64,000 nt of DNA from Jannaschia pohangensis (GTDB lineage Bacteria; Pseudomonadota; Alphaproteobacteria; Rhodobacterales; Rhodobacteraceae), in assembly GCF_900113875.1 (NCBI RefSeq), contig NZ_FORA01000001.1, positions 186,001-250,000 of the forward strand. Reading direction: 5' to 3'. Numbering within the stretch: the first letter of the stretch is position 1; each line of letters begins with the position of its first letter. The notes under the pieces were generated by a model. The model saw only the letters and a program-made list of their open reading frames with translations, did no database searches and was not told the origin of the DNA. This document shows, in pieces, positions 1 to 64,000 of the stretch. Position numbers and translations under genes: made by a program.

Positions 1-814
1 TGATGGAGGCCAGGCCCGCGATGGTGCCGGTGACGATCCCGACCAGCGACGCCTTGCCGTATTTCATCCGCTCCCACAGGGCCCAGCTGAGCGAGGCGGT
101 CGCTGCCGAGATATGCGTCACCGTCAGCGCCAGGGCCGCGCCCCCATCGGCGGCAAGCTGCGAGCCGCCGTTGAAGCCGAACCAGCCGACCCAGAGCATT
201 GCCGCCCCGATCATGACGAAGCCGGGGTTGTGCGGCGGCTTCGACTTGTCGAGGCGCGGACCCAGGACCACCGCGACGATCAACGCCGCCAGACCCGCCG
301 TTTCGTGCACGACCAGACCGCCCGCGAAATCCCGCACGCCCGTCTCACCGAACAGACCACCATCCGCCAGCAGGCCGCCGCCCCAGATCCAATGGGCCAC
401 GGGCGCATAGCAGAGCAGCATCCAGAGCGCCGAAAAGGTCAGGACAAAGCCGAAGCCGACCCGCTCCACATAGGCGCCGACGATCAGCGCGGGGGTGATG
501 ATTGCGAAGGTCATCTGGAACGCGAAGAACAGGACCTCGGGGATGGTGCCGAACAGGGTGTCGCCGTCGATCTCCAGAAGGAACGCCTTGCCCAGTCCGC
601 CCCAATAGGCGTTGCCGTCGCCAAAGGCGATGGAATAGCCAACGGCGAGCCACAGCACGCTCATCAAACAGGCGATGGCGTAGCAATGCATGAAGACGCT
701 GAGAACGTTGCGCGAGCGGACGAGGCCCCCGTAAAACAGCGCGAGGCCCGGCAACGTCATGAACAGCACCAGTGCTGTCGCGACGATTATCCAGGCGGTG
801 TCGGCTCCGACCAT
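1..814 (-). CDS. amt: Ammonium transporter (Amt family), C-terminus cut by window edge
   Basis: This gene encodes an Amt/MEP/Rh-type inner-membrane channel for ammonium uptake. The 271 visible residues begin MVGADTAWIIVATALVLFM and continue with the Amt hallmark PGLALFYGGLVR, several hydrophobic helices and a HWIWGGG segment. The reading frame runs off the left end, so the later helices are missing. The start at 814 is chosen because GAGGGAGA lies just upstream and the protein begins directly in the first helix. No glnK/PII gene, the usual partner, is seen in the 169-bp gap upstream. The next gene upstream, a cytochrome c, points the same way but is probably unrelated. Confidence 0.9.
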   Translation of the reverse strand, partial: MVGADTAWIIVATALVLFMTLPGLALFYGGLVRSRNVLSVFMHCYAIACLMSVLWLAVGYSIAFGDGNAYWGGLGKAFLLEIDGDTLFGTIPEVLFFAFQMTFAIITPALIVGAYVERVGFGFVLTFSALWMLLCYAPVAHWIWGGGLLADGGLFGETGVRDFAGGLVVHETAGLAALIVAVVLGPRLDKSKPPHNPGFVMIGAAMLWVGWFGFNGGSQLAADGGAALALTVTHISAATASLSWALWERMKYGKASLVGIVTGTIAGLASI

Positions 815-983
815 GTTCGTGTCTCCCTCGGATATGTTTCGGGGAGGGGTGATGGGTTCGGTTCGCCGGATAAAGCGGCACTGTGCGTCAGACCTGCCTT
901 AATATGCGGCATTTCACGGAATGACTGAATTTTGGACGTTTCTGATGATGAAGCGGCGAAAAAACAGGCGAAATGGAATCACG

Positions 984-1880
984 CTATTCGATCGGAGCCT
1001 GCGCCTTGAGGTAGGCCGCGATTGCCCCCCGGTCGTCGTCTGACAGGCGCGACAGATTGGCCACGACAGATACCATGTGGCCCCCCACGCTGTCGAAATC
1101 GGGGGTGAAGCCATCCTTGAGGTATTGGGCGATCTCGCTTTCCGACCAGGTCAGCCTGGCGGGAGTGATGTTCGGGATATTGCCCTGACCCGAAGGGTTG
1201 GGCGCACCGGCGAGCCAGCGCGTCCGGTCCAGCCCGCCGAGCGCGTCACGCGGGGTGTGGCATTCGGCGCAATGGCCCAAGGCTTCGGACAGGTAGCGGC
1301 CCCGGATCTGCGCCTCGGTCTCGGCGACGCCGGTAAACCCAGCCCCGGCATAGAGGAACTTCCAGCCCCCGACGCTGCGGCGGATCGAGAAGGGGAAGGC
1401 CAGGTCATGGGGCTGGCTGGCGGAGCCATCGGCGGGCAGGGTTTGCCAGAAGGCCCAGAGGTCGGCCATGTCCTGCGAAGTGGCAAGGGCATAACCCGCA
1501 TAGGGGAAGGCCGGATAGTAGTGTGACCCTTGGGGCGAGACGCCGCGCTGCGTGGCATTGGCGAATTCGGCCAGCGTCCAGGCGCCGATCCCGGCCTCGG
1601 GGTGCATCGAGATATTGGGCGCGCGGAAGGTGCCGAAGTCGGACGGAAAGGCCTGCCCGCCCGACAGGATCAGCCGCGCTTCGCCCTCGGATCCCTCGGC
1701 GGCATGGCAGGAGGCGCAACCCCCGGCCCAGAACACGGACTCGCCCGCGACCGGATCGCCGGTCAGCGCGGCAAGTTCGGCAAGCGCGTCATCCGGGAGC
1801 GGCACGGGCCGCGTCACCCAGGCCGCGACGGCCAGGGCCGCGACCGCAACGGCCGCGACCCGGATCAGCGCCTTGCGCAT
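984..1880 (-). CDS. Diheme cytochrome c, membrane-anchored or exported
   Basis: This is a 298-residue c-type cytochrome with two heme-binding motifs, CASCH near residues 55-59 and CAECH near 204-208, each in its own cytochrome c domain. An Ala/Val-rich N-terminal segment (residues 8-21) is a signal peptide or anchor that would place it in the periplasm. The arrangement resembles the diheme electron-transfer subunits that accompany dehydrogenases, but no dehydrogenase is adjacent. It starts 3 bp after the cytochrome c' stop codon, so the two are almost certainly cotranscribed and may share an electron-transfer route. The physiological partner is unknown. Confidence 0.85.
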   Translation of the reverse strand: MRKALIRVAAVAVAALAVAAWVTRPVPLPDDALAELAALTGDPVAGESVFWAGGCASCHAAEGSEGEARLILSGGQAFPSDFGTFRAPNISMHPEAGIGAWTLAEFANATQRGVSPQGSHYYPAFPYAGYALATSQDMADLWAFWQTLPADGSASQPHDLAFPFSIRRSVGGWKFLYAGAGFTGVAETEAQIRGRYLSEALGHCAECHTPRDALGGLDRTRWLAGAPNPSGQGNIPNITPARLTWSESEIAQYLKDGFTPDFDSVGGHMVSVVANLSRLSDDDRGAIAAYLKAQAPIE

Positions 1881-1883
1881 CGC

Positions 1884-2351
1884 TTATTGCGGTTTGCGGT
1901 AGGTATCGTGGCAGGCCCCGCAGGACTTGCCCAGATCGGCCAGCGCTGCCTGCATCGGCTCCAGCCCGTCGCCCGCGACCGCCTGAAGCGCGACACCGGC
2001 GGCGGCGAAATCGTTCCACTTCTGGTCGAAGTCCGCACGGTCTTCCCAGATCTTGGCCAGCGCGCGACCGCCCTCCACGTCGTCCGAAGACGAGCCTTCG
2101 GGCCACAGCAGGCCCGTGCCGACCATCCCCAGACCGGCCAGCGCGTTGGCGGCGGATTGTGCGGCGGCGGCGTCGTATTCGGTGTTGCCACGCGCCATGT
2201 CGCCCACCACGGACGAATTGAGGGCCATGGCCGTCATGATGCCATTGCGCGCCTCGATCTGGCGGGAATTGTCGGCATGTCCGGCGGCCAGGACGACACC
2301 ACCAAAGGCGATGGCGGCAACCGAGCCGAGAGCGAGTTTCATTCGTGTCAT
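1884..2351 (-). CDS. Cytochrome c' (cytochrome c prime)
   Basis: The product is a 155-residue periplasmic heme protein of the cytochrome c' family, four-helix-bundle proteins that bind NO and protect against nitrosative stress. A signal peptide covers roughly residues 1-25 (hydrophobic VAAIAFGGVVLAAGHA). The single heme motif CGACH sits at the extreme C-terminus (144-148), as expected for cytochrome c'. The length is typical. An alternative start three codons downstream (MKLALGS) is equally plausible. It is the first gene of a tight pair with the downstream diheme cytochrome. The role in NO binding is from the family, not from this locus. Confidence 0.88.
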   Translation of the reverse strand: MTRMKLALGSVAAIAFGGVVLAAGHADNSRQIEARNGIMTAMALNSSVVGDMARGNTEYDAAAAQSAANALAGLGMVGTGLLWPEGSSSDDVEGGRALAKIWEDRADFDQKWNDFAAAGVALQAVAGDGLEPMQAALADLGKSCGACHDTYRKPQ

Positions 2352-2428
2352 TTCATTGATCTCCCTGCGATCTGTCGTCAGCGTGACGCAGGGTCAGCCT
2401 TCCGTCAATCAAAAGAAGGTCGCGGGAA

Positions 2429-3013
2429 TCATCGCCCCGTTCTTGCGCGCCACTCTGCCCAGTCCTCGGGCGTGTCGAGGTCGGTCAAGGCCGCGCGGCC
2501 CGGCAGGGTGACGATCTCTACCGCGTTCTGGCGCAGCAGATCGCGCGCCCCGGTATCGCCCGACAGACGCGTCAGCGCCTCGAAATGGCATCGGTCGAAG
2601 ACGACGGGTTGTCCCAGTTGCCCGTCCGCCGTCGCCGCGCGCAGGATCGTGGCCTTCCCCTCCCGCCAGGCGGCGACCATGCGGGCCAGTTCTGGCGCGC
2701 CGATTTCGGGCATGTCGGCCAGATGGATGAGCAGGGCCGGGGCGCGACAGGCGATGACGCCTGCGCGGATCGAGGCGGACATCTCGCGATCCGGCACCTC
2801 AAGCAAGGTTGCGGGGCTGTCGCCAAGCCAGGCGCGCCGGGCGGAATTCGGGGGCAGGGCGACGATCACTTCGGAAACTGTCGCGCAGGCCGCCCGCACC
2901 GCCCGCAGGATCAGGGGCGTGCCGTCCACCGGCTCCTGCAACTTGTCTCCCCCCCGCATCCGCGACGAGGCCCCGGCGGCAAGGATCAGGATGGCGGGGG
3001 CGGGGCGTGTCAT
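2429..3013 (-). CDS. MobA/MocA-like nucleotidyltransferase
   Basis: The product is a 194-residue NTP transferase of the MobA-like superfamily. It opens with the nucleotide-binding signature ILILAAGASSRMRGGDKLQ, followed by a conserved HLADMPEI metal-binding region and QPVVFDRCHFEAL. These features match MocA/CoxC-type enzymes that add CMP or GMP to molybdopterin or act in molybdenum hydroxylase maturation. The start at 3013 places the glycine-rich loop at the N-terminus as is usual; the in-frame extension upstream looks non-coding. No molybdenum enzyme genes lie next to it, so the exact cofactor reaction is not settled. It diverges from the Tat-exported protein gene. Confidence 0.8.
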   Translation of the reverse strand: MTRPAPAILILAAGASSRMRGGDKLQEPVDGTPLILRAVRAACATVSEVIVALPPNSARRAWLGDSPATLLEVPDREMSASIRAGVIACRAPALLIHLADMPEIGAPELARMVAAWREGKATILRAATADGQLGQPVVFDRCHFEALTRLSGDTGARDLLRQNAVEIVTLPGRAALTDLDTPEDWAEWRARTGR

Positions 3014-3225
3014 CAACTGGACCTGTCGGATTGCGCGGGATGGCGTGTCTTGCGGGACCGGACAGCCTGCCGTCAAGCGCGGCGGTTCACGCAGCTGTGA
3101 GGCCTTTTTCCGCCGTGCGACCGGCGGACGCGGTCGGCAGGGCCGCAAATGGTCCTATATCATTCCAGAGTCGTGGCCGCGCCTTGCAACAGGCCGGTCA
3201 CCTGCAACCGATAGGAGACTTCCGG

Positions 3226-3714
3226 ATGACCGATTTTTCCCCAATCCGCCGGGCCCTTGTCGTTTCCGCGAGCGCTGCGGCGGCGACCGGTCTGTCCGGC
3301 CTTCTTGTGCCCGCTTTCGCCCAGGGTCTGGCACCTACCCCGACGATGCGGGGCGGGGCCAACAACTACCGTCCCGGCGCGCCCATCGTGGAGCGGATCG
3401 GCGGTGGCGGCTTCTGGATGACCGGCACGGTTCGGCGCGCGGGCGACGGTGCTCCGCTGCCCGGTCAGCGCATCCAGATCTGGGCGCATACCACCGAAGG
3501 CCACGAGCGGGATCCGCAAAGCCACGGCGCGACGCTCACCGATGCGACCGGCGCCTTCCGCCTTGAGATGCCGCAGATCGTGCCCGCCTTTGGTCAACCC
3601 CACGGGCACCTGGCCTATGACGATCCGGAGTTCGAGACGGTGTTCCTGCGCCCCGTCATGGCCAGTGCGCGCGACACCAGCTTGCATGTGGATTTCGTCC
3701 TGAAGCCGGTCTGA
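3226..3714 (+). CDS. Tat-exported protein with intradiol-dioxygenase-like beta fold
   Basis: The 162-residue product starts with a twin-arginine type signal (PIRRALVVSASAAAATG, ending near AFAQ), so it should be exported folded. The mature part (FWMTGTVRRAGDGAPLPGQ, then IQIWAHTTEGHE and PHGHLAYDDPEF) resembles the beta-sandwich core of intradiol ring-cleavage dioxygenases. The canonical set of two Tyr and two His iron ligands is not evident, so catalysis is doubtful. AGGAG lies 8 bases before the ATG. Only 6 bp separate it from the downstream ferric-reductase-like gene, so the pair is probably a periplasmic protein with its membrane partner. Confidence 0.7.
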   Translation: MTDFSPIRRALVVSASAAAATGLSGLLVPAFAQGLAPTPTMRGGANNYRPGAPIVERIGGGGFWMTGTVRRAGDGAPLPGQRIQIWAHTTEGHERDPQSHGATLTDATGAFRLEMPQIVPAFGQPHGHLAYDDPEFETVFLRPVMASARDTSLHVDFVLKPV

Positions 3715-3720
3715 TCGGGC

Positions 3721-4335
3721 ATGGTGCGTGCGGCGGCGATCTGGGCGGGCTTCGTCACGTTGTTGGTCGTGCCCGCTTGGGTCGCGGCCACAAGCCCGCT
3801 TCTGGCCTGGCGAGAGCCGGTCTATGTCGCCGCGGGCTTCGCCGGGGTCATCGCGCTGATGCTGCTGCTGGTACAGCCGTTGCTGGCGCGGGGCGACTTG
3901 CCAGGCGTGGCACTGGCGCGCGGGCGGCGGGTGCATCGCTGGACGGGGGCGGCCCTTGTCGCGGCGGTCCTGATCCATGTGGGCGGCCTCTGGCTGACCA
4001 GCCCGCCCGATGTCATCGACGCCCTGACTTTCAATTCGCCCACGCCGTTCTCCGTCTGGGGGGTCATCGCCATGTGGGCGATATTCGCCACTGCGGTTCT
4101 GGCCCTTTTGCGCCGCAAGATCGGTCTGCGTCTCTGGCGCAGGGGGCACAGGGCTTTGGCCTTGATAATCGTCGCGGGAACCGTCCTCCACGCCATCCTG
4201 ATCGAGGGGACGATGGGCACGTTCTCGAAGGCGGTGCTCTGCCTTGCGGTTGTTGCGGTCACCTTGCCGGCCGTGATCACCTTCAGGGGGTGGGCGGCGT
4301 GGGTGCGATCTGCGACCACCTCCGGTTCCGACTGA
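3721..4335 (+). CDS. Ferric reductase-like transmembrane heme protein
   Basis: This 204-residue protein has about six hydrophobic helices and four well-placed histidines (RVHRWTG, VLIHVGG, RRGHRAL, TVLHAIL), the pattern for two b hemes in the ferric-reductase-like transmembrane domain. MsrQ and YedZ-type proteins share this fold and pass electrons from the membrane to a periplasmic partner. There is no FAD/NAD domain, so it must receive electrons from quinol or another donor. The gene follows the Tat-exported protein by 6 bp, which suggests that protein is its partner. MsrP itself is absent here, so I do not call it MsrQ. Confidence 0.75.
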   Translation: MVRAAAIWAGFVTLLVVPAWVAATSPLLAWREPVYVAAGFAGVIALMLLLVQPLLARGDLPGVALARGRRVHRWTGAALVAAVLIHVGGLWLTSPPDVIDALTFNSPTPFSVWGVIAMWAIFATAVLALLRRKIGLRLWRRGHRALALIIVAGTVLHAILIEGTMGTFSKAVLCLAVVAVTLPAVITFRGWAAWVRSATTSGSD

Positions 4336-4467
4336 CCGGGCAGCTTGGCGACCCCGGGCGCGTGCAGGGCGGGTTGGCGGTTCGCGACGGTCACGGACCG
4401 GGGCTCCCGGTGTCAGCTTGCTTTGCGTCGCTCCGGTCCGGACCGGCCTGCCGGACGGCCTTGCACG

Positions 4468-5370
4468 TCAGGTCAGATCGGCCCCTGACCGGCTTTCACA
4501 AACCTCGTTCAGAATGCCCAGAAACGCATCGCGGGCCCTGTGGGGACGATTGGTTTCCGAGACGAAGTAGCCAAGTTCGATCTGGACGCGCGGACGCCAT
4601 TGACGGATCGCGATGCCGCGCTCGTCGTCGGGGCTGACCGTGATGGCGTCGGTGAACGTGAACCCGATGCCCGCTTTCACCAGGCGGCAGGCGGCCAGAC
4701 TTGTGGACATTTCGTGCGTGACCTCCAGATGCTGGTCGGCTTTGGCCAACTCCCGGTCCAGCAGGCTGCGCATGTTCGTGGTGTCTTCCAGCGCGACATA
4801 GGAAAGTCCCGCAACATCGGCGGGGGTCAGAACCTCCCTGGCCGCCAAGGGGTGCGCGGCCGGCAGGGCCACCAGCATGTCGGTGCGGGCCAGAAAGCGC
4901 GGCGTGGGGTTGCGGTCGGGCAACGGCAAGGTCGCGATACCCACGTCGAACAACCCGTGCAGGATGCGGCGGCCAAGGTAGCGGCGGGGATGAACCTCCA
5001 GCTTTACCTTGACGGACGGGTCGCGCCTGACCAGCTCGGCCATCGCCGGAACGATCAGGCCTTCCACCAGCCGGGGGTGACAGATGACGCGCAGGGGCGG
5101 GGCCGCATCCTTGGCGATCTGTTCGAACATCCCCGGCAGATCGTCGATCGACGCGAGGATGCGCAGGGCTTCGGGATAGAAGGCCTCGCCCTCCTGGGTC
5201 GGGATCAGGCGCTTCTTCTCCCTGTTGAAAAGCTGGATGTCGAACTCGGCTTCGAGGATCTGGATCAGGCGGCTTGCGGCGGGCTGGCTTAGGTTGAGCT
5301 TCCGGCACGCCTGGGCGAGCGTCCCTTCTTCCATGATATTGACGAAGACCCGAAGGCTCTTGAGGTTCAT
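4468..5370 (-). CDS. LysR-family transcriptional regulator, probable tct regulator
   Basis: The 300-residue product has a LysR-type winged helix-turn-helix at residues 1-60 (MNLKSLRVFVNIMEEGTLAQ, then LNLSQPAASRLIQILE), followed by a periplasmic-binding-protein-like effector domain. The length is standard. It is divergent from tctC with a 157-bp shared promoter region holding two copies of GAACGTTCAT exactly 20 bp apart. The usual logic of LysR regulators suggests that it controls the tctCBA gene set in response to the transported compound and represses itself. The effector is unknown. Confidence 0.85.
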   Translation of the reverse strand: MNLKSLRVFVNIMEEGTLAQACRKLNLSQPAASRLIQILEAEFDIQLFNREKKRLIPTQEGEAFYPEALRILASIDDLPGMFEQIAKDAAPPLRVICHPRLVEGLIVPAMAELVRRDPSVKVKLEVHPRRYLGRRILHGLFDVGIATLPLPDRNPTPRFLARTDMLVALPAAHPLAAREVLTPADVAGLSYVALEDTTNMRSLLDRELAKADQHLEVTHEMSTSLAACRLVKAGIGFTFTDAITVSPDDERGIAIRQWRPRVQIELGYFVSETNRPHRARDAFLGILNEVCESRSGADLT

Positions 5371-5401
5371 CGCTGTCTCTCTCGCTCGGGCGGCACTGCT
5401 G

Positions 5402-5431
5402 GAACGTTCATCGCATAATTCGAACGTTCAT
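5402..5431. promoter_or_regulatory. Two GAACGTTCAT repeats between lysR and tctC, likely LysR operator
   Basis: The decamer GAACGTTCAT occurs at 5402-5411 and again at 5422-5431, a 20-bp period that would place both copies on one face of the helix. Each contains the self-complementary GAACGTTC. The site lies 32 bp upstream of the LysR start and about 100 bp upstream of tctC. Position and symmetry fit a LysR recognition and activation site; binding is inferred. Confidence 0.55.
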
Positions 5432-5527
5432 TCCAAATATTCTGTTTTTTCGATGATCACTTGTGCCCTAGCGTCGGGGAACAACAATCCGGCCACGAAG
5501 CCGGAACACCCCAACAAGGAGATTTCC

Positions 5528-6487
5528 ATGGACCGCAGGTCATTTCTGAACATCGCGCTTGCTGCTCCGGCGCTTGCTGCCCTGTCCGGCACGGCTGCCT
5601 TTGCCCAATGGGCACCGCGCCGCCCGATCAACCTGATCGTGCCCTACGGCGCGGGTGGCGGCACCGACAGTTTCGCCCGCGCTCTCGCCGCCGGGGCGGA
5701 AAGCGCCTTGCCCGTTCCGTTGGTCGTGGTGAACCGACCGGGGTCGTCCGGGATCACGGGTGCGACCGAAGCGGCAGGCGCGCGTCCGGACGGGACGACC
5801 TTCATGATGACATCGGGCGGATCTTTCCTTCTGACCTATCTGCTGCGCGACACGGATGTGAACCCTTTCGACAGCTTCGAGACCGTGGGCCAGATCGGCG
5901 ATCTGACCACCTCGCTCATGGTGCCCGCGAACAGTCCGTATCAGAGCATCGACGACCTCGTGGCGGACGCCAAGGCCCGCCCCGGCGAGATCCGCTGGAA
6001 CCACACCGGTCGCGGCAGTTTCCACCATATCGCGGGCCAGGGGTTCATGAACGCGGCAGGTCTGGACGCGGTGGATGTGCCCTTTGACGGCGGCGGTGCG
6101 ACGCGCGCGGCGGTGATCGGTGGACAGGTCGATTTCGGCATGATCGGCATTCAGCAGGCCGCAGGGTTCGAATCCGAGCTTCGGGTCCTGGCGCTCGTCT
6201 CGGATGCGCGCGATCCGATCGCGACCGAGGTGCCGACCTTCGCGGAACTGGGATACGATGTGCCGATCATCTCCTCGCCGATTACCGTCTTCGCGCCGCT
6301 CGGGATGGATGCGGAGATCCTGTCCGGCATGGAAGCGGCGCTGGCCGACATCACCAGCCAGCCCGAATTCGCCACCGCCATGCGCGAACTCGGCAACACC
6401 CCGGCCTTCCTTGATGGCGCGGCGGCCCGCGCCCGGCTCGAAGCCATGCGCGACGCCGCGGCCCCCATCATCGCGGCGATGGAATAG
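5528..6487 (+). CDS. tctC: Tripartite tricarboxylate transporter substrate-binding protein TctC
   Basis: The 319-residue product is the periplasmic solute receptor of a tripartite tricarboxylate transporter. It starts with MDRRSFLNIALAAPALA, which carries a twin-arginine-like signal, and the mature protein begins around QWAPRRPINLIVPYGAGGG, the typical TctC opening. Later conserved parts include the VNRPGSSG loop and the GGGATRAAVIGGQVDFG region near the ligand site. The ATG at 5528 follows AAGGAGATTTCC, a good ribosome binding site. The gene leads the tctC-tctB-tctA operon. The ligand is probably a carboxylate but cannot be named from sequence. Confidence 0.92.
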   Translation: MDRRSFLNIALAAPALAALSGTAAFAQWAPRRPINLIVPYGAGGGTDSFARALAAGAESALPVPLVVVNRPGSSGITGATEAAGARPDGTTFMMTSGGSFLLTYLLRDTDVNPFDSFETVGQIGDLTTSLMVPANSPYQSIDDLVADAKARPGEIRWNHTGRGSFHHIAGQGFMNAAGLDAVDVPFDGGGATRAAVIGGQVDFGMIGIQQAAGFESELRVLALVSDARDPIATEVPTFAELGYDVPIISSPITVFAPLGMDAEILSGMEAALADITSQPEFATAMRELGNTPAFLDGAAARARLEAMRDAAAPIIAAME

Positions 6488-6489
6488 GC

Positions 6490-6981
6490 GTGACCAGCAC
6501 CGCCCCTCCGGAGCTTATGAACCAGACCACCATCGTGGGCGCGGTGCTGACTGTCTTCGGCATCGCGGCCCTGGTGGCCTGTTTCCAAATCGACCTTGAC
6601 CGCGATGGCGGTTGGGGCGCGCGGATCTTTCCGCTTGCCGCGGCGGGGGCGCTTGTCGTGCTGGGCCTGGTCGAGCTGGCCAAGGGGCTGCGGGAGGGGC
6701 GCGCCATCCCGTTGCCCGCCTTCGATGGTTGGGCCGTTACGGGTCTGCTGATCCTTGCGCTCGGCTATGCCTGGGCCATCGGCCTGGTCGGATATCTTGT
6801 CAGCACGGCAATCGCCGCTCCGTTGGCGCTTTTGCTGTTCGGGATCCGCGACTGGCGCGGCCTGCTGGCGGCGGCGGTGCTGTGCCCGGTGATCTATCAT
6901 CTGATCTTTTTCGTCGGGTTGGGGGTGTTCCCGCCCTATGGCCGCTGGTTCGATCTGCTCGACGTGATCCAGGGATACTGA
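6490..6981 (+). CDS. tctB: Tripartite tricarboxylate transporter small membrane subunit TctB
   Basis: The 163-residue protein has four predicted transmembrane helices and the composition of TctB, the small and poorly conserved membrane subunit of TTT transporters. It starts with GTG two bases after the tctC stop; an ATG nine codons later (6517) is an alternative. It ends three bases before tctA. Position between tctC and tctA supports the call more strongly than its sequence does. Confidence 0.85.
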   Translation: MTSTAPPELMNQTTIVGAVLTVFGIAALVACFQIDLDRDGGWGARIFPLAAAGALVVLGLVELAKGLREGRAIPLPAFDGWAVTGLLILALGYAWAIGLVGYLVSTAIAAPLALLLFGIRDWRGLLAAAVLCPVIYHLIFFVGLGVFPPYGRWFDLLDVIQGY

Positions 6982-6984
6982 GGC

Positions 6985-8499
6985 ATGGACATCTTCCTCG
7001 CCCTCGGCAGCGTCCTGACCGATCCCGCCCTGATGGCCTGGGTTCTTGCCGCCGCCGTCGTCGGTATGATCGCGGGCGCGATTCCCGGCCTGACCGCCTC
7101 GGCGGCGATTGCGATGCTGCTGCCGCTGACCTTTTACATGGAGCCGATTTCGGCGCTCGCGTTTCTGTACGTGATCGGAAAATCGGGCCGCTACGGCGGG
7201 TCGATCTCTGCCATCCTCTTCAATACGCCCGGCACCGCCGCGTCGGCCGCGACTCAGATCGACGGCTATCCCCTGGCCCGGCGCGGCATGGCGTCGAAGG
7301 CGATGAAGGTGGCGACGATTTCGTCGGTGATCGGCGACTTCACGGGGGACATCCTGCTCATCGTAGGCGTCGGCGCGATTGCCGCCGTTGCGCTGAGCCT
7401 GGGTCCGCCGGAACTGTTCGCGATCTACTTCGCGGCCTTCGTCGTGATCGGATCGGTCATCGGCAAATCCATCACGCGCGGACTGGCCTCGGCGGCGCTT
7501 GGGGTTCTGGTCAACACGATCGGACTGGACCCGATTTCCGCCAAAGACCGGTTCACTTTCGGCCTGTTCGACCTGACCAATGGCGTGTCGCTGGTGCCCC
7601 TGATGATCGGCATTTTCGTCCTGGGCGAGGTCTTTTCCCAGATCGAGCAGCGCAACGCGCCCGTCAAAATCATCGAGGATGCGGACGGGCCCGAGGGAAA
7701 GGCCCGCAACCGTCTGACCTGGTCCGAATATCGCCCGTGCCTGCCGCATGTTGCCAGATCGTCGCTGATCGGGTCTTTCATCGGGGTTCTGCCCGGCCTC
7801 GGCTCGTCCATCGCGGCGTTCGTGGCCTATGGCGAGGGGAAGCGCCACGCGAAGAACCCCGGGGAATGGGGCCATGGCGCGCTGGAAGGTGTCGCAGCCC
7901 CCGAGGCCGCCAACAACGCCGTTTCCGGCCCGTCCATGGCGCCGCTTCTGACCCTGGGCATCCCGGGGTCGACCATCGGGGCGATCCTGATGGGCGTCTT
8001 CCTGATCCACGGCATCCAGATCGGCCCGACCCTCTTCATCACCTCGCGCGAGTTGATCTTCAGCCTGTTCGCCTGCGGCCTGATCGGCATCGCGATGTAC
8101 GGCATCATCGGCTATTTCGGCGCGGCCTGGGTCGGGCGGTTCATCACCCGCATCCCGGTCAAGGTGCTGTATCCGATCATCTTCCTGACCGCCTTCATCG
8201 CCGCCTTCGCGTCGCGCGGGAACCTCTTTGACGTGCTGGTCATGGTCATCGCCGGGTTCGGCGGCTGGCTGATGAAGAAGTTCGACTTCAACCCGGCCGC
8301 CTTCGTCATCAGCTTCGTGCTGGCGGGCGGCGCAGAGGAGACGTTCCGCCAGTCGCTGCTGCTGTCGCAGAACGGCCTGCTGATCTTCGTGACGCGGCCG
8401 GTCGCGCTCCTGTTTCTCGTCGTCGGCGTTGCGGCCCTTGTCTTCCGGGCAAGGACGCTCAACCGGCAAGCAAAGGAGGCTTCGCTGAAAGATGCCTGA
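6985..8499 (+). CDS. tctA: Tripartite tricarboxylate transporter large permease TctA
   Basis: The 504-residue integral membrane protein is the transport subunit of the TTT system. The N-terminus carries the conserved GAIPGLTASAAIAMLLPLT, and further TctA landmarks follow, such as FNTPGTAASAATQIDGYPLA and GVAAPEAANNAVSGPS, the second being the repeat of the P-G-rich signature in the other half. About eleven or twelve helices are visible. It overlaps the following gene by 8 bp, which ties the transporter to the DUF3604 protein. Transport is driven by an ion gradient in characterised members. Confidence 0.93.
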   Translation: MDIFLALGSVLTDPALMAWVLAAAVVGMIAGAIPGLTASAAIAMLLPLTFYMEPISALAFLYVIGKSGRYGGSISAILFNTPGTAASAATQIDGYPLARRGMASKAMKVATISSVIGDFTGDILLIVGVGAIAAVALSLGPPELFAIYFAAFVVIGSVIGKSITRGLASAALGVLVNTIGLDPISAKDRFTFGLFDLTNGVSLVPLMIGIFVLGEVFSQIEQRNAPVKIIEDADGPEGKARNRLTWSEYRPCLPHVARSSLIGSFIGVLPGLGSSIAAFVAYGEGKRHAKNPGEWGHGALEGVAAPEAANNAVSGPSMAPLLTLGIPGSTIGAILMGVFLIHGIQIGPTLFITSRELIFSLFACGLIGIAMYGIIGYFGAAWVGRFITRIPVKVLYPIIFLTAFIAAFASRGNLFDVLVMVIAGFGGWLMKKFDFNPAAFVISFVLAGGAEETFRQSLLLSQNGLLIFVTRPVALLFLVVGVAALVFRARTLNRQAKEASLKDA

Positions 8500-10744
8500 T
8501 CATTCCTATCGCATGGACCTGATGGGTCACGCCGAACTGGTCGATGCCGCCCCGGTCGTGGCCGGGTCGATGACGCATTTCACGCTTGTCTATACGGCCG
8601 GCAAGTTCGGCATCGACGATCTGGGGGGCGTCCGCGTGGCGATGCGGACCCATTCGGACATGACGCCGCTGCAAACCACCGACCCCGAGGCGCCGGGCTA
8701 CCTGACGGTCGAGGCGTCGAACGGTGCGCCGATCGAGTATCGCTTCGACTACAAGCGCAACATCCGCCCTTGGGGCAATTGCATCACGGTGCTCTGCAAG
8801 GGTTTCCTGCGGCCTGACGACACGCTGACCTTTCGCATCGGCGACACCCGTCAGGGCGGCCCCGGCGTGCGGATGCAGACCCATTGCGAAAGCGCGTTCC
8901 AGTTTCGAGTGACGGTCGATGCCTTTGCCTCGGTCGACTATACCCCGATCCTCGAAGAGCGTCAGCCGACCGTCGCCATCGTTCCCGGCCCCGCAGTGGT
9001 CTGGAAGGCGCTTCTGCCGACGCTGCGCCGCCCCGGAGAGCCGTTCCGCCTGATCGTGAAGGCCGAGGATCGGTGGGGTAATCCGAGCGATCAATTCGCC
9101 GGAACGCTCAACCTGACCGCGACCCCGCGGATCGACGGCCTGCCGTCCTCGGTCACGTTGGAACGCGGGCAATTCTCGGCCATCGTGAACGACCTTTCGC
9201 TGGACACGCCCGGGGACTACGCGGTCGAGGTGTCGGACGGCGACACCCTTCTGGCGACGTCGAACCCGCTGCGCATCGCCGACAGCCCCGTTGCGCATTT
9301 CTGGTCCGACATGCACGGGCAGTCCGGCGAAAGCATCGGGACGGGCACGGCGCGGGAATACTTCACATTCGCCCGTGACCGAAGTTTCGTCGACATCACC
9401 GGCCACCAGGCAAACGATTTCCAGGTGACGGACGCCTTCTGGGACGAGATCAATTCGCTGGCCGCCGAGTTCAACGTGGAAGGCGAGTTCCTGTGCCTGC
9501 CTGGCTACGAATGGTCGGGCAATACGGGTCTCGGCGGCGATCACAACATCTGGTACCGGAGCGAGGGGCGACCCATCTATCGCTCCAGCCGGGCGTTGAT
9601 TTCGGACGAAAGCCGCCCGGAAACCGACTGCCACGACGTCAAGGACCTGTTCGAGGCGCTTCAGGGCGAGGACGTCATCGTCGTGCCCCACGTCGGGGGA
9701 CGCTTTGCCGATGTGTCCTATGCCCATGATGCGCGGCTGGAGCCTTCGGTAGAGGTCCATTCCTCCTGGGGGACCTTCGACTGGATCGTCGAGCAAAGCC
9801 TGGAGAACGGCCACCGCATCGGCATCGTCGCGGGCAGCGACGGGCACAAGGGCCGCCCCGGTGCCAGCTATCCGGGCGACGCGAAGTTCGGCTCCTATGG
9901 CGGTCTGACCTGTCACCTCTTGCCGGAGCTGAGCCGCGATGCCCTGTTCGAGGCGTTTCGCCGCCGTCACCACTACGCCACCACCGGCGCGCGCCTGTTC
10001 CTGTCGACCCGTCTGGAGTTCGCAGCGCCCGCCCGCGTCTTCCACCGCAACCCCGATTTCGAGCCGGAGAGCTTCACCCACCAACCCACGGCCATCATGG
10101 GCGATATCGTTCGCACCGCAGAAGACACGGTACGGTTCGAGATGGAGGTTTCGGCCCCGTCGCCGGTCGAGAGGGTGGACCTGTTCGATGGCACCACGCT
10201 GACCGAGACGATCCGGCCCTTCACGGACGCCGATCTGGGCGCGCGGCTGCGGATCATCTGCAAGGGTCAGGAAACCCGCGGGCGTGGACGTCTGGTCAAG
10301 TGGACGGGGCAGGCGCGCCTGACCGGGGCCGAGGCATCCCGGATCGCGGCCGTGAACTACTACAACCCCGACAAGCAACCGCGATTGACGGCCCCCGATG
10401 TGATCGATTGGGTGACGGTCACGACAGGCGGTTTTTCCGCCATCGATGTCTGGCTTTCGCGCGAAGACGCGGGGGCCCGGATCGAGATCGAGACCAATCT
10501 CGGCACCCTTGCCCTGCCGCTTTCGGATATCGGTCTGGACCTTACCGTTCTGGAGTGCGGGGGCATCGACAAATCGCTTTCGGTCCAGCGGCTTCCGGTT
10601 GCCCTTGCCAAGAAGCACGTCACGGTCTCTCGCGAGATCGCGATCCCCGACACCGGGGAACGGGCGATCTTTGCACGCGTCGCGTTCGAAGACGGCCATG
10701 TCGCATGGTCCAGCCCGATCTATGTCGGAAAGGACAAGGCATGA
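8492..10744 (+). CDS. DUF3604 / PHP-like protein in the tct operon
   Basis: This 750-residue protein matches the DUF3604 family, proteins with a PHP-like metal-binding core. The N-terminal 270 residues look like beta-rich domains. The catalytic-like part begins at HFWSDMHGQSGES and includes DITGHQANDFQ, CLPGYEWSGN and IVAGSDGHKGRPG, where His and Asp residues could bind metals. There is no signal peptide, so it is probably cytoplasmic. It overlaps tctA by 8 bp and the CoA transferase by 4 bp. Family members appear repeatedly beside uptake and CoA-transferase genes, but no reaction is established. I infer a hydrolytic step on the imported compound. Confidence 0.75.
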   Translation: MPDHSYRMDLMGHAELVDAAPVVAGSMTHFTLVYTAGKFGIDDLGGVRVAMRTHSDMTPLQTTDPEAPGYLTVEASNGAPIEYRFDYKRNIRPWGNCITVLCKGFLRPDDTLTFRIGDTRQGGPGVRMQTHCESAFQFRVTVDAFASVDYTPILEERQPTVAIVPGPAVVWKALLPTLRRPGEPFRLIVKAEDRWGNPSDQFAGTLNLTATPRIDGLPSSVTLERGQFSAIVNDLSLDTPGDYAVEVSDGDTLLATSNPLRIADSPVAHFWSDMHGQSGESIGTGTAREYFTFARDRSFVDITGHQANDFQVTDAFWDEINSLAAEFNVEGEFLCLPGYEWSGNTGLGGDHNIWYRSEGRPIYRSSRALISDESRPETDCHDVKDLFEALQGEDVIVVPHVGGRFADVSYAHDARLEPSVEVHSSWGTFDWIVEQSLENGHRIGIVAGSDGHKGRPGASYPGDAKFGSYGGLTCHLLPELSRDALFEAFRRRHHYATTGARLFLSTRLEFAAPARVFHRNPDFEPESFTHQPTAIMGDIVRTAEDTVRFEMEVSAPSPVERVDLFDGTTLTETIRPFTDADLGARLRIICKGQETRGRGRLVKWTGQARLTGAEASRIAAVNYYNPDKQPRLTAPDVIDWVTVTTGGFSAIDVWLSREDAGARIEIETNLGTLALPLSDIGLDLTVLECGGIDKSLSVQRLPVALAKKHVTVSREIAIPDTGERAIFARVAFEDGHVAWSSPIYVGKDKA

Positions 10745-11919
10745 GCAGCCCGCTGACCGGCGTCCGGGTGATCGACTTCACCCACGTTCTGGCCGGTCCA
10801 GCCTGCGCCTACTACCTTGGCCTTCTGGGCGCGGAGGTCATCAAGGTCGAACGCCCCCTGCGCGGCGACGCCATGCGCCACCGGGGCGGAACCGATCCCG
10901 CCCGCGCCGCCCGGGGCATGAGCACCGCCTATGTGACGCAGGCCGCGGGTAAAGCCGCGATCACCCTGGACCTGGAAAGCACGGAGGGCAGGGGGGCGAT
11001 GCGGGACCTGCTCCGCTCTGCCGATGTGTTCGTGGAGAACCATCGCCCCGCCACGCTCCGCGCGCTCGACCTCGACGAAGGGCGCACGCTGGCGCTGAAC
11101 CCCCGGCTGATCCATTGCGCGATGACGGGCTACGGGCGTGGCGGCCCGAACGAAGATGCGCCTGCCTATGACGTCAACATTCAGGCGACCTCGGGGATCA
11201 TGACTCTGACCGGCACGAAGGACACCGGACCGCTGCGCACCGGCGCGCCGATCATGGATTATTCCGTCGCACTGGCCGCCGGTTTCGCCATCGCGGCGGC
11301 GCTGTTCGAGCGGGAGAAGACGGGCAAGGGCACCTTCATCGACGTGTCGATGCTCGACACGGCCTATACGCTGATGAGTTCGACGATCACCGACTTCGTG
11401 GCGACGGGAAACGTGCCCGCCGCCCGTGGAAACGCCGCCAACAGCCGCAGCCCCGGGGCCGGAAGCTTTCCCTGCAAGGAGGGTGTGCTGAGCCTTGGCG
11501 TCAACGAGGAGAGCCAGTTTCGCGCGCTGGCCATCGGGCTTGGCCGGGCCGAATGGCTCGACGATCAGCGGTTTGCGGACCGCCGCATCCGAAATCGGAA
11601 CGCACCCGCCCTTGAGGAAGCCCTGATCGAGGTCCTGGCACAGCGGACCGCCGACGCGTGGGAAACCCATCTGCTGGCCTGTGGTGTGCCAGTCGCGAAG
11701 GTACGGACGTTGCCGGAAAGCCTGGAGACACCGCACAGCAAGGCGCGGGGCTATCTCTGGCAGGATGAGCAGAGCGGGTTGACCGTGCCGGGACTGCCGT
11801 TCCGGATCGGTCAGAGCGGTGCGCATCGCCCCCGCGGCACAATTCGGGACCTCGACGCCGATACGGAGACGATCCTCGCGCAGATCCGGCGGGGCGGATC
11901 GGAGGAGGGGGCTTCCTAG
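10741..11919 (+). CDS. CaiB/BaiF family (class III) CoA transferase
   Basis: The 392-residue product is a family III acyl-CoA transferase. It opens GVRVIDFTHVLAGPACAYYLGLLGAEVIKVER, split here as GVRVIDFTHVLAGP and LGLLGAEVIKVER, and contains the catalytic-Asp region APAYDVNIQATSG (Asp near residue 144). These enzymes move CoA between carboxylic acids. The ATG overlaps the DUF3604 stop in an ATGA junction, so the two are translated together. As last gene of the tct operon it would activate the imported acid to its CoA ester. The specific acid is unknown. Confidence 0.88.
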   Translation: MSSPLTGVRVIDFTHVLAGPACAYYLGLLGAEVIKVERPLRGDAMRHRGGTDPARAARGMSTAYVTQAAGKAAITLDLESTEGRGAMRDLLRSADVFVENHRPATLRALDLDEGRTLALNPRLIHCAMTGYGRGGPNEDAPAYDVNIQATSGIMTLTGTKDTGPLRTGAPIMDYSVALAAGFAIAAALFEREKTGKGTFIDVSMLDTAYTLMSSTITDFVATGNVPAARGNAANSRSPGAGSFPCKEGVLSLGVNEESQFRALAIGLGRAEWLDDQRFADRRIRNRNAPALEEALIEVLAQRTADAWETHLLACGVPVAKVRTLPESLETPHSKARGYLWQDEQSGLTVPGLPFRIGQSGAHRPRGTIRDLDADTETILAQIRRGGSEEGAS

Positions 11920-12022
11920 GCGGTATCTTTGCCGTCGACGGAAGCCATTGCATTGCCGTCGAAAACAGACCTGTCGCGGCGCGACGGTTTCAAGGCGTCG
12001 CTGGCCGCCCGCAGGACGACCT

Positions 12023-12565
12023 TCAGTTGAACCGAAGGGTCTCCAGCCGTGCCATCAGGACCGATTTGACCGATGCACCGACCAGCGCGCCGGTCTCGAT
12101 CATTTGATTTCGGGCAAGCTCACCGCTGTCGTTGACGGCTTTCAGACCGTTCAGCAATTCTGAGGCATGGTCCTGAAATGCCTTGGCGCGAAAGAGAGCC
12201 GGCACCTCGAACTGCGAACCGATGCGGAACAACGGCGTTTCGGTGCTGTCGAAGACCGAGAAGATGTAGAGGAAGTTGTCGAACGCCTCACCGGATTTCC
12301 GATAGTTGCGGATCAGGACCTTCGTGTCCCGGTTTGCCGCGAAATCTCCGCGGATGGTGTTGCGCGACGATTTCTGCGTTTCCTTGCCCTGCATGAATCG
12401 GCAATTGGCCCCGAGCGCCTCTTTGGCGGAATACCCGCTCATCCGATAGAAGGCTTCGTTGGCCAGGATCAGCGGCTCGTTCGGAAGCCGGGGATCACTG
12501 AGCGTCAAGGGAATCTGCGATCCCGAAAAGAAGTCGAAAATAGCTTCGGGAATTTCCAGAGTCAT
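12023..12565 (-). CDS. Short LOV-domain blue-light photoreceptor
   Basis: The 180-residue protein consists of one LOV domain (residues 10-122) with an N-terminal cap and a C-terminal helical extension of about 55 residues, without any enzymatic output domain. The flavin adduct motif is GANCRFMQ, with the reactive cysteine at 55; Asn87, Asn97 and Gln118 (in GSQFEV) are the residues expected to hydrogen-bond FMN. This resembles the short LOV proteins described in Rhodobacter sphaeroides and Dinoroseobacter shibae. Met58 replaces the common Leu of the NCRFLQ motif. It is the last gene of a minus-strand array with Roadblock and dynamin-like genes, so its output is probably a protein interaction. 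Confidence 0.88.
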   Translation of the reverse strand: MTLEIPEAIFDFFSGSQIPLTLSDPRLPNEPLILANEAFYRMSGYSAKEALGANCRFMQGKETQKSSRNTIRGDFAANRDTKVLIRNYRKSGEAFDNFLYIFSVFDSTETPLFRIGSQFEVPALFRAKAFQDHASELLNGLKAVNDSGELARNQMIETGALVGASVKSVLMARLETLRFN

Positions 12566-12596
12566 CGGAAGGGGTCCAGCTGCAGGTCGTGAGATC

Positions 12597-12623
12597 GGCA
12601 GACCGGATCAGATACGGTCTGCC
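12597..12623 (-). promoter_or_regulatory. Intercistronic hairpin between the Roadblock and LOV genes
   Basis: A perfect 9-bp inverted repeat, GGCAGACCG and CGGTCTGCC, encloses a 9-base loop in the 71-bp gap between the two genes. No U-tract follows on the coding strand, so it is not a standard terminator. It could stabilise the upstream transcript or set a lower level of the LOV message. Function is inferred from position only. Confidence 0.5.
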
Positions 12624-12636
12624 AAAGCGTTGTGGA

Positions 12637-12993
12637 TCAGAGAGAGATCTTTTCTTCGGCCTTCTTGACCTGGACGCGGGCCATGCCGAGGTTGGCAGCC
12701 TTCTTGTCCAGGGCGACATAGAGGAACACCGTCGGCGTCTTGGCCAGCGGCCGGATCAGGTGGAACTGCTTGCCCAGCGTGATCAGGATGTCGTCGATGT
12801 GGTCGTCCAGACCCAGCATCTCGATCGCGGCCAGCTTGGCCTTCACGACTTCGGTGTTCGCAGCGCCGGCCGCGTCCAGGTCGAGCGTACCACCGCCCTC
12901 CGATGCCATCATCAGGCCGGTATCGCTGTCGACGAGACATGCACCGATGAAGCCAGCGATTTCGGTGAGGCTGGAAATATCCGTATTTGCCAT
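12637..12993 (-). CDS. Roadblock/LC7 domain protein
   Basis: The 118-residue protein is a single Roadblock/LC7 domain, the fold of MglB and dynein light chains, which commonly form dimers and act on small GTPases. The pattern FIGACLVDSDTGLMMASEGGG followed by a helix and the strand HLIRPLAKTPTVFLYVALDK is typical of the family. The start at 12993 follows AAGGAAG and gives a normal domain length; the in-frame extension upstream is probably untranslated. It lies between a dynamin-like GTPase gene and the LOV gene on the same strand. No MglA-type small GTPase is encoded nearby, so the dynamin-like proteins are its likely partners. Confidence 0.8.
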   Translation of the reverse strand: MANTDISSLTEIAGFIGACLVDSDTGLMMASEGGGTLDLDAAGAANTEVVKAKLAAIEMLGLDDHIDDILITLGKQFHLIRPLAKTPTVFLYVALDKKAANLGMARVQVKKAEEKISL

Positions 12994-13078
12994 TTTAGTA
13001 TCTTCCTTGGTTTCAGGTTTTAGAGTGGGAACGTCCTGTGAATTGTCCTCTGAGACAACAGACCTTCCGATCAGGGTT

Positions 13079-14308
13079 TCAGTGATTTTGGTCCAATGCG
13101 AACCAAGCGCTTTCCGTGAAATCTTCAAGTTCTCTTTCCAACTGCACGATCACCGCATTGACTGGCGCATCGCCAGGCCGTCCCAGGAGCATCGAGCGGG
13201 CAAAGACTGCCCGATGATCTTCGGATACTTCTAAATCACTGAAAAACGTGGTGAAAAGATGGTTTAATGTGTCATTAAGATGCTCATTTGAGGATTTTTG
13301 TCCTTCATCCGTCCGCAATTCACGGAGGGAAGCGATCATTGATGACACACGCGTGCTAACCGACGTTTCGGATTTCGCGACAGTGGATTTGGTTTTTGCT
13401 CTTTTCGGTTTCGCCGTCGCCCTTGTCGTCGATCTGCCGCCCGGCTTTTTCCGGGTGGTTTTTTCGGGCGCTTTCTCCGCAGCGGGGTTGGCGGATTTCG
13501 GGGCCGTTTTGGTTTCTGTTTTCGCGGGCGTGACAATTGTCGGTTTAGGTACCTCGCGCAATTCACGGATATCGCAAGCGGTAATTGCCGTGGAAATCGA
13601 TGCGTTCAATTCCGCAAGGAAAAGGTCGGCATGGCTTGCAACCCATCGATCCAGATCGAATGTCTTGCCATCGGCGGACCGCGCCGCCAGGGCCGACACC
13701 GTCGCGATCGGGACGACATCCCGAAAGAATTCACCGGCCTCGCTCCTGCACCGCTTCAGGACCTTTCGAAGTCCGTCAGAGCTTTTGAGCAGGTCGGAAC
13801 GGGTCAGGGCCATCAGACTGTTCGCCTGCAATTGCGCGGGCATTGCCGTCCACATTGCCTTTTCCGACTGGCGCCAGGCCTGATTGGCCGCGCTGCACCA
13901 GATCGCGAAATCGAGGTAGCGGCTCAGAAAGCTGAGGGCCCCCGCGGCCAGTCGCGGGTCCGAAATGCCGGGCGTATCCACGATATCCGTCGTCTTGAGG
14001 ATCTCGGCAGGCAGCGAAATTCGAAGCAGAAGAACGTTCTTCTCGCCCGCTTCCCGGAATTTGTCGATGTCGAATTCGGTCAGTTGTCCGTCGCGGGTCA
14101 GCGCTTGGCCCGTTCGGGTTTCACCATAGGTCAACCAGACCACGGGCATGTTCGTCGCCGTGACCTGGGTCGGCAGGAAATCGTTTCCCAACAACAGGTT
14201 CAGGAGAGTTGATTTGCCCGCGCTGTATTCTCCCATCAGGGCAAACACCGGCTTTTGACTGAACCAGGCTTCGAGAATCGAGCGGGTTTCGACGGGAAGT
14301 TCGCTCAT
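13079..14308 (-). CDS. Dynamin-like GTPase, short form with basic linker
   Basis: The 409-residue protein has a dynamin-type GTPase domain at residues 15-245: P-loop GEYSAGKST (26-34), switch threonines in TQVTATNMP, DTPG (111-114) and TRSD (169-172) for guanine recognition. Next comes a Lys/Ala/Pro/Thr-rich disordered linker (about 253-318) and a short helical tail. It lacks the long stalk and membrane-binding region of full dynamins, so it may act with the larger GTPase encoded just upstream. The two genes overlap by 4 bp (ATGA), and bacterial dynamins often occur as such pairs. Base composition toward the 3' end is clearly more AT-rich than in neighbouring genes. Confidence 0.82.
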   Translation of the reverse strand: MSELPVETRSILEAWFSQKPVFALMGEYSAGKSTLLNLLLGNDFLPTQVTATNMPVVWLTYGETRTGQALTRDGQLTEFDIDKFREAGEKNVLLLRISLPAEILKTTDIVDTPGISDPRLAAGALSFLSRYLDFAIWCSAANQAWRQSEKAMWTAMPAQLQANSLMALTRSDLLKSSDGLRKVLKRCRSEAGEFFRDVVPIATVSALAARSADGKTFDLDRWVASHADLFLAELNASISTAITACDIRELREVPKPTIVTPAKTETKTAPKSANPAAEKAPEKTTRKKPGGRSTTRATAKPKRAKTKSTVAKSETSVSTRVSSMIASLRELRTDEGQKSSNEHLNDTLNHLFTTFFSDLEVSEDHRAVFARSMLLGRPGDAPVNAVIVQLERELEDFTESAWFALDQNH

Positions 14309-16419
14309 GAGGTGGCAACCGACCCGGACCGCAGCATTTCCGGTTCGACCGATGGCTGGAACAGCGTTTCCAACTGCGCGACGACATTCTGCAATTCGGC
14401 AATGCGATGACGAACCTCGGTGTCGACGCCCAATTGCCGCATTACCTGAAGGCGCTGTGCCTCACCTCCCAACAAGGACAGGTTCTGCAAGGTCCGAATG
14501 TGTTCGGACAGGAATTCGAAAAGCTGTGTCCGAACCTCTTTGAGGAATTCGATGACGTAGACGTCTTCCATCTCCTTGAGGGTTCTCTTCATTTCGGTTC
14601 GGCTGATCGTTTCGAATTTCTTGATATAGCTGTCCTGATTGAACTTCTGGGCGAACCAGCTTTTGACCCAACCGGTCTGAAAGTCGATCTTCATCGTGCG
14701 CATCAGGGATACGGGGGTCTTGGGACTTGCGGATACAGGCGGCGCGACGGCAAAGAGCCTTGTGCTGTCTTCCAGCACCGTCGCGTATATTCTTTCGATT
14801 TTTGTGGCGGTCTCCGAGAATACCCTGTCGACCTGACGCGGGGCCGCTTTGACGAATTCGTCATGCGCCAAATTCAGGTCACGCCGCAGCTTGTCGCTGT
14901 CCGGACGCCATTCCTTGATGTCCTTGTTTTCGGCCAGATGCGCTTTCAGGCTAGCCTTGCCGGACAGCATGAAATCACGGAATGTCGAAGACATCAGGAA
15001 CAGCACTTTTTCGGAAAGATCATGGGCGATGACATTGCAGGCCTCGTCCGCCTCTTTCATCGTGTTGTCGAGATCATCGATAAAGGCGTCGAAGTCGAGA
15101 TCTGCGCGCAGGGACGACGTCGATTTGGCGGCCTGCTGCAAATAGATCAACGACTGCCGCGAGATATCGAGGGCGCGACTGCGAACGGAGTCCAGCTTTG
15201 GCCGCCCGACATTCGCGGCACTCTTCTCTGCGAGGATGGCCTGCAATTCATGGAGACCGGACAGATCGAATGTCTTGGTCGCGGCCATTTGTGCCGATCC
15301 CGGTTTTGCATCTTCCAGAAGCGTGACGCTGGAGCCGGCGATGCGGGTCGAGCGCGCCACCGCGAATTGGGCCAGGCGGTCTTCGTTTGCCGTATCGATC
15401 ATCTCTGTCTGACCGGCGGAGGCCAGTTCCGCCCAGGCGGCACTTCCGAACACGATCGGCAATTCGCGCGGCAGGTCCTGCTCTGCCAGAAGGTCGCGGA
15501 TAAAGGTGTCGATTTCGATGATCTGCCGGTCCGGATCCTCGAGTTCGTCTATGCGATTGACAAAAAGCACCAACTCTTTGTGCTTGAGCGCCAACAGGAT
15601 ACGCAGCAGACCGACATCCACCGTGCTGAACGCCTGGTGGGCGCTGAGAACGACCACGCAGATATCCGTTTCGCTCAGATTGGCGAGGGTCATTGCCTCG
15701 CGCAGGAGAAACGGATCATTGACGCCCGGAGTGTCATAAAGAACGGTCGGGAGAGTGTAGTTTTCGTTTTTGATATAGATCTGGGCCGAGCGCGTGACAT
15801 CGGCATATCGGCCTTCGTTCTGGGCGTCGTCATCACCCAGACAGACGTATTTCTTGATCATCTCGGGCGAAAACCCGAGGAAACTGTGATATCCATCGAG
15901 CAGCATGCCGAAGTTGTGCCCAAGGCGCGCCTCTGTGCGGCGCTGCATTGCGGTGACCTGCGCGCGCAGTTCCGCCAGTTCGTCATCCTGGTTGGCACGC
16001 CCGGACTGCTCGCCCAATTCGCCATTGACGGTGATCAGGTTCTGCCATTCTTCCCTGGTGAAGAACTTGAATATCGCATTCTTGCCATGCGGCTGCGGGG
16101 TATTGATGTGGATCGACGTGATGACCGACGTCCAGGGGTTCACGTCCGACGGCAAGAGATCGGGAATGCCGATCAAGGCGTTGGTCAAAGCGGTCTTTCC
16201 GGCCTTGACCTGACCAATCAGGGAAATGCGCGCGGAAAACGCGGCCAGCTCGGATTTCAGGTTCTGGATCGTTGCGGCGGTGTCCGGGTTCGATAGCCGT
16301 TCCAGCCGATCCAGGGCGTCCGCAAGTTCCGCCTGGCAGTTCCGGACCAACTCAGCATCGGGGTAATTCACCTTGCCTTGCGGTTTGAGGAATTCTGAGA
16401 GTTCTTTGTTTTTGAGCAT
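14305..16419 (-). CDS. Dynamin-like GTPase, long form
   Basis: The 704-residue product is a bacterial dynamin-like protein. The GTPase domain has P-loop GQVKAGKT (69-76), a candidate switch Thr in NPWTSVIT, DTPG at 229-232 and NRID at 288-291. The remaining 400 residues are mostly helical with coiled-coil character and would form the stalk; a hydrophobic and basic stretch around GWVKSWFAQKF is a possible membrane contact. The start at 16419 (MLKNKELSEF) is preferred because the upstream in-frame part looks non-coding. It is translationally coupled to the shorter GTPase. Family members remodel or tether membranes; the target membrane here is unknown. Confidence 0.85.
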   Translation of the reverse strand: MLKNKELSEFLKPQGKVNYPDAELVRNCQAELADALDRLERLSNPDTAATIQNLKSELAAFSARISLIGQVKAGKTALTNALIGIPDLLPSDVNPWTSVITSIHINTPQPHGKNAIFKFFTREEWQNLITVNGELGEQSGRANQDDELAELRAQVTAMQRRTEARLGHNFGMLLDGYHSFLGFSPEMIKKYVCLGDDDAQNEGRYADVTRSAQIYIKNENYTLPTVLYDTPGVNDPFLLREAMTLANLSETDICVVVLSAHQAFSTVDVGLLRILLALKHKELVLFVNRIDELEDPDRQIIEIDTFIRDLLAEQDLPRELPIVFGSAAWAELASAGQTEMIDTANEDRLAQFAVARSTRIAGSSVTLLEDAKPGSAQMAATKTFDLSGLHELQAILAEKSAANVGRPKLDSVRSRALDISRQSLIYLQQAAKSTSSLRADLDFDAFIDDLDNTMKEADEACNVIAHDLSEKVLFLMSSTFRDFMLSGKASLKAHLAENKDIKEWRPDSDKLRRDLNLAHDEFVKAAPRQVDRVFSETATKIERIYATVLEDSTRLFAVAPPVSASPKTPVSLMRTMKIDFQTGWVKSWFAQKFNQDSYIKKFETISRTEMKRTLKEMEDVYVIEFLKEVRTQLFEFLSEHIRTLQNLSLLGGEAQRLQVMRQLGVDTEVRHRIAELQNVVAQLETLFQPSVEPEMLRSGSVATS

Positions 16420-16558
16420 CACCAACGTTCCAGATTTCGCAAGAGCGCTGCGCCTAGACACATCGTCCTGACGCCGCCCCCAATTTCGGTGCCATCGAGG
16501 CGGTCTTCGCAAAGGTTGCACCCGGGGGAAGCAGCGCCTTGGCCCGTGGCCCGGAAGA

Positions 16559-17413
16559 TCATTTCAGATTGAAGGACGCGTATCCTTCGGATGATGTGGT
16601 CCCGGTCAGGATGACCGAATTGCTGTCCGACAGGACGGAAATGGACGAGGTCTCCCGATTGCGCCCGAGGAGTCCCGCAGCGATCGCCGACAGGGCCTGC
16701 ACGGTCGCGAAATCCGATCCGGCAGCCGACGCAAGCGGCCATCCGTCGGCATCGAAGACGAATTCGCCCGACCCCGACTCGTCCGTGACCTGCGCCAGCA
16801 AGTCCGACAACGTGAACGGCGGGGCGTCTTGCGGTCCGTCATCGTCGGCAAGGGTGTATCGCACGGCCTTCTTCCCGGTACAGGCCTTGCGCAGGGCCGC
16901 AACAAAGGTCGCCGGGTCCGTGAAATCCCCGTCAAACCGCAAGGACCCATCCGCGACGGAAATCGTCCCCTGCGCCTGCGCCAGTTCGAAGGCAAAGGTC
17001 CGGGGCAGGACCGATGCGTGAAGCCTGCTGACAACCGCCCAGAACGCTCGCCGGAAACGATCGTCGCTCGGCAATTTGAAAGATGTGCGATGGTCGGGTC
17101 GCGCAGGCGCGAGCGTCTTGCTCGATGCGCGCATCAGGCCGATGTTCAGCGTGTCCTGCGCCTCGACGATCAAACCGCCGGTCGCGGCCGCCAGATGCAC
17201 GCGTCCGTCGGACTTCAGCATCATGATCGACGCCTTGCCGAGGCCTTGTGCGGCCGTCCAGAGGGCGAGCGTTTCCGCGGCGGCAGGGGCATGGTCTGAC
17301 ACGTCGTCCTGCCCGATGCAGGGGCGGAGTTCGTCATCGACGTAATGAAACGCCGCGATCACACCTTTGATGGGTGGAACAGGCCAAGAAGAGACATCGG
17401 GCACGTTGACCAC
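16559..17413 (-). CDS. Uncharacterised protein with two possible Roadblock-like segments
   Basis: I do not recognise a named family for this 284-residue protein. The first half contains ALWTAAQGLGKASIMMLK, then DGRVHLAAATGGLIVEAQ. The last third contains LLAQVTDESGSGEFVFDADG with WPLASAAGSDFATVQALSA, then a strand ending in EGYASFNLK. Both stretches have the strand, loop and helix layout of Roadblock/LC7 domains, so I suspect a diverged tandem Roadblock protein. No membrane segment or signal is visible. The start is a GTG; a second GTG three codons on is possible. It is the first gene of the minus-strand array, 139 bp upstream of the long dynamin-like gene. Confidence 0.5.
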   Translation of the reverse strand: MVNVPDVSSWPVPPIKGVIAAFHYVDDELRPCIGQDDVSDHAPAAAETLALWTAAQGLGKASIMMLKSDGRVHLAAATGGLIVEAQDTLNIGLMRASSKTLAPARPDHRTSFKLPSDDRFRRAFWAVVSRLHASVLPRTFAFELAQAQGTISVADGSLRFDGDFTDPATFVAALRKACTGKKAVRYTLADDDGPQDAPPFTLSDLLAQVTDESGSGEFVFDADGWPLASAAGSDFATVQALSAIAAGLLGRNRETSSISVLSDSNSVILTGTTSSEGYASFNLK

Positions 17414-17483
17414 CCGGAATGAACAAACGGCTACTGATCCGGTTATGATCGTCCAAAATGGCAGAAATATGCGAAATCATCCG

Positions 17484-18365
17484 CTAACTGGGGCAAGAAT
17501 GTGACCGCAATCCCTGGCTGCGCTCGAATTCCCGTTGTGCCTGCAATGATGCCGCGAGACATTCGGCGGAAACCTGTGAGTTGGCAAAGCCGCCCAGTTC
17601 GCGGTCGCCGGAGCGTCCGAACCTGAGCGTTGCCCGTTCTGCCCCGGTGCAGGCCATCACGACGCAGGCCCCGCGCCGTGCATCCTCGCGAAAGGTCGCG
17701 ACGCAGTGGCGCTGCGTCTTCCCTTCGCGCACTAGATCGCGGTCCGAGGTCAGTCGCGTGAAAACGTAGTCGCCGACGGTGACCGTATATGCGGGCGCCC
17801 ATGTCCCGGAGTCGGCGTCATTGATGGCCAGGCTGACCGCCCGGCGATCGTGTTCACGCTTGAGCCGTTTCAGGCTCCACCCGTCGCGCGGCGCGCCCCC
17901 CATCTTGATCGTATCGCGATACAGCATCGACACCTGAAGAAACCTGCCGACGTCGGCCAGGCGCGCCGCATAGCGCGCCGTTGGCCAGTCGACCGCATTC
18001 CGGCAGGACCGCAGATGCGTCTGCGGCACGGTGACGATCTCGTCCCACGCCGCTCCCCCTTCGAACCGCAGCCAGATCAGGACCCGACGGAAATTCACGT
18101 CCTCGTCGGCATGGTGGAGCTTGCGCCAGACGTGTCTTCCCAACTGCGCCCGGATCTCGGCGACATCGACCCCCAGAGCCAGGATGATGGGGACAAGCTG
18201 CTCCAGCCCATCCCGCCGCGCGGCAAGCACCGCGTCATGGAGAAGGGATAGCCTGCCCGCGAAAAAGCTGCGGTGCTGCCCGCACAGGCGGGAATACCAT
18301 TCGGGTGGCGACAGAGGCTGCTGCACCTCGACCCCACGCGTGTCGATCGGTCCTGTCATGTTCAT
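17484..18365 (-). CDS. PcfJ-like domain protein
   Basis: The 293-residue protein resembles the PcfJ-like family, named from a gene of a conjugative plasmid but also found alone in chromosomes. The diagnostic part lies near the C-terminus: a LVREGKTQRHCVATFREDA block with conserved His and Cys, then CVVMACTGAERATLRFG. The first 170 residues are helical with many Trp and Arg and have no recognised domain. I chose MNMTGPID at 18365 as start because the longer frame runs into the tRNA-Ser gene. No other conjugation genes are near, so a conjugative role is unlikely. It lies on the 3' side of the tRNA. Confidence 0.6.
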   Translation of the reverse strand: MNMTGPIDTRGVEVQQPLSPPEWYSRLCGQHRSFFAGRLSLLHDAVLAARRDGLEQLVPIILALGVDVAEIRAQLGRHVWRKLHHADEDVNFRRVLIWLRFEGGAAWDEIVTVPQTHLRSCRNAVDWPTARYAARLADVGRFLQVSMLYRDTIKMGGAPRDGWSLKRLKREHDRRAVSLAINDADSGTWAPAYTVTVGDYVFTRLTSDRDLVREGKTQRHCVATFREDARRGACVVMACTGAERATLRFGRSGDRELGGFANSQVSAECLAASLQAQREFERSQGLRSHSCPS

Positions 18366-18562
18366 CCCCCACAGATGATTGGCAAATCCTGCGACAGAAA
18401 CCGACCTTTGGCAATGACGCGCCGATCCAGGGACCGTCGGTCCACGGCATCGACCCTGGGTTTGCCTCATTTTTGACCGCTCGCCCGATCCGCCCGGAAC
18501 CGATCCACGGACACCGGACCCCGTGCCGCGGGGGAGGCGAGATCGGGTTTGCACTGTGCAAG

Positions 18563-18652
18563 TGGCGGGGGCGGTGGGATTCGAACCCACGAGACGCTTT
18601 CACGCCTGCCGGTTTTCAAGACCGGTGCCTTCGACCGCTCGGCCACACCCCC
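18563..18652 (-). tRNA. tRNA-Ser (anticodon UGA)
   Basis: A 90-base class II tRNA folds on the minus strand. The acceptor GGGGGTG pairs with CGCCCCC, the anticodon loop CTTGAAA carries TGA flanked by ACCGG and CCGGC, a long variable arm is present, and the T arm GTGGG-TTCGAAT-CCCAC is intact. The discriminator is G and the CCA end is encoded. The variable arm and UGA anticodon identify a serine tRNA for UCN codons. Confidence 0.97.
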
Positions 18653-18763
18653 GACGCCCGCGCTCGCTACACCGCCGTGCCCGGCTTGGGAAGGGGGCGC
18701 GGGTCTGTCATGAAGCTGTTACGTCCCGGCCTTAGGCGCGGGCACAGGTGGACGGGGACGGAC

Positions 18764-19756
18764 ATGAAAGTATTTCTCAACGGTTTGGGGCGGATCGGAA
18801 AACTGGCCTTGCGCGATCTGCTCGAGACGCCGGGTCAGGTCGAAATCGTGGGCGTCAACGATGCCATGGGCGATGCCGAACAGCACGCGCTCCTGATGGA
18901 ATTCGACAGCGTTCACGGACGCTGGAGTCGCGCCTGCCGGGCCGAGGACGACAGGCTGATCCTGGGGGACGACAGCATTCCCTTGACCACCAACAGGCGG
19001 ATCGAGGATCTGCCGCTGGAGGGCGTCGATCTGGTCATCGACTGCACCGGCGTCTTCAAGACCGCCAGGACGATCGCCCCCTATTGGGACGCCGGTGTGT
19101 CCCGCGTCGTGGTGTCGGCGCCGGTCAAGGACGCGGATGCGCTGAACCTCGTCTACGGGGTCAATCATCACCTTTATGACGGGTCGCAGCGCCTTCTGAC
19201 GGCGGCCAGTTGCACGACCAATTGTCTGGCCCCGGTGATCGCCGTCCTGCGCGAGGCGTTCGGCATAAGGCACGGCAGTTTCACGACTATTCACGATGTG
19301 ACCAACACGCAGACCATGGTGGACCGGCCCCACAAGGATGCCCGCCGCGCGCGGTCTGCCCTCCTGAACCTTGTGCCGACGACGACAGGGTCGGCCAAGG
19401 CGATCATGGACATCTTTCCCGACCTCGAGGGCCGTCTGATGGGCCATGCGGTGCGGGTGCCCTTGCTCAATGCCTCGTTGACCGACTGTGCTTTCGAAAT
19501 GGCACGCGAGGTCACCGTGGAAGAGGTCAACGCAGCTTTCCGCACCGCCGAGGCCGGGGCGATGGCGGGTATTCTGGGGCTGGAGGATCGGCCGCTTGTC
19601 TCGTCGGATTTCCTCAACGAGCGGCGGTCTGTGGTGGTCGACGGGCCGTCCACGCTGGTGGTGCAGGGCACGCATCTGAAGCTCTATGCCTGGTACGATA
19701 ACGAGTTCGGATATGCCGCGCGACTGGCCGATATTTCACGTATGATCTGTGGGTGA
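18764..19756 (+). CDS. ArsJ-associated glyceraldehyde-3-phosphate dehydrogenase
   Basis: The 330-residue protein is a type I GAPDH with NAD-binding start MKVFLNGLGRIGKLALRDLL and catalytic Cys150 in ASCTTNC, plus the C-terminal YDNEFGYAARL signature. It lies 18 bp before arsJ. In this two-gene arrangement the enzyme uses arsenate in place of phosphate to make 1-arseno-3-phosphoglycerate, which ArsJ exports, a known arsenate resistance route. The protein is more diverged than a housekeeping glycolytic GAPDH, and no glycolysis genes flank it. The arsenate role is inferred from the gene pairing. Confidence 0.87.
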   Translation: MKVFLNGLGRIGKLALRDLLETPGQVEIVGVNDAMGDAEQHALLMEFDSVHGRWSRACRAEDDRLILGDDSIPLTTNRRIEDLPLEGVDLVIDCTGVFKTARTIAPYWDAGVSRVVVSAPVKDADALNLVYGVNHHLYDGSQRLLTAASCTTNCLAPVIAVLREAFGIRHGSFTTIHDVTNTQTMVDRPHKDARRARSALLNLVPTTTGSAKAIMDIFPDLEGRLMGHAVRVPLLNASLTDCAFEMAREVTVEEVNAAFRTAEAGAMAGILGLEDRPLVSSDFLNERRSVVVDGPSTLVVQGTHLKLYAWYDNEFGYAARLADISRMICG

Positions 19757-19774
19757 CCAACGGGTGATCCAAGG

Positions 19775-20983
19775 GTGATGCAGGCCGGACCATCTCTGCG
19801 CGGCTATGCGGCCGTCACGGGCGCCTATTGGGCGTTCATGCTGACCGACGGGGCGCTGCGGATGCTCGTCCTGTTGCAGTTCCACCGCCTCGGGTTCACG
19901 CCGGTCCAGCTGGCCGGGCTGTTCGTCCTCTACGAAGTCGCGGGGATCGTCACCAACCTGACGGCCGGCTGGCTGGCCGCGCGTTTCGGGCTGGCGGCGA
20001 CGCTGATCGCGGGGCTGGTGTTGCAGGTCGCGGCGCTGGTCGCATTGGCGCAGTTCGACCCGGCCTGGGCGGTCGCCACCTCGGTCGCCTTCGTGATGCT
20101 GGTGCAGGGCGCGTCGGGGGTGGCCAAGGATCTGGCCAAGACGGCCTCGAAATCGGCGGTCAAGCTGCTGGCCCCGCCGGGGCAGGGGTTGTTCCGCTGG
20201 GTCGCCGCGCTGACCGGATCGAAGAACGCGGTCAAGGGCGCGGGGTTCTTCGTTGGCGCGGCGCTTCTGGGCGGAGTGGGCTTTGCGCCTGCGCTCTATC
20301 TCATGGCGTCGGGTCTTGCCCTCATCCTGGTCGCGATCGTCGCCTTCCTGCCTGCGGGCCTGTCGGTTCGCGACAAGGGCGCGCGGATCACCCAGGTCTT
20401 CAGCCGGGATGCCCGGATCAACTGGCTGGCGGCGGCGCGGCTGTTCCTGTTCGGGGCGCGCGATGTCTGGTTTGTGGTGGCCCTGCCGATCTGGCTTCAG
20501 GCGTCCCTGTCGGCGGGCATGCCGCCCGAACGCGCGTTCTTTTTCACCGGCGGGTTCATGGCGCTCTGGATCATCTTTTACGGCGCGGTGCAGGCGGGGG
20601 CACCGCGCGTCGTGCGCGGGGCGGCGACCTCGGCGCTGACCTGGGTGCTGATCCTTGCGCTTGTGACCGGGGCGCTGGCGATGACGGCGCTGCTGACGCC
20701 GGGCTGGACGCTGGTCATTCTGGGCGGGCTTCTGGTGTTTGGCGCGGTGTTCGCGGTCAACTCGTCGCTCCATTCGTTCCTGATCCTCGACTATGCGGGG
20801 GCAGGGCGGGTCACGATGGATGTGGGGTTCTACTACATGGCCAATGCCGGGGGGCGTCTGTTCGGGACGCTGATGTCAGGCGTGATGTATCAGCTTGGCG
20901 GCCTGCCTGCGGCGCTGGCGGCGGCGACCGCGATGCTGCTCCTGTCGGCGGGGGCGATGACCCGGCTCCGGGCCGCAGGCTGA
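19775..20983 (+). CDS. arsJ: Organoarsenical efflux MFS transporter ArsJ
   Basis: The 402-residue membrane protein has about twelve helices and matches ArsJ. Marked segments are LRGYAAVTGAYWAFMLTDGA near the N-terminus, and GASGVAKDLAKTASKSAVK with GLFRWVAALTGSKNAVKG in the middle. ArsJ exports 1-arseno-3-phosphoglycerate, which decomposes outside the cell to arsenate. The gene follows its GAPDH partner by 18 bp. An alternative start one codon downstream (second Met) cannot be excluded. No arsR or arsC gene is seen in the neighbourhood, so regulation of the pair is unclear. Confidence 0.88.
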   Translation: MMQAGPSLRGYAAVTGAYWAFMLTDGALRMLVLLQFHRLGFTPVQLAGLFVLYEVAGIVTNLTAGWLAARFGLAATLIAGLVLQVAALVALAQFDPAWAVATSVAFVMLVQGASGVAKDLAKTASKSAVKLLAPPGQGLFRWVAALTGSKNAVKGAGFFVGAALLGGVGFAPALYLMASGLALILVAIVAFLPAGLSVRDKGARITQVFSRDARINWLAAARLFLFGARDVWFVVALPIWLQASLSAGMPPERAFFFTGGFMALWIIFYGAVQAGAPRVVRGAATSALTWVLILALVTGALAMTALLTPGWTLVILGGLLVFGAVFAVNSSLHSFLILDYAGAGRVTMDVGFYYMANAGGRLFGTLMSGVMYQLGGLPAALAAATAMLLLSAGAMTRLRAAG

Positions 20984-21074
20984 GCGGCAAGCCGCCCAGG
21001 TCTCACAGTTTCGTGCCTTGCAGGACCGCGCCCGCTCAGGCACCCCGGGGCAGACGTCCGACCCGAGAGATGCG

Positions 21075-21677
21075 ATGCTTGACGCCCGTGTTCGCCCCCT
21101 GATCGATCCGCCGTTGAATTGGCTGGGCCGCGCGCTGGCGCGCCGGGGCTGGACGGCGGACCGGGTGACGCTGGCGGGTCTGGCGCTCGGGCTGATCGCG
21201 GCGCTTGTGGTGGCCCTTGGCGCGCCGGAGTGGGCGCTGATCCCGTTGCTGGCCTCGCGGCTGATGGATGGGTTGGACGGGGCCGTGGCGCGGGCGACCT
21301 CCAAGACGGATTTCGGCGGCTACCTCGATATCTGGTGCGATTTCGTGTTCTACGGCGCGGTGCCCTTCGGTTTTGCCATCCTCGACCCGGACAATGCGAT
21401 TGCGGCGGCCTTCCTGCTGCTGGCCTTCTATGTGAACGGGGCCAGTTTCCTGGGTCTCGCCATAATGGCCGAAAAGCGCGGGCTGGCCACGACCGCGCAG
21501 GGGCAGAAGTCGCTCTACTATTCCGCCGGCCTGCTGGAGGGGACGGAGACCATCGTCTTTTTCGTCCTCCTCTGCCTGTTTCCCGCGCATTTTGCCGCCC
21601 TCGCCTGGGTGTTCGGCGCGCTCTGCCTGTTGACGGCGGTGGCGCGGGTTGCCAATGCCCGACATCAATTGACCTGA
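21075..21677 (+). CDS. CDP-alcohol phosphatidyltransferase family protein, YnjF-like
   Basis: The 200-residue membrane enzyme has the CDP-alcohol phosphatidyltransferase motif DGLDGAVARATSKTDFGGYL followed by DIWCD, which supplies the catalytic aspartates; the gap of seven residues between AR and G is like that of E. coli YnjF. Around six helices are visible. The family transfers a phosphatidyl group from CDP-diacylglycerol to an alcohol, and the alcohol here is unknown. It is 10 bp upstream of the YnjB-like binding-protein gene, so enzyme and transporter are probably one operon. The E. coli ynj locus has the same four gene types. Confidence 0.82.
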   Translation: MLDARVRPLIDPPLNWLGRALARRGWTADRVTLAGLALGLIAALVVALGAPEWALIPLLASRLMDGLDGAVARATSKTDFGGYLDIWCDFVFYGAVPFGFAILDPDNAIAAAFLLLAFYVNGASFLGLAIMAEKRGLATTAQGQKSLYYSAGLLEGTETIVFFVLLCLFPAHFAALAWVFGALCLLTAVARVANARHQLT

Positions 21678-21687
21678 AAGAAGACCC

Positions 21688-22884
21688 ATGTCCCGATTTG
21701 CCCCGCTCGTTCTTGCCGCGCTTCTGGCGGCCCCCGCCTTCGCCGACCCCGATCCCGCCGATTGGCAGGCGGTGACCGAGGCCGCAAAGGGTCAGACCGT
21801 CTATTGGCACGCCTGGGGCGGATCGACGGCGACCAACGATTTCATCGCCTGGATCGGCGAACGTGCCGCCGAGCAGGGGGTGACGCTGGAGCATGTCAAG
21901 CTGTCGGACACCGCCGATGCCGTGGGCGCCGTCCTCACCGAACAACAGGCCGGGCGCGACACCGACGGGTCGGTCGACATGATCTGGATCAACGGGGCCA
22001 ATTTCGCCTCCATGAAAGAGGCGGACCTGCTGTTCGGCCCCTTCGCCGAGCAATTGCCCAATTGGCGTTTCGTGGACGTGGAGGGCAAGACCGTGACCTC
22101 CGACTTCACGGTCCCGACCGAAGGCTACGAGAGCCCCTGGGCCATGGCGCAGCTGGTCGTCGTCTATGACAGCGCGCGGGTGAAATCGCCGCCCAAGTCC
22201 GCCGACGCGCTTCTGGAATGGGTGGGCGAGAATCCGGGGCGGTTCACCTATCCGCAGCCGCCCGACTTTCTGGGCACGACCTTCCTCAAGCAGATGCTGA
22301 TCGAGCTGGTGCCCGATCCGGCCATCCTTCAGGACCCCGTGGGCGAGAGCTATGCCGACGACACCGCCATCCTCTGGGAGGTGCTGGACCAGATGCGCCC
22401 GGCCCTCTGGCGTCAGGGGCGGGCCTATCCCGAAAACGGGCCGCGGCAGTTCCAGCTGATCAATGACGGCGAAGTGGACCTTGCGTTCAGCTTCTCGCCC
22501 GGCGAGGCGACGACAGCCATCGCCAATTTCGAACTGCCCGACACGGTCCGGACCTATGTGCTGGAGGGCGGGACCATCGGTAACGCCAGCTTCGTGGCGA
22601 TCCCCTACAATTCCTCTGCCAAGGAGGGGGCGATGGTCGTGGCCAATATCCTGCTGTCCCCCGAGGCGCAGCTGCGCGCGCAGACGCCCGACATTCTGGG
22701 CTATGGCACCGTTCTGGACATGGACAAGCTGAGCCCCGAGGATCGCGCCGCCTTCGACGCGCTGGACCTTGGTGTCGCGACCCTGTCGCCCGCCCAACTG
22801 GGCCAGGCCCTGCCCGAGCCGCACCCGAGCTGGGCCACCCGTCTGGCCGAAGACTGGGTCGCGCGCTACGGCGTCGCGCAATAG
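21688..22884 (+). CDS. ABC transporter substrate-binding protein, YnjB-like
   Basis: The 398-residue periplasmic protein begins with a signal peptide (MSRFAPLVLAALLAAPAFA) and is a type II extracellular solute-binding protein resembling E. coli YnjB. Characteristic stretches are VYWHAWGGSTATNDFIAWI near the mature start and LINDGEVDLAFSFSPGEAT. The permease gene begins on the base after its stop codon. The ligand is not known for this subfamily; the neighbouring phosphatidyltransferase hints at a lipid-related or alcohol-like substrate, which is speculation. Confidence 0.83.
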   Translation: MSRFAPLVLAALLAAPAFADPDPADWQAVTEAAKGQTVYWHAWGGSTATNDFIAWIGERAAEQGVTLEHVKLSDTADAVGAVLTEQQAGRDTDGSVDMIWINGANFASMKEADLLFGPFAEQLPNWRFVDVEGKTVTSDFTVPTEGYESPWAMAQLVVVYDSARVKSPPKSADALLEWVGENPGRFTYPQPPDFLGTTFLKQMLIELVPDPAILQDPVGESYADDTAILWEVLDQMRPALWRQGRAYPENGPRQFQLINDGEVDLAFSFSPGEATTAIANFELPDTVRTYVLEGGTIGNASFVAIPYNSSAKEGAMVVANILLSPEAQLRAQTPDILGYGTVLDMDKLSPEDRAAFDALDLGVATLSPAQLGQALPEPHPSWATRLAEDWVARYGVAQ

Positions 22885-24543
22885 GTGCTGCGCCCGCTGC
22901 CGCTCCTGACGACGATGGTCCTTCTGGGGCCGGTCGCCTTCGGTCTGATCGGCACGGTCCTGCCCGCCTTCGGGTTCCTTGTGCCCGGGGCCGATGCGCC
23001 GCTGGCCCATGCGCTCGACTGGCCGGGGTTGCCCCGGGCGCTGGCCGTCTCGGTCCTGTCGGGGGTGCTGAGCACCTTGGGCGCGCTCATCGGGGCGACG
23101 CTGATCCTGGCGGGATGGCACGGGACGGCGGCCTTCGGATGGATGGAGCGGGTTCTGTCGCCGCTGTTGGCCGTGCCGCACGCGGCGGCGGCCCTTGGCC
23201 TTGCGTTCCTGATCGCGCCCTCGGGCTGGATCCTGCGGATCCCGGCGAACCTTCTGGGGTGGGATCAGGCGCCGGACCTGCTGATCCTGAACGACGCCTG
23301 GGGCCTGTCGCTGACCGCCGGGCTGATCGCCAAGGAGCTGCCGTTTCTCCTGCTGATGATGTTGGCCGCCTTGCCGCAGGCCGAGGTGGGCCCCCGCCTG
23401 CGCGTCGCGCGGTCGCTGGGGCAGGGGCGCATCGCGGGTTGGCTCAAGGCGGTCTTTCCTTCGGTCTATGCGCAGGTGCGCCTGCCGGTTCTGGTGGTGC
23501 TGGTCTTCGGCATGACGAACGTGGACGTGGCGGTCATCCTCGGCCCCTCCACCCCCGTCACCCTATCGGTGCAGGTGACCCGCTGGATGACGGACCCGGA
23601 CCTGGCCTTTCGCGCGGTGGCGGCGGCGGGCGGGTTGATCCTGTTCGCCGCGACCGTCGCCGTGCTGGCGCTCTGGTGGGCGGGCGAGCGGTTGGCCGCC
23701 CGCCTTGGCCGCGCCTGGATCTGGTCGGGCCGGGGCCTGCCCGAAAGCCCGGCGCGCTTGGCGGGCCTTCTGCTGGCGGGCGGATCGGCGGCGATGGTGC
23801 TGGCGGGGCTTGGCGCGCTGGCGGTCTGGTCGGTCGCCGCCCTCTGGACCTTTCCCGACATGCTGCCCGATGCCCTGACGATGCGCAGCTGGTCGCGATT
23901 TGGCCCCGAGATGGGCGCGGTCGCCTTGCGCACCCTGACGCTGGCGGCAGGGGCGACGCTCGTCTCGGTCATCCTTGTCATCGGCTGCCTCGAGGCCGAA
24001 CACCGCTTCGGCCTGACCCTGGGCCAGCGGGCGCTCTGGCTGCTCTACCTGCCGCTTCTGGTGCCGCAGGTGGCCTTCCTGCCGGGGTTGCAGCTTCTGC
24101 CCCTGTCGCTCGGGTTCGGGCCGTCGGTCTGGCTGGTGCTGGCGGGGCATGTAGTTTTTGTCCTGCCCTATGTGTTCCTGTCTCTGGCCGGACCGTTCCG
24201 GGCCTGGGACGTCCGACTGGCGCGGGTCGCATCCGGCCTCGGGGCCACGCCCAATCGCACCCTCTGGCGGCTGCGCCTGCCGATGTTGCTGGGCCCGCTC
24301 CTGACGGCGGTGGCCGTGGGCGTGGCCGTGTCGGTCGGCCAATACCTCGTGACGCTGCTTCTGGGCGGCGGACGGGTTCCGACGCTCGCGACCGAGGCGG
24401 TGGCCTTGTCGTCGGGCGGCGACCGGCGGGCCATCGGCGTCTGGGGCCTGGGGCAGGCGGGGGCGGCGCTGGTGCCCTTCATGCTGGCCCTGATCGTCCC
24501 GGCGGTCGTCTTCCGCAACCGGCGGGGGATGCTCCATGTCTGA
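22885..24543 (+). CDS. ABC transporter permease, fused two-domain, YnjC-like
   Basis: The 552-residue inner-membrane protein has about twelve helices in two homologous halves, each with the permease EAA-type loop (ARSLGQGRIAGWLKAVFP in the first; ASGLGATPNRTLWRLRLP in the second). This fused form is typical of YnjC and ThiP-like permeases, so one chain provides both membrane halves. Translation starts at GTG directly after the ynjB-like stop codon. It overlaps the ATPase gene by 8 bp. Its role is to move the ligand delivered by the binding protein. Confidence 0.85.
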   Translation: MLRPLPLLTTMVLLGPVAFGLIGTVLPAFGFLVPGADAPLAHALDWPGLPRALAVSVLSGVLSTLGALIGATLILAGWHGTAAFGWMERVLSPLLAVPHAAAALGLAFLIAPSGWILRIPANLLGWDQAPDLLILNDAWGLSLTAGLIAKELPFLLLMMLAALPQAEVGPRLRVARSLGQGRIAGWLKAVFPSVYAQVRLPVLVVLVFGMTNVDVAVILGPSTPVTLSVQVTRWMTDPDLAFRAVAAAGGLILFAATVAVLALWWAGERLAARLGRAWIWSGRGLPESPARLAGLLLAGGSAAMVLAGLGALAVWSVAALWTFPDMLPDALTMRSWSRFGPEMGAVALRTLTLAAGATLVSVILVIGCLEAEHRFGLTLGQRALWLLYLPLLVPQVAFLPGLQLLPLSLGFGPSVWLVLAGHVVFVLPYVFLSLAGPFRAWDVRLARVASGLGATPNRTLWRLRLPMLLGPLLTAVAVGVAVSVGQYLVTLLLGGGRVPTLATEAVALSSGGDRRAIGVWGLGQAGAALVPFMLALIVPAVVFRNRRGMLHV

Positions 24544-25165
24544 CGGGCTGTGCTTTGACGCCGTGACCATCGAAAAGGACGGCACGCGCCTGCTGTCGGT
24601 GTCGGCATCCGTCGCGCCGGGCGATGTGCTGACGCTGATGGGGCCGTCCGGGTCGGGCAAATCGACCTTGCTGAGCCTCGTGATGGGCGATCTGCCGCCC
24701 GCCTTCCGCACCTCGGGACGTGTCATCCTGAAGGGGCGCGACCTGGCCGGTCTGCCGCCCGAGGCGCGTCATATCGGCATCCTCTACCAGGATCCGCTGC
24801 TCTTCCCGCATCTGAGCGTGGCGGCCAACCTTGCCTTCGGTCTGCCCCGGGGCGAGAGCCGGGCGATGCGGCGCGACCTAGTGAAGACCGCGCTGGAAGA
24901 TGTTGATCTTGCAGGTTTCGGCCCCCGCGACCCCGCCACCCTGTCGGGGGGTCAGGCGGCCCGCGTGGCCCTGATGCGGACGCTGTTGTCGCGGCCCGCG
25001 GCGCTTCTGCTGGATGAGCCGTTCTCCAAACTCGACACCGGCCTGCGCGACCAGATGCGCCGCCTTGTCTTTGATCGCGCCCGTGCCGCCCGCGTTCCCG
25101 TCCTGATGGTCACCCACGACGAAGCCGATGCCGAAGCGGCGGGGGGCGAGGTCATCCGCCTGTGA
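24536..25165 (+). CDS. ABC transporter ATP-binding protein, YnjD-like
   Basis: The 209-residue cytoplasmic ATPase has Walker A GPSGSGKST, Q-loop LYQDPLLFPH, signature LSGGQAARVALMR, Walker B ALLLDEPFSKLD and H-loop VTHDEADAEA. The small size, without a C-terminal regulatory domain, matches YnjD and ThiQ-type subunits. It closes the YnjF/B/C/D-like operon. The stop codon falls immediately before the 3' end of the convergent corrinoid activase gene, with no intergenic space, so transcription of the two units could collide here. Confidence 0.9.
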   Translation: MSDGLCFDAVTIEKDGTRLLSVSASVAPGDVLTLMGPSGSGKSTLLSLVMGDLPPAFRTSGRVILKGRDLAGLPPEARHIGILYQDPLLFPHLSVAANLAFGLPRGESRAMRRDLVKTALEDVDLAGFGPRDPATLSGGQAARVALMRTLLSRPAALLLDEPFSKLDTGLRDQMRRLVFDRARAARVPVLMVTHDEADAEAAGGEVIRL

Positions 25166-27166
<2,001 letters not shown>

Positions 27167-27169
27167 GGA

Positions 27170-28156
27170 TTACGCCCGGCGACGTCCACCGCGCCGTCCG
27201 CCCGTGCGCGCGCCAGCGGCGGCGGCGGCCTGTGCGGCTTCGGCAAAGGTCGCGCCTTCCTTGACGGCGTCGAGGACACGCGAAAAGCCGATCCAGGTGC
27301 CGCCGTTCGGGTCGTGGTTCATCAGCATGTTGGCCGCGTGAATGGCCTCCATCTCGACCGACCGGACGGGGTTCATGATCGCGCTCGTCATGCCGGCGCC
27401 GATGGCCATGGGCAGGAAGGCCGCGTTGATCCCGTGGCGGTTCGGCAGGCCGAAACTGATGTTGGACGCGCCGCAGGTCGTGTTCACGCCCAATTCGTCG
27501 CGCAACCGGCGGACCAGCGTGAAGACCTGATGTCCGGCCGTGGCCATCGCCCCGATGGGCATGACCAGCGGGTCGACCACGATGTCATGGGCGGGAATGC
27601 CGAAATCGGCGGCCCGCTCCACGATCTTCTTGGCGACGGCAAAGCGGACGTCCGGGTCTTCGGAAATGCCGGTGTCGTCGTTGGAGATGGCGACCACGGG
27701 CACATTGTATTTCTTGACCAGCGGCAGGACGAGTTCCAGCCGTTCCTCCTCGCCCGTGACCGAATTGAGAAGGGGACGGCCCTCGGCCATTTCCAGCCCG
27801 CGTTCCAGCGCGCCCGGGACCGAGCTGTCGATGCACAGCGGCACATCGACCAGCGCCTGTACCCGCGCGATCAGGTCGCTCATCAACTGCGGCTCGACGA
27901 AGTTGTTATCGGCATAGCGCGGGTCTTCGGCCATCTTGTTGGTGAACACCGCGCCGGAATTGACGTCCAGAACCATGGCGCCGCAGGCCACCTGCTCCAG
28001 CGCGTCACGCTCCACGGTCGAGAAGTCGCCCACCTCAAGCTCGGCGGCCAGCTTCTTGCGGCCCGTCGGATTGATCCGCTCGCCAATGACGCAGAACGGT
28101 TCGTCAAAGCCGATGACGACCGTCTTTGACTTTGATTCCAATACGGTGCGGGTCAT
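27170..28156 (-). CDS. Methyltetrahydrofolate:corrinoid methyltransferase (pterin-binding)
   Basis: The 328-residue protein is a pterin-binding TIM-barrel methyltransferase. It carries the pterin signature VIGERINPTGRKKL, followed by MVLDVNSGAV and CIDSSVPGALERGLE. This family (CmuB, MtgA, MeTr-like) passes a methyl group from a methylcorrinoid protein to tetrahydrofolate or the reverse. A Gly/Arg-rich tail (GGRRGGRRRA) ends the protein, similar to the downstream activase. The start overlaps the MTHFR-like stop by 4 bp. The direction of flux, and the methyl donor, are not visible because no corrinoid protein or primary methyltransferase gene is in the window. Confidence 0.87.
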   Translation of the reverse strand: MTRTVLESKSKTVVIGFDEPFCVIGERINPTGRKKLAAELEVGDFSTVERDALEQVACGAMVLDVNSGAVFTNKMAEDPRYADNNFVEPQLMSDLIARVQALVDVPLCIDSSVPGALERGLEMAEGRPLLNSVTGEEERLELVLPLVKKYNVPVVAISNDDTGISEDPDVRFAVAKKIVERAADFGIPAHDIVVDPLVMPIGAMATAGHQVFTLVRRLRDELGVNTTCGASNISFGLPNRHGINAAFLPMAIGAGMTSAIMNPVRSVEMEAIHAANMLMNHDPNGGTWIGFSRVLDAVKEGATFAEAAQAAAAAGARTGGRRGGRRRA

Positions 28157-29055
28157 TCTTCATCCTTCGAATGGGCGCTGAGCCAGGTGGCCGAACTGTT
28201 GATGCCACCCAGGGGGAAAACATGGACAGAGGCAATGTTGAAGTCGGGGTTGGCGGCCTTGTGCCGCGCCAGATCGGCGGTGAACTCGGTCGGCTCATAG
28301 GGCAGGAGCAGCTTGGTCACATCCGTCGCCCGCTTTTGCAGGACGCGCAGCGACGGGCCGACGCCACAGGCGATTGCGAACTTGATCAGCGTCTGCAACT
28401 TGGCCGGACCCGCCACACCGATATGCACCGGCAGGTCGATGCCCGCCGCCTTGATCGCGTTGGCCCATTCGATGACGGGCCCCGCCTCGAAACAGAACTG
28501 CGTGGCGATGGCCATCTGGGCATCGGTCCGCTCGGAAAACTTCTGTTTCCAAAGAAGGGCTTCGTCGACGTTCTTCATGCTGCCATCGGGGTCGATGTCG
28601 CGGCTGCCCTCGGGGTGGCCCGCAACGTGCAGGCGCTTGAAGCCGTCGAAGGCACCGGACCCGAGCAAGTCCATCGAAGTGGCCAATTCGCCCCGGGGTT
28701 CCGGCACGCCACCGGCCAGCAGCAGCGCCTGATCGACGCCGGCGGCATCGCGGTAGCGGGTGACCCAATCGGTCAGCATGGCGCGGTCGGCGATGATCCG
28801 GGCCGGGAAATGCGGCATCGGCTCCATGCCCTCGGCGCGCAGGCGCGCGGCGGTGGCGACCATGTCCTCGATCGGGGTACCGTCGATATGGGCGATATAG
28901 ACGCGGGTGCCCCGGGGTAGGATGGCCGCGAAATCCTCGACCTTTTCGGCGGTGCGGGGCATCACCTCGATCGAGAAACCGGTCAGGAAGTCGGCCAGAT
29001 CCGCATCCTTGGGCGCGGTGGCGGGTTTGGGCTTCAGGAACCCCAGAATGCTCAT
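28153..29055 (-). CDS. Methylenetetrahydrofolate reductase-like protein
   Basis: The 300-residue protein belongs to the MetF-like superfamily, a flavin TIM barrel that interconverts methylene- and methyl-tetrahydrofolate. Indicators are SIEVMPRTAEKVEDF at the start, MEPMPHFPAR, the donor-site region QALLLAGG and a QFCFEAGPVIEW stretch. The start at 29055 (MSILGFLKPKP) overlaps the upstream stop in ATGA form, and the end overlaps the methyltransferase start. It would link the methyl group taken up by the corrinoid pathway to the one-carbon pool for oxidation. The sequence differs from standard MetF, so the assay of function matters. Confidence 0.8.
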   Translation of the reverse strand: MSILGFLKPKPATAPKDADLADFLTGFSIEVMPRTAEKVEDFAAILPRGTRVYIAHIDGTPIEDMVATAARLRAEGMEPMPHFPARIIADRAMLTDWVTRYRDAAGVDQALLLAGGVPEPRGELATSMDLLGSGAFDGFKRLHVAGHPEGSRDIDPDGSMKNVDEALLWKQKFSERTDAQMAIATQFCFEAGPVIEWANAIKAAGIDLPVHIGVAGPAKLQTLIKFAIACGVGPSLRVLQKRATDVTKLLLPYEPTEFTADLARHKAANPDFNIASVHVFPLGGINSSATWLSAHSKDEE

Positions 29056-29351
29056 GCTTCGACCCCTCCGGCCAGTGCCACGGTTTTCAGACGCTCGGGC
29101 GTCCATTCGGCTTCAATGGCATCGGCGCGGGCGCGGGCGATGTCGGCATCGACCCCCTCGGCCTCACCGGACGGCACCTTGCGCCAGTCCGCCAGATAGG
29201 CGTCCGTCTCCGAAGCGCCCGATCGCATGGCGGCGCGGTCGATGGCCTGCTCGAACCGTTCGCTCAGCTGGACCTTCGCGGCGCGCCGACCGCTGCCCGC
29301 GATGACCTGCGCGGGGATGTCCCGCCAATAGACGATGGTGATCTGCGTCAT
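29052..29351 (-). CDS. Small conserved 'virulence factor' family protein (PF13769-like)
   Basis: The 99-residue cytoplasmic protein begins MTQITIVYWRDIPAQVIAG and has the WRDIPAQV and DAYLADWRK segments of the short 'virulence factor' family, an uninformative name. In rhodobacteria these proteins usually sit at the head of corrinoid/folate methyl-transfer operons, as here. The start at 29351 follows GGAGGGG at good spacing. Its stop codon overlaps the MTHFR-like start codon, so it is translated together with that gene. Its biochemical role is not known; a chaperone or cofactor-related role is possible. Confidence 0.75.
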   Translation of the reverse strand: MTQITIVYWRDIPAQVIAGSGRRAAKVQLSERFEQAIDRAAMRSGASETDAYLADWRKVPSGEAEGVDADIARARADAIEAEWTPERLKTVALAGGVEA

Positions 29352-29576
29352 GGAAACCCCTCCGGCGATTGGCACGAGATATACGCGCGTCGTTTCGGCG
29401 ACGATGCTTGATGGCGACTTTCGCCCGTCCGATGGCGACACGACCCTGATATGTGACCCGGCCGCCGCGCACGAGGGGGTGCCGTCATCGAATCCTTCAA
29501 GTTGGACATGAAGAAAGCTTGTGTGAAATGCCATAGGAGCGCTAGGATACCAGCAACCATGTATACGGAGGCCTGG

Positions 29577-30728
29577 ATGCCACCGGAAGATCCGGCCGAA
29601 CGGCCCGGACCCGATGTCGGCGCGTCACGCGTCGCCGGGACCAGCGCGGTTCCTGGGCCGACTGCAAATGACCGGGCAGACCCGGCAGAGCTCTATGCAG
29701 CGCTCGATCTCGGCACGAATTCGTGCCGGATGCTGATCGCGCAACCCAAGGGCAGTCAGCTTCACGTCGTCGACAGCTTTTCCAAATCGGTGCAACTGGG
29801 CAATGGCCTCGAGGCGTCGGGGCGGCTGTCGCGGTCGTCCATGGCGCGCACCATCGGGGCGCTCAAGATCTGTCGGCGCAAGCTGGAAACCCATGACGTG
29901 CGCCGCATGCGGCTGGTCGCGACCGAGGCGTGCCGCCGGGCCATCAACTCCGCCGAGTTCATCGGCCTGGTCGAACGCGAAACACAGCTCCCCCTCGAAA
30001 TCATCCAGCCCGAGGAGGAGGCGCGCCTGGCCGTCGTGTCCTGTGCGCCGCTGGTCTCGACCAAGACGGAACAGCTTCTGGTCGTCGATATCGGCGGCGG
30101 ATCGACCGAGCTTGTCTGGATCGACCTGACCCGGGTGCCGCGCCACGACCGCTCCCGCGCGATCATGCGGCTCCATGCAGGGTTTCAGGGCGCGTCCGAC
30201 GATCCGTTTCCCCGCGCCAAGGTGGTCGACTGGATCAGCATTCCTCTCGGCGTCGCCACCCTCAAGGATCAGTTCCGCGATGTGACGGACGATGCCGCGC
30301 GCTTTGCCCTCATGTCCTGGCATTTCGAGGAGTGCCTCGCGGAATTCAGCCCCTATGCCGACGCCGAAGGCCTCGTCGATCCGGGGTTCCAGATCATCGG
30401 CACTTCGGGCACCGTGACGACCGTGGCGGCGACCCACCTGAACCTGCGCCGCTATGACCGCAACAAGGTGGACGGCCTGCGCATGACCACCGAACAGATC
30501 GACCGTGTGATCCGGGGGTATCTGGCCATGGGGCCGGACGGGCGGCGCAACGATCCCCGGATCGGACGGGACCGCCACTCCCTCATCATGTCGGGTGCGG
30601 CGATCCTTCAGGCGCTGTTGCGGGTCTGGCCGACCGACCGGCTTTCGGTGGCCGACCGGGGCCTGCGCGAGGGGCTGCTCTATGCGCAGATGTCGGCGGA
30701 CGGCGTGCTGGACGACGGACCCTACTGA
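29577..30728 (+). CDS. ppx: Ppx/GppA exopolyphosphatase family protein
   Basis: The 383-residue protein is an ASKHA-fold phosphatase of the Ppx/GppA family, which hydrolyses polyphosphate or pppGpp. It shows AALDLGTNSCRMLIA (first phosphate loop), a TEACRRAINS region, PEEEARL and VVDIGGGSTELVW (second loop), and GTSGTVTTVAA. The start at 29577 is chosen for GGAGG five bases upstream; in-frame ATG codons at 29559 and further up have weaker sites. The gene diverges from the corrinoid operon. In many relatives rlmE follows directly; here two foreign-strand genes intervene. Confidence 0.87.
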   Translation: MPPEDPAERPGPDVGASRVAGTSAVPGPTANDRADPAELYAALDLGTNSCRMLIAQPKGSQLHVVDSFSKSVQLGNGLEASGRLSRSSMARTIGALKICRRKLETHDVRRMRLVATEACRRAINSAEFIGLVERETQLPLEIIQPEEEARLAVVSCAPLVSTKTEQLLVVDIGGGSTELVWIDLTRVPRHDRSRAIMRLHAGFQGASDDPFPRAKVVDWISIPLGVATLKDQFRDVTDDAARFALMSWHFEECLAEFSPYADAEGLVDPGFQIIGTSGTVTTVAATHLNLRRYDRNKVDGLRMTTEQIDRVIRGYLAMGPDGRRNDPRIGRDRHSLIMSGAAILQALLRVWPTDRLSVADRGLREGLLYAQMSADGVLDDGPY

Positions 30729-30895
30729 CACCCGGTGTCAGACGTCAGATGCCTTTGACTTACGCGTCACAAGCCGGACCCAGAACTGGAAAATCAGCAA
30801 TGCAGTCCTTCGCACGGATCGCACCGAATGGCCGGTTCGAGCCCAAAATGTCGGATGCTTAGAAGCGTTAGGATGTCCGCTTCCGCGACCGGTGT

Positions 30896-31381
30896 CTAGT
30901 TCTCAAGCCGCATTTCCATATGGTGCTCTTTTCCGTTTGGGCCTTCGAATGCAGGTCCGCTATCGCTCATCCCAATAGCCCGATAGATTGCAATCGCTGG
31001 CGAGTTTTCGGCGTCAACAGCCAGCGTCAGAATTCGTGCTTCGGGCCATTCCGACTTCAAGTATCTGAAGGCGAGTAGAAACGCTTGGTGCCCGTAGCCG
31101 CGCCCTTGCCAAGGAATGGCGATTTTCAGCCCGTGTATAGAAACCTTGTGATCCAGAGGCGGTGAGTGCTTCCGAAATAAAGTCAATCCAACAGGCATTT
31201 CTTCAATGACAAAACATAGGCCCAACACGCGATCTTTTGGTTCGCTTTCCCAGTCTTCAATGGACTCAAGAAACGACTTGCCTAGGACTTCTTGCCGATC
31301 CGAGACTTTAAGCGTCCTAAGCGCCGCGAACTGTTTCTCGGTAAGCGCGCGAAAGTCGATAACTGAAATTTCCTGTGTCAT
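30896..31381 (-). CDS. GNAT-family N-acetyltransferase
   Basis: The 161-residue protein has the GNAT acetyl-CoA site PWQGRGYGHQAFLLAF (Q/RxxGxG/A loop) followed by LTLAVDAENSPAIAIYRAIG, the typical motif B. Its acceptor is unknown. The gene and its flanks are visibly more AT-rich than the surrounding high-GC genes, and the pair of inverted ATGTCCGCT motifs at 30873 and 31417 bracket it. These are signs of acquisition. It interrupts the space between ppx and rlmE, in the opposite direction. Confidence 0.82.
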   Translation of the reverse strand: MTQEISVIDFRALTEKQFAALRTLKVSDRQEVLGKSFLESIEDWESEPKDRVLGLCFVIEEMPVGLTLFRKHSPPLDHKVSIHGLKIAIPWQGRGYGHQAFLLAFRYLKSEWPEARILTLAVDAENSPAIAIYRAIGMSDSGPAFEGPNGKEHHMEMRLEN

Positions 31382-31604
31382 AGCAGACCAGCCAATTTAT
31401 TCGTTGGCCACCTTATAGCGGACATTTCGGTCGTCAGCACGAACGGCAGCTTCGTCCGGCACAGCAGACCTCGGCCTAGGCTTTGATCAAGGTCCGGTGT
31501 GGGTCAAGACTGTTTGACAATCGGGCCAATATTACATGATGCGTGGCGCTAATGGGATTGAGATCATCCGCTGCATCGGGGCAACGGCGCGTGAAACTCC
31601 ACAA

Positions 31605-32546
31605 CTAGCTGGGCGGCGCCAGCGCCAGATCGCCGGTGTTCGTGCGCCGCCGCGTCGGGATGTCGTGCCGGTCGATGCGCCCGTCGATGGTGTGGAACAG
31701 GTCGGTCATCATCACCGGATTGTCGAAATACCAGCTGTGCGGGCCTGCCGGCTGGCTGGCGCGGGTGTCCTCGAAATACTTGCCGCAATAGATGTCGACG
31801 GCCTTGGACGGCGCATCATCGGGCAGGCCGACGCGCCCGGCGCGCGGCGCGACCCCGACCCGTTTGATGTTCGACAGGCTCAGCACATCGTCGAAGTGGT
31901 TGTAATAATTCGTCAATCGCACACAGTGGCGATAGAGGGACGAACTCTTGGCGCTGCCTTCGGCCATGCCGCCCGCGGACACATCGGCAGCGATCAACAT
32001 GATCTGGCTGACCGACCAGTTGGTCTGGGCGATGGCGGGACGGTCGTCGGCATCGTCGAAAGCCTCGCGCACCACGAAGGCCCCCATGGAATGCGCCACG
32101 ATATGCAGGTTGATGCGGCAATCCGGGCGTTGCAGGGCGGCAAAGCTGCGAATGCCCTCATCCACCAGCCGGAATGCGGTCTGCTTGGCGTCGACCCGGT
32201 CCTCCAGATAGTTCAGCGCCGAATCTGCGCTCGGCCAGTCGAAGCTGACCACAATCCCCTGAAACCCGTTGGCCCGCAGCCCTTTGGCCAGCGCCCGGTG
32301 GCGCGACAGGACCGTGGCCGTGGAATTATTGAACCCGTGGACATAGAACACGATGTCGCCCCGGCCCACGTCGTCGCTGTCGTGCTTGCCCGCCTCGATC
32401 ACCTGGCCGACCCATTTTGCCTTGGTGATCTTCTGGTCGGGGTCCAGATCATTCGCCGCCTCGGGCACGGCCAGAAAGCGCGACGCGGCGGGCTCGTTCG
32501 TGAAACGCCCGTTCCTCAGGCCGCGAACGGAAAACACGTAATCCAT
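31605..32546 (-). CDS. Alpha/beta hydrolase (DUF900-like esterase/lipase)
   Basis: The 313-residue protein is an alpha/beta hydrolase resembling the DUF900 group. The oxyanion region is GDIVFYVHGFNNS and the nucleophile lies in VAHSMGAFVVREA. The Asp/His partners are expected in the later part, where HFDDVLSLSN and GPHSWYFD occur. No signal peptide is seen. It stands alone between the GNAT gene and rlmE with a 154-bp gap before the latter. Substrate unknown. Confidence 0.78.
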   Translation of the reverse strand: MDYVFSVRGLRNGRFTNEPAASRFLAVPEAANDLDPDQKITKAKWVGQVIEAGKHDSDDVGRGDIVFYVHGFNNSTATVLSRHRALAKGLRANGFQGIVVSFDWPSADSALNYLEDRVDAKQTAFRLVDEGIRSFAALQRPDCRINLHIVAHSMGAFVVREAFDDADDRPAIAQTNWSVSQIMLIAADVSAGGMAEGSAKSSSLYRHCVRLTNYYNHFDDVLSLSNIKRVGVAPRAGRVGLPDDAPSKAVDIYCGKYFEDTRASQPAGPHSWYFDNPVMMTDLFHTIDGRIDRHDIPTRRRTNTGDLALAPPS

Positions 32547-32700
32547 GATGAAACTTCCTTGAAACCCTGTGAACGGGTCAAGGCTAGGGCCGTCCGGGGC
32601 GCTCCCGTAAGTAAGGGTTTTACGCCTTGCGCCGTGAAATACCGGCGCATTCGGGCCATCGACCCTTCTCTCGGGCGGCGCGGCGGTCTATCTGGCCGTC

Positions 32701-33441
32701 ATGGTCAAGAAACCCACAGGCTCCAAATCCGGCAACGCATCGGGACGCGGCTACCGCGACCTGACGGTCAAGGTGAAGACGGCGCGCGGTCGCAAGCTGT
32801 CGTCCAAGCTCTGGCTGGAGCGGCAGTTGAACGACCCCTATGTCGCCCGCGCCCGGGCCGAGGGGTATCGCGGGCGTGCGGCCTTCAAGATCATGGAACT
32901 GGACGACAAATACGGCTTTCTGGTCCCCGGCGCGCGGGTCGTGGACCTGGGCTGTGCGCCCGGTGGCTGGCTTCAGGTGGCGGTCCCGCGCCTCAATTCC
33001 GACGGGGCCAACCCCAAGAAGAAGCAGGGCCGCCTTATCGGTCTGGACTTGCAGGAGGTCGACCCGATCCCGGGCGCCGAAATCCATGTCCTCGATTTTC
33101 TGGCCGAGGGCGCAGATGTGACCATCAAGGGCTGGCTCGACGGCGAGGCGGATGTGGTCATGTCTGACATGGCCGCTTCCTCCTCTGGTCACAAGCAGAC
33201 GGATCACCTGCGGATCATCGCGCTTTGCGAAGCGGCGGCGGAATTGGCCTTCGACGTGCTGTCGCCGGGCGGCACATTCGTGGCCAAGGTTTTGGCCGGC
33301 GGGGCCGAGGGCGACCTGCAAAAACGGCTGAAACAGAATTTCACCAAGGTTGCCAACGTCAAACCCGCGGCCAGCCGGGCCGACAGCTCCGAGAAATTCG
33401 TGGTGGCTCAAGGGTTCCGGGGCCGGGACACCGCGGACTGA
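32701..33441 (+). CDS. rlmE: 23S rRNA (uridine-2'-O-)-methyltransferase RlmE
   Basis: The 246-residue protein is RlmE (FtsJ/RrmJ), which methylates the ribose of U2552 in the A-loop of 23S rRNA. The SAM-binding motif is [15 protein letters not shown], the catalytic Asp lies in [17 protein letters not shown], and the catalytic Lys in [10 protein letters not shown]. The N-terminus is Lys/Arg-rich ([20 protein letters not shown]), longer than in E. coli, as is usual in rhodobacteria. It probably descends from a ppx-rlmE pair. Confidence 0.93.
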
Positions 33442-33445
33442 CGGC

Positions 33446-33628
33446 TCAGGACTTGGGCGGCGTTTTCAGACGGCGCAACCGTTGCTCGTCGATCGCGAAA
33501 TCTTCGGATGGGCGACTCGGCTTGTCGTATTTGCCGCCCTCCTTTTCGGGCTTCGGCGTCGCGCCGGACGGGCCGAAGCCCTTGGTCGGGATGTCGTGGT
33601 GCGTGGTCTTACGGGGTGTGTCGGTCAT
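33446..33628 (-). CDS. Small conserved hypothetical protein (60 aa)
   Basis: This 60-residue hydrophilic protein (MTDTPRKTTHHDIPTKGFGP, then a Lys/Pro-rich middle and EQRLRRLKTPPKS end) starts after AGAGGA. It has no membrane segment and looks mostly unstructured. Its stop is 4 bp from the convergent rlmE stop. I do not recognise a family; codon use and the ribosome binding site support a real gene. Confidence 0.6.
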   Translation of the reverse strand: MTDTPRKTTHHDIPTKGFGPSGATPKPEKEGGKYDKPSRPSEDFAIDEQRLRRLKTPPKS

Positions 33629-33714
33629 CTGATCCTCTGACTGGTTCGGGGGATCAACGCGGGCGCAGGCCCAGGGTTCAAGGGGGGCGACGCATTGCCG
33701 CCCGCCCAGAGGTC

Positions 33715-34125
33715 TCAGCCGTTGACGAAGATCGCGCCGCCGACCGCGAGGACGCAGACCCAACCGGCCAGAAAGATCATGGGACGCACCGGAAACCGCG
33801 CCCACCCCGAGATCATACCGACCGCATGGGCGATTCGGAGGGCAAAGAACAGGCCGGTCGCCCAGACCGTCACCCCGTTCGAGATGCCCGCGACATGGGC
33901 GATCAGGACGACCGCCAGCATGGGCAGGAACTGCTCCAGCAGGTTCAGATGCGCGCGGTGCGCGCGGTGGACCCAGGGCCGGACATGGCGCAAATCGGCG
34001 GGCCGCACGAAGGGATCCTCGGCCCCCTCACGCGCGGGTTCCGTGTTGACGCCCACGATAAAGGGCACCCAGAGCGTCGCCGCCAGAAGTGCGGTCCAGG
34101 TCATCCACCAGAGTTCGGGCGTCAT
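33715..34125 (-). CDS. MAPEG family membrane protein
   Basis: The 136-residue protein has about four transmembrane helices and the MAPEG pattern: a first helix starting MTPELWWMTWTALLAATLWV, then RAHRAHLNLLEQFLPMLAVV (the conserved NxxE-like region is AHLNLLEQF), and RIAHAVGMISG. MAPEG proteins include glutathione-dependent enzymes; bacterial members are largely uncharacterised. The start overlaps the stop of the ArsR-SRPBCC gene by one base, so the two are cotranscribed and MAPEG should fall under the same operator. Confidence 0.82.
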   Translation of the reverse strand: MTPELWWMTWTALLAATLWVPFIVGVNTEPAREGAEDPFVRPADLRHVRPWVHRAHRAHLNLLEQFLPMLAVVLIAHVAGISNGVTVWATGLFFALRIAHAVGMISGWARFPVRPMIFLAGWVCVLAVGGAIFVNG

Positions 34126-34865
34126 CAGCCTTGCCCTCCGATCCGCGTGGGCGTGCCCGTTTCGAGCCAGGTCTTGAGACCCGATACCAGCCGCTCCCAC
34201 CCGTCGGCATAGCCTTCACCACCCTCGGGAATGTCATAATGCTCCAGCGTCAATTCACAGAAATCCGACTGCGGCGCGATCATCCAGACAAAGCGCGACA
34301 CCGGGATGCCGGGTGCCCATTGCGGGGCGAACTCCGCCTCGATCCGGGTCTTGGGCGTCTTCGATGTTTCTCGGCAGATCAGCATGTTGCTCCCGTCGGG
34401 CAGCTTGTAGACGAGCGCATCACCGTCGCGCACCGCCTCGGGGGTGAACGGGTGATAATTGGCGGCGGCATCCGCCTGGGTGAGCGCGTCCCACAGCGCA
34501 TCCTGGGTGCAGCGGATGAACGTCCGCAGGACATAGTCGGGTTTCGGGGTCATGGCAGTGCCCTCCAATCGAGCTTTCAGATCAAGCACCCCCAGGACGG
34601 CGGGTGCCACCGTGTAGGGTTCGATCCACCGCGCCATGGCTTCGGCCAGGGGAACGGCGTTGAGGTAGTGATGGGTGAACCGTCCCCGCTTCACCCGCGT
34701 CACCAGCCCCGCGTCCTCCAGCACCTTCAGATGCTTGGCCACCCCGAAGCGAGACTGGGGCAGGGCCACCTGAAGGTCGGACAACGTCTGTCCGTCCTTC
34801 TGGCGCAGGGCATCCAGAAGATCGCGCCGAGAGGGGTCGGCAAGGGCCTTGAAGACCGAATCCAT
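34125..34865 (-). CDS. ArsR-type regulator fused to an SRPBCC domain
   Basis: The 246-residue protein joins an ArsR winged helix (FKALADPSRRDLLDALRQ, LPQSRFGVAKHLKVLEDAGL) over residues 1-95 with a C-terminal SRPBCC/AHSA1-like ligand-binding domain (about 105-240: YVLRTFIRCTQDALWDALTQ, YHPFTPEAVRDGDA, DGWERLVSGLKTWLE). The SRPBCC part may sense a hydrophobic ligand. The ATG at 34865 gives a standard ArsR start; an in-frame GTG at 34895 would fall inside the operator array. It likely represses itself and the MAPEG gene, and possibly the divergent hydrolase. Confidence 0.83.
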   Translation of the reverse strand: MDSVFKALADPSRRDLLDALRQKDGQTLSDLQVALPQSRFGVAKHLKVLEDAGLVTRVKRGRFTHHYLNAVPLAEAMARWIEPYTVAPAVLGVLDLKARLEGTAMTPKPDYVLRTFIRCTQDALWDALTQADAAANYHPFTPEAVRDGDALVYKLPDGSNMLICRETSKTPKTRIEAEFAPQWAPGIPVSRFVWMIAPQSDFCELTLEHYDIPEGGEGYADGWERLVSGLKTWLETGTPTRIGGQG

Positions 34866-34879
34866 GGACCAAGTGTTAG

Positions 34880-34923
34880 GTGACTGATCGGTCACATGTC
34901 AAGACATGTGACCATCGGGTCAC
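34880..34923. promoter_or_regulatory. Nested palindromic operator array upstream of the ArsR-SRPBCC gene
   Basis: Four GTGAC/GTCAC half-sites form a nearly symmetric 44-bp array: GTGAC-N6-GTCAC at 34880-34895, a perfect 10-bp inverted repeat (GTCACATGTC and GACATGTGAC, spacer AA) at 34891-34912, and a second GTGAC-N6-GTCAC at 34908-34923. It sits 15-58 bp upstream of the ArsR start and 66 bp before the divergent hydrolase gene, where an autoregulatory operator is expected. Binding by the adjacent ArsR protein is inferred. Confidence 0.7.
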
Positions 34924-34988
34924 CTGATGGCCGCTCTTGATCTCGGGTGGGGCAACGGGTGATCTGGGGGGCGACAAGGGAGTGACGC

Positions 34989-35735
34989 ATGTCGGAACGG
35001 ATAACGCGCAACGGTCGGACGCTGGCCTATAACCACACGCCGGGCACGGGGCCTGGGGTCGTGTTCTTGGGCGGCTTCGCGTCGGACATGCAGGGGACCA
35101 AGGCGCTCGCCCTCGAAGCCTGGGCCGGGGGGGCGGGCCGCGCGTTCCTGCGGCTCGACTATTCCGGCCACGGGGATTCCGAGGGGGCATTCACCGACGG
35201 TTGCATCGGCGACTGGTTCGCGGATGCGCTGGCCGTTATCGAAGGGGTGACGACCGGGCCGCAGATCCTCGTCGGCTCCTCCATGGGCGGGTGGATTTCC
35301 CTCCTGATCGCGCGCGAACGCCCCGATCTGGTCGCGGGCCTCGTCACCATCGCTGCGGCACCCGATTTCACCGAAGATGGCATGTGGCCGTCATTCTCGG
35401 ACGCGCAGCGCCAGCAGATCATGACCGACGGACAGATTTCCGTGCCCTCGGACTACGGCGACCCCTATGTCATTACCCGCCGCCTGATCGAGGATGGGCG
35501 CGACCGCCTTGTCTTGCGCAGCCCGCTGCCGCTGCCGTTCCCCGTGCGGATGGTGCAGGGCACGGCGGATACGGCGGTGTCGACCGCGACCGCGCTGCGC
35601 CTGCTGGAGCACGCCGACGGCCCCGATATCCGCCTGACACTGGTGCGCGGGGCGGACCACCGGTTTTCGGAACCCGACGAGATCGCGCTCATCGAACGCA
35701 GCGTCGACGAGGTGCTGCACCGCCTCCGCGCTTGA
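34989..35735 (+). CDS. Alpha/beta hydrolase, ABHD10-like
   Basis: The 248-residue cytoplasmic protein is an alpha/beta hydrolase: FLGGFASDMQGTKALALEAW (oxyanion region), RLDYSGHGDSEG, nucleophile Ser in VGSSMGGWISLL, a later Asp near QGTADTAVST and His in VRGADHRFSEPDE. The set is complete, so it should be active as an esterase or thioesterase. The gene faces away from the ArsR gene and may share the operator region. A second, unrelated hydrolase follows 45 bp later. Confidence 0.83.
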   Translation: MSERITRNGRTLAYNHTPGTGPGVVFLGGFASDMQGTKALALEAWAGGAGRAFLRLDYSGHGDSEGAFTDGCIGDWFADALAVIEGVTTGPQILVGSSMGGWISLLIARERPDLVAGLVTIAAAPDFTEDGMWPSFSDAQRQQIMTDGQISVPSDYGDPYVITRRLIEDGRDRLVLRSPLPLPFPVRMVQGTADTAVSTATALRLLEHADGPDIRLTLVRGADHRFSEPDEIALIERSVDEVLHRLRA

Positions 35736-35780
35736 CGCCAGGGCCGCGACCGTCCCTGATCGCAGGCGGGAGGATCGGAC

Positions 35781-36770
35781 ATGGCACAGGTAATTCGCGG
35801 GCTTCTGTTTCTGGTGATCGGGCTTTTCGTGGCGGGGGCCGCGCTCTGGATCGTCGGCCCCTATGAGCCCGTGGACCGCACCATCGACTTCGACCCGAGC
35901 ACGGTGCCCGATGACGTCGACGGCTGGCTTGCCGACCGTGAAGGGCGGGTCTCAGACCTGCGCCCCGACGCCGCGAAATATATCGACTGGGCCGGGGTGC
36001 CGGGCACCCGCACCGATATCGCCATCGTCTATGTCCACGGCTTTTCGGCGACCCTGTGGGAAATCCGCCCGGTCCCCGAGCGCGTGGGCGAGGCGCTTGG
36101 CGCCAACGTCTATTTCACCCGGCTGACGGGCCATGGCCGCACCGGCGACGCCATGGCCGAGGCGACGGCGGGCGACTGGATCGAGGACCTGGCCGAGGCG
36201 GTGGCCGTGGGCCGCAAACTGGGCAATCGCGTCGTCATCATGGGCACATCGACCGGGGCCACCCTGGCCGCCCTTCTGGCCGCCGATCCGGCGCTGGCCG
36301 ACCTCAAGCGCGACGTGGCGGGAATGATCCTGATCTCGCCCAACTTCCGGGTGGCGAACCCGGCGGCGCGGCTTCTGTCGATGCCCGCCGCGCGCTATTG
36401 GGCCGGTCTGGTGGCGGGCGAACGCCGGTCGTTCCAGCCCGTGAATCAGCGCCACGGCGAGAACTGGCAGACCGAATATCCCACTGTCGCTCTTCTGCCG
36501 ATGCAGGCCATGATCGACCATTCCGCGACGCTGGATTGGGCCGATGCCGACATACCGGCGCTCTTCTGGTTTTCGCCCGACGACAGCGTCGTCGACCATT
36601 CCGCGACCGAGGCCGTGGCCGCCGCCTGGGGTGGCCCCGTGACGGTCGAACGCATCGCCGTGCCCGAGGGCGACGACCCCTACGACCACGTCATCGCGGG
36701 CGATATCCTCAGCCCGAACGGCACGCCCGCGGCCATCGCCGCCATGACCGACTGGATCCGCGGGCTGTGA
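35781..36770 (+). CDS. Membrane-anchored alpha/beta hydrolase
   Basis: The 329-residue protein has one N-terminal hydrophobic helix (VIRGLLFLVIGLFVAGAALW) that would anchor it to the membrane with the catalytic domain outside the cytoplasm. The hydrolase core has IVYVHGFSATLWE, LTGHGRTGDAM, the nucleophile in MGTSTGATLAA, and DDSVVDHSAT with a later His (DPYDHVIAG). Function is unknown; carboxylesterase is a reasonable guess. It is preceded by GGAGGATC. Confidence 0.78.
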   Translation: MAQVIRGLLFLVIGLFVAGAALWIVGPYEPVDRTIDFDPSTVPDDVDGWLADREGRVSDLRPDAAKYIDWAGVPGTRTDIAIVYVHGFSATLWEIRPVPERVGEALGANVYFTRLTGHGRTGDAMAEATAGDWIEDLAEAVAVGRKLGNRVVIMGTSTGATLAALLAADPALADLKRDVAGMILISPNFRVANPAARLLSMPAARYWAGLVAGERRSFQPVNQRHGENWQTEYPTVALLPMQAMIDHSATLDWADADIPALFWFSPDDSVVDHSATEAVAAAWGGPVTVERIAVPEGDDPYDHVIAGDILSPNGTPAAIAAMTDWIRGL

Positions 36771-36849
36771 TGTCCGGCAATCTTGCAATCGTATGCAGAA
36801 TGCGGTTTCCCTAGGGTGACCCCGCCGCAATGCCCCCCGGAGAGACGAC

Positions 36850-38175
36850 ATGGCCCAGTATCTCAAGACCGCGAAATCCGACAGCCAGCGGGCCGAGGAT
36901 GACGCCAGGGTCCGCGCATCGGTCGAGGCGACGCTGAAGGATATCGAGGCGCGGGGCGACGCCGCCGTGCGCGACCTGTCGGAGAAGTTCGACAATTATT
37001 CCCCCGAGAGTTTCCGCCTGACGCAAGGCCAGATCGACGCCCTCATCGCCGAGCTGTCCGAGCGGGAGCTGGCCGACATCAGGTTCGCCCAGGACCAGGT
37101 CCGCAACTTCGCCCGCATCCAGCGCGACTCGATGCAGGATGTGGAAGTCGAGACGCTGCCCGGGGTCATCCTGGGGCACCGCAACATCCCCGTTCAATCG
37201 GTCGGCTGCTATGTTCCGGGCGGCAAGTTTCCCATGGTCGCCAGCGCCCACATGTCCGTGGCGACGGCCAGCGTGGCGGGTGTGCCGCGCATCATCGCCT
37301 GCACCCCGCCGTTCAGGGGCCGCCCCAACCCCGCCGTGATCGCCGCCATCCACCTTGGCGGGGCGCATGAGATCTATGTCATGGGCGGCATCCAGGCGGT
37401 CGGCGCCATGGCCATCGGCACCCAGACCATCGATCCGGTCCACATGCTCGTCGGCCCCGGCAACGCCTATGTGGCCGAGGCCAAGCGGCAGCTTTACGGT
37501 CGCGTCGGCATCGACCTATTCGCGGGCCCGACCGAGACGATGGTGATCGCCGACGACACCGTCGACGAAGAGCTTTGCGCCACCGACCTTCTGGGACAGG
37601 CGGAGCATGGCTATAACTCCCCCGCTGTCCTGTTGACGACCTCGCGCAAGCTGGCCCAGGCGACCCTGGCCGAGATCGACCGCCTGCTCGCCATCCTGCC
37701 CACGGCCGAGACGGCGCGCGTCAGTTGGGAGGACTACGGCGAGGTGATCGTCTGTGACGACCATGACGAGATGCTGGCCCTCGCCAACGACATCGCGTCC
37801 GAACACGTCCAGGTCATGACCGACCGCGACGACTGGTATCTGGCGAACATGCATTCCTATGGCGCGCTGTTCCTGGGGGCCCGCACCAATGTCTCGAACG
37901 GCGACAAGGTCATCGGAACGAACCACACCCTGCCGACCCGGAAGGCGGGGCGCTATACCGGCGGTCTCTGGGTGGGCAAGTTCCTCAAGACGCACAGCTA
38001 TCAGAAGATCACCACCGACGCGGCGGCGGTGATGATCGGCGAATACGGATCGCGGCTCTGCATGCTCGAAGGCTTCGTGGGCCATGCCGAGCAATGCAAC
38101 GTCCGGGTGCGGCGCTATGGCGGGGTGAACGTGCCCTACGGCGAGGCCGCGCCCTATCGCGACGCCGCCGAGTGA
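36850..38175 (+). CDS. Histidinol dehydrogenase-family protein, HpsN-like (sulfopropanediol 3-dehydrogenase type)
   Basis: The 441-residue protein is in the histidinol dehydrogenase family. Typical parts are [50 protein letters not shown] and [19 protein letters not shown]. The neighbourhood has no histidine biosynthesis genes, and the sequence is closest in memory to HpsN, which oxidises 2,3-dihydroxypropane-1-sulfonate to sulfolactate with NAD. It leads a group with SDR, LacI and SnoaL-like genes, which fits catabolism of a polyol-type compound. The sulfonate substrate is a family-based suggestion, because the typical hps transport and SDR partners are not all present. Confidence 0.8.
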
Positions 38176-38212
38176 ATTGGCATCGACCCATTGGCATGGG
38201 CCGACCAATGCG

Positions 38213-38262
38213 AGAGGGCTTTGCCCCCTCGCGCTCCCCCAGGATATTTGAGCCGAGAAGAA
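38213..38262. repeat. Rhodobacteraceae-type intergenic element
   Basis: The gap before the first SnoaL-like gene contains a GAGGG...CCCTC dyad, then a C-rich block and AGGATATTTGAGCCGAGAAG. From memory, a GC-rich dyad followed by a GGATATTTG-and-AGAAGAA tail is a very frequent intergenic pattern in this family. It may serve as a transcriptional end signal. Only one copy was identified in the window. Confidence 0.4.
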
Positions 38263-38266
38263 TGCC

Positions 38267-39214
38267 ATGCTGGAGAGACTGACCGACTGCGATGCAAAGG
38301 CGATGGCCGAGGCGGTGACGGGGTTCGTCGCGGACGCGGCTGCCGTCCACCTGTGTCATCCCCTCGGCGATGTGACCGGCGGCGCGGGGTTCGTGGAAAC
38401 CGCGTTCGACCCCCTCTGGCAGGCGATGCCGGATGTGGAGAGGCGGGTCGCGATCTCCCTGCGGGGGACCGACGCGTTCGGGCAGGACTGGCTGGGGCAG
38501 GCGGGCCATTATTCCGGACGCTTCGCGCAGGCTTTCCTCGGCATTCCGCCAACAGGCCGCCTTGCACATCTGCGATTTCACGAATTCTACCGGATCGAAG
38601 ACGGGCGGGCGGTCGAGGTGCAGGCGATCTGGGATCTGCCGGACCTGATGCTGCAAGCCGGGGTCTGGCCCATGGGGCCACCCCTTGGGCAGACCGGGCT
38701 GGTGCCGGGGCCGATGACGCAGGACGGGCTGCGCATTTCGGGGGACGGCACGCGGGCCATGCGCATCGTGGGCGACATGCTCGACCACCTGCACCTGTCG
38801 CCCCAGGGCGAGGCGGCGATGCAATTGCCCCGCTTCTGGCATCCGCGGTGCAGCTGGTACGGACCGGGCGGCATCGGCACGGCGCGCGGCATCCGGGGGT
38901 TCCGCGATCACCACCAGATCCCGTTTCTCGACGCCATGCCCGACCGGCGCGGTCACGTGGACGAGGGGCACTTCTTTGGTCAGGGTGACTATGTCGGCTT
39001 CACCGCATGGCCCGGCATGTCGATGACGGTGACGGGGGGCGGCTGGCTTGGCATTGCGGGGGCCGGGCAGGCGATCACCATGCGCTCGCTCGACTTCTGG
39101 CGGGTTGAGGGCGACCTGATCCGCGAAAACTGGGTCTGCGTCGACCTTCTGCACGTCTGGGAACAGCTGGGCGTCGACGTGCTGGCCCGGATGCGCGAAC
39201 TCTGCCGACCGTGA
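38267..39214 (+). CDS. SnoaL/NTF2-like family protein (first paralogue)
   Basis: The 315-residue protein is about twice the length of one SnoaL/NTF2-like cone domain and seems to contain two: residues 30-150 (LCHPLGDVTGGAGFVETAF, RLAHLRFHEFYRIEDGR) and 175-300 (WHPRCSWYGPGGIGTARG, then EGDLIRENWVCVDLLHVWEQ). These domains act as small-molecule isomerases, hydratases or binding proteins. A paralogue is encoded 2.5 kb downstream at 41.7-42.6 kb. No catalytic assignment can be made. It follows the HpsN-like gene on the same strand with a 91-bp gap holding a repeat element. Confidence 0.7.
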   Translation: MLERLTDCDAKAMAEAVTGFVADAAAVHLCHPLGDVTGGAGFVETAFDPLWQAMPDVERRVAISLRGTDAFGQDWLGQAGHYSGRFAQAFLGIPPTGRLAHLRFHEFYRIEDGRAVEVQAIWDLPDLMLQAGVWPMGPPLGQTGLVPGPMTQDGLRISGDGTRAMRIVGDMLDHLHLSPQGEAAMQLPRFWHPRCSWYGPGGIGTARGIRGFRDHHQIPFLDAMPDRRGHVDEGHFFGQGDYVGFTAWPGMSMTVTGGGWLGIAGAGQAITMRSLDFWRVEGDLIRENWVCVDLLHVWEQLGVDVLARMRELCRP

Positions 39215-39215
39215 C

Positions 39216-39812
39216 CTAGGGCCAGAGCGACCATACCGACACCAACGCCGCGACCCACACCGCCCAGGCCAACGCCATCAGGCGTCCGTCCCGCACCGTC
39301 AACGCCAGACCGAAAAGCACGATCGCCGCCATCGGGATGGAAGAAGCGAAGGGCACCAATTCGAGCACCGGCACCGTCAGGCAGAGCGCCAGGATGGCCA
39401 GGGCCGCGAAGCGGGGCGCGACCCCATCCACCAGAACCGTCAGATGACGCCCCAGATGCCGGTCCACCCATTGCGCCGCCGGATGCAATCGGCTGACGGC
39501 GGCGCAGAGCCGGTCGCGCCCGGTCGCCCGGTCGCCGATGAACGACGGCACCCACATGTGATCGCGTCCCATCAGGATCTGCACCGCAAACAGCGCCACG
39601 ATCAGGGCCAGGAGACTCGGGACCCCCGGTACCCCGCCAAGCGGCGTCATCTCGAGCGCGGCGGGCACCACGAGCAAGGCGCCGGTGCCGCGATGTCCCA
39701 AGCTCTCGGTCAGGGCGGCCACGGTCACGGGCGCGTTGCCGTCGACCGCCTCTTCCAATGCATCCAGAATGTCCGTAGCCTTCGACACGCGCGTTCTCCG
39801 TTCCGGGGCCAA
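39216..39812 (-). CDS. ExoD-family exopolysaccharide synthesis protein
   Basis: The 198-residue protein matches ExoD: an amphipathic start (KATDILDALEEAVDG), LGHRGTGALLVVPAALEMTP, GVPGVPSLLALIVALFAVQILMGR (split across a helix), and WVDRHLGRHLTVLVDGVAPR, followed by helices at the C-terminus. ExoD affects exopolysaccharide production and alkaline tolerance in rhizobia, with unclear mechanism. It runs against the surrounding catabolic genes and is probably unrelated to them. A GTG eight codons in is a possible alternative start. Confidence 0.8.
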   Translation of the reverse strand: MAPERRTRVSKATDILDALEEAVDGNAPVTVAALTESLGHRGTGALLVVPAALEMTPLGGVPGVPSLLALIVALFAVQILMGRDHMWVPSFIGDRATGRDRLCAAVSRLHPAAQWVDRHLGRHLTVLVDGVAPRFAALAILALCLTVPVLELVPFASSIPMAAIVLFGLALTVRDGRLMALAWAVWVAALVSVWSLWP

Positions 39813-39909
39813 TGCGCCACGTCGGACTTTGGTTCACGAGATATCTATTGATCCTCGCGCGCATCGGGTATTTGCATACCTATGCAAGCGACCGCCGCCG
39901 GAGTGACGG

Positions 39910-40665
39910 ATGACCCTGCCAGAGACACCCAGTTTTCGCCTCGACGGGTTGCGCGCCTTCGTGCCCGGCGGGTCGCGCGGCATCGGTCTGGGCTGTGCCG
40001 CCGCGCTGGCGCAGGCCGGGGCCCATGTGGTCATCGCCGCACGGGGGCAGGCGGGCGTCGATCAGACCGTGGCCGCCTTCCGGGACGCGGGGCTCAGTGC
40101 GGATGGGGTGACCCTCGACGTGGCCAACCTTGCCGCGGTCGACGCCGTCCTGGCAGAGCACGGCCCCTTCGACATCCTGTGCAACGCGGCGGGCATCGCG
40201 CGCCATGCGCCCGCCGCATCGACGACGCCCGAAGACTTCGACGCGGTCATGGGCATCAACCTGCGCGGGGCGTATTTCCTGGCCCAGAAGGTCGCGGCGG
40301 GGATGGCGCGTGGCGGCTCCATCATCCAGATCTCCAGCCAGATGGGCCATGTGGGCGGCATCGACCGCGCCGTCTACTGCGCGACGAAACACGGGGTCGA
40401 GGGGATGACCAAGGCCATGGCCATCGAATGGGGCCCGCGCAATATCCGGGTCAACACCGTCTGCCCGACCTTCGTGCGCACGCCGCTGACCCAGGCCACA
40501 TTCGACAACCCCGAACGGCGCGCCTGGATCGAAGAGAAGATCAAGCTGCCCCGTATCGCCGAGGTCGAGGATATCATGGGCGCGGTCCTGTTCCTGGCCG
40601 GGCGGGCCAGCGCCATGGTCACCGGCACCTCCCTTCTGGTCGACGGCGGCTGGACGGCGGACTGA
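39910..40665 (+). CDS. Short-chain dehydrogenase/reductase
   Basis: The 251-residue protein is a classical SDR with the cofactor loop GGSRGIG (near residues 20-26), NAAG, catalytic Ser in QISSQMG and the YCATK active-site Tyr and Lys. It ends in the usual LLVDGGWTAD. It oxidises or reduces an alcohol or ketone with NAD(P). Its stop codon shares one base with the start of the LacI regulator. In HpsN-type pathways an SDR (HpsO or HpsP) supplies another oxidation step, so a related role is possible here. Confidence 0.85.
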   Translation: MTLPETPSFRLDGLRAFVPGGSRGIGLGCAAALAQAGAHVVIAARGQAGVDQTVAAFRDAGLSADGVTLDVANLAAVDAVLAEHGPFDILCNAAGIARHAPAASTTPEDFDAVMGINLRGAYFLAQKVAAGMARGGSIIQISSQMGHVGGIDRAVYCATKHGVEGMTKAMAIEWGPRNIRVNTVCPTFVRTPLTQATFDNPERRAWIEEKIKLPRIAEVEDIMGAVLFLAGRASAMVTGTSLLVDGGWTAD

Positions 40666-41684
40666 TGGCGAAGAAGGTCACCAGCCAGGACGTCGCCCGC
40701 CACGCCGGGGTCAGCCAATCCGCCGTCAGCCGCGTCTTCACCAAGGGCGCATCGGTCAGCCCCGAAATGGCCGCCCGGGTGCGCAAGTCGGCCGAGGCGC
40801 TCGGCTATCGGCCCAATGCGCTGGCCCGGGGGCTTATCACCGGGCGCAGCCGGATCATCGGCCTTGTCGTCGCCTATCTCGACAATCCGTTCTATCCCGA
40901 CGCCATCGAAAAGCTGAGCCATGCGCTCCAGGCCGAGGGCTATCACCTTCTGATCTTCACCACCGGCAAGCACGGGATCGACACCGAGCGGGTCATCTCC
41001 GAACTGATCGACTACCAGGTGGATGGCATCATCACCGCCTCGATCAACCTGTCGGGCGAATTGACCCGCGCCTGTGCCGCGGCGGGCATCCCGGTGGTCC
41101 TGTTCAATCGCGGCATTCCGGGCTCGGGTCTTTCGGCGGTGACCTCCGACAACCAGTCGGGGGGGCGCAAGGCGGCGGAATTCCTGCTGGCGGGCGGGCA
41201 CGCGCGGATCGCCCATATCCAGGGGTTCGAAAAAGCCTCGACCTCCATCGACCGGCTCATCGGGTTCGAGATGGCGCTCGATGCGGCGGGTCAGGGTCTG
41301 CACGCCCTGGGCAACGGCAAATACGACCGGGCCAGCGCCGCCGAAGCCGCGCGCGTGATGATGGACGCGCCCGATCCGCCCGACGCGATCTTCGTGGCCA
41401 ACGACCACATGGCGCTGGCGGTAATGGATGTGCTGCGCTTCGATCTGGGCCTCAGCGTGCCGGGCGACGTCAGCATCATCGGCTATGACGACGTGCCCAT
41501 GGCGGCCTGGCCGTCCTATGACCTGACCACCCTGCGCCAACCGACCCGGCGCATGGTCGCGGCCACCGTCGAGGAGCTTCTGGCCCTGCTCGACGCACCC
41601 ACGCGCCCCGCGCGCCGGATCGAGATCGACGGCCCGCTCGTCGTGCGCACCTCTGCCCGTATTCCCGATGGATGGACCCAATGA
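40665..41684 (+). CDS. LacI-family transcriptional regulator
   Basis: The 339-residue protein has a LacI helix-turn-helix at the N-terminus (VTSQDVARHAGVSQSAVSRV), a hinge, and a sugar-binding-protein-like effector domain with GLVVAYLDNPFYPDAI and VSIIGYDDVPMAAWPSYDLT. It lies between the SDR and the second SnoaL-like gene and overlaps both, so it is part of the operon that it likely controls. The inducer is expected to be the substrate or an intermediate. Confidence 0.9.
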   Translation: MAKKVTSQDVARHAGVSQSAVSRVFTKGASVSPEMAARVRKSAEALGYRPNALARGLITGRSRIIGLVVAYLDNPFYPDAIEKLSHALQAEGYHLLIFTTGKHGIDTERVISELIDYQVDGIITASINLSGELTRACAAAGIPVVLFNRGIPGSGLSAVTSDNQSGGRKAAEFLLAGGHARIAHIQGFEKASTSIDRLIGFEMALDAAGQGLHALGNGKYDRASAAEAARVMMDAPDPPDAIFVANDHMALAVMDVLRFDLGLSVPGDVSIIGYDDVPMAAWPSYDLTTLRQPTRRMVAATVEELLALLDAPTRPARRIEIDGPLVVRTSARIPDGWTQ

Positions 41685-42649
41685 GCTTCGACAACCGTTT
41701 CAAGGACTTGCCCGACTACATTCTGGGCATCACCCGCGAAATCTGGGAGGATCGCGGCATCGCCACCCTCCACGAATACTACGCCCCCGACATCGTCGTC
41801 CGCTCGCCCGCCTCGGTGGTGGTGGGCAACCAGTCGGTCATCGGGGCCACCATGGCGACGCTGGCCGAATTCCCCGACCGGGAACTGTTGGGCGAAGATG
41901 TGATCTGGTCGGGCAATGACGCCGACGGCTATCTCAGCTCGCACCGCATCCTGTCGACGGCCACCCACGCCGCCGATGGCGTCTATGGCAAGGCGACGGG
42001 CACCCGCCTGCGCTACCGGATCATCGCCGACTGCCGCGTCCTGGGCATCACCATCGACGACGAATGGCTGATCCGCGATCAGGGCGCGGTGGTCCGTCAG
42101 ATGGGCTGGACGCCCGAGGCCTTCGCCGCCGACCTCATCGCGCGCGAAGGCGGGCCCGCCAAGTGCGTCCGCCCCCTGACGCCCGAAACGGATCAGCCCG
42201 GCCCCTACAAGGGGCGCGGCAACGACAACCCCTGGGGCGCGAAACTGGCCGAGATCCTGACCCGGATCATGGGCGCCGACATGGCCGTCATCCCGCAGGT
42301 CTACGACCGCGCCTGTCACCTGGAATACCCCGGCGGCGTCACGGCCCACGGACACGCGGCGGCCGACCGCTTCTGGATGTCTTTGCGCGCCGCCTTCCCG
42401 AACGCGGCCTTCGCCATCGACCACGTCATCGGGCGCGACGATCCGATGATGCCGCCGCGCGCCGCCGTCCGCTGGTCGCTCTGGGGCCGGCACGAAGGCT
42501 GGGGCGGTTTCGGCATCCCGACCGGCGCGATGGTCTATGTCCTGGGCATCACCCACGCCGAATTCGGCCCGGACGGCCTGCGCCGCGACTACACCCTTTT
42601 CGATGAAACCGCGGTCTGGAAACAGATCCACCTGGGGTCCGCCGCATGA
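41681..42649 (+). CDS. SnoaL/NTF2-like family protein (second paralogue)
   Basis: The 322-residue protein resembles the first paralogue in length and layout. Candidate domain marks are ILGITREIWEDRGIATLHEY, SHRILSTATHAADGVYG and AVIPQVYDRACHLEYPGG, with the ending LFDETAVWKQIHLG. I place the start at 41681 (MSFDNRFKD) because it forms an ATGA overlap with the LacI stop; an ATG three codons earlier is possible. Two such paralogues beside oxidoreductases suggest that they process or bind the same compound. Confidence 0.72.
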   Translation: MSFDNRFKDLPDYILGITREIWEDRGIATLHEYYAPDIVVRSPASVVVGNQSVIGATMATLAEFPDRELLGEDVIWSGNDADGYLSSHRILSTATHAADGVYGKATGTRLRYRIIADCRVLGITIDDEWLIRDQGAVVRQMGWTPEAFAADLIAREGGPAKCVRPLTPETDQPGPYKGRGNDNPWGAKLAEILTRIMGADMAVIPQVYDRACHLEYPGGVTAHGHAAADRFWMSLRAAFPNAAFAIDHVIGRDDPMMPPRAAVRWSLWGRHEGWGGFGIPTGAMVYVLGITHAEFGPDGLRRDYTLFDETAVWKQIHLGSAA

Positions 42650-43143
42650 TCCGCACCCTCGCCGCCCTCTGCCTCCTCGCGGGCCCCGCCGCCGCGCAGG
42701 GCTTCGCCACCAAGGACCTGACCCGCGTCACGGTCCCCACCGACCTGCTGGCGGGGCAGGCCAACACGACCCGGGCCGAGCCCGCGCGCCTGACGATCCT
42801 GTGCACCGACTGCGGGGCCGATTTCGTCGCCATCGACGTCCTTCTGGGCCGCCAGACCGACGGGACCGAAGCGCGCTTCCGCTCGGGCCAGACGACGATC
42901 GCCATGCTCGAGGCGCAGTGCAAGGCCCGCGCCCCCGAATGCACCCTGTCGCCGGTCTCGGTCGGCGGGGCGGTCGGCTGGATGTCCAGCTTCGCGTCCG
43001 GCAACGGGGCAGGGGCGACCGCCGTCCTTCTGCAAGACGGCGACATGCTCACCATCCGGTCCCTCGCCCCGACGGCTGACACCGCTGTCGCCAATGCCAC
43101 GGCGGTCGCGAACCGGCTCGCCCCCCAGATCGTCAGCCCCTGA
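42646..43143 (+). CDS. Secreted hypothetical protein with conserved cysteines
   Basis: The 165-residue protein starts with a signal peptide (MIRTLAALCLLAGPAAAQG) and so is periplasmic or exported. The mature part has four cysteines (ILCTDCGADF, QCKARAPECTLS) that could form disulfides. No family is recognised. It overlaps the SnoaL-like gene by 4 bp (ATGA), yet its content does not suggest catabolism, so it may be coupled only by position. Confidence 0.6.
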   Translation: MIRTLAALCLLAGPAAAQGFATKDLTRVTVPTDLLAGQANTTRAEPARLTILCTDCGADFVAIDVLLGRQTDGTEARFRSGQTTIAMLEAQCKARAPECTLSPVSVGGAVGWMSSFASGNGAGATAVLLQDGDMLTIRSLAPTADTAVANATAVANRLAPQIVSP

Positions 43144-43224
43144 TAGGCCGCCCGACTGAATCGACGACCCTCCGCATCATCGCCACCGACGATCCGCCGC
43201 CGAACGGTTTGGTTCGCCCCAATA

Positions 43225-43293
43225 TGAACAATGTTCAAAAACTGCTTGACTGAACGTCGTTCATCGTGGCATCACGGACTTGAACATCGTTCA
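43225..43293. promoter_or_regulatory. Three TGAAC-N3-GTTCA operators before the DUF2157 gene
   Basis: Perfect inverted repeats TGAAC-N3-GTTCA are at 43225-43237, 43251-43263 and 43281-43293. Their centres are 26 and 30 bp apart. A TTGACT hexamer at 43246-43251 could be a -35 element, which would put the second copy inside the promoter and the third at the ribosome binding site. The 13-bp dyad with 3-base spacer is typical for TetR-family repressors. No such regulator is encoded nearby. Confidence 0.7.
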
Positions 43294-43305
43294 AGGAGCG
43301 CTGCC

Positions 43306-44520
43306 ATGTACTACGTCGCCGATTCGAACCGCCTTCTCTCGGAAGGCGTCCTGACCCCGGATCAGGTCAACACCCTGCGCGAACAGGCGCGGGAGACGAT
43401 GATGAAACTCGGGGTGAACACCCTGCTGACCGGGGGGATCATCGCTGCGACCCTCGGCTTGATCTTCTGGCTGGCCGCTCCGCTGCCGGTCGCCATCTGC
43501 GGCATCCTGGCCCTTGTCGCGGGCTTTGCGGCGCTGGCCATGGGTGGTGAAACCCTGCGCTTCTTCGGCAATGCCGCGGCCCTGATCGGGGCGGGGCTTC
43601 TGCTTGGCGGGGCTGGGTTCGAACTGGTCGACAGGCACGAAACCATCGCAGGTCCTGCCATGCTTGCCCTGGGCGGCGCGGTGGCCACGATCTTCGGTCT
43701 GGCGTACCGCCGTCCGCGCTTCACCTCGCGCTTCGCCTGCGGCTCCATCTTCCTGATGGGCGTGGCCCTCCACCTCTGGGGCCTGGGCTATCTGTCCGAA
43801 CACAACGACTGGACGGGACTGCCCGTCGCCCTGGTCTCGCTATATGCCGCGCTCCTGATCGCCGGGGCAGGGGTCTGGACCGATGTCCGCCTGGTTACCG
43901 CGCTGGCCATCGTCCCCTTTGCCCAGGCCCTGTCGACCGGCACCGCTTACTGGCACGCGGCCTATGCGTTCTACTCCCCGGAATCGACGCTCACCATTCT
44001 CCAGATGACCACCGTCGTCCTGGCCGGCACCTATGCCGCCAGCCACCTGGCCCCGCGCTTTGCCCGCCACGGCGCGATCCTCGCGGTGATGGCCATGGTG
44101 GTCGCCAATCTCGCCGCCCTCGTCGGCTCTCTCTGGGGAGACTTGGTGGGTCAGACCGTCTGGGGCCCGGGGACAAGCTACTATCGCTCCGGCATGAGCT
44201 CCGCCGACTACCAGATCGCCTTCGAAACGTTTCAGGAAACCGCTCTGCACATTTCCCGCGAGGTCTACTCCGTCCTCTGGGCCATCGCCCTCGCTGTCGC
44301 GATCTTCTGGTCCGCCCACACGGCGCGTCGCGGCCTCTTCAACACCGCCGTCACTTTCGCGGGCCTCCATGCCTATACCCAGATGTTCGAAAGCTTCGGC
44401 GACGAACCGCTGGCCTATGTCATCGGCGGACTCGCTGCGATCCCGCTGGCCTGGGGTCTCTGGCAGGTGGACCGCCGCTATCTGGCCCCGCGTGCGTCGG
44501 GCCAGGCATCCTCTGCTTGA
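43306..44520 (+). CDS. DUF2157 multi-pass membrane protein
   Basis: The 404-residue protein has an N-terminal soluble segment (YYVADSNRLLSEGVLTPDQV) typical of DUF2157, followed by about ten transmembrane helices. The family has no known activity. AAGGAG directly precedes the ATG. Its mRNA would be under tight control, since three identical-type operators cover the promoter region, and a strong terminator ends the unit. Confidence 0.82.
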   Translation: MYYVADSNRLLSEGVLTPDQVNTLREQARETMMKLGVNTLLTGGIIAATLGLIFWLAAPLPVAICGILALVAGFAALAMGGETLRFFGNAAALIGAGLLLGGAGFELVDRHETIAGPAMLALGGAVATIFGLAYRRPRFTSRFACGSIFLMGVALHLWGLGYLSEHNDWTGLPVALVSLYAALLIAGAGVWTDVRLVTALAIVPFAQALSTGTAYWHAAYAFYSPESTLTILQMTTVVLAGTYAASHLAPRFARHGAILAVMAMVVANLAALVGSLWGDLVGQTVWGPGTSYYRSGMSSADYQIAFETFQETALHISREVYSVLWAIALAVAIFWSAHTARRGLFNTAVTFAGLHAYTQMFESFGDEPLAYVIGGLAAIPLAWGLWQVDRRYLAPRASGQASSA

Positions 44521-44555
44521 GCAGGGTGCCGATCAACCCCCGTGCGCCGCGCGTC

Positions 44556-44588
44556 TGTACGGGGGGTGTACAGGGGGTGTACGGGGGG
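44556..44588 (+). repeat. Three tandem 11-bp repeats (TGTACRGGGGG)
   Basis: Units at 44556-44566, 44567-44577 and 44578-44588 differ at one base. The last unit provides the left arm of the terminator that follows, so the repeats probably arose by slippage at this G-rich tract. Confidence 0.8.
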
Positions 44589-44602
44589 TGACCCCCGTTT
44601 TT
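44582..44602 (+). terminator. Rho-independent terminator of the DUF2157 gene
   Basis: A perfect stem CGGGGG / CCCCCG with loop GTGA is followed by five T residues. It lies 61 bp after the DUF2157 stop codon and before the MetE-like gene, which therefore has its own promoter or relies on read-through. Confidence 0.88.
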
Positions 44603-44672
44603 CCCATGAAAACTTGCCCTTTGCGGCCTGTCGTGGCACCCCTTTTCACAACCTCGTGAACAGGAGCCCCCC

Positions 44673-45803
44673 ATGCCCATCCGCGTCACCCACACCGGCA
44701 GCCTTCCCCGCACCCAAGAGGTCGTGGACCTGATCTTCGCCCGCGAAAACGGTGACGCCTACGACCCCGCCACCTTCGATTCCGTGATGGCGAAGAACTG
44801 CTCCGAGACGGTCCGCAAGCAGGTCGAAGCGGGCATCGACGTCGTCTCCGACGGCGAGACGTCGAAGATCAGCTATGCCACCTACGTCAAGGACCGCTAT
44901 ACCGGCTTCTCCGGCGATTCCCCCCGCAACGCGCCCGCCGATCTCAAACTCTTTCCCAGCTTTCTCAAACGGTTGGCGCAGGATGGCGGAACGCCGAAAT
45001 ACGCCCGACCCATGTGCACCGGCCCGGTGAAATCCAAGGGCCAGGACGAGCTTCTGAAGGACATCCACCACCTCAAGGACGCCATGGCGACCCACGGCGC
45101 GGCCGAGGGATTCATGAATGCGGCGTCGCCCGGCGTCATCTCGCTCTTCCTGCAGAACGACCACTATGCCAGCCGCGACGAATACCTCGCCGCCCTGTCG
45201 GACGCGATGCGCGACGAATACCGCACCATCCTCGACGCGGGCCTTTTTCTGCAACTCGACTGCCCCGACCTCGCCCTGTCGCGTCACATGCTATTTGCCG
45301 ACCTGTCGGACGACGCCTTCCTCAAGATCGCCGCCAGCCACGTCGAGGCCTTGAACAACGCCCTGCAAGGCCTTGATCCGTCACGGATTCGCGTTCACAT
45401 CTGTTGGGGAAACTACGAGGGGCCGCACGTCTGCGACATCGACATGGACAAGGTGTTCTCCACCTTCCTGTCGGTCAACGCGAGCCAGCTTCTGTTCGAA
45501 ACGTCGAACCCGAGGCATGCCCACGAATGGCAGGTGTTCCGCGACCGCGCGTCCGAAATTCCCGATGACAAGGTCCTGGTGCCCGGTGTCATCGACAGCA
45601 CGTCGAACTTCGTCGAACACCCCGAAGTCGTCGCCGAACGCCTGACCCGTTTCGCCCATATTGTCGGCACCGACCGCGTCATCGCCGGCAGCGATTGCGG
45701 CTTCGGCACCTTCGCGGGCTTCGGCGCCATCGACCCCGATATCGCCTATGCCAAGCTCAAGAGCCTGGCCGAGGGCACGGCCCTCGCCAACGGCCGTCTC
45801 TAA
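44673..45803 (+). CDS. MetE C-terminal-like (cobalamin-independent methionine synthase family) protein
   Basis: The 376-residue protein corresponds to the C-terminal, catalytic half of MetE. Zinc-ligand candidates are His and Cys in RVHICWGNYEGP, Glu in FETSNPRHAHEW and Cys in AGSDCGFGTF. It begins VTHTGSLPRT, like other stand-alone core forms. Such enzymes may make methionine from homocysteine with a simpler methyl donor than MetE. No methionine-pathway gene is adjacent. Its stop overlaps by 3 bases with the stop of the convergent lipoprotein gene. Confidence 0.85.
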   Translation: MPIRVTHTGSLPRTQEVVDLIFARENGDAYDPATFDSVMAKNCSETVRKQVEAGIDVVSDGETSKISYATYVKDRYTGFSGDSPRNAPADLKLFPSFLKRLAQDGGTPKYARPMCTGPVKSKGQDELLKDIHHLKDAMATHGAAEGFMNAASPGVISLFLQNDHYASRDEYLAALSDAMRDEYRTILDAGLFLQLDCPDLALSRHMLFADLSDDAFLKIAASHVEALNNALQGLDPSRIRVHICWGNYEGPHVCDIDMDKVFSTFLSVNASQLLFETSNPRHAHEWQVFRDRASEIPDDKVLVPGVIDSTSNFVEHPEVVAERLTRFAHIVGTDRVIAGSDCGFGTFAGFGAIDPDIAYAKLKSLAEGTALANGRL

Positions 45804-46252
45804 CGGCGGCTGACCGACCGGCGGTTCTGCAGGCCCTGCACCACGATTGTGCGGATCCCGGCCAGTTCTTGCGTGGTAAACGATTGACCGGCAAGGACTT
45901 CGCGCGACGGCTGCGTGCCCACGGGCTCGGGGCTGAGCGGTGGCAGGATCTGGAAATCGAGGACAAGGACGCTCGGGTCGTCGGACGGCATCCGGATCAG
46001 GTCGGCCTCCCAGAAGCCCTGGGTCGGCGGCAAACCGACGCTCGACACGATGGCCCCCGACGGCGTTGGTGCGACGTCCAGCGACACGACCTGCGCCACA
46101 AGGGGCCGCGCCACGTCACCGCGGGCCTGTGCGATCTGCTCCTCGCGCTCGGACCCGAACCAGTTGAACGGGTTGAGCCGCGATTGCCCCAGGCTGCATC
46201 CTGCAAGCGCGGTCACCGCCAGCACTGCGCCGATCCGTGTCGTCCAACCCAT
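45800..46252 (-). CDS. Outer-membrane-type lipoprotein
   Basis: The 150-residue product starts with a lipoprotein signal (MGWTTRIGAVLAVTALAGCS; lipobox LAGC, Cys19). The mature part has NPFNWFGSEREEQIAQ, followed by a beta-rich region and a basic tail (NRRSVSRR). The pattern resembles small rhodobacterial lipoproteins of unknown function. It diverges from sufE with a 111-bp gap. Confidence 0.78.
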   Translation of the reverse strand: MGWTTRIGAVLAVTALAGCSLGQSRLNPFNWFGSEREEQIAQARGDVARPLVAQVVSLDVAPTPSGAIVSSVGLPPTQGFWEADLIRMPSDDPSVLVLDFQILPPLSPEPVGTQPSREVLAGQSFTTQELAGIRTIVVQGLQNRRSVSRR

Positions 46253-46363
46253 CGTGTCCCCCGTATCCTTTGCCCTTGGGCTAGCCCATTGTGCGAGGTT
46301 TGGGAAGCGGGCTGGACCTTTGCGGGATCCGCCCCTAGGTCGACGGGCAACGAAGGGGGCACC

Positions 46364-46792
46364 ATGGCACAGGATCGCTTTGAAGAGCTTGTCGAGACGT
46401 TCGAATTTCTGGACGACTGGGAAGACCGCTATCGCCACGTGATCGAGATGGGCAAAGCCTTTCCGCCGCTCGAGGATGCGCTGAAGGTGGAGGCAACCAA
46501 GGTCGAGGGCTGTGCCAGTCAGGTCTGGCTGCATCCCCGGATCGAAGGGCAGGGCGCGACCGCCACGTTCGATTTCGCGGGCGAGTCCGACGCGATGATC
46601 GTGCGCGGTCTGATCGCCATCCTGCACGAGCTCTATGCCGGGTTGTCCGTGGAAGAGGTCACGAAGGTCGATGCCCGCGCCGAATTGGCCCGCCTTGGCC
46701 TGAACGAACACCTGTCGTCACAACGCTCCAACGGCCTGCGCGCCATGGTCGAACGGATCCGGGCGACCGCCGCCACGACCGCCGCGACATAA
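46364..46792 (+). CDS. sufE: Fe-S cluster sulfur transfer protein SufE
   Basis: The 142-residue protein matches SufE, which accepts sulfane sulfur from the cysteine desulfurase SufS. The conserved active Cys is in KVEGCASQVW, and the sequence ends with the SufE helix GLNEHLSSQRSNGL. The gene is monocistronic here and separate from a suf operon, as is common in this family. Its stop codon merges with the A-tract of the convergent terminator. Confidence 0.92.
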   Translation: MAQDRFEELVETFEFLDDWEDRYRHVIEMGKAFPPLEDALKVEATKVEGCASQVWLHPRIEGQGATATFDFAGESDAMIVRGLIAILHELYAGLSVEEVTKVDARAELARLGLNEHLSSQRSNGLRAMVERIRATAATTAAT

Positions 46793-46818
46793 AAAAAGGC
46801 CGAGCTCAAGGCTCGGCC
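46791..46818 (-). terminator. Rho-independent terminator for the minus-strand LysR gene
   Basis: An 8-bp perfect stem GGCCGAGC / GCTCGGCC with a 5-base loop is followed, on the minus strand, by seven T residues (46791-46797). The T-run lies within the sufE stop codon region. It lies 132 bp past the LysR stop. Confidence 0.85.
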
Positions 46819-46950
46819 GAAGTCCAACAGGGAGGTGAAGGCGGCAATGCCGTCCTTCAAGCGTCCAATTATTGGTCACCCTGCCACCGATCAAGGCAGA
46901 AACTGAACGGATCGGTGCATTCCCGCTATGCGTTTGGTGCAGGGCTTTGG

Positions 46951-47850
46951 TCAGGCGCTGGCCTGGCGCGACTTGCGATAGGCCACCACTTCCTCGACCA
47001 CGAAATCGCGGAACGCCTCGATCCGCTTGGAGCCCCGCAACTCCTCCGGGAAGGCCAGGAATACCGGAACCTCGTTCGACTCGATGTTCGGCAAGACCCT
47101 GACAAGCTGCGGGAAATCCTGGCTCAGGTAGTCTGGCAGCACGCCGATGCCGAGGTTTGCTAGAACCCCCTGCAAAACCCCGAAATAGTTGTTCACGGTC
47201 AACGTCCGGCCCACTTCGTAGGACAGCAGTTCCCGCACCAGAATGGCGCCGGCGCTGACTTGCGTCGCGGCGGCGGCCTGACAGATCAACCGGTGGTTCG
47301 GCAGGTCGCGCACGTTCTTGGGCGTCCCGGTCTTTTCCAGATAGGCGGGCGTCGCGAAAAGCTGCATCCGGATATCCATCAACCGCTTGCGCACCAGGTC
47401 GGCCTGGCTCGGCTCCTTCATCCGGATCGCCACATCGGCCTCTCGCATGGGCAGGTCCAGAACCCGTTCCTCCAGCATCAGGTCGATGCTCAGATCGGGG
47501 TATTTGTCATAGAGTTTCGACAGACGCGGGGCCAGCCAGATGGAGCCGAAACCGATGGTCGTGGTGACGCGCAGGTTGCCGAACACCTCCTCCTCGCTGT
47601 CGCGGATGCGCGCCGACGCTGCCTCCAGCCGCTTGTTCATCGCCTGCGCGGCGTCGAACAGCAGCTCGCCCTGTTCGGTCAGGATCAGGCCGCGCGCATG
47701 GCGGTGGAATAGCGTCGTGCTCAGACTTTCCTCGAGCGCGCGAATCTGTCGGCTGACGGCAGACTGCGACAGGTGCAGCGTATCGCCCGCATGGGTCAGG
47801 CTGCCCGCGCTGGCCACTGCGTGAAAGATGCGAAGCTTGTCCCAGTCCAT
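46951..47850 (-). CDS. LysR-family regulator divergent from the indolepyruvate oxidoreductase
   Basis: The 299-residue protein has the LysR helix-turn-helix (IFHAVASAGSLTHAGDTLHL, LSQSAVSRQIRALEESL) and a standard effector domain. It is divergent from the fused ferredoxin oxidoreductase gene with a 142-bp intergenic region that holds a dyad with T-N11-A spacing. In rhodobacteria similar regulators carry this position. It likely controls the oxidoreductase in response to an aromatic amino acid or its keto acid, but that is inferred. Confidence 0.86.
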   Translation of the reverse strand: MDWDKLRIFHAVASAGSLTHAGDTLHLSQSAVSRQIRALEESLSTTLFHRHARGLILTEQGELLFDAAQAMNKRLEAASARIRDSEEEVFGNLRVTTTIGFGSIWLAPRLSKLYDKYPDLSIDLMLEERVLDLPMREADVAIRMKEPSQADLVRKRLMDIRMQLFATPAYLEKTGTPKNVRDLPNHRLICQAAAATQVSAGAILVRELLSYEVGRTLTVNNYFGVLQGVLANLGIGVLPDYLSQDFPQLVRVLPNIESNEVPVFLAFPEELRGSKRIEAFRDFVVEEVVAYRKSRQASA

Positions 47851-47945
47851 CTGTTCGTCGTCCCATGTGTCCTGAAATCGTGTTTTGCTTATGACACACG
47901 GTCAGTTGAAGACCAGACAAAGACACGACCCCAAGAAAATGCTTT

Positions 47946-47968
47946 ATAGGTCAGCAAATGTGACCTAT
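47946..47968. promoter_or_regulatory. 23-bp palindrome (ATAGGTCA-N7-TGACCTAT) before the oxidoreductase gene
   Basis: Perfect 8-bp arms flank a 7-base spacer. The inner part contains T-N11-A with dyad symmetry (TCA...TGA), the LysR box pattern. It ends 24 bp before the oxidoreductase start and 96 bp from the LysR start, so it could act as operator for either gene. Confidence 0.65.
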
Positions 47969-47992
47969 ATTGCTGCCAGGGAGGGCGTTCAC

Positions 47993-50900
47993 ATGCGTCA
48001 CGATGTTTGTTTGAGCGATCGCTATGACCTGACCAAGGATCATGTCCTGTTGAACGGGACACAGGCCCTTGTCCGCCTGATGCTGATGCAGAAGGAACGG
48101 GATCGCAGGGCCGGTTTGAACACGGCTGGCTTCTGCACCGGATATCGCGGATCGCCGCTCGGGGCGGTCGATCTGATGATGACGAAGGCCGAAAAGGTCC
48201 TGACGGCGAACGACATCACCTTTCGACCCGGCCTGAACGAAGACCTGGCCGCCACGTCGGTCTGGGGCACGCAGCAGGCCGAATTGCGCGGCGAGGGGCG
48301 TTTCGACGGCGTCTTCGGTCTGTGGTACGGCAAGGGGCCGGGGGTGGACCGGTCGGGCGATGTGATGCGCCATGCCAACATGGCCGGCACCTCGCGCAAT
48401 GGCGGCGTGTTGATGGCCATGGGCGACGACCACACCGGCGAATCCTCGACGACCTGCCACCAGTCTGACTGGGCGCTTGTCGATGCGCATATGCCGGTGC
48501 TGTCGCCCGCGGGCGTGCAGGAGATCCTGGATTTCGGCGTCTACGGTTGGGCGTTGTCGCGCTATGCCGGTGTCTGGGTCGGCCTGAAGACGATGAAGGA
48601 CACGGTCGAGGTGACGTCGGTCGTCGACGGGCGTCCCGACCGGCTGTCCTTCGTGACGCCGGAGTTCGACATGCCGCCCGATGGCCTGAACATCCGGCTG
48701 AACGACCACTGGATCCCGCAGGAAGACCGCCTTCTGGGCTATAAAAGATGGGCGGCCGAGGCGTTCAGTCACGCCAACAAGATGGACAAGCGGATGCACG
48801 GCAAGCCGGGGGCCAGGATCGGCTTCGTGGCCGCTGGCAAGAACTGGCTCGACCTTGTGCATGCCATGGGTCTGCTTGGGCTGGACGACGCGGAATGCGA
48901 GCGGCTCGGCATCACCACCTACAAGGTCGGACAGACCTGGCCCATGGACATGAAGGGCCTGCATGACTGGGCCGAGGGGCTGGACCTGATCGTCTGCGTC
49001 GAGGAAAAGCGCAAGCTGATCGAGGTGCAGGTCAAGGAAGCCATTTTTGACGACCGCCGGGGTCGCCGAGTCTATGGCTACCGCAAGCAGAGCGGCGGGC
49101 CGATCCTGTTTCCGCAGGCCTATGCGCTCGACCCGGCCGACATCGCCGCGAAACTGGGGGATATCCTGACCGAGGAGGGGCGTGGCACCGACCGCATCGC
49201 CGCCGGTCTGGCCCGCATCGCCGAGGCGCGCCGCGCCGACAACGCGCCCGATATCGCCAAACGCACGCCCTGGTTCTGCTCCGGCTGCCCGCACAACACC
49301 TCGACCAAGGTGCCCGACGGGTCGCGTGCGGGCGCAGGGATCGGGTGCCACGTCATGGCGCTCTGGATGGACCGTTCGACCGAGGGCTATACCCACATGG
49401 GCGCCGAAGGCGTGAACTGGGTGGGCGAGTCGCTCTTCTCCACCCGCAAGCACGTGTTCCAGAACCTGGGCGAGGGGACGTACAACCATTCGGGCATTCT
49501 CGCCATCCGCGCGGCCCTCGCTGCCGGGACGAACATCACCTACAAGATCCTCTACAACGACGCCGTCGCCATGACCGGCGGTCAGCACAACGAGGGCGAT
49601 CTGGCCCCCGAACAGATCGCCCGCGAACTTCAGGCCATGGGCGTCAAGACCATCGCCGTCGTCTTCGACCCCAAGGAAGGCGTGGACCGCGGGAAATTCC
49701 CCGGTGGCCTCGACTGGCACGAACGCGATGAACTGGATGCCGTGCAAAAGCGCATGACCCAGGTCGAGGGCGTCAGCGCCATCCTCTATATCCAGACCTG
49801 TGCCGCCGAAAAGCGCCGCCGCCGCAAGCGCGGCACCTTCCCCGACCCGGATCGCCGCATCTTCATCAACACCGACGTCTGCGAAGGCTGCGGCGATTGC
49901 GGGGTGCAATCCAACTGCGTCTCTCTTGTCCCGGTCGAGACTGAATTCGGCACCAAGCGCGCCGTGGACCAGTCGAGCTGCAACAAGGATTACAGCTGCG
50001 TCAAAGGGTTCTGCCCGTCCTTCGTGTCGGTCGAGGGGGCGCAGCTGAGGAAGAAGGCCACCGCCGAGGTCGAGATCGGCGATCTGCCCGAACCCGCCCT
50101 GCCGACGATCGACGGCACATGGAATACGGTCATCACCGGCGTCGGCGGCACCGGCGTGGTCACCATCGGCGCCGTCATGGCCATGGCTGCGCATCTGGAT
50201 GGCAAGGGTGCGGGGATGATGGAAATGGCGGGTCTGGCGCAAAAGGGTGGGGCCGTGGCGCTGCACGTCCGTCTGGCCGAAAAGCCCTCCGATATCAGCG
50301 CGATCCGCGTCGCCCTGGGCGAGGCGGATGCCCTGATCGGCGGCGACCTCGTGGTGTCCGCCGATGCCAAGATGCTGTCGCTGACGACGACCGGTCGCAC
50401 CGGCGCAGTGGTCAACAGCCACGAAATCGTCACCGGCGATTTCACCCGCAATGCCGATTTCAAGCTGCCCGCCGACCGCCTGTCCCTGTCGCTTCAGGCG
50501 CGGTTGCGCGAGGGGCTGACGCTGTTCGATGCGTCGAAACTGGCCGAGAAACTGCTGGGCGATACGATCTTTTCCAACATGATGATCCTCGGCGCGGCCT
50601 GGCAGCGGGGTCTTGTCCCGCTTAGCCGCGCGGCGATCCTGAAGGCGGTCGAGCTGAACGGCGCGGCGGTGGAGCGCAACCAGCGGGCCTTCGATCTGGG
50701 ACGGTGGGCCATTGCCCGCCCCGAGGAGGCATCGAGCGTCGTGCGCGATGGCACCGTGGTCGCCCTGCCGAAGTCGCCCGAAGACAAGATCGCGGTGCGC
50801 GTCGCGCATCTGACCGCCTATCAATCGGCCCGCTATGCGCGTCGCTACACCCGGATGCTGGACCGGATTTCGGATCCGGCGGTCAAGGCTGCGGTGGCGC

Positions 50901-51400
50901 GGGGCTATCACAAGCTCTTGGCCTACAAGGACGAATATGAAGTAGCCCGCCTCTTGCAGGGGACGCGCGACAAGGCCCGCGCTGCCTTTGATGGCGATCT
51001 GAAGCTGACCTATCACCTGGCCCCCCCGATGCTCAGCCGGACGGGCCCGGATGGTCGCCCGGCCAAGCGCGACTTCGGCCCCTGGATCGAGCGGGCCTAT
51101 CCCTGGCTCGCCCGAATGAAGCGGTTGCGCGGCACCCCCTTTGACGTGTTCGGCCGCACCGCCGAGCGGCGGATGGAGCGGGCGCTCATCAAGGAATACG
51201 AGGCCGACATGGCCGAGGTCCTGCCGATTCTGTCGGAGACGACGCGCGACGCCATCGTGGCGCTGGCCGAATTGCCGTTGCAGATCCGGGGTTTCGGCCC
51301 GGTCAAGGACGCGAACGCACGGCAGGCCGCAAAACGGCGCGAGGAACTGCTCGCCGTGATCCGCGCCGGTGGCCCGAGCGTCGCGCAGGCGGCGGAATAG
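47993..51400 (+). CDS. Fused indolepyruvate ferredoxin oxidoreductase (IorA-IorB type)
   Basis: The 1135-residue protein fuses the thiamine-diphosphate subunit (GFCTGYRGSPLGAVDLMM near the N-terminus, the NEDLAATSVWGTQQAELRG region and the central GEGTYNHSGILAIRAAL / TGGQHNEGD) with a gamma-type domain (ITGVGGTGVVTIGAVMAMAA). Cysteine clusters CEGCGDCGVQSNC (about 628-643) and CNKDYSCVKGFC (about 663-674) probably bind 4Fe-4S centres. It decarboxylates indolepyruvate or another aryl pyruvate to the acyl-CoA, reducing ferredoxin, in the catabolism of aromatic amino acids. The start at 47993 is chosen for AGGGAGG just upstream; the 36 residues before it are probably untranslated. Confidence 0.88.
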   Translation: MRHDVCLSDRYDLTKDHVLLNGTQALVRLMLMQKERDRRAGLNTAGFCTGYRGSPLGAVDLMMTKAEKVLTANDITFRPGLNEDLAATSVWGTQQAELRGEGRFDGVFGLWYGKGPGVDRSGDVMRHANMAGTSRNGGVLMAMGDDHTGESSTTCHQSDWALVDAHMPVLSPAGVQEILDFGVYGWALSRYAGVWVGLKTMKDTVEVTSVVDGRPDRLSFVTPEFDMPPDGLNIRLNDHWIPQEDRLLGYKRWAAEAFSHANKMDKRMHGKPGARIGFVAAGKNWLDLVHAMGLLGLDDAECERLGITTYKVGQTWPMDMKGLHDWAEGLDLIVCVEEKRKLIEVQVKEAIFDDRRGRRVYGYRKQSGGPILFPQAYALDPADIAAKLGDILTEEGRGTDRIAAGLARIAEARRADNAPDIAKRTPWFCSGCPHNTSTKVPDGSRAGAGIGCHVMALWMDRSTEGYTHMGAEGVNWVGESLFSTRKHVFQNLGEGTYNHSGILAIRAALAAGTNITYKILYNDAVAMTGGQHNEGDLAPEQIARELQAMGVKTIAVVFDPKEGVDRGKFPGGLDWHERDELDAVQKRMTQVEGVSAILYIQTCAAEKRRRRKRGTFPDPDRRIFINTDVCEGCGDCGVQSNCVSLVPVETEFGTKRAVDQSSCNKDYSCVKGFCPSFVSVEGAQLRKKATAEVEIGDLPEPALPTIDGTWNTVITGVGGTGVVTIGAVMAMAAHLDGKGAGMMEMAGLAQKGGAVALHVRLAEKPSDISAIRVALGEADALIGGDLVVSADAKMLSLTTTGRTGAVVNSHEIVTGDFTRNADFKLPADRLSLSLQARLREGLTLFDASKLAEKLLGDTIFSNMMILGAAWQRGLVPLSRAAILKAVELNGAAVERNQRAFDLGRWAIARPEEASSVVRDGTVVALPKSPEDKIAVRVAHLTAYQSARYARRYTRMLDRISDPAVKAAVARGYHKLLAYKDEYEVARLLQGTRDKARAAFDGDLKLTYHLAPPMLSRTGPDGRPAKRDFGPWIERAYPWLARMKRLRGTPFDVFGRTAERRMERALIKEYEADMAEVLPILSETTRDAIVALAELPLQIRGFGPVKDANARQAAKRREELLAVIRAGGPSVAQAAE

Positions 51401-51404
51401 GCGG

Positions 51405-51626
51405 CTATCTTTTGCGCAGGGTAAAGGTCGTGCCGGTCGCGCCCATGAAGTCGTGACCCGCTTCGGCACAGAAATGGGGCACATCCACATGGGCCGCCGG
51501 ATCGTCGGCCAGAAGCTGCACCACGGCACCGGGCGGCAGGTCGGTCATTCGTTTGCGCAGGCGCAGGACGGGCAGGGGACAGAGCAGCCCCAGGGCGTCA
51601 ACGACAAGATCGGGGGTATCGGACAT
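51405..51626 (-). CDS. TusA-family sulfurtransferase
   Basis: The 73-residue protein has the TusA/SirA fold signature VDALGLLCPLPVLRLRKRM, in which the cysteine carries persulfide sulfur. The remaining part ends TFTLRKR. Such proteins pass sulfur to tRNA thiolation, molybdopterin or other acceptors. It is convergent with the oxidoreductase gene, with 4 bp between stops. The start (MSDTPDLVVD) gives normal TusA length; an in-frame ATG 12 codons earlier is possible. Confidence 0.85.
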   Translation of the reverse strand: MSDTPDLVVDALGLLCPLPVLRLRKRMTDLPPGAVVQLLADDPAAHVDVPHFCAEAGHDFMGATGTTFTLRKR

Positions 51627-51697
51627 ATCCGGGTCCTTATTTTTGCCTTCGCGATCTGCCATCCTATGCGCAACCGACGCAAGCCAAGACCTTCCCC

Positions 51698-52921
51698 ATG
51701 CGCCCAGTGAAACGCCGCCGCGTTTTGTACATTCCGGGGTACGACCCCTTCCACCCGCGGCGCTACCGTGAACTTTACCGCAAGGAAGGCGCGGCGCAGG
51801 CGGCCATTTCGGCTTATGCGCTGGACCTGTCCAAGGGGGACGGGCCCTATTCCTGGAACGTCCGCGCCGAGATGGACGGTGCGGTGACCGACACAAGGGT
51901 CGAGGTTCTGGTCTGGTCCGACATCGTCGCGGGCAGCATGTCGGGGTCGATCCCGGCGACCTATCTTCAACTGCTTCGCACCTCCTGGATCTACATCGGA
52001 TCGGGCGCGCTGTTTCGCCTGATGCGCCTTCGCAAGGGGCCGGTGATCGCCGCGCTTTATCCGGTGGTTTTCCTGTTGGCTCAATTGCTTGTGGCGGTCC
52101 TGTTGGGGGTCTTTGCCTTCTGGCTGGTGCGCGCCGGGGTTTCGGCGCTGCCGGTCGGGGTGCCGTTGACGGTGACGGGTTCGATCCTGGGGGCCTTGGC
52201 GGGACTTGGGGTCGGGGTCTTGCTGCTGCGCTGGTTCAAGGCCAAGGATTCCAAGGTCTTCGCCTACTATCTGATGCACGACTACGCCTTTTCGGCCCGG
52301 TGGAAGGGGGCCAATCCTCCGGCACTCGAGGCGCGGATGGCGGATTTCGGGAAAAAGGTTCTCGACGCGCTCGACAGTGACGCGGACGAGGTGCTGATCG
52401 TCGGCCATTCGTCAGGCGCACATCTGGCGGTCTCGGTGCTGGCCGACCTGATCCGCGCGGGGCAGGTGCCCGAGGGTCGCCTGTCGTTCCTGAGCCTCGG
52501 TCACGTCGTCCCGATGGTCAGCTTTCTGCCGGATGCCAGACAGTTACGGCGCGATCTTCATGTGATGGGTGGCCAGAGCCTGATCCCTTGGGTCGATGTG
52601 ACAGCCCCCGGCGATGGCTGTGCCTTCGCGCTCTGCGATCCTGTCGCGGTCAGCGGGGTCGCTCCCGATCCACAGACTGGCCCTCTTGTCCTCTCGGCGG
52701 CCTTCACGCAAACCCTGTCACCCGAGCAATGGAAGGCCATGAAGCGGCGGTATTTCCGACTGCACTTTCAGTACCTTTGCGCCTTTGACCGACCCGGCGA
52801 CTACGACTATTTCCGGATCACTGCGGGGCCGATGACACTGGGCCAACGATACGAGGGGCGCGCGCCGAGTCCGTCGCGCCTGACCCGTCCGGTCAATGGC
52901 TATCCGGACATGGCCCCGTGA
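51698..52921 (+). CDS. Membrane protein with hydrolase-like domain
   Basis: The 407-residue protein has an N-terminal segment with VLYIPGYDPFHPRRYRELYR, two hydrophobic helices in the middle (around residues 125-145 and 155-180), and then an alpha/beta-hydrolase-like part with VLIVGHSSGAHLAVSVLADL, in which the Ser could be the nucleophile. I do not recognise a named family. Its stop codon lies inside the start of the cytochrome P450 gene (GTGA overlap), so the two proteins are made together and may act on the same lipid-like or hydrophobic compound. Confidence 0.65.
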   Translation: MRPVKRRRVLYIPGYDPFHPRRYRELYRKEGAAQAAISAYALDLSKGDGPYSWNVRAEMDGAVTDTRVEVLVWSDIVAGSMSGSIPATYLQLLRTSWIYIGSGALFRLMRLRKGPVIAALYPVVFLLAQLLVAVLLGVFAFWLVRAGVSALPVGVPLTVTGSILGALAGLGVGVLLLRWFKAKDSKVFAYYLMHDYAFSARWKGANPPALEARMADFGKKVLDALDSDADEVLIVGHSSGAHLAVSVLADLIRAGQVPEGRLSFLSLGHVVPMVSFLPDARQLRRDLHVMGGQSLIPWVDVTAPGDGCAFALCDPVAVSGVAPDPQTGPLVLSAAFTQTLSPEQWKAMKRRYFRLHFQYLCAFDRPGDYDYFRITAGPMTLGQRYEGRAPSPSRLTRPVNGYPDMAP

Positions 52922-54300
52922 TCCCGCCCAAGCCCCCGTCGCGCGAGGGCCGCGTGGGTCTGATCGGCTATGCCCGCCGTTTCCGGCAAGACATCCTGAG
53001 CGCGCAGCCCGCCCGGCTTTATCGCGCGTGGATGGCGGAATTTCGGACACCGTTCTTTCGCAGCTACATGATGAACGACCCGGAACTGATTGATCTGGTT
53101 CTGAAACAGCGGCCCGATGATTTCCCAAAATCCGACCGGGTGCGCGAAGGGCTGGCCCCGCTTCTGGGGCGGTCGGTTTTTGTCACGAACGGCGAGGAGT
53201 GGAAACGCCAGCGCCGCATCATCGACCCGGCCTTCGGCAAGGGCCGCCTGAAAGAAGCGTTTCCGGCAATGCTGGAGGCCAGCGACGCGATGGTCGCGCG
53301 ACTGTCTGATGGCGTGCACGAAGTCGAGGAACTGGCCAGCTACGCCGCCGCCGATGTCATCTTTCGCACGCTGTTTTCCGTGCCCATCGAGGACCGGTTG
53401 GCGGCGCAGGTCTTTCAGGAATTCCGCGACTATCAACGCACACAACCCCTTCTGAACATTGCCGCTTTGCTGCCTTTGCCGCGCTGGATGCCGCGCTTTC
53501 ACAAGCGGCGGACGCGGGCGGCGGCGGCGTCGATCCGGGCGGCGATTGCGGCTTTGGTGGACCGGCGGGCGGCGGAGATCGCGGCGGGGAGGGCGCCAGA
53601 CGATCTGGCGACCAAGATCATGACCTTTGCCGACCCCGAGACGGGGCATCGCTTTTCCCCCGAAGAGATGGTCGATCAGGTCGCGATTTTCTTTCTGGCC
53701 GGTCACGAGACTTCGGCGTCGGCGCTGGCCTGGGGCTTGTACCTGTTGGCGCGGGATGCGCAGGCGCAGGACCGGGTCGCGAGCGAGGCGGCGCTCGATT
53801 GGGAAAACTTCACGTTTTCCGAGCTTTCCAAGCTGGTGTTCACGCGCGACGTGTTCCGCGAGACGCTGCGCCTCTATCCGCCGGTGCCGATGATGGTGCG
53901 CGAGACAACGCGGGCGGAGACGTTTCGGGGACGGGAGGCGCCAGTGGGGGCGCAGTGCGTGCTGAGCCCCTGGCACCTGCATCGGCATGAGCGGATGTGG
54001 GACGATCCGGACGCATTTGATCCGGGGCGGTGGCAGACGGAAAAAGGACGTGAAAGCAGCCGCTTGGCCTATATGCCGTTCAGTGCGGGACCGCGGGTCT
54101 GCACCGGGGCGGGCTTTGCCATGGCCGAGGGCGTTCTACTTTTGGCGCGGTTTATCAACGACTTCGAGGTCGCGCCCGACGGGCCGGAGCCGGTGCCGGT
54201 GGCGCATCTGACGGTGCGGGCGAAGGACGGCATCCGCCTGCGCCTGACCCGCCGGAACCGCCCGAAATCGACGTATTCAGAGCGGGTGATCCACGGGTGA
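52918..54300 (+). CDS. Cytochrome P450
   Basis: The 460-residue protein is a P450 monooxygenase with I-helix AGHET (261-265), ETLR (315-318) for the K-helix ExxR pair, and heme-binding PFSAGPRVCTGAGFA with proximal Cys395. There is no membrane anchor or fused reductase. It begins with GTG overlapping the stop of the membrane hydrolase-like gene. The substrate is unknown; related enzymes in this family often hydroxylate fatty acids or terpenoids. Ferredoxin partner genes are not adjacent. Confidence 0.92.
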   Translation: MIPPKPPSREGRVGLIGYARRFRQDILSAQPARLYRAWMAEFRTPFFRSYMMNDPELIDLVLKQRPDDFPKSDRVREGLAPLLGRSVFVTNGEEWKRQRRIIDPAFGKGRLKEAFPAMLEASDAMVARLSDGVHEVEELASYAAADVIFRTLFSVPIEDRLAAQVFQEFRDYQRTQPLLNIAALLPLPRWMPRFHKRRTRAAAASIRAAIAALVDRRAAEIAAGRAPDDLATKIMTFADPETGHRFSPEEMVDQVAIFFLAGHETSASALAWGLYLLARDAQAQDRVASEAALDWENFTFSELSKLVFTRDVFRETLRLYPPVPMMVRETTRAETFRGREAPVGAQCVLSPWHLHRHERMWDDPDAFDPGRWQTEKGRESSRLAYMPFSAGPRVCTGAGFAMAEGVLLLARFINDFEVAPDGPEPVPVAHLTVRAKDGIRLRLTRRNRPKSTYSERVIHG

Positions 54301-54340
54301 TCTGCGTCCGACGTGAATTCAGGCCACCCGCGCCCCCGGA

Positions 54341-54844
54341 TCAATCCTTGCCGCGATAGGGCTGAACGTATTGCAGGGCCATGTCCCAGGGGAAGAAGAT
54401 CCAGGTGTCCTGACTGACCCCGGTGATGAAGGTGTCGACCATCGGCTCGCCCTTGGGCTTGGCATAGACGGTGGCGAAATGCGCCTTGGGATACATCTGG
54501 CGCACGATTTCCAGTGTCTTGCCGCTGTCCACAAGGTCGTCGATCACCAGAATGCCGGTGCCGTCGCCCACCATCGCCTCGTCGGGCTTGGACAGCACCT
54601 GTGCATCGCCCTGGGCCTGATGGTCGTAGGACTTGATGGAGATCGTATCGACCAGCCGGATATCGAGTTCGCGCGCGACGATCATCGCCGGGGCCATGCC
54701 GCCCCGCGTGATGGCGACGATGGCCTTCCACGCGCCGTTGTCGGGGCCCTTGCCATCCAGCCGCCAGGCGAGCGCGCGGCTGTCGCGGTGGATCTGGTCC
54801 CAGGAGATATGGAAGCCTTTTTCGTGGGGGAGTTGGGTGGACAT
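54341..54844 (-). CDS. gpt: Xanthine phosphoribosyltransferase
   Basis: The 167-residue protein is a purine phosphoribosyltransferase with the PRPP-binding motif [16 protein letters not shown]. It resembles Gpt, which converts xanthine and guanine to nucleotides in purine salvage. The N-terminus ([19 protein letters not shown]) is typical of Gpt. Around 14 bp separate it from the upstream LysE-family gene, which is on the same strand, but the functions are unrelated. Confidence 0.88.
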
Positions 54845-54858
54845 GGAAACCTCCGGGA

Positions 54859-55467
54859 TCAGGACGTGATGAGAAGCCGCAGCCCGAGGCCGCCGAGGAC
54901 AAGCGCCATGGCGCGCGACAGCGAAGGCTTGAGCGCGATGTAGCGGGCGCGGATGCGGTCGCGGGACATGAGATAGGCGAGGGCCGAATAGAGCACGATT
55001 TCAAGGACGATCTGGTTGACGGTGATCAGCGCCATCTCGGCCGCCGAAAGGCCCGGCGGGAAGATCACCAGAAGGACACCGGCAGCGAAGAGGATGCTTT
55101 TGGGATTGCCGAGGTTCAGCAGGAAGCCGTTGAGGAAGGCGCGGCGGCGCGACACGGGCGGCGCGGCCCCCGGCGGGTCGTTGGCGCCGCGCCAGATCAG
55201 GACGGCGAAGACCAGGACAAGGACCGCGCCACCGATGCGCAGGAACGTGTAGGCGGTCGGGATCACCTCGAACAGGGTGGCGAGGCCCAGAAGGGCGGCC
55301 AGCGTCCAGAGGCCCGCCATGACGCCAAGGCCGACGCCCGTCATCACGCCTTCGCCACGCCCGCCCCGCAGGGACGCCTGCACACAGATCAGGAACGCGG
55401 GGCCGGGGGCCGCGACGGCGAAGAACAGCGCCAGGTTGAAGGCCAGAAGATGCGTCGCGGTCAGCAC
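54859..55467 (-). CDS. LysE/RhtB-family exporter
   Basis: The 202-residue protein has about six helices and the LysE pattern: [20 protein letters not shown] in the first third and [10 protein letters not shown] in the middle. LysE/RhtB proteins export amino acids or related compounds. The start is GTG. The upstream fabI gene ends 4 bp before it, so it is probably cotranscribed with fabI and gpt. Confidence 0.85.
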
Positions 55468-55471
55468 CGCG

Positions 55472-56287
55472 TCAGCCGTCCTTCTTGTCCAGCGTCATGT
55501 CGGGGGCGTCGACGTTCTTCATGCCGACCACGTGATAGCCCGCGTCGACATGGTGGATGGTGCCGGTCACCGCCGACGACAGGTCCGACAGCAGATACAT
55601 GGCCGATTGCCCGACCTCGTCCTGGGTGACGGTGCGGCGCAGGGGAGAATTGTATTCGTTCCACTTCAGGATGTAGCGGAAGTCGCCGATGCCGGACGCG
55701 GCCAGCGTCTTGATCGTGCCCGCCGAAATGGCGTTCACGCGGATGCCGTCGCGGCCCAGATCCTCGGCCAGATATTGGACCGAGGATTCGAGCGCGGCCT
55801 TGGCCAGACCCATGACGTTGTAATGGGGCATGACCTTTTCGGCGCCGTAGTAGGAGAGCGTCAGGGCCGAGCCGCCGTTCTTCATCATCTTCTCGGCGCG
55901 CTGCATCACGGCGGTGAAGCTGTAGACCGAGATGTTCATCGTCATCAGGAAGTTGTCGAGCGAGGTGTCGATGTAGCGGCCGCGCAGTTCGTTCTTGTCG
56001 GAAAAGCCGATGGCGTGGACCACGAAATCGAGGTTGTCCCAGAGATTGCCCAGATCGGCGAACATCTGGTCGATGGTCGCCCCTTCGCCCACGTCGCAGG
56101 GCAGGACGATGTTCGACCCGACCTGCGCGGCCAACGGCTCCACCCGTTTCTTGAGCGCCTCGCCCTGATAGCTGAACGCGAGTTCGGCCCCCTGCGCGTG
56201 GCAGGCCTTGGCGATCCCCCAGGCAATGCTCTTGTCGTTGGCGAGACCCATGATGAGTCCGCGTTTGCCTGCCATGATACCGGCCAT
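55472..56287 (-). CDS. fabI: Enoyl-[acyl-carrier-protein] reductase (NADH) FabI
   Basis: The 271-residue protein is an SDR of the FabI type, which performs the last step of each fatty acid elongation cycle. Marks are [20 protein letters not shown] for the cofactor loop, the catalytic Tyr-x6-Lys arrangement in [14 protein letters not shown], and YHVVGMKN at the end. Start may also be the second Met (residue 5). It is the first gene of the fabI-lysE-gpt set and diverges from pdxH. Confidence 0.93.
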
Positions 56288-56368
56288 AGTCCCCTCCGAC
56301 TTGTCTTGGCACCGGCTTTAGGCGAAAGGCTGATGTGCAGCAAGGTTATCGGGCGCAAGGGGGTCGGG

Positions 56369-56980
56369 ATGGCGGCGGAACGGAGCGGGATTTTCGAGGG
56401 CAACGACCCGATCGCGATTGCGCAGCGTTGGCTGTCCGAGGCCGAGAAGACCGAACCCGAGGACCCGAACGCCATCGCGCTGGCCACGGTGGATGCCGAT
56501 GGGTTGCCCAATGTGCGGATGGTTCTGTTGAAGGAGATCGAGGCGGACGCCTTTGTCTTCTATACCAATTTCGAGGGCAAGAAGGGTCAGGAGCTGGCCG
56601 CCCATCCCAGGGCCGCCTTCGTCATGCACTGGAAGTCGCTGCGCCGTCAGGTGCGGGTGCGCGGCCCTGTAGAGCGGGTCGAGGATGCGCAGGCGGATGC
56701 CTATTATGCGTCGCGGTCGTTGCAGTCGCGTCTGGGGGCCTGGGCATCGGACCAGTCCCGACCGCTCGAAAGTCGGGCCAGCCTGATGGCCAAGGTCGCC
56801 AAGGTGACGGCGACCAAGGGGACATCCCCGGCGCGACCGCCGTTCTGGGGCGGGTTTCGTATTCGCCCCGTCGAGATCGAGCTCTGGGCGGACGGGCCGT
56901 TCCGGCTGCACGACCGGTTCCGGTTCGTGCGCGGGACAGATTCGCAGGGCGGCTGGACAGCGGCGCGCCTGAACCCGTGA
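56369..56980 (+). CDS. pdxH: Pyridoxamine 5'-phosphate oxidase
   Basis: The 203-residue FMN enzyme oxidises pyridoxine or pyridoxamine phosphate to PLP. Typical elements are [51 protein letters not shown] and the C-terminal [12 protein letters not shown]. The start at 56369 (MAAERSGIF) yields a normal length; an upstream ATG near 56333 in the same frame is possible. It faces away from fabI. Confidence 0.93.
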
Positions 56981-57019
56981 GACACGGACGACAGTAAACG
57001 AACATTAACGAAAATACGG

Positions 57020-57049
57020 AAATGGTTAACGAAGATTAACCATTTTTAT
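57020..57049. promoter_or_regulatory. AT-rich palindrome between pdxH and the cold-shock gene
   Basis: Perfect 10-bp arms AAATGGTTAA and TTAACCATTT surround a 6-base spacer, followed by TTAT. It could serve as a weak terminator for pdxH, or, given TTAA-N6-TTAA and further TTAACG words nearby, as a CtrA-type recognition region for the cold-shock gene (the usual spacing is N7). I cannot decide between these. Confidence 0.5.
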
Positions 57050-57201
57050 CGTCTGCCCGGCGGAGACGCGCGCATGACGCAACGGAAATGGCCGGGGAGT
57101 GTTCTGAAACTGCGAAAAATAGTTGCTTTGCGGTTCTGCGTCAGTTTTTCACCACCGTGCGCCAACGAGAATACCCTGATGGATTTTAGAAAGGGAACGT
57201 T

Positions 57202-57723
57202 GTGAGTAACGTTGAGGTATCGATAGCAGCTGCCAGAACGACCGGAACCGTGAAGTGGTTCGATGCAACCCGGGGGTTCGGGTTCGTGGTGTCGGACGAG
57301 GTGGAACGTGATGTTTTGCTGCACGTGAATGTCCTGCGGAATTTTGGACAGAGCTCGGTCGCCGATGGCAGCCGGGTGGAATTCAGTTATCAAGCCAGCG
57401 ACCGCGGTCTGCAGGCCGTTGAGGTATTCGATATCGTGGCCCCCGAGGTGGAAGTGACCGAGGACGAGCCCGAGTATCTGCAGCCCGTGCCCGAAAACCT
57501 GCCTTATGAACCTGCCCGCGTGAAATGGTTCGACAAGGGCAAGGGGTTCGGCTTCGCCAACATTTTCGGGTCGGCCCAGGACATCTTCATACATGTCGAG
57601 GTATTGCGCCGCTTCGGACTTGCGGACCTGTTGCCCGGCGAGGCAGTCTGCCTGCGTGCCATGGACGGCACGAGGGGCCGTCTGGCCGTAGAGGTGCGCC
57701 GTTGGGAAGACTACAGTCGCTAG
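57202..57723 (+). CDS. Protein with two cold-shock domains
   Basis: The 173-residue protein holds two cold-shock domains, residues 14-76 (TGTVKWFDATRGFGFVVSD) and 104-168 (ARVKWFDKGKGFGFANIFG), each with RNP1-like GFGF and the RNP2 region VLLHV or IFIHVEVL. A linker rich in Glu and Pro separates them. They bind single-stranded RNA or DNA. This double form is common in Rhodobacteraceae. The start is GTG, preceded by AAAGGGAA. The 3' end overlaps the DUF192 gene by 22 bp. Confidence 0.9.
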   Translation: MSNVEVSIAAARTTGTVKWFDATRGFGFVVSDEVERDVLLHVNVLRNFGQSSVADGSRVEFSYQASDRGLQAVEVFDIVAPEVEVTEDEPEYLQPVPENLPYEPARVKWFDKGKGFGFANIFGSAQDIFIHVEVLRRFGLADLLPGEAVCLRAMDGTRGRLAVEVRRWEDYSR

Positions 57724-58178
57724 CCATCGCTCTGGCCGGTCTCGTCGTATCGACGGGGCTGGCTTATCCGGCCTGCGCCCCTGACCGCGTCGATATCCGG
57801 GGAGACTTCGGGTCGGCGCGATTCTCGGTTGAGCTGGCCGTCACGCCGCAGGAACAGGCGCGGGGTCTGATGTTTCGCGACTCGATGCCGAAGATGGACG
57901 GGATGCTGTTCCTCTATGCGCAGGCGCGCGATGTGTCCTTCTGGATGCGCAATACGCTGATCCCCCTCGACATGCTGTTCATCGACGCCGAAGGCCGGGT
58001 TCTGCGGGTGCATGCCAATGCCGTGCCGCTGGACGAGACGCCGATCAACGCGGGCGGGCCGACGATCGCGGTCCTGGAGATCAATGGCGGATTGGCCGAA
58101 ACGCTCGGGATCGAGGCGGGGGCAGAGGTGCGGTCGCCCGCCTTGCCGCAGGAAAACGCGGCCTGGCCCTGCGACTGA
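57702..58178 (+). CDS. DUF192 family secreted protein (TTG start)
   Basis: The 158-residue protein belongs to DUF192: FSVELAVTPQEQARGLMFRD, GMLFLYAQARDVSFWMRNT and PLDMLFIDAEGRVLRVHAN. I place the start at the TTG at 57702, because it gives a normal signal peptide (MGRLQSLAIALAGLVVSTGL) and follows a GAGG site by 8 bases; no ATG or GTG in frame would give this. The reading frame overlaps the cold-shock gene end by 22 bp, so translation is likely coupled. The family may act on the cell envelope, but its function is not known. Confidence 0.8.
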   Translation: MGRLQSLAIALAGLVVSTGLAYPACAPDRVDIRGDFGSARFSVELAVTPQEQARGLMFRDSMPKMDGMLFLYAQARDVSFWMRNTLIPLDMLFIDAEGRVLRVHANAVPLDETPINAGGPTIAVLEINGGLAETLGIEAGAEVRSPALPQENAAWPCD

Positions 58179-58226
58179 GGTCGCGGGGCTTTTCCCCGTC
58201 GAACAACGCTGCTAGGGGACGGGCGT

Positions 58227-58303
<77 letters not shown>

Positions 58304-58506
58304 TTTTCCAAATCCCATCGCTGAAAACCTGTGAGTGGTTCTGTATGATCCACTCCGTTGCAGCCATGCCATAGTTTCTTGACGCAAGGTTAACATGGGG
58401 CCTGTGACGGCCAAAGTGGCGCGGACAAGGGGTTTTTATGGGTGTCATGAAAGTGACGTAAACGCCCCGAATCGCGCACCCCCGAGTCAACAGAAATTTC
58501 TTCCGG

Positions 58507-58524
58507 TTATCCCCGTTATCCACA
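58507..58524 (+). promoter_or_regulatory. Two abutting DnaA-box-like nonamers upstream of nrdJ
   Basis: TTATCCCCG (58507-58515) is directly followed by TTATCCACA (58516-58524); the second is a perfect consensus DnaA box, the first differs at two bases. DnaA controls ribonucleotide reductase genes in E. coli, so a similar role is plausible. Confidence 0.6.
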
Positions 58525-58572
58525 TTGACCGGGCAAGAACGGCGCAGCTATTGGTAGCGCCGTGCAGAGGTG

Positions 58573-58588
58573 CCACCATATGTAGTGG
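58573..58588 (+). promoter_or_regulatory. NrdR-box-like site upstream of nrdJ
   Basis: CCACCATATGTAGTGG agrees with the NrdR consensus (as I recall it, aCacwAtATatwGtGt) at about 13 of 16 positions. NrdR boxes come in pairs about 31 bp apart; at that distance upstream only a weak match (around 58542-58557) is visible. Confidence 0.55.
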
Positions 58589-58764
58589 TCCCGCACCGAG
58601 GTCGAGCAGTCGCCTCAGACGAGACCAAAGGGGTCGGACGCGCCAGGTTGGCGGCCGCTCCCCTGTCGTCTGGCGAGGGGTCGGGTGGATGGATGGACGA
58701 TTGGGCAGCCCATTGGTTCGGGCGCCTACTGCAAAATGAAAACACGGACTGGGGACGACACATC

Positions 58765-61700
58765 ATGCGGCTTGAGCGGAAATTCACGGAAGCGGGCAAG
58801 GACGCCTACGCTTCGCTTGGTTTCACCACAACGACATCGGAGATCCGCAATCCCGATGGCACGGTCGTGTTCCGGCTCGACGCCGTGGAGATCCCCGAGG
58901 GCTGGAGCCAGGTCGCCTCGGACGTGATCGCGCAGAAGTACTTCCGCAAGGCCGGTGTGCCCGCCGCATTGAAGCGCGTGAAGGAAAAGGACGTCCCCGA
59001 CTTCCTCTGGCGCTCTGTCCCCGATGAGGACGCGCTGGCCGAATTGCCCGAAGAGGAGCGGTTCGGCGGCGAGACGTCGTCCAAGCAGGTGTTCGACCGT
59101 CTGGCCGGGGCATGGGCCTATTGGGGCTGGAAGGGTGGCTATTTCAGCACCGAAGCTGACGCCCGCACATATTTCGACGAGATGCGTGTGATGCTGGCCC
59201 GCCAGATGGCCGCGCCGAACTCGCCCCAGTGGTTCAACACGGGCCTGCATTGGGCCTACGGCATCGACGGCCCGGCGCAGGGTCACCACTACGTCGACTT
59301 CAAGACCGGCAAGCTGACCCGCTCCAAGTCGTCCTATGAGCATCCGCAGCCCCACGCCTGCTTCATCCAGTCCGTCGCCGACGACCTGGTGAACGACGGC
59401 GGCATCATGGACCTCTGGGTCCGCGAAGCGCGTCTATTCAAATACGGCTCGGGCACGGGAACAAACTTCAGCCACCTGCGCGGCGAGGGCGAAAAGCTGT
59501 CGGGCGGCGGCAAGTCGTCGGGCCTGATGGGCTTTCTCAAGATCGGCGACCGCGCGGCGGGTGCGATCAAGTCGGGCGGCACCACGCGGCGCGCGGCCAA
59601 GATGGTCATCGTCGACATGGACCACCCCGATATCGAGGCCTTCATCGACTGGAAGGTGATCGAGGAGCAGAAGGTCGCGGCCATCGTCGCGGGCTCCAAG
59701 GCGCATCAGGCGCAATTGACCAAGGTCATGGAAGCCGTGCGCGCCTGGGACGGCGCCCTGGCCGATGCCTGCGATCCGGCAGTGAATGACACCCTCAAGG
59801 GCGTGATCCGTGCCGCCAAGAAGCACATGATCCCCGAGGCTTACATTCTACGCGTGCTGCAATACGCCAAGCAGGGCTACGACAGCATCGAATTCCCGGT
59901 CTATGACACCGATTGGGACTCGGAGGCCTACAACTCGGTCTCGGGCCAGAATTCCAACAACTCGGTCCGCGTCACCAACGCCTTCCTGCACGCCGTCGAA
60001 AAGGACGCCGACTGGGAGCTGACGAACCGCCGCGACGGCAAGGTCGCCAAGACCGTTCGCGCCCGCGAGCTGTGGGAGAAGGTCGGCCATGCCGCATGGG
60101 CCTGTGCCGATCCGGGGATCCAGTTCCACGACACCGTCAACGATTGGCACACCTGCCCCGAAGACGGCGCGATCCGGGGGTCCAACCCGTGCTCCGAGTA
60201 CATGTTCCTCGACGATACGGCCTGTAACCTGGCGTCGATGAACCTGCTGAAGTTCCTCAACGCGGATGGCACCTTCGACCACGAAGGTTATGTCCACGCC
60301 TCGCGGTTCTGGACCATCACGCTCGAAATCTCGGTCGCCATGGCGCAGTTCCCGTCCAAGGAAATCGCGCAGCGGTCCTATGACTTCCGCACCCTCGGTC
60401 TGGGCTATGCCAACATCGGCGGTCTTCTGATGAACATGGGTCTGGGATATGACAGCCGCGAAGGTCGTGCCCTGTGCGGTGCGCTGACGGCCGTCATGAC
60501 CGGCGTGTCCTATGCCACCTCGGCCGAGATGGCCGGCGAATTGGGCGCCTTCCCGGGCTATGCGCGCAACGCCGACCACATGCAGCGCGTGATGCGCAAT
60601 CACCGCACCGCCGCCCTTGGCATGACCGACGGATACGAGGCCCTGGCCGTCAAGCCGGTCGCACTCGACATCGCGGGTTGCCCCGACAAGACGCTGACGG
60701 CCATGGCCGCGCAGATCTGGGACGATGTGGTCGAACTGGGTTCCAAGCACGGCTTCCGCAACGCGCAGTCGACCGTGATCGCGCCGACCGGGACCATCGG
60801 TCTGGTCATGGATTGCGACACCACCGGGATCGAGCCGGACTTCGCGCTGGTCAAGTTCAAGAAGCTGGCCGGTGGCGGCTACTTCAAGATCATCAACCAG
60901 TCGGTGCCCGCCGCCCTGCGCAAGCTCGGCTATGGCGAGGCGCAGATCGGCGAGATCATCGCCTATGCCGTGGGTCACGGGTCGCTTGGCAATGCGCCGG
61001 GCATCAACCACACCGCGTTGGTCGGCCACGGCTTCGGCCAGGCGGAGATCGACAAGATAGAGGCGGCGCTGCCCTCGGCCTTCGACATTCGCTTCGTGTT
61101 CAACCAGTGGACCCTGGGCGAGGAGTTCTGCACCCAGACCCTCGGCATCCCGGCCGCCAAGCTGAACGATCCGACCTTCGATCTGCTGCGGCACCTGGGC
61201 TTCTCCAAGAAGGAGGTCGAGGCGGCGAACGATCACGTCTGCGGGACGATGACGCTGGAAGGCGCCCCGGGCCTCAAGCCTGAGCATCTGGTGGTCTTCG
61301 ACTGCGCCAACCCCTGCGGCAAGAAGGGCAAGCGCTTCCTGTCGGTTGAAAGCCATATCCACATGATGGCGGCGGCGCAGTCGTTCATCTCGGGGGCGAT
61401 CTCCAAGACGATCAACATGCCCAATTCGGCCACGATCGAGGATTGCCAGCGCGCCTATGAATTGTCCTGGTCCCTCGGGGTGAAGGCCAATGCGCTCTAC
61501 CGCGACGGCTCCAAGCTGAGCCAGCCGCTCGCCGCCTCGCTGGTCGAGGATGACGACGAGGCCGCGGATGTCCTGGAATCGGGCAACCCGCACGCCAAGG
61601 CGCAGGTCCTGGCCGAGAAGATCGTCGAGAAGGTGATCGTCAAGGAGTACCTGAAGGCGGCCCGCGAAAAGCTGCCCGAGCGGCGCAAGGGATATACCCA

Positions 61701-62427
61701 GAAGGCCGTCGTCGGCGGGCACAAGGTCTATCTGCGCACCGGCGAGTACAAGGACGGCAAACTGGGCGAAATCTTCATCGACATGCACAAGGAAGGCGCC
61801 GGCTTCCGCGCGATGATGAACAACTTCGCCATCGCGGTGTCGGTGGGCCTGCAATACGGCGTGCCGCTCGAGGAGTTCGTGGACGCCTTTACCTTCACCA
61901 AGTTCGAGCCTGCCGGCATGGTGCAGGGCAACGACTCGATCAAGAACGCGACCTCGGTGCTGGATTACATCTTCCGGGAATTGGCGGTGTCTTACCTGGA
62001 CCGCGAGGACTTGGCCCATGTGAAGCCGCAGGGTGCCAGCTTCGACTCGATCCACGATGGCAACGAGGCGGGCCCGGAGGAGGGCAACCTCAACCCCGTG
62101 GGCGACGCCGCCGCGCGCAAGTCGCTGGAAGTGTTCAAGTCCGTGGCCTCGACCGGCTATCTGCGCAAGCGTCTGCCCCACGATCTGGTCGCCCTGCGCG
62201 AAGGGGTCGACCGGGCCGCCGCCGAGATCGCGGGCACGGCCACCATGGTCGTCGCCAAGTCCGAGACTTCGGTCGCCGCCGTCTCGACCGGCATGGACGC
62301 CCGCACAAAGGCGAAGATGCAGGGCTACGAGGGCGAGGCTTGCGGTGAATGCGGCAACTACACGCTGGTCCGCAACGGGACCTGCATGAAGTGCAACACC
62401 TGTGGCGGGACGTCCGGCTGCAGCTGA
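58765..62427 (+). CDS. nrdJ: Vitamin B12-dependent (class II) ribonucleotide reductase NrdJ
   Basis: The 1220-residue enzyme reduces ribonucleotides using adenosylcobalamin. Characteristic parts are [16 protein letters not shown] and [19 protein letters not shown] at the N-terminal part, the catalytic region [19 protein letters not shown], and a C-terminal cysteine-rich tail ([20 protein letters not shown]) likely to carry reducing equivalents. The length is typical of the long rhodobacterial NrdJ. No nrdAB genes are seen here, and transcription is probably controlled by NrdR and DnaA sites upstream. The start at 58765 follows GGGGA. Confidence 0.96.
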
Positions 62428-62507
62428 GTTGAGCAGGGGGAAGGGGCGGCTGTTGGCCGTCCCGGGGGGCCGCCACTTGCGGAACCGAAGAACACCTGAG
62501 CAGTGCG

Positions 62508-62534
62508 AAGGGGGGCCGAAAGGCTCCCCTTTGT
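62508..62534. terminator. Stem-loop terminator after nrdJ
   Basis: AAGGGGGGCC and GGCTCCCCTT form a 10-bp stem with one G-U pair and a GAAA tetraloop, followed by a short T stretch. It lies 81 bp after the nrdJ stop and just before the convergent CIA30 gene, so it may end both transcripts. Confidence 0.75.
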
Positions 62535-62558
62535 CACATCCGGAGGACAGCGGCGGGA

Positions 62559-63092
62559 TCAGCGATAGAGGCGCAGCCCCGCCACGGCGACATCGGCGTT
62601 CATCTTGCGCCCCACGGCAAGGATACCGATTCGGCGAAGTCGGGTCAGGTTGAGCGGCACATCGGTGCGGTTCGCCTCGAGTGCCGTGAAGGGCACGCGG
62701 ATCACCGTCCAGTCATCGGTGGCGGTGAAGTCGGTGCGATAGCTTTGCCAGGGCCGGGTCAGGTCGGTCGTGCGCAGGCGCAGATCATAGGTCTGGCCGT
62801 TGCCCCGCACCTCGACCTCGATGCCGGTCCAGTCGCTGGCGTCCAGCACGTCGCCTGTGCCCAGATCGGCGGCCATCTGCACGAAACCGCCGTTGTTCTC
62901 CAGCGACACATCGCCGGTCAGCCGCGTGGCGCGTTGCCCGTCGATCATCGCCGTTTCGATCCCGCCGCGTGACACGCCGCCCATGACGGTGTCGGCGACA
63001 TATTCCCAATTGGGGCTCAGGTTCATCGACGCCTCCTGCGCGAGTGCGGGGGAGGCGAGGGCCAGCGCGGCGATCAGAGCCTTGAGGATCAT
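62559..63092 (-). CDS. CIA30-like secreted protein
   Basis: The 177-residue protein starts with a signal peptide (MILKALIAALALASPALAQE) and then shows the CIA30 (complex I intermediate-associated) beta-sandwich pattern: WEYVADTVMGGVSRGGIET, FVQMAADLGTG, WTGIEVEVRGNGQTYDLRLR (in two strands) and WTVIRVPFTALEAN. Despite the family name, bacterial secreted forms are more like carbohydrate-binding proteins. The start at 63092 has GGAGGG six bases upstream; an ATG two codons earlier overlaps that site. Confidence 0.78.
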   Translation of the reverse strand: MILKALIAALALASPALAQEASMNLSPNWEYVADTVMGGVSRGGIETAMIDGQRATRLTGDVSLENNGGFVQMAADLGTGDVLDASDWTGIEVEVRGNGQTYDLRLRTTDLTRPWQSYRTDFTATDDWTVIRVPFTALEANRTDVPLNLTRLRRIGILAVGRKMNADVAVAGLRLYR

Positions 63093-63183
63093 GTGCATCC
63101 CTCCGTTCCCGTTCGACCTAGGGCGGATTTGCCGCGCGAACACCCCGCTTTCGTCCGGCAGCCGCCCGCCCTAGAAGGCGGCC

Positions 63184-64000
63184 ATGACCTATGATGCGAT
63201 CATACTGGGGGCCGGCGGCGCGGGCCTGATGGCGGCGGCCACGGCGGGACAGGCCGGGGCACGGGTTCTGGTGATCGACCACGTGGAAAAAGCGGGCAAG
63301 AAGATCCTGATTTCCGGCGGCGGGCGCTGTAATTTCACGAACATGGGCACGGAGGCGGGGTGCTTCCTGTCCGAGAACCCGCATTTCGCCAAATCCGCGC
63401 TCAGCCGCTACACCCAATGGGATTTCCTGGCCCTGGTCGAGGCGCATGGCATCGCGTGGCACGAAAAGACCCTGGGACAGCTTTTCTGCGACGGATCGGC
63501 CCGGCAGATCGTGGCCATGCTGCTGGACGAATGCGCCAAGGGCCGGGTCGAGGTGCGCCTGTCGACCCCTGTGGGCCGGATCGAACACGCCGACGGGCGG
63601 TTCCGCGTCGGCGGCGCGACGGCTCCGGCGCTGGTCGTGGCGACGGGTGGTCCGTCGATCCCCAAGATGGGGGCGACCGGGCTGGCCTATGACATCGCGG
63701 CGCAATTCGGGGTGAAGGTTGTCACGCCGCGCCCGGCTCTGGTGCCCTTCACGCTCGGCGCGCGGGATCAGGGGTTCAAGGATATCTCGGGCGTGTCCTG
63801 TCCGGCGGTGGCTCGGGTGGGGGATGCGATCTTTGCCGAAGCCGCGCTCTTTACGCACAAGGGCCTGTCTGGTCCGTCCGTCTTGCAGGTGTCGTCCTAT
63901 TGGCGGCCCGGTCAGGCGGTGTCGCTGAACGTGCTGGAGGATGCGGCGGCCAAGTTGCGCGACGCGCGCTCCCGGATGCCGCGCGCGCATCTGAAGGCTG
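63184..64000 (+). CDS. NAD(P)/FAD-dependent oxidoreductase (HI0933/BaiN family), truncated by window edge
   Basis: The 272 visible residues form the first two thirds of an HI0933-type flavoprotein. The N-terminal FAD loop is AIILGAGGAGLMAAATAGQA, followed by KAGKKILISGGGRCNFTN, a signature of this family. Later, VVATGGPSIPKMGATGLAYD is the second dinucleotide-related motif. The family's substrate is unknown in most bacteria. The gene diverges from the CIA30 gene and runs off the right end. Confidence 0.9.
   Translation, partial: MTYDAIILGAGGAGLMAAATAGQAGARVLVIDHVEKAGKKILISGGGRCNFTNMGTEAGCFLSENPHFAKSALSRYTQWDFLALVEAHGIAWHEKTLGQLFCDGSARQIVAMLLDECAKGRVEVRLSTPVGRIEHADGRFRVGGATAPALVVATGGPSIPKMGATGLAYDIAAQFGVKVVTPRPALVPFTLGARDQGFKDISGVSCPAVARVGDAIFAEAALFTHKGLSGPSVLQVSSYWRPGQAVSLNVLEDAAAKLRDARSRMPRAHLKA

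Follow-up and report, generated by a model that had tools for sequence, protein, structure and literature searches.

A Roadblock protein linked to a dynamin-like GTPase pair in Rhodobacteraceae, with a short LOV protein as candidate light input in some relatives

We analyzed an array of five genes from Jannaschia pohangensis, contained in a 64,000-nucleotide stretch of contig NZ_FORA01000001.1 (the window), together with related loci. The array encodes two dynamin-like GTPases, one long (lDLP) and one short (sDLP), a Roadblock/LC7 protein (RB), a short LOV protein (LOV) and a fifth protein, P5. On balance, if by no wide measure, we think it probable that RB sets the activity or assembly of a heterotypic lDLP-sDLP pair, and that in some relatives LOV acts on RB in response to light or flavin redox state.

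In this scheme RB would be an adaptor that docks on sDLP to set the activity or assembly of the two GTPases, and P5 would probably join it as another Roadblock-like subunit. Among certain relatives, chiefly those with photosynthesis genes, the short LOV protein would pass blue light or the redox state of its flavin to RB. The LOV dimer would adopt one state in the dark; blue light would form the Cys55-FMN adduct and change the dimer, as in RsLOV, which is dimeric in the dark and monomeric in the light. The changed dimer would shift either the hold of LOV on RB or the binding between RB and sDLP, and RB would in turn allow or block the assembly of lDLP with sDLP, their hydrolysis of GTP and the tethering of membranes. 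Contact of LOV with RB, the direction in which light acts, the effect on the GTPases and the action on membranes are all inferred.

A more ambitious reading, offered tentatively, is that phototrophic Rhodobacteraceae possess a natural light-gated dynamin, in which LOV turns membrane tethering or remodelling on or off by releasing or recruiting the Roadblock subunit; the Roadblock protein would be a bacterial Ragulator-like hub for dynamins, with LOV, kinase and receiver inputs. If the proposal is true, the partners of Roadblock proteins would extend from small Ras-like to large membrane GTPases, as the open reading frame (ORF) shared in six relatives suggests, short LOV proteins would gain a new candidate target, and a dynamin naturally switched by light would be of interest to optogenetics and to the study of photosynthetic membranes. 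The initial annotation knew of no described system of this composition, and our literature search likewise found no Roadblock-dynamin or LOV-dynamin system in bacteria (titles and beginnings of abstracts among the hits listed, with subscription journals mostly outside the search, so that absence is unproven); the families of the parts were already known.

Organization of the array

The features of the array are as follows.

P5, 16559..17413, minus strand: 284 aa, first gene of the array, GTG start, putatively Roadblock-like
lDLP, 14305..16419, minus strand: 704 aa, long dynamin-like GTPase, Dynamin_N match
lDLP G1 motif (P-loop) GQVKAGKT, 16192..16215, minus strand: invariant in 9/9 aligned lDLPs
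sDLP, 13079..14308, minus strand: 409 aa, short dynamin-like GTPase, Dynamin_N match
sDLP G1 motif (P-loop) GEYSAGKS, 14210..14233, minus strand: G26, E27, S29, G31, K32 and S33 invariant in 7/7
RB, 12637..12993, minus strand: 118 aa, Roadblock/LC7 fold, MglB-like in the predicted structure
LOV, 12023..12565, minus strand: 180 aa, short LOV protein, PAS_9 match
LOV adduct cysteine codon (Cys55, motif GANCRFMQG), 12401..12403, minus strand: invariant in 7/7

Translation of the window's ORFs placed the five genes head to tail on the minus strand in the order P5, lDLP, sDLP, RB, LOV, with a 4-bp overlap between the two GTPase genes, all as initially annotated. The ATG starts of lDLP and RB were picked in this analysis (the ORFs themselves open at 16521 and 13128, respectively); these starts leave gaps of 139 bp (P5-lDLP), 85 bp (sDLP-RB) and 71 bp (RB-LOV). 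Scans for promoters and terminators carry little information: the only promoter-like site lies on the plus strand, and there were 10 terminator-like sites vs 7.2 by chance.

The dynamin-like GTPase pair

Both GTPases match Pfam Dynamin_N (sDLP, 1.4e-12; lDLP, 3.1e-13), and they are adjacent dynamin-family GTPases with G1, G3 and G4-type motifs, as in a bacterial dynamin-like pair (in lDLP, GQVKAGKT, DTPGVND and NRID). sDLP comprises a dynamin-type G domain, a basic Ala/Pro-rich linker and a ~90-residue tail. A hydropathy scan detected no transmembrane-like segment in either protein. The lDLP profile matches Campylobacter DLP1 (5owv_A, 1e-10) and a bacterial dynamin-like protein (2j68, 2.3e-8), and the sDLP profile matches Campylobacter DLP2 (5owv_C, 1.5e-23) over the G domain only; we take the 5owv chains to be DLP1 or DLP2 from their length. 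The best-scoring profile matches of both proteins span the G domains. An sDLP-type match adjoins lDLP in 30/30 of the first loci, the window's own counted. These sequences favor treating lDLP and sDLP as a single heterotypic pair of DLP1/DLP2 type, a description that replaces that of two separate dynamins.

Most bacterial DLPs are encoded as pairs of neighbors in one operon, and liposomes are tethered by the pair from Campylobacter (PMC6104087). The Campylobacter jejuni pair (5owv) resembles the one described here in that the partner GTPases are adjacent and lDLP and sDLP correspond by profile to DLP1 and DLP2. It differs in the size of the DLP2-type partner (614 aa, compared with 409 aa for sDLP), of which only the G domain matches, and the word 'roadblock' has 0 occurrences in the text of PMC6104087.

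The Roadblock protein and P5

The AlphaFold2 model of RB (pLDDT 94.9) has the element order of the Roadblock fold (helix, two strands, long helix, three strands, helix). It matches MglB (6izw) in Foldseek with an E-value of 5.6e-8, a probability of 1.0 and a TM score of 0.78; there were 108 PDB matches at E ≤ 0.001, and every one of the 50 listed is a Roadblock chain (MglB, MglC, Ragulator or another). No Pfam family, Robl_LC7 included, scored above cut-off for RB, and the Pfam, NCBIfam and PADLOC scans left both RB and P5 unnamed. The Robl_LC7 model also gave no match in a search of the whole genome, because it misses the RB family: at E ≤ 1 it detects 7 of 40 family members (best 2.9e-4), the window's RB not among them, and an unrelated viral model matches four members as well as Robl_LC7 does. 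The RB alignment was reduced from 45 rows to 40 by leaving out L122 (which contains a stop), L120, L151, L079 and L082. The predicted structure confirms RB as a member of the Roadblock/LC7 superfamily, as first identified from sequence, and we give this fold test more weight than the missing Pfam match.

RB looks like a signal-input module, because it also occurs in fusions with Ser/Thr kinases (L112, L082) and in one with a receiver-DUF4388 protein (L151). A plasmid search with RB returned four distant records; the gene tables of the two examined contain no dynamin. Near solitary RBs in L075 and L078 lies a PAS gene without the adduct Cys, with a neighbor gene that looks XRE-type; this PAS gene was set aside.

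For P5, in which possible Roadblock-like parts had been proposed, the AlphaFold2 model built from 13 sequences (pLDDT 87.4) shows a strand-helix-strand order that fits Roadblock at both ends. Foldseek related the model to LAMTOR/Ragulator chains with probabilities of 0.82-0.98, but these matches are weak (E ≥ 0.019); none fell below E 0.001, the top match by E-value being a PCNA chain (probability 0.15), and no Pfam family scored above cut-off. P5 is thus probably Roadblock-like on its predicted structure, with weaker support than RB has.

Conservation of the RB-DLP core and fusion of RB to sDLP

RB, lDLP and sDLP occur together at 29 loci, a count that excludes L080 (RB ~6.8 kb from a GTPase gene) and L101 (RB and lDLP, no sDLP) and includes both L104 and L105 (a single species, 92% alike over 6.2 kb). 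The same gene order recurs in other genera, so that conservation beyond close relatives, proposed as a check, was borne out. Close relatives look confined to this family, since the lDLP and LOV profiles, run against 385 genomes across the class at E 1e-40, hit only G000 and G294. LOV is present at 7 of the 29 loci and P5 homologues at 14, which rules out a five-gene core. The five-gene unit of the initial annotation therefore survives in its RB-DLP part and not in LOV. In our revised reading of these loci, RB and the DLP pair are the common core, which works without LOV given its absence from 22 loci, and LOV is an optional add-on sensor.

The association of Roadblock with dynamin was upheld beyond shared loci: at six of the 29, sDLP and RB share one ORF (L114=L061, L063, L103, L110, L119=L066 and L083). 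The fusion is spread over the lDLP tree, requiring four changes for the five fused loci it contains (12 short matches were excluded from the tree, and hence L083, L073 and L077 are absent). We regard the shared ORF as the best evidence suggesting that Roadblock acts on dynamin. A Met at the point where RB begins is retained in four or more of the six fusions, so free RB could also be produced. The sDLP tail is unrecognized in all six fused forms, but this says little because 11 unfused, mostly distant sDLP loci also lack a recognizable tail; as general evidence, replacement of the sDLP tail by RB is withdrawn. It is suggestive in L103 and L110 only, whose close relatives retain the tail.

Relation to small-GTPase and other Roadblock systems

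Roadblock proteins are known to partner small Ras-like GTPases. As initially noted, none is encoded in the array; in the window's genome a Kangiella small GTPase found no match (one query, no positive control), and the one match of the Arf model lies in an 875-residue frame. As an alternative, the true partner of RB could be a small GTPase encoded at another site in the genome, in the way that MglA is the partner of MglB; RB would then be tied to the DLPs only indirectly, for scaffolding or localization. The precedent is MglB itself, the GAP of MglA (PMC4316618), and in Gammaproteobacteria the same RB family adjoins a small GTPase-like protein (Kangiella, L137; a MAG, L128) that scores above cut-off for Pfam ATP_bind_1 and below it for Ras and Roc; Kangiella has a second Roadblock protein nearby too (Robl_LC7, 4.6e-6). 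However, the searches of the window's genome described above and the six fused sDLP-RB frames count against this alternative, which we judge improbable.

Direct action of RB on the DLP pair, the reading we prefer, shares with MglA/MglB and the actinobacterial conservons the pairing of a Roadblock protein with a GTPase, and the RB fold is nearest to MglB. Here, however, the GTPase is a dynamin-like pair and not a small Ras-like protein, the array has no histidine kinase or CvnC-type protein, and its RB is missed by Robl_LC7. RB, and more weakly P5, also resemble the LAMTOR Roadblock folds of Ragulator, the scaffold of the Rag GTPases; unlike that system, the GTPases are dynamin-like, the P5 match is weak (E 0.019) and there is no sign here of a multi-subunit scaffold.

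The LOV protein and its linkage to the RB-DLP module

LOV matches PAS_9 (Pfam, 2.5e-9) and consists of a LOV core and a C-terminal extension of ~55 residues with no fused effector. The closest solved chains, both named LOV protein, are 7ob0 (1.9e-26) and 4hj4 (5.8e-24), which we take to be RsLOV. Residues N54, C55, R56, F57, Q59, N87, N97 and Q118, presumably FMN-contact and adduct positions, are invariant in the seven LOVs linked to RB-DLP loci; LOV has the GxNCRFxQ motif and the FMN-contact Asn/Gln, in agreement with the intact flavin adduct site predicted earlier. Like the short LOVs RsLOV, DsLOV and PpSB, the protein is a stand-alone LOV core with an intact adduct site, but the linked LOVs cluster apart from other LOVs of the family (89/90). 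Around the closest homologue of the RsLOV stretch that turned up (82%; L207/L220), no match to RB or a DLP lies within ~8 kb.

LOV directly follows RB on the same strand at all seven loci that contain it; a precedent for a short LOV that targets the product of a neighboring gene is PmlR2 (PMC9758184). In 295 genomes of the family, four LOVs fall below E 1e-40 (≥41% identity, the window's included), and each of them belongs to an RB-DLP locus; the remaining 16 LOV places listed match at 8.4e-25 or weaker, and none is in an RB-DLP locus. The seven linked LOVs form one group with support of 89/90, short of what the tree program itself counts as firm. The early link of LOV to the Roadblock and dynamin genes is hence supported by sequence for this LOV clade, which is tied to the module, and is limited by its presence at only 7/29 loci. 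A plasmid search with LOV at 1e-25 returned no match. Distances among the LOVs are correlated with those among the lDLPs (r 0.91; 1 of 5040 permutations equally high), which is no proof of contact because neighboring genes co-diverge by shared inheritance alone. Placing LOV on the lDLP tree requires three changes, which loss or exchange would fit as well as function.

The window's bacterium carries photosynthesis genes. Photosystem genes are found in 6 of 7 LOV genomes (the exception is G295) vs 7 of 22 genomes without LOV (one-sided Fisher p 0.019, kinship ignored), a small association.

LOV could instead be a passenger or an independent regulator, directed at a transcription factor (for photosynthesis genes, for example) and making no contact with the GTPases; its position behind RB would then reflect shared expression or island transfer. 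LOV proteins that act on regulators provide precedents: LdaP, a LOV-domain protein of Dinoroseobacter shibae, is a PpsR antirepressor (PMC10890935), and the short LOV protein PmSB-LOV acts on the MerR-type regulator PmlR2, encoded next door, in what was reported in 2022 as the first bacterial protein partner of a short LOV (PMC9758184). The company of photosystem genes, the 22 loci without LOV, and the G+C content of the array (58.0% vs 65.2% for the window) and nearby tRNA gene, as a transferred island might have, point the same way. Against it, no LOV below 1e-40 lies away from RB-DLP loci in the 295 genomes, LOV co-diverges with lDLP, and no transcription factor conserved next to LOV was noticed in the loci listed. 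We regard a passenger LOV as unlikely, and prefer LOV as an input to RB.

A possible mobile island or defence system

The patchy spread, low G+C and tRNA/PcfJ surroundings of the module suggest an island; the module might be mobile and serve in stress response or phage defence, in the manner of Leo or dynamin systems, with LOV among several signals that set it off. In the PADLOC scan, lDLP matches LeoBC weakly (4.3e-8) and sDLP matches LeoA (5.9e-5), both over short stretches only, short of a LeoABC assignment; no match of the five array proteins, the only proteins scanned, spans most of a model, and no defence genes were noticed beside the loci. We consider a defence role very improbable, and related DLP loci, with a Ser/Thr kinase, an FHA-like protein and PP2C, look like signalling loci.

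Gene content and setting of the array

We re-read the five open reading frames (ORFs) that the initial annotation had placed head to tail, and all five positions were borne out on the minus strand of window 12023-17413. In 5' to 3' order on that strand they are:

P5, minus strand, 284 aa, Roadblock-like candidate
lDLP, minus strand, 704 aa, long dynamin-like GTPase (start selected within a longer ORF)
sDLP, minus strand, 409 aa, short dynamin-like GTPase
RB, minus strand, 118 aa, small Roadblock protein (start selected within a longer ORF)
LOV, minus strand, 180 aa, short LOV protein

The 4-bp overlap of lDLP and sDLP claimed there is seen in the ORF coordinates; the remaining gaps are 139, 85 and 71 bp, with the starts of lDLP and RB being our choice. 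The genome around the window measures 3.73 Mb. The G+C content of the array is 58.0%, versus 65.2% for the window, and a tRNA-Ser lies close by (18563-18652). Together with a PcfJ-like ORF, these features indicate that the array may be a transferred island. The PcfJ-like ORF and the tRNA-Ser (17484-18652) lie directly upstream of the array, an island-like setting given its lower G+C.

Identity of the encoded proteins

Pfam Dynamin_N matched lDLP and sDLP alike. Profiles built from relatives matched the Campylobacter pair crystal (5owv), with lDLP reaching one of its partners (1e-10) and sDLP the other (1.5e-23). An sDLP-type match adjoins lDLP in all 30 of the first-fetched loci, the window's locus counted; PMC6104087 describes most bacterial dynamin-like proteins (DLPs) as operon pairs.

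RB has no match in Pfam. Its predicted structure (pLDDT 94.9) has MglB as top match (6izw, E 5.6e-8) with further Roadblock proteins below, upholding its annotation as a Roadblock protein. Robl_LC7 weakly matches 7 of 40 RB family members, and an unrelated model equals it in 4. Taken as a whole (L123-L178), this Roadblock family, which Pfam largely fails to recognise, also ranges through Actinobacteria, Gammaproteobacteria, Cerasicoccus, and Myxococcales and Chloroflexota MAGs; its members adjoin more Roadblock proteins in the Actinobacteria examined, whereas in Kangiella and L128 the neighbour is a small GTPase-like gene.

P5, annotated as having possible Roadblock-like parts, has a confident predicted structure (pLDDT 87.4). 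Ragulator-type matches at probability 0.82-0.98 agree with that description, but their E values are 0.019 or worse, and ranking by E puts a PCNA chain on top (probability 0.15). P5 is likely Roadblock-like, an assignment that the predicted fold favours but does not settle.

LOV matches Pfam PAS_9, and its best solved relatives are 7ob0 and 4hj4, with chains named LOV protein, which we take to be Rhodobacter RsLOV. The flavin adduct site is intact, as annotated: the seven LOVs linked to RB-DLP loci show no variation at the positions that we take to be the adduct Cys and the flavin contacts. The C-terminal extension of these LOVs also holds conserved positions (alignment, n = 7).

Conservation of the RB-DLP module

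Scanning GTDB genomes with RB gave 146 relatives, the best 80 of which were analysed; the closest are mostly titled Rhodobacteraceae or its genera. An lDLP match accompanies RB in 19 of these 80, all 19 being among the 24 at ≥68% identity; no lDLP or sDLP match was found near RB in the other 56 within the stretch examined. With further family-genome loci added and duplicates joined, RB, lDLP and sDLP occur together in 29 distinct loci (L104 and L105 are the sole alike pair in a duplicate check), including two with vague or odd titles, L115 ('Pseudomonadota') and L119 ('Oceanobacillus'). The annotated five-gene order is thus conserved in part: RB-lDLP-sDLP recurs, but P5 is present in only 14/29 loci and LOV in 7/29. 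In a class-level search of 385 genomes (E 1e-40), lDLP and LOV of the array type each had two carriers, both in the window's family. L119, titled Oceanobacillus sp. HTM 045 (a Firmicute label), carries Rhodobacteraceae-type RB and DLP genes, and looks wrongly labelled or a mixed assembly.

LOV linkage

Every LOV-bearing locus has LOV behind RB in the same orientation, and six of the seven include P5:

the window
L099
L102 (=L062)
L107 (=L060), Hasllibacter halocynthiae
L108, Jannaschia aquimarina
L109, Roseobacter sp. CCS2
L114 (=L061), Rubricella aquisinus

In 295 family genomes, four LOVs fall below 1e-40 (≥41% identity, the window's included), and exactly these four sit in RB-DLP loci. A further 16 LOV places (limit 1e-20) match at 8.4e-25 or weaker, with no RB, DLP or P5 match within ~1.5 kb; nor was one found within ~5-8 kb of nine LOV loci read over a wider stretch (eight of the 16 plus one more), among them the closest homologue found for the RsLOV stretch (82%). 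In the LOV tree one branch separates the seven linked LOVs from the rest (89/90; 86% of 200 bootstrap trees), with support below the level that the tool treats as firm. Distances among the LOVs track those among the lDLPs (correlation 0.91, equalled by 1/5040 permutations), although shared inheritance of neighbours would also produce such co-divergence. On the lDLP tree LOV presence requires three changes, or four when the second Hasllibacter lDLP is included in the label, suggesting that LOV was lost or moved yet stayed with the RB-DLP module.

The window's genome has two Photo_RC (reaction-centre) genes. Reaction-centre genes occur in 6/7 LOV genomes (the window's counted) versus 7/22 LOV-less genomes tested (one-sided Fisher p 0.019, uncorrected for kinship, with 14 genomes, reached via named loci, of unstated completeness).

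Fusions of RB

A single open frame spans sDLP and RB in six of the 29 loci, with close RBs in L114, L063, L103 and L110 and divergent RBs in L119 and L083. Pfam recognises the dynamin domain in all six (below cut-off in L119). At least four retain a Met at the RB start, so free RB is possibly made too. The fused state requires four changes on the lDLP tree (which holds five of the six fused loci), arguing that the fusion was gained or undone repeatedly. A recognisable sDLP tail is missing from the fused sDLPs and likewise from 11 unfused loci; a hint that RB might substitute for it comes from L103 and L110 alone, since close relatives of these two bear the tail. We read RB as a putative signal-receiving adaptor acting on the GTPase.

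Ser/Thr kinases are further fusion partners of RB (L112:8855-10357, Rhodobacter sp. SY28-1; L082:8005-9423); the sequence examined around these two fusions shows no DLP match. L151:9119-10339 (Myxococcales MAG) joins a response-regulator receiver, DUF4388 and RB in a single ORF.

Proposed mechanism and possible further inputs

In the model that we propose, RB would sit on sDLP as an adaptor and gate a heterotypic dynamin pair, and LOV would optionally add a light signal. Dark-state RsLOV is dimeric and dissociates under blue light (PMC9614035), and a Pseudomonas short LOV acts on the product of an adjoining gene (PMC9758184); by analogy, a light-dependent hold of LOV on RB is plausible. We infer the LOV-RB contact, the sign of the light effect and the action at the membrane. 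The families of the parts are already known; titles and abstract openings in the literature searched described no Roadblock-dynamin or LOV-dynamin system in bacteria.

Related lDLP/sDLP loci also hold a Ser/Thr kinase, an FHA-like protein, a PP2C and a further GTPase-like gene. L059, at the end of another contig of the window's genome, has PP2C and DLP genes of this kind, and in Hasllibacter the LOV module adjoins a kinase-FHA-PP2C-DLP module. Such genes beside DLPs suggest that phosphorylation, too, feeds into this GTPase family.

A literature search for the conserved island at L095:3690-12866 (Ser/Thr kinase, FHA-like, PP2C, GTPase-like, lDLP, sDLP and small unnamed proteins) returned no paper that combined five of the six terms used for it. 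Similar gene orders occur in L094, L087, L096 and others, and partly in L059.
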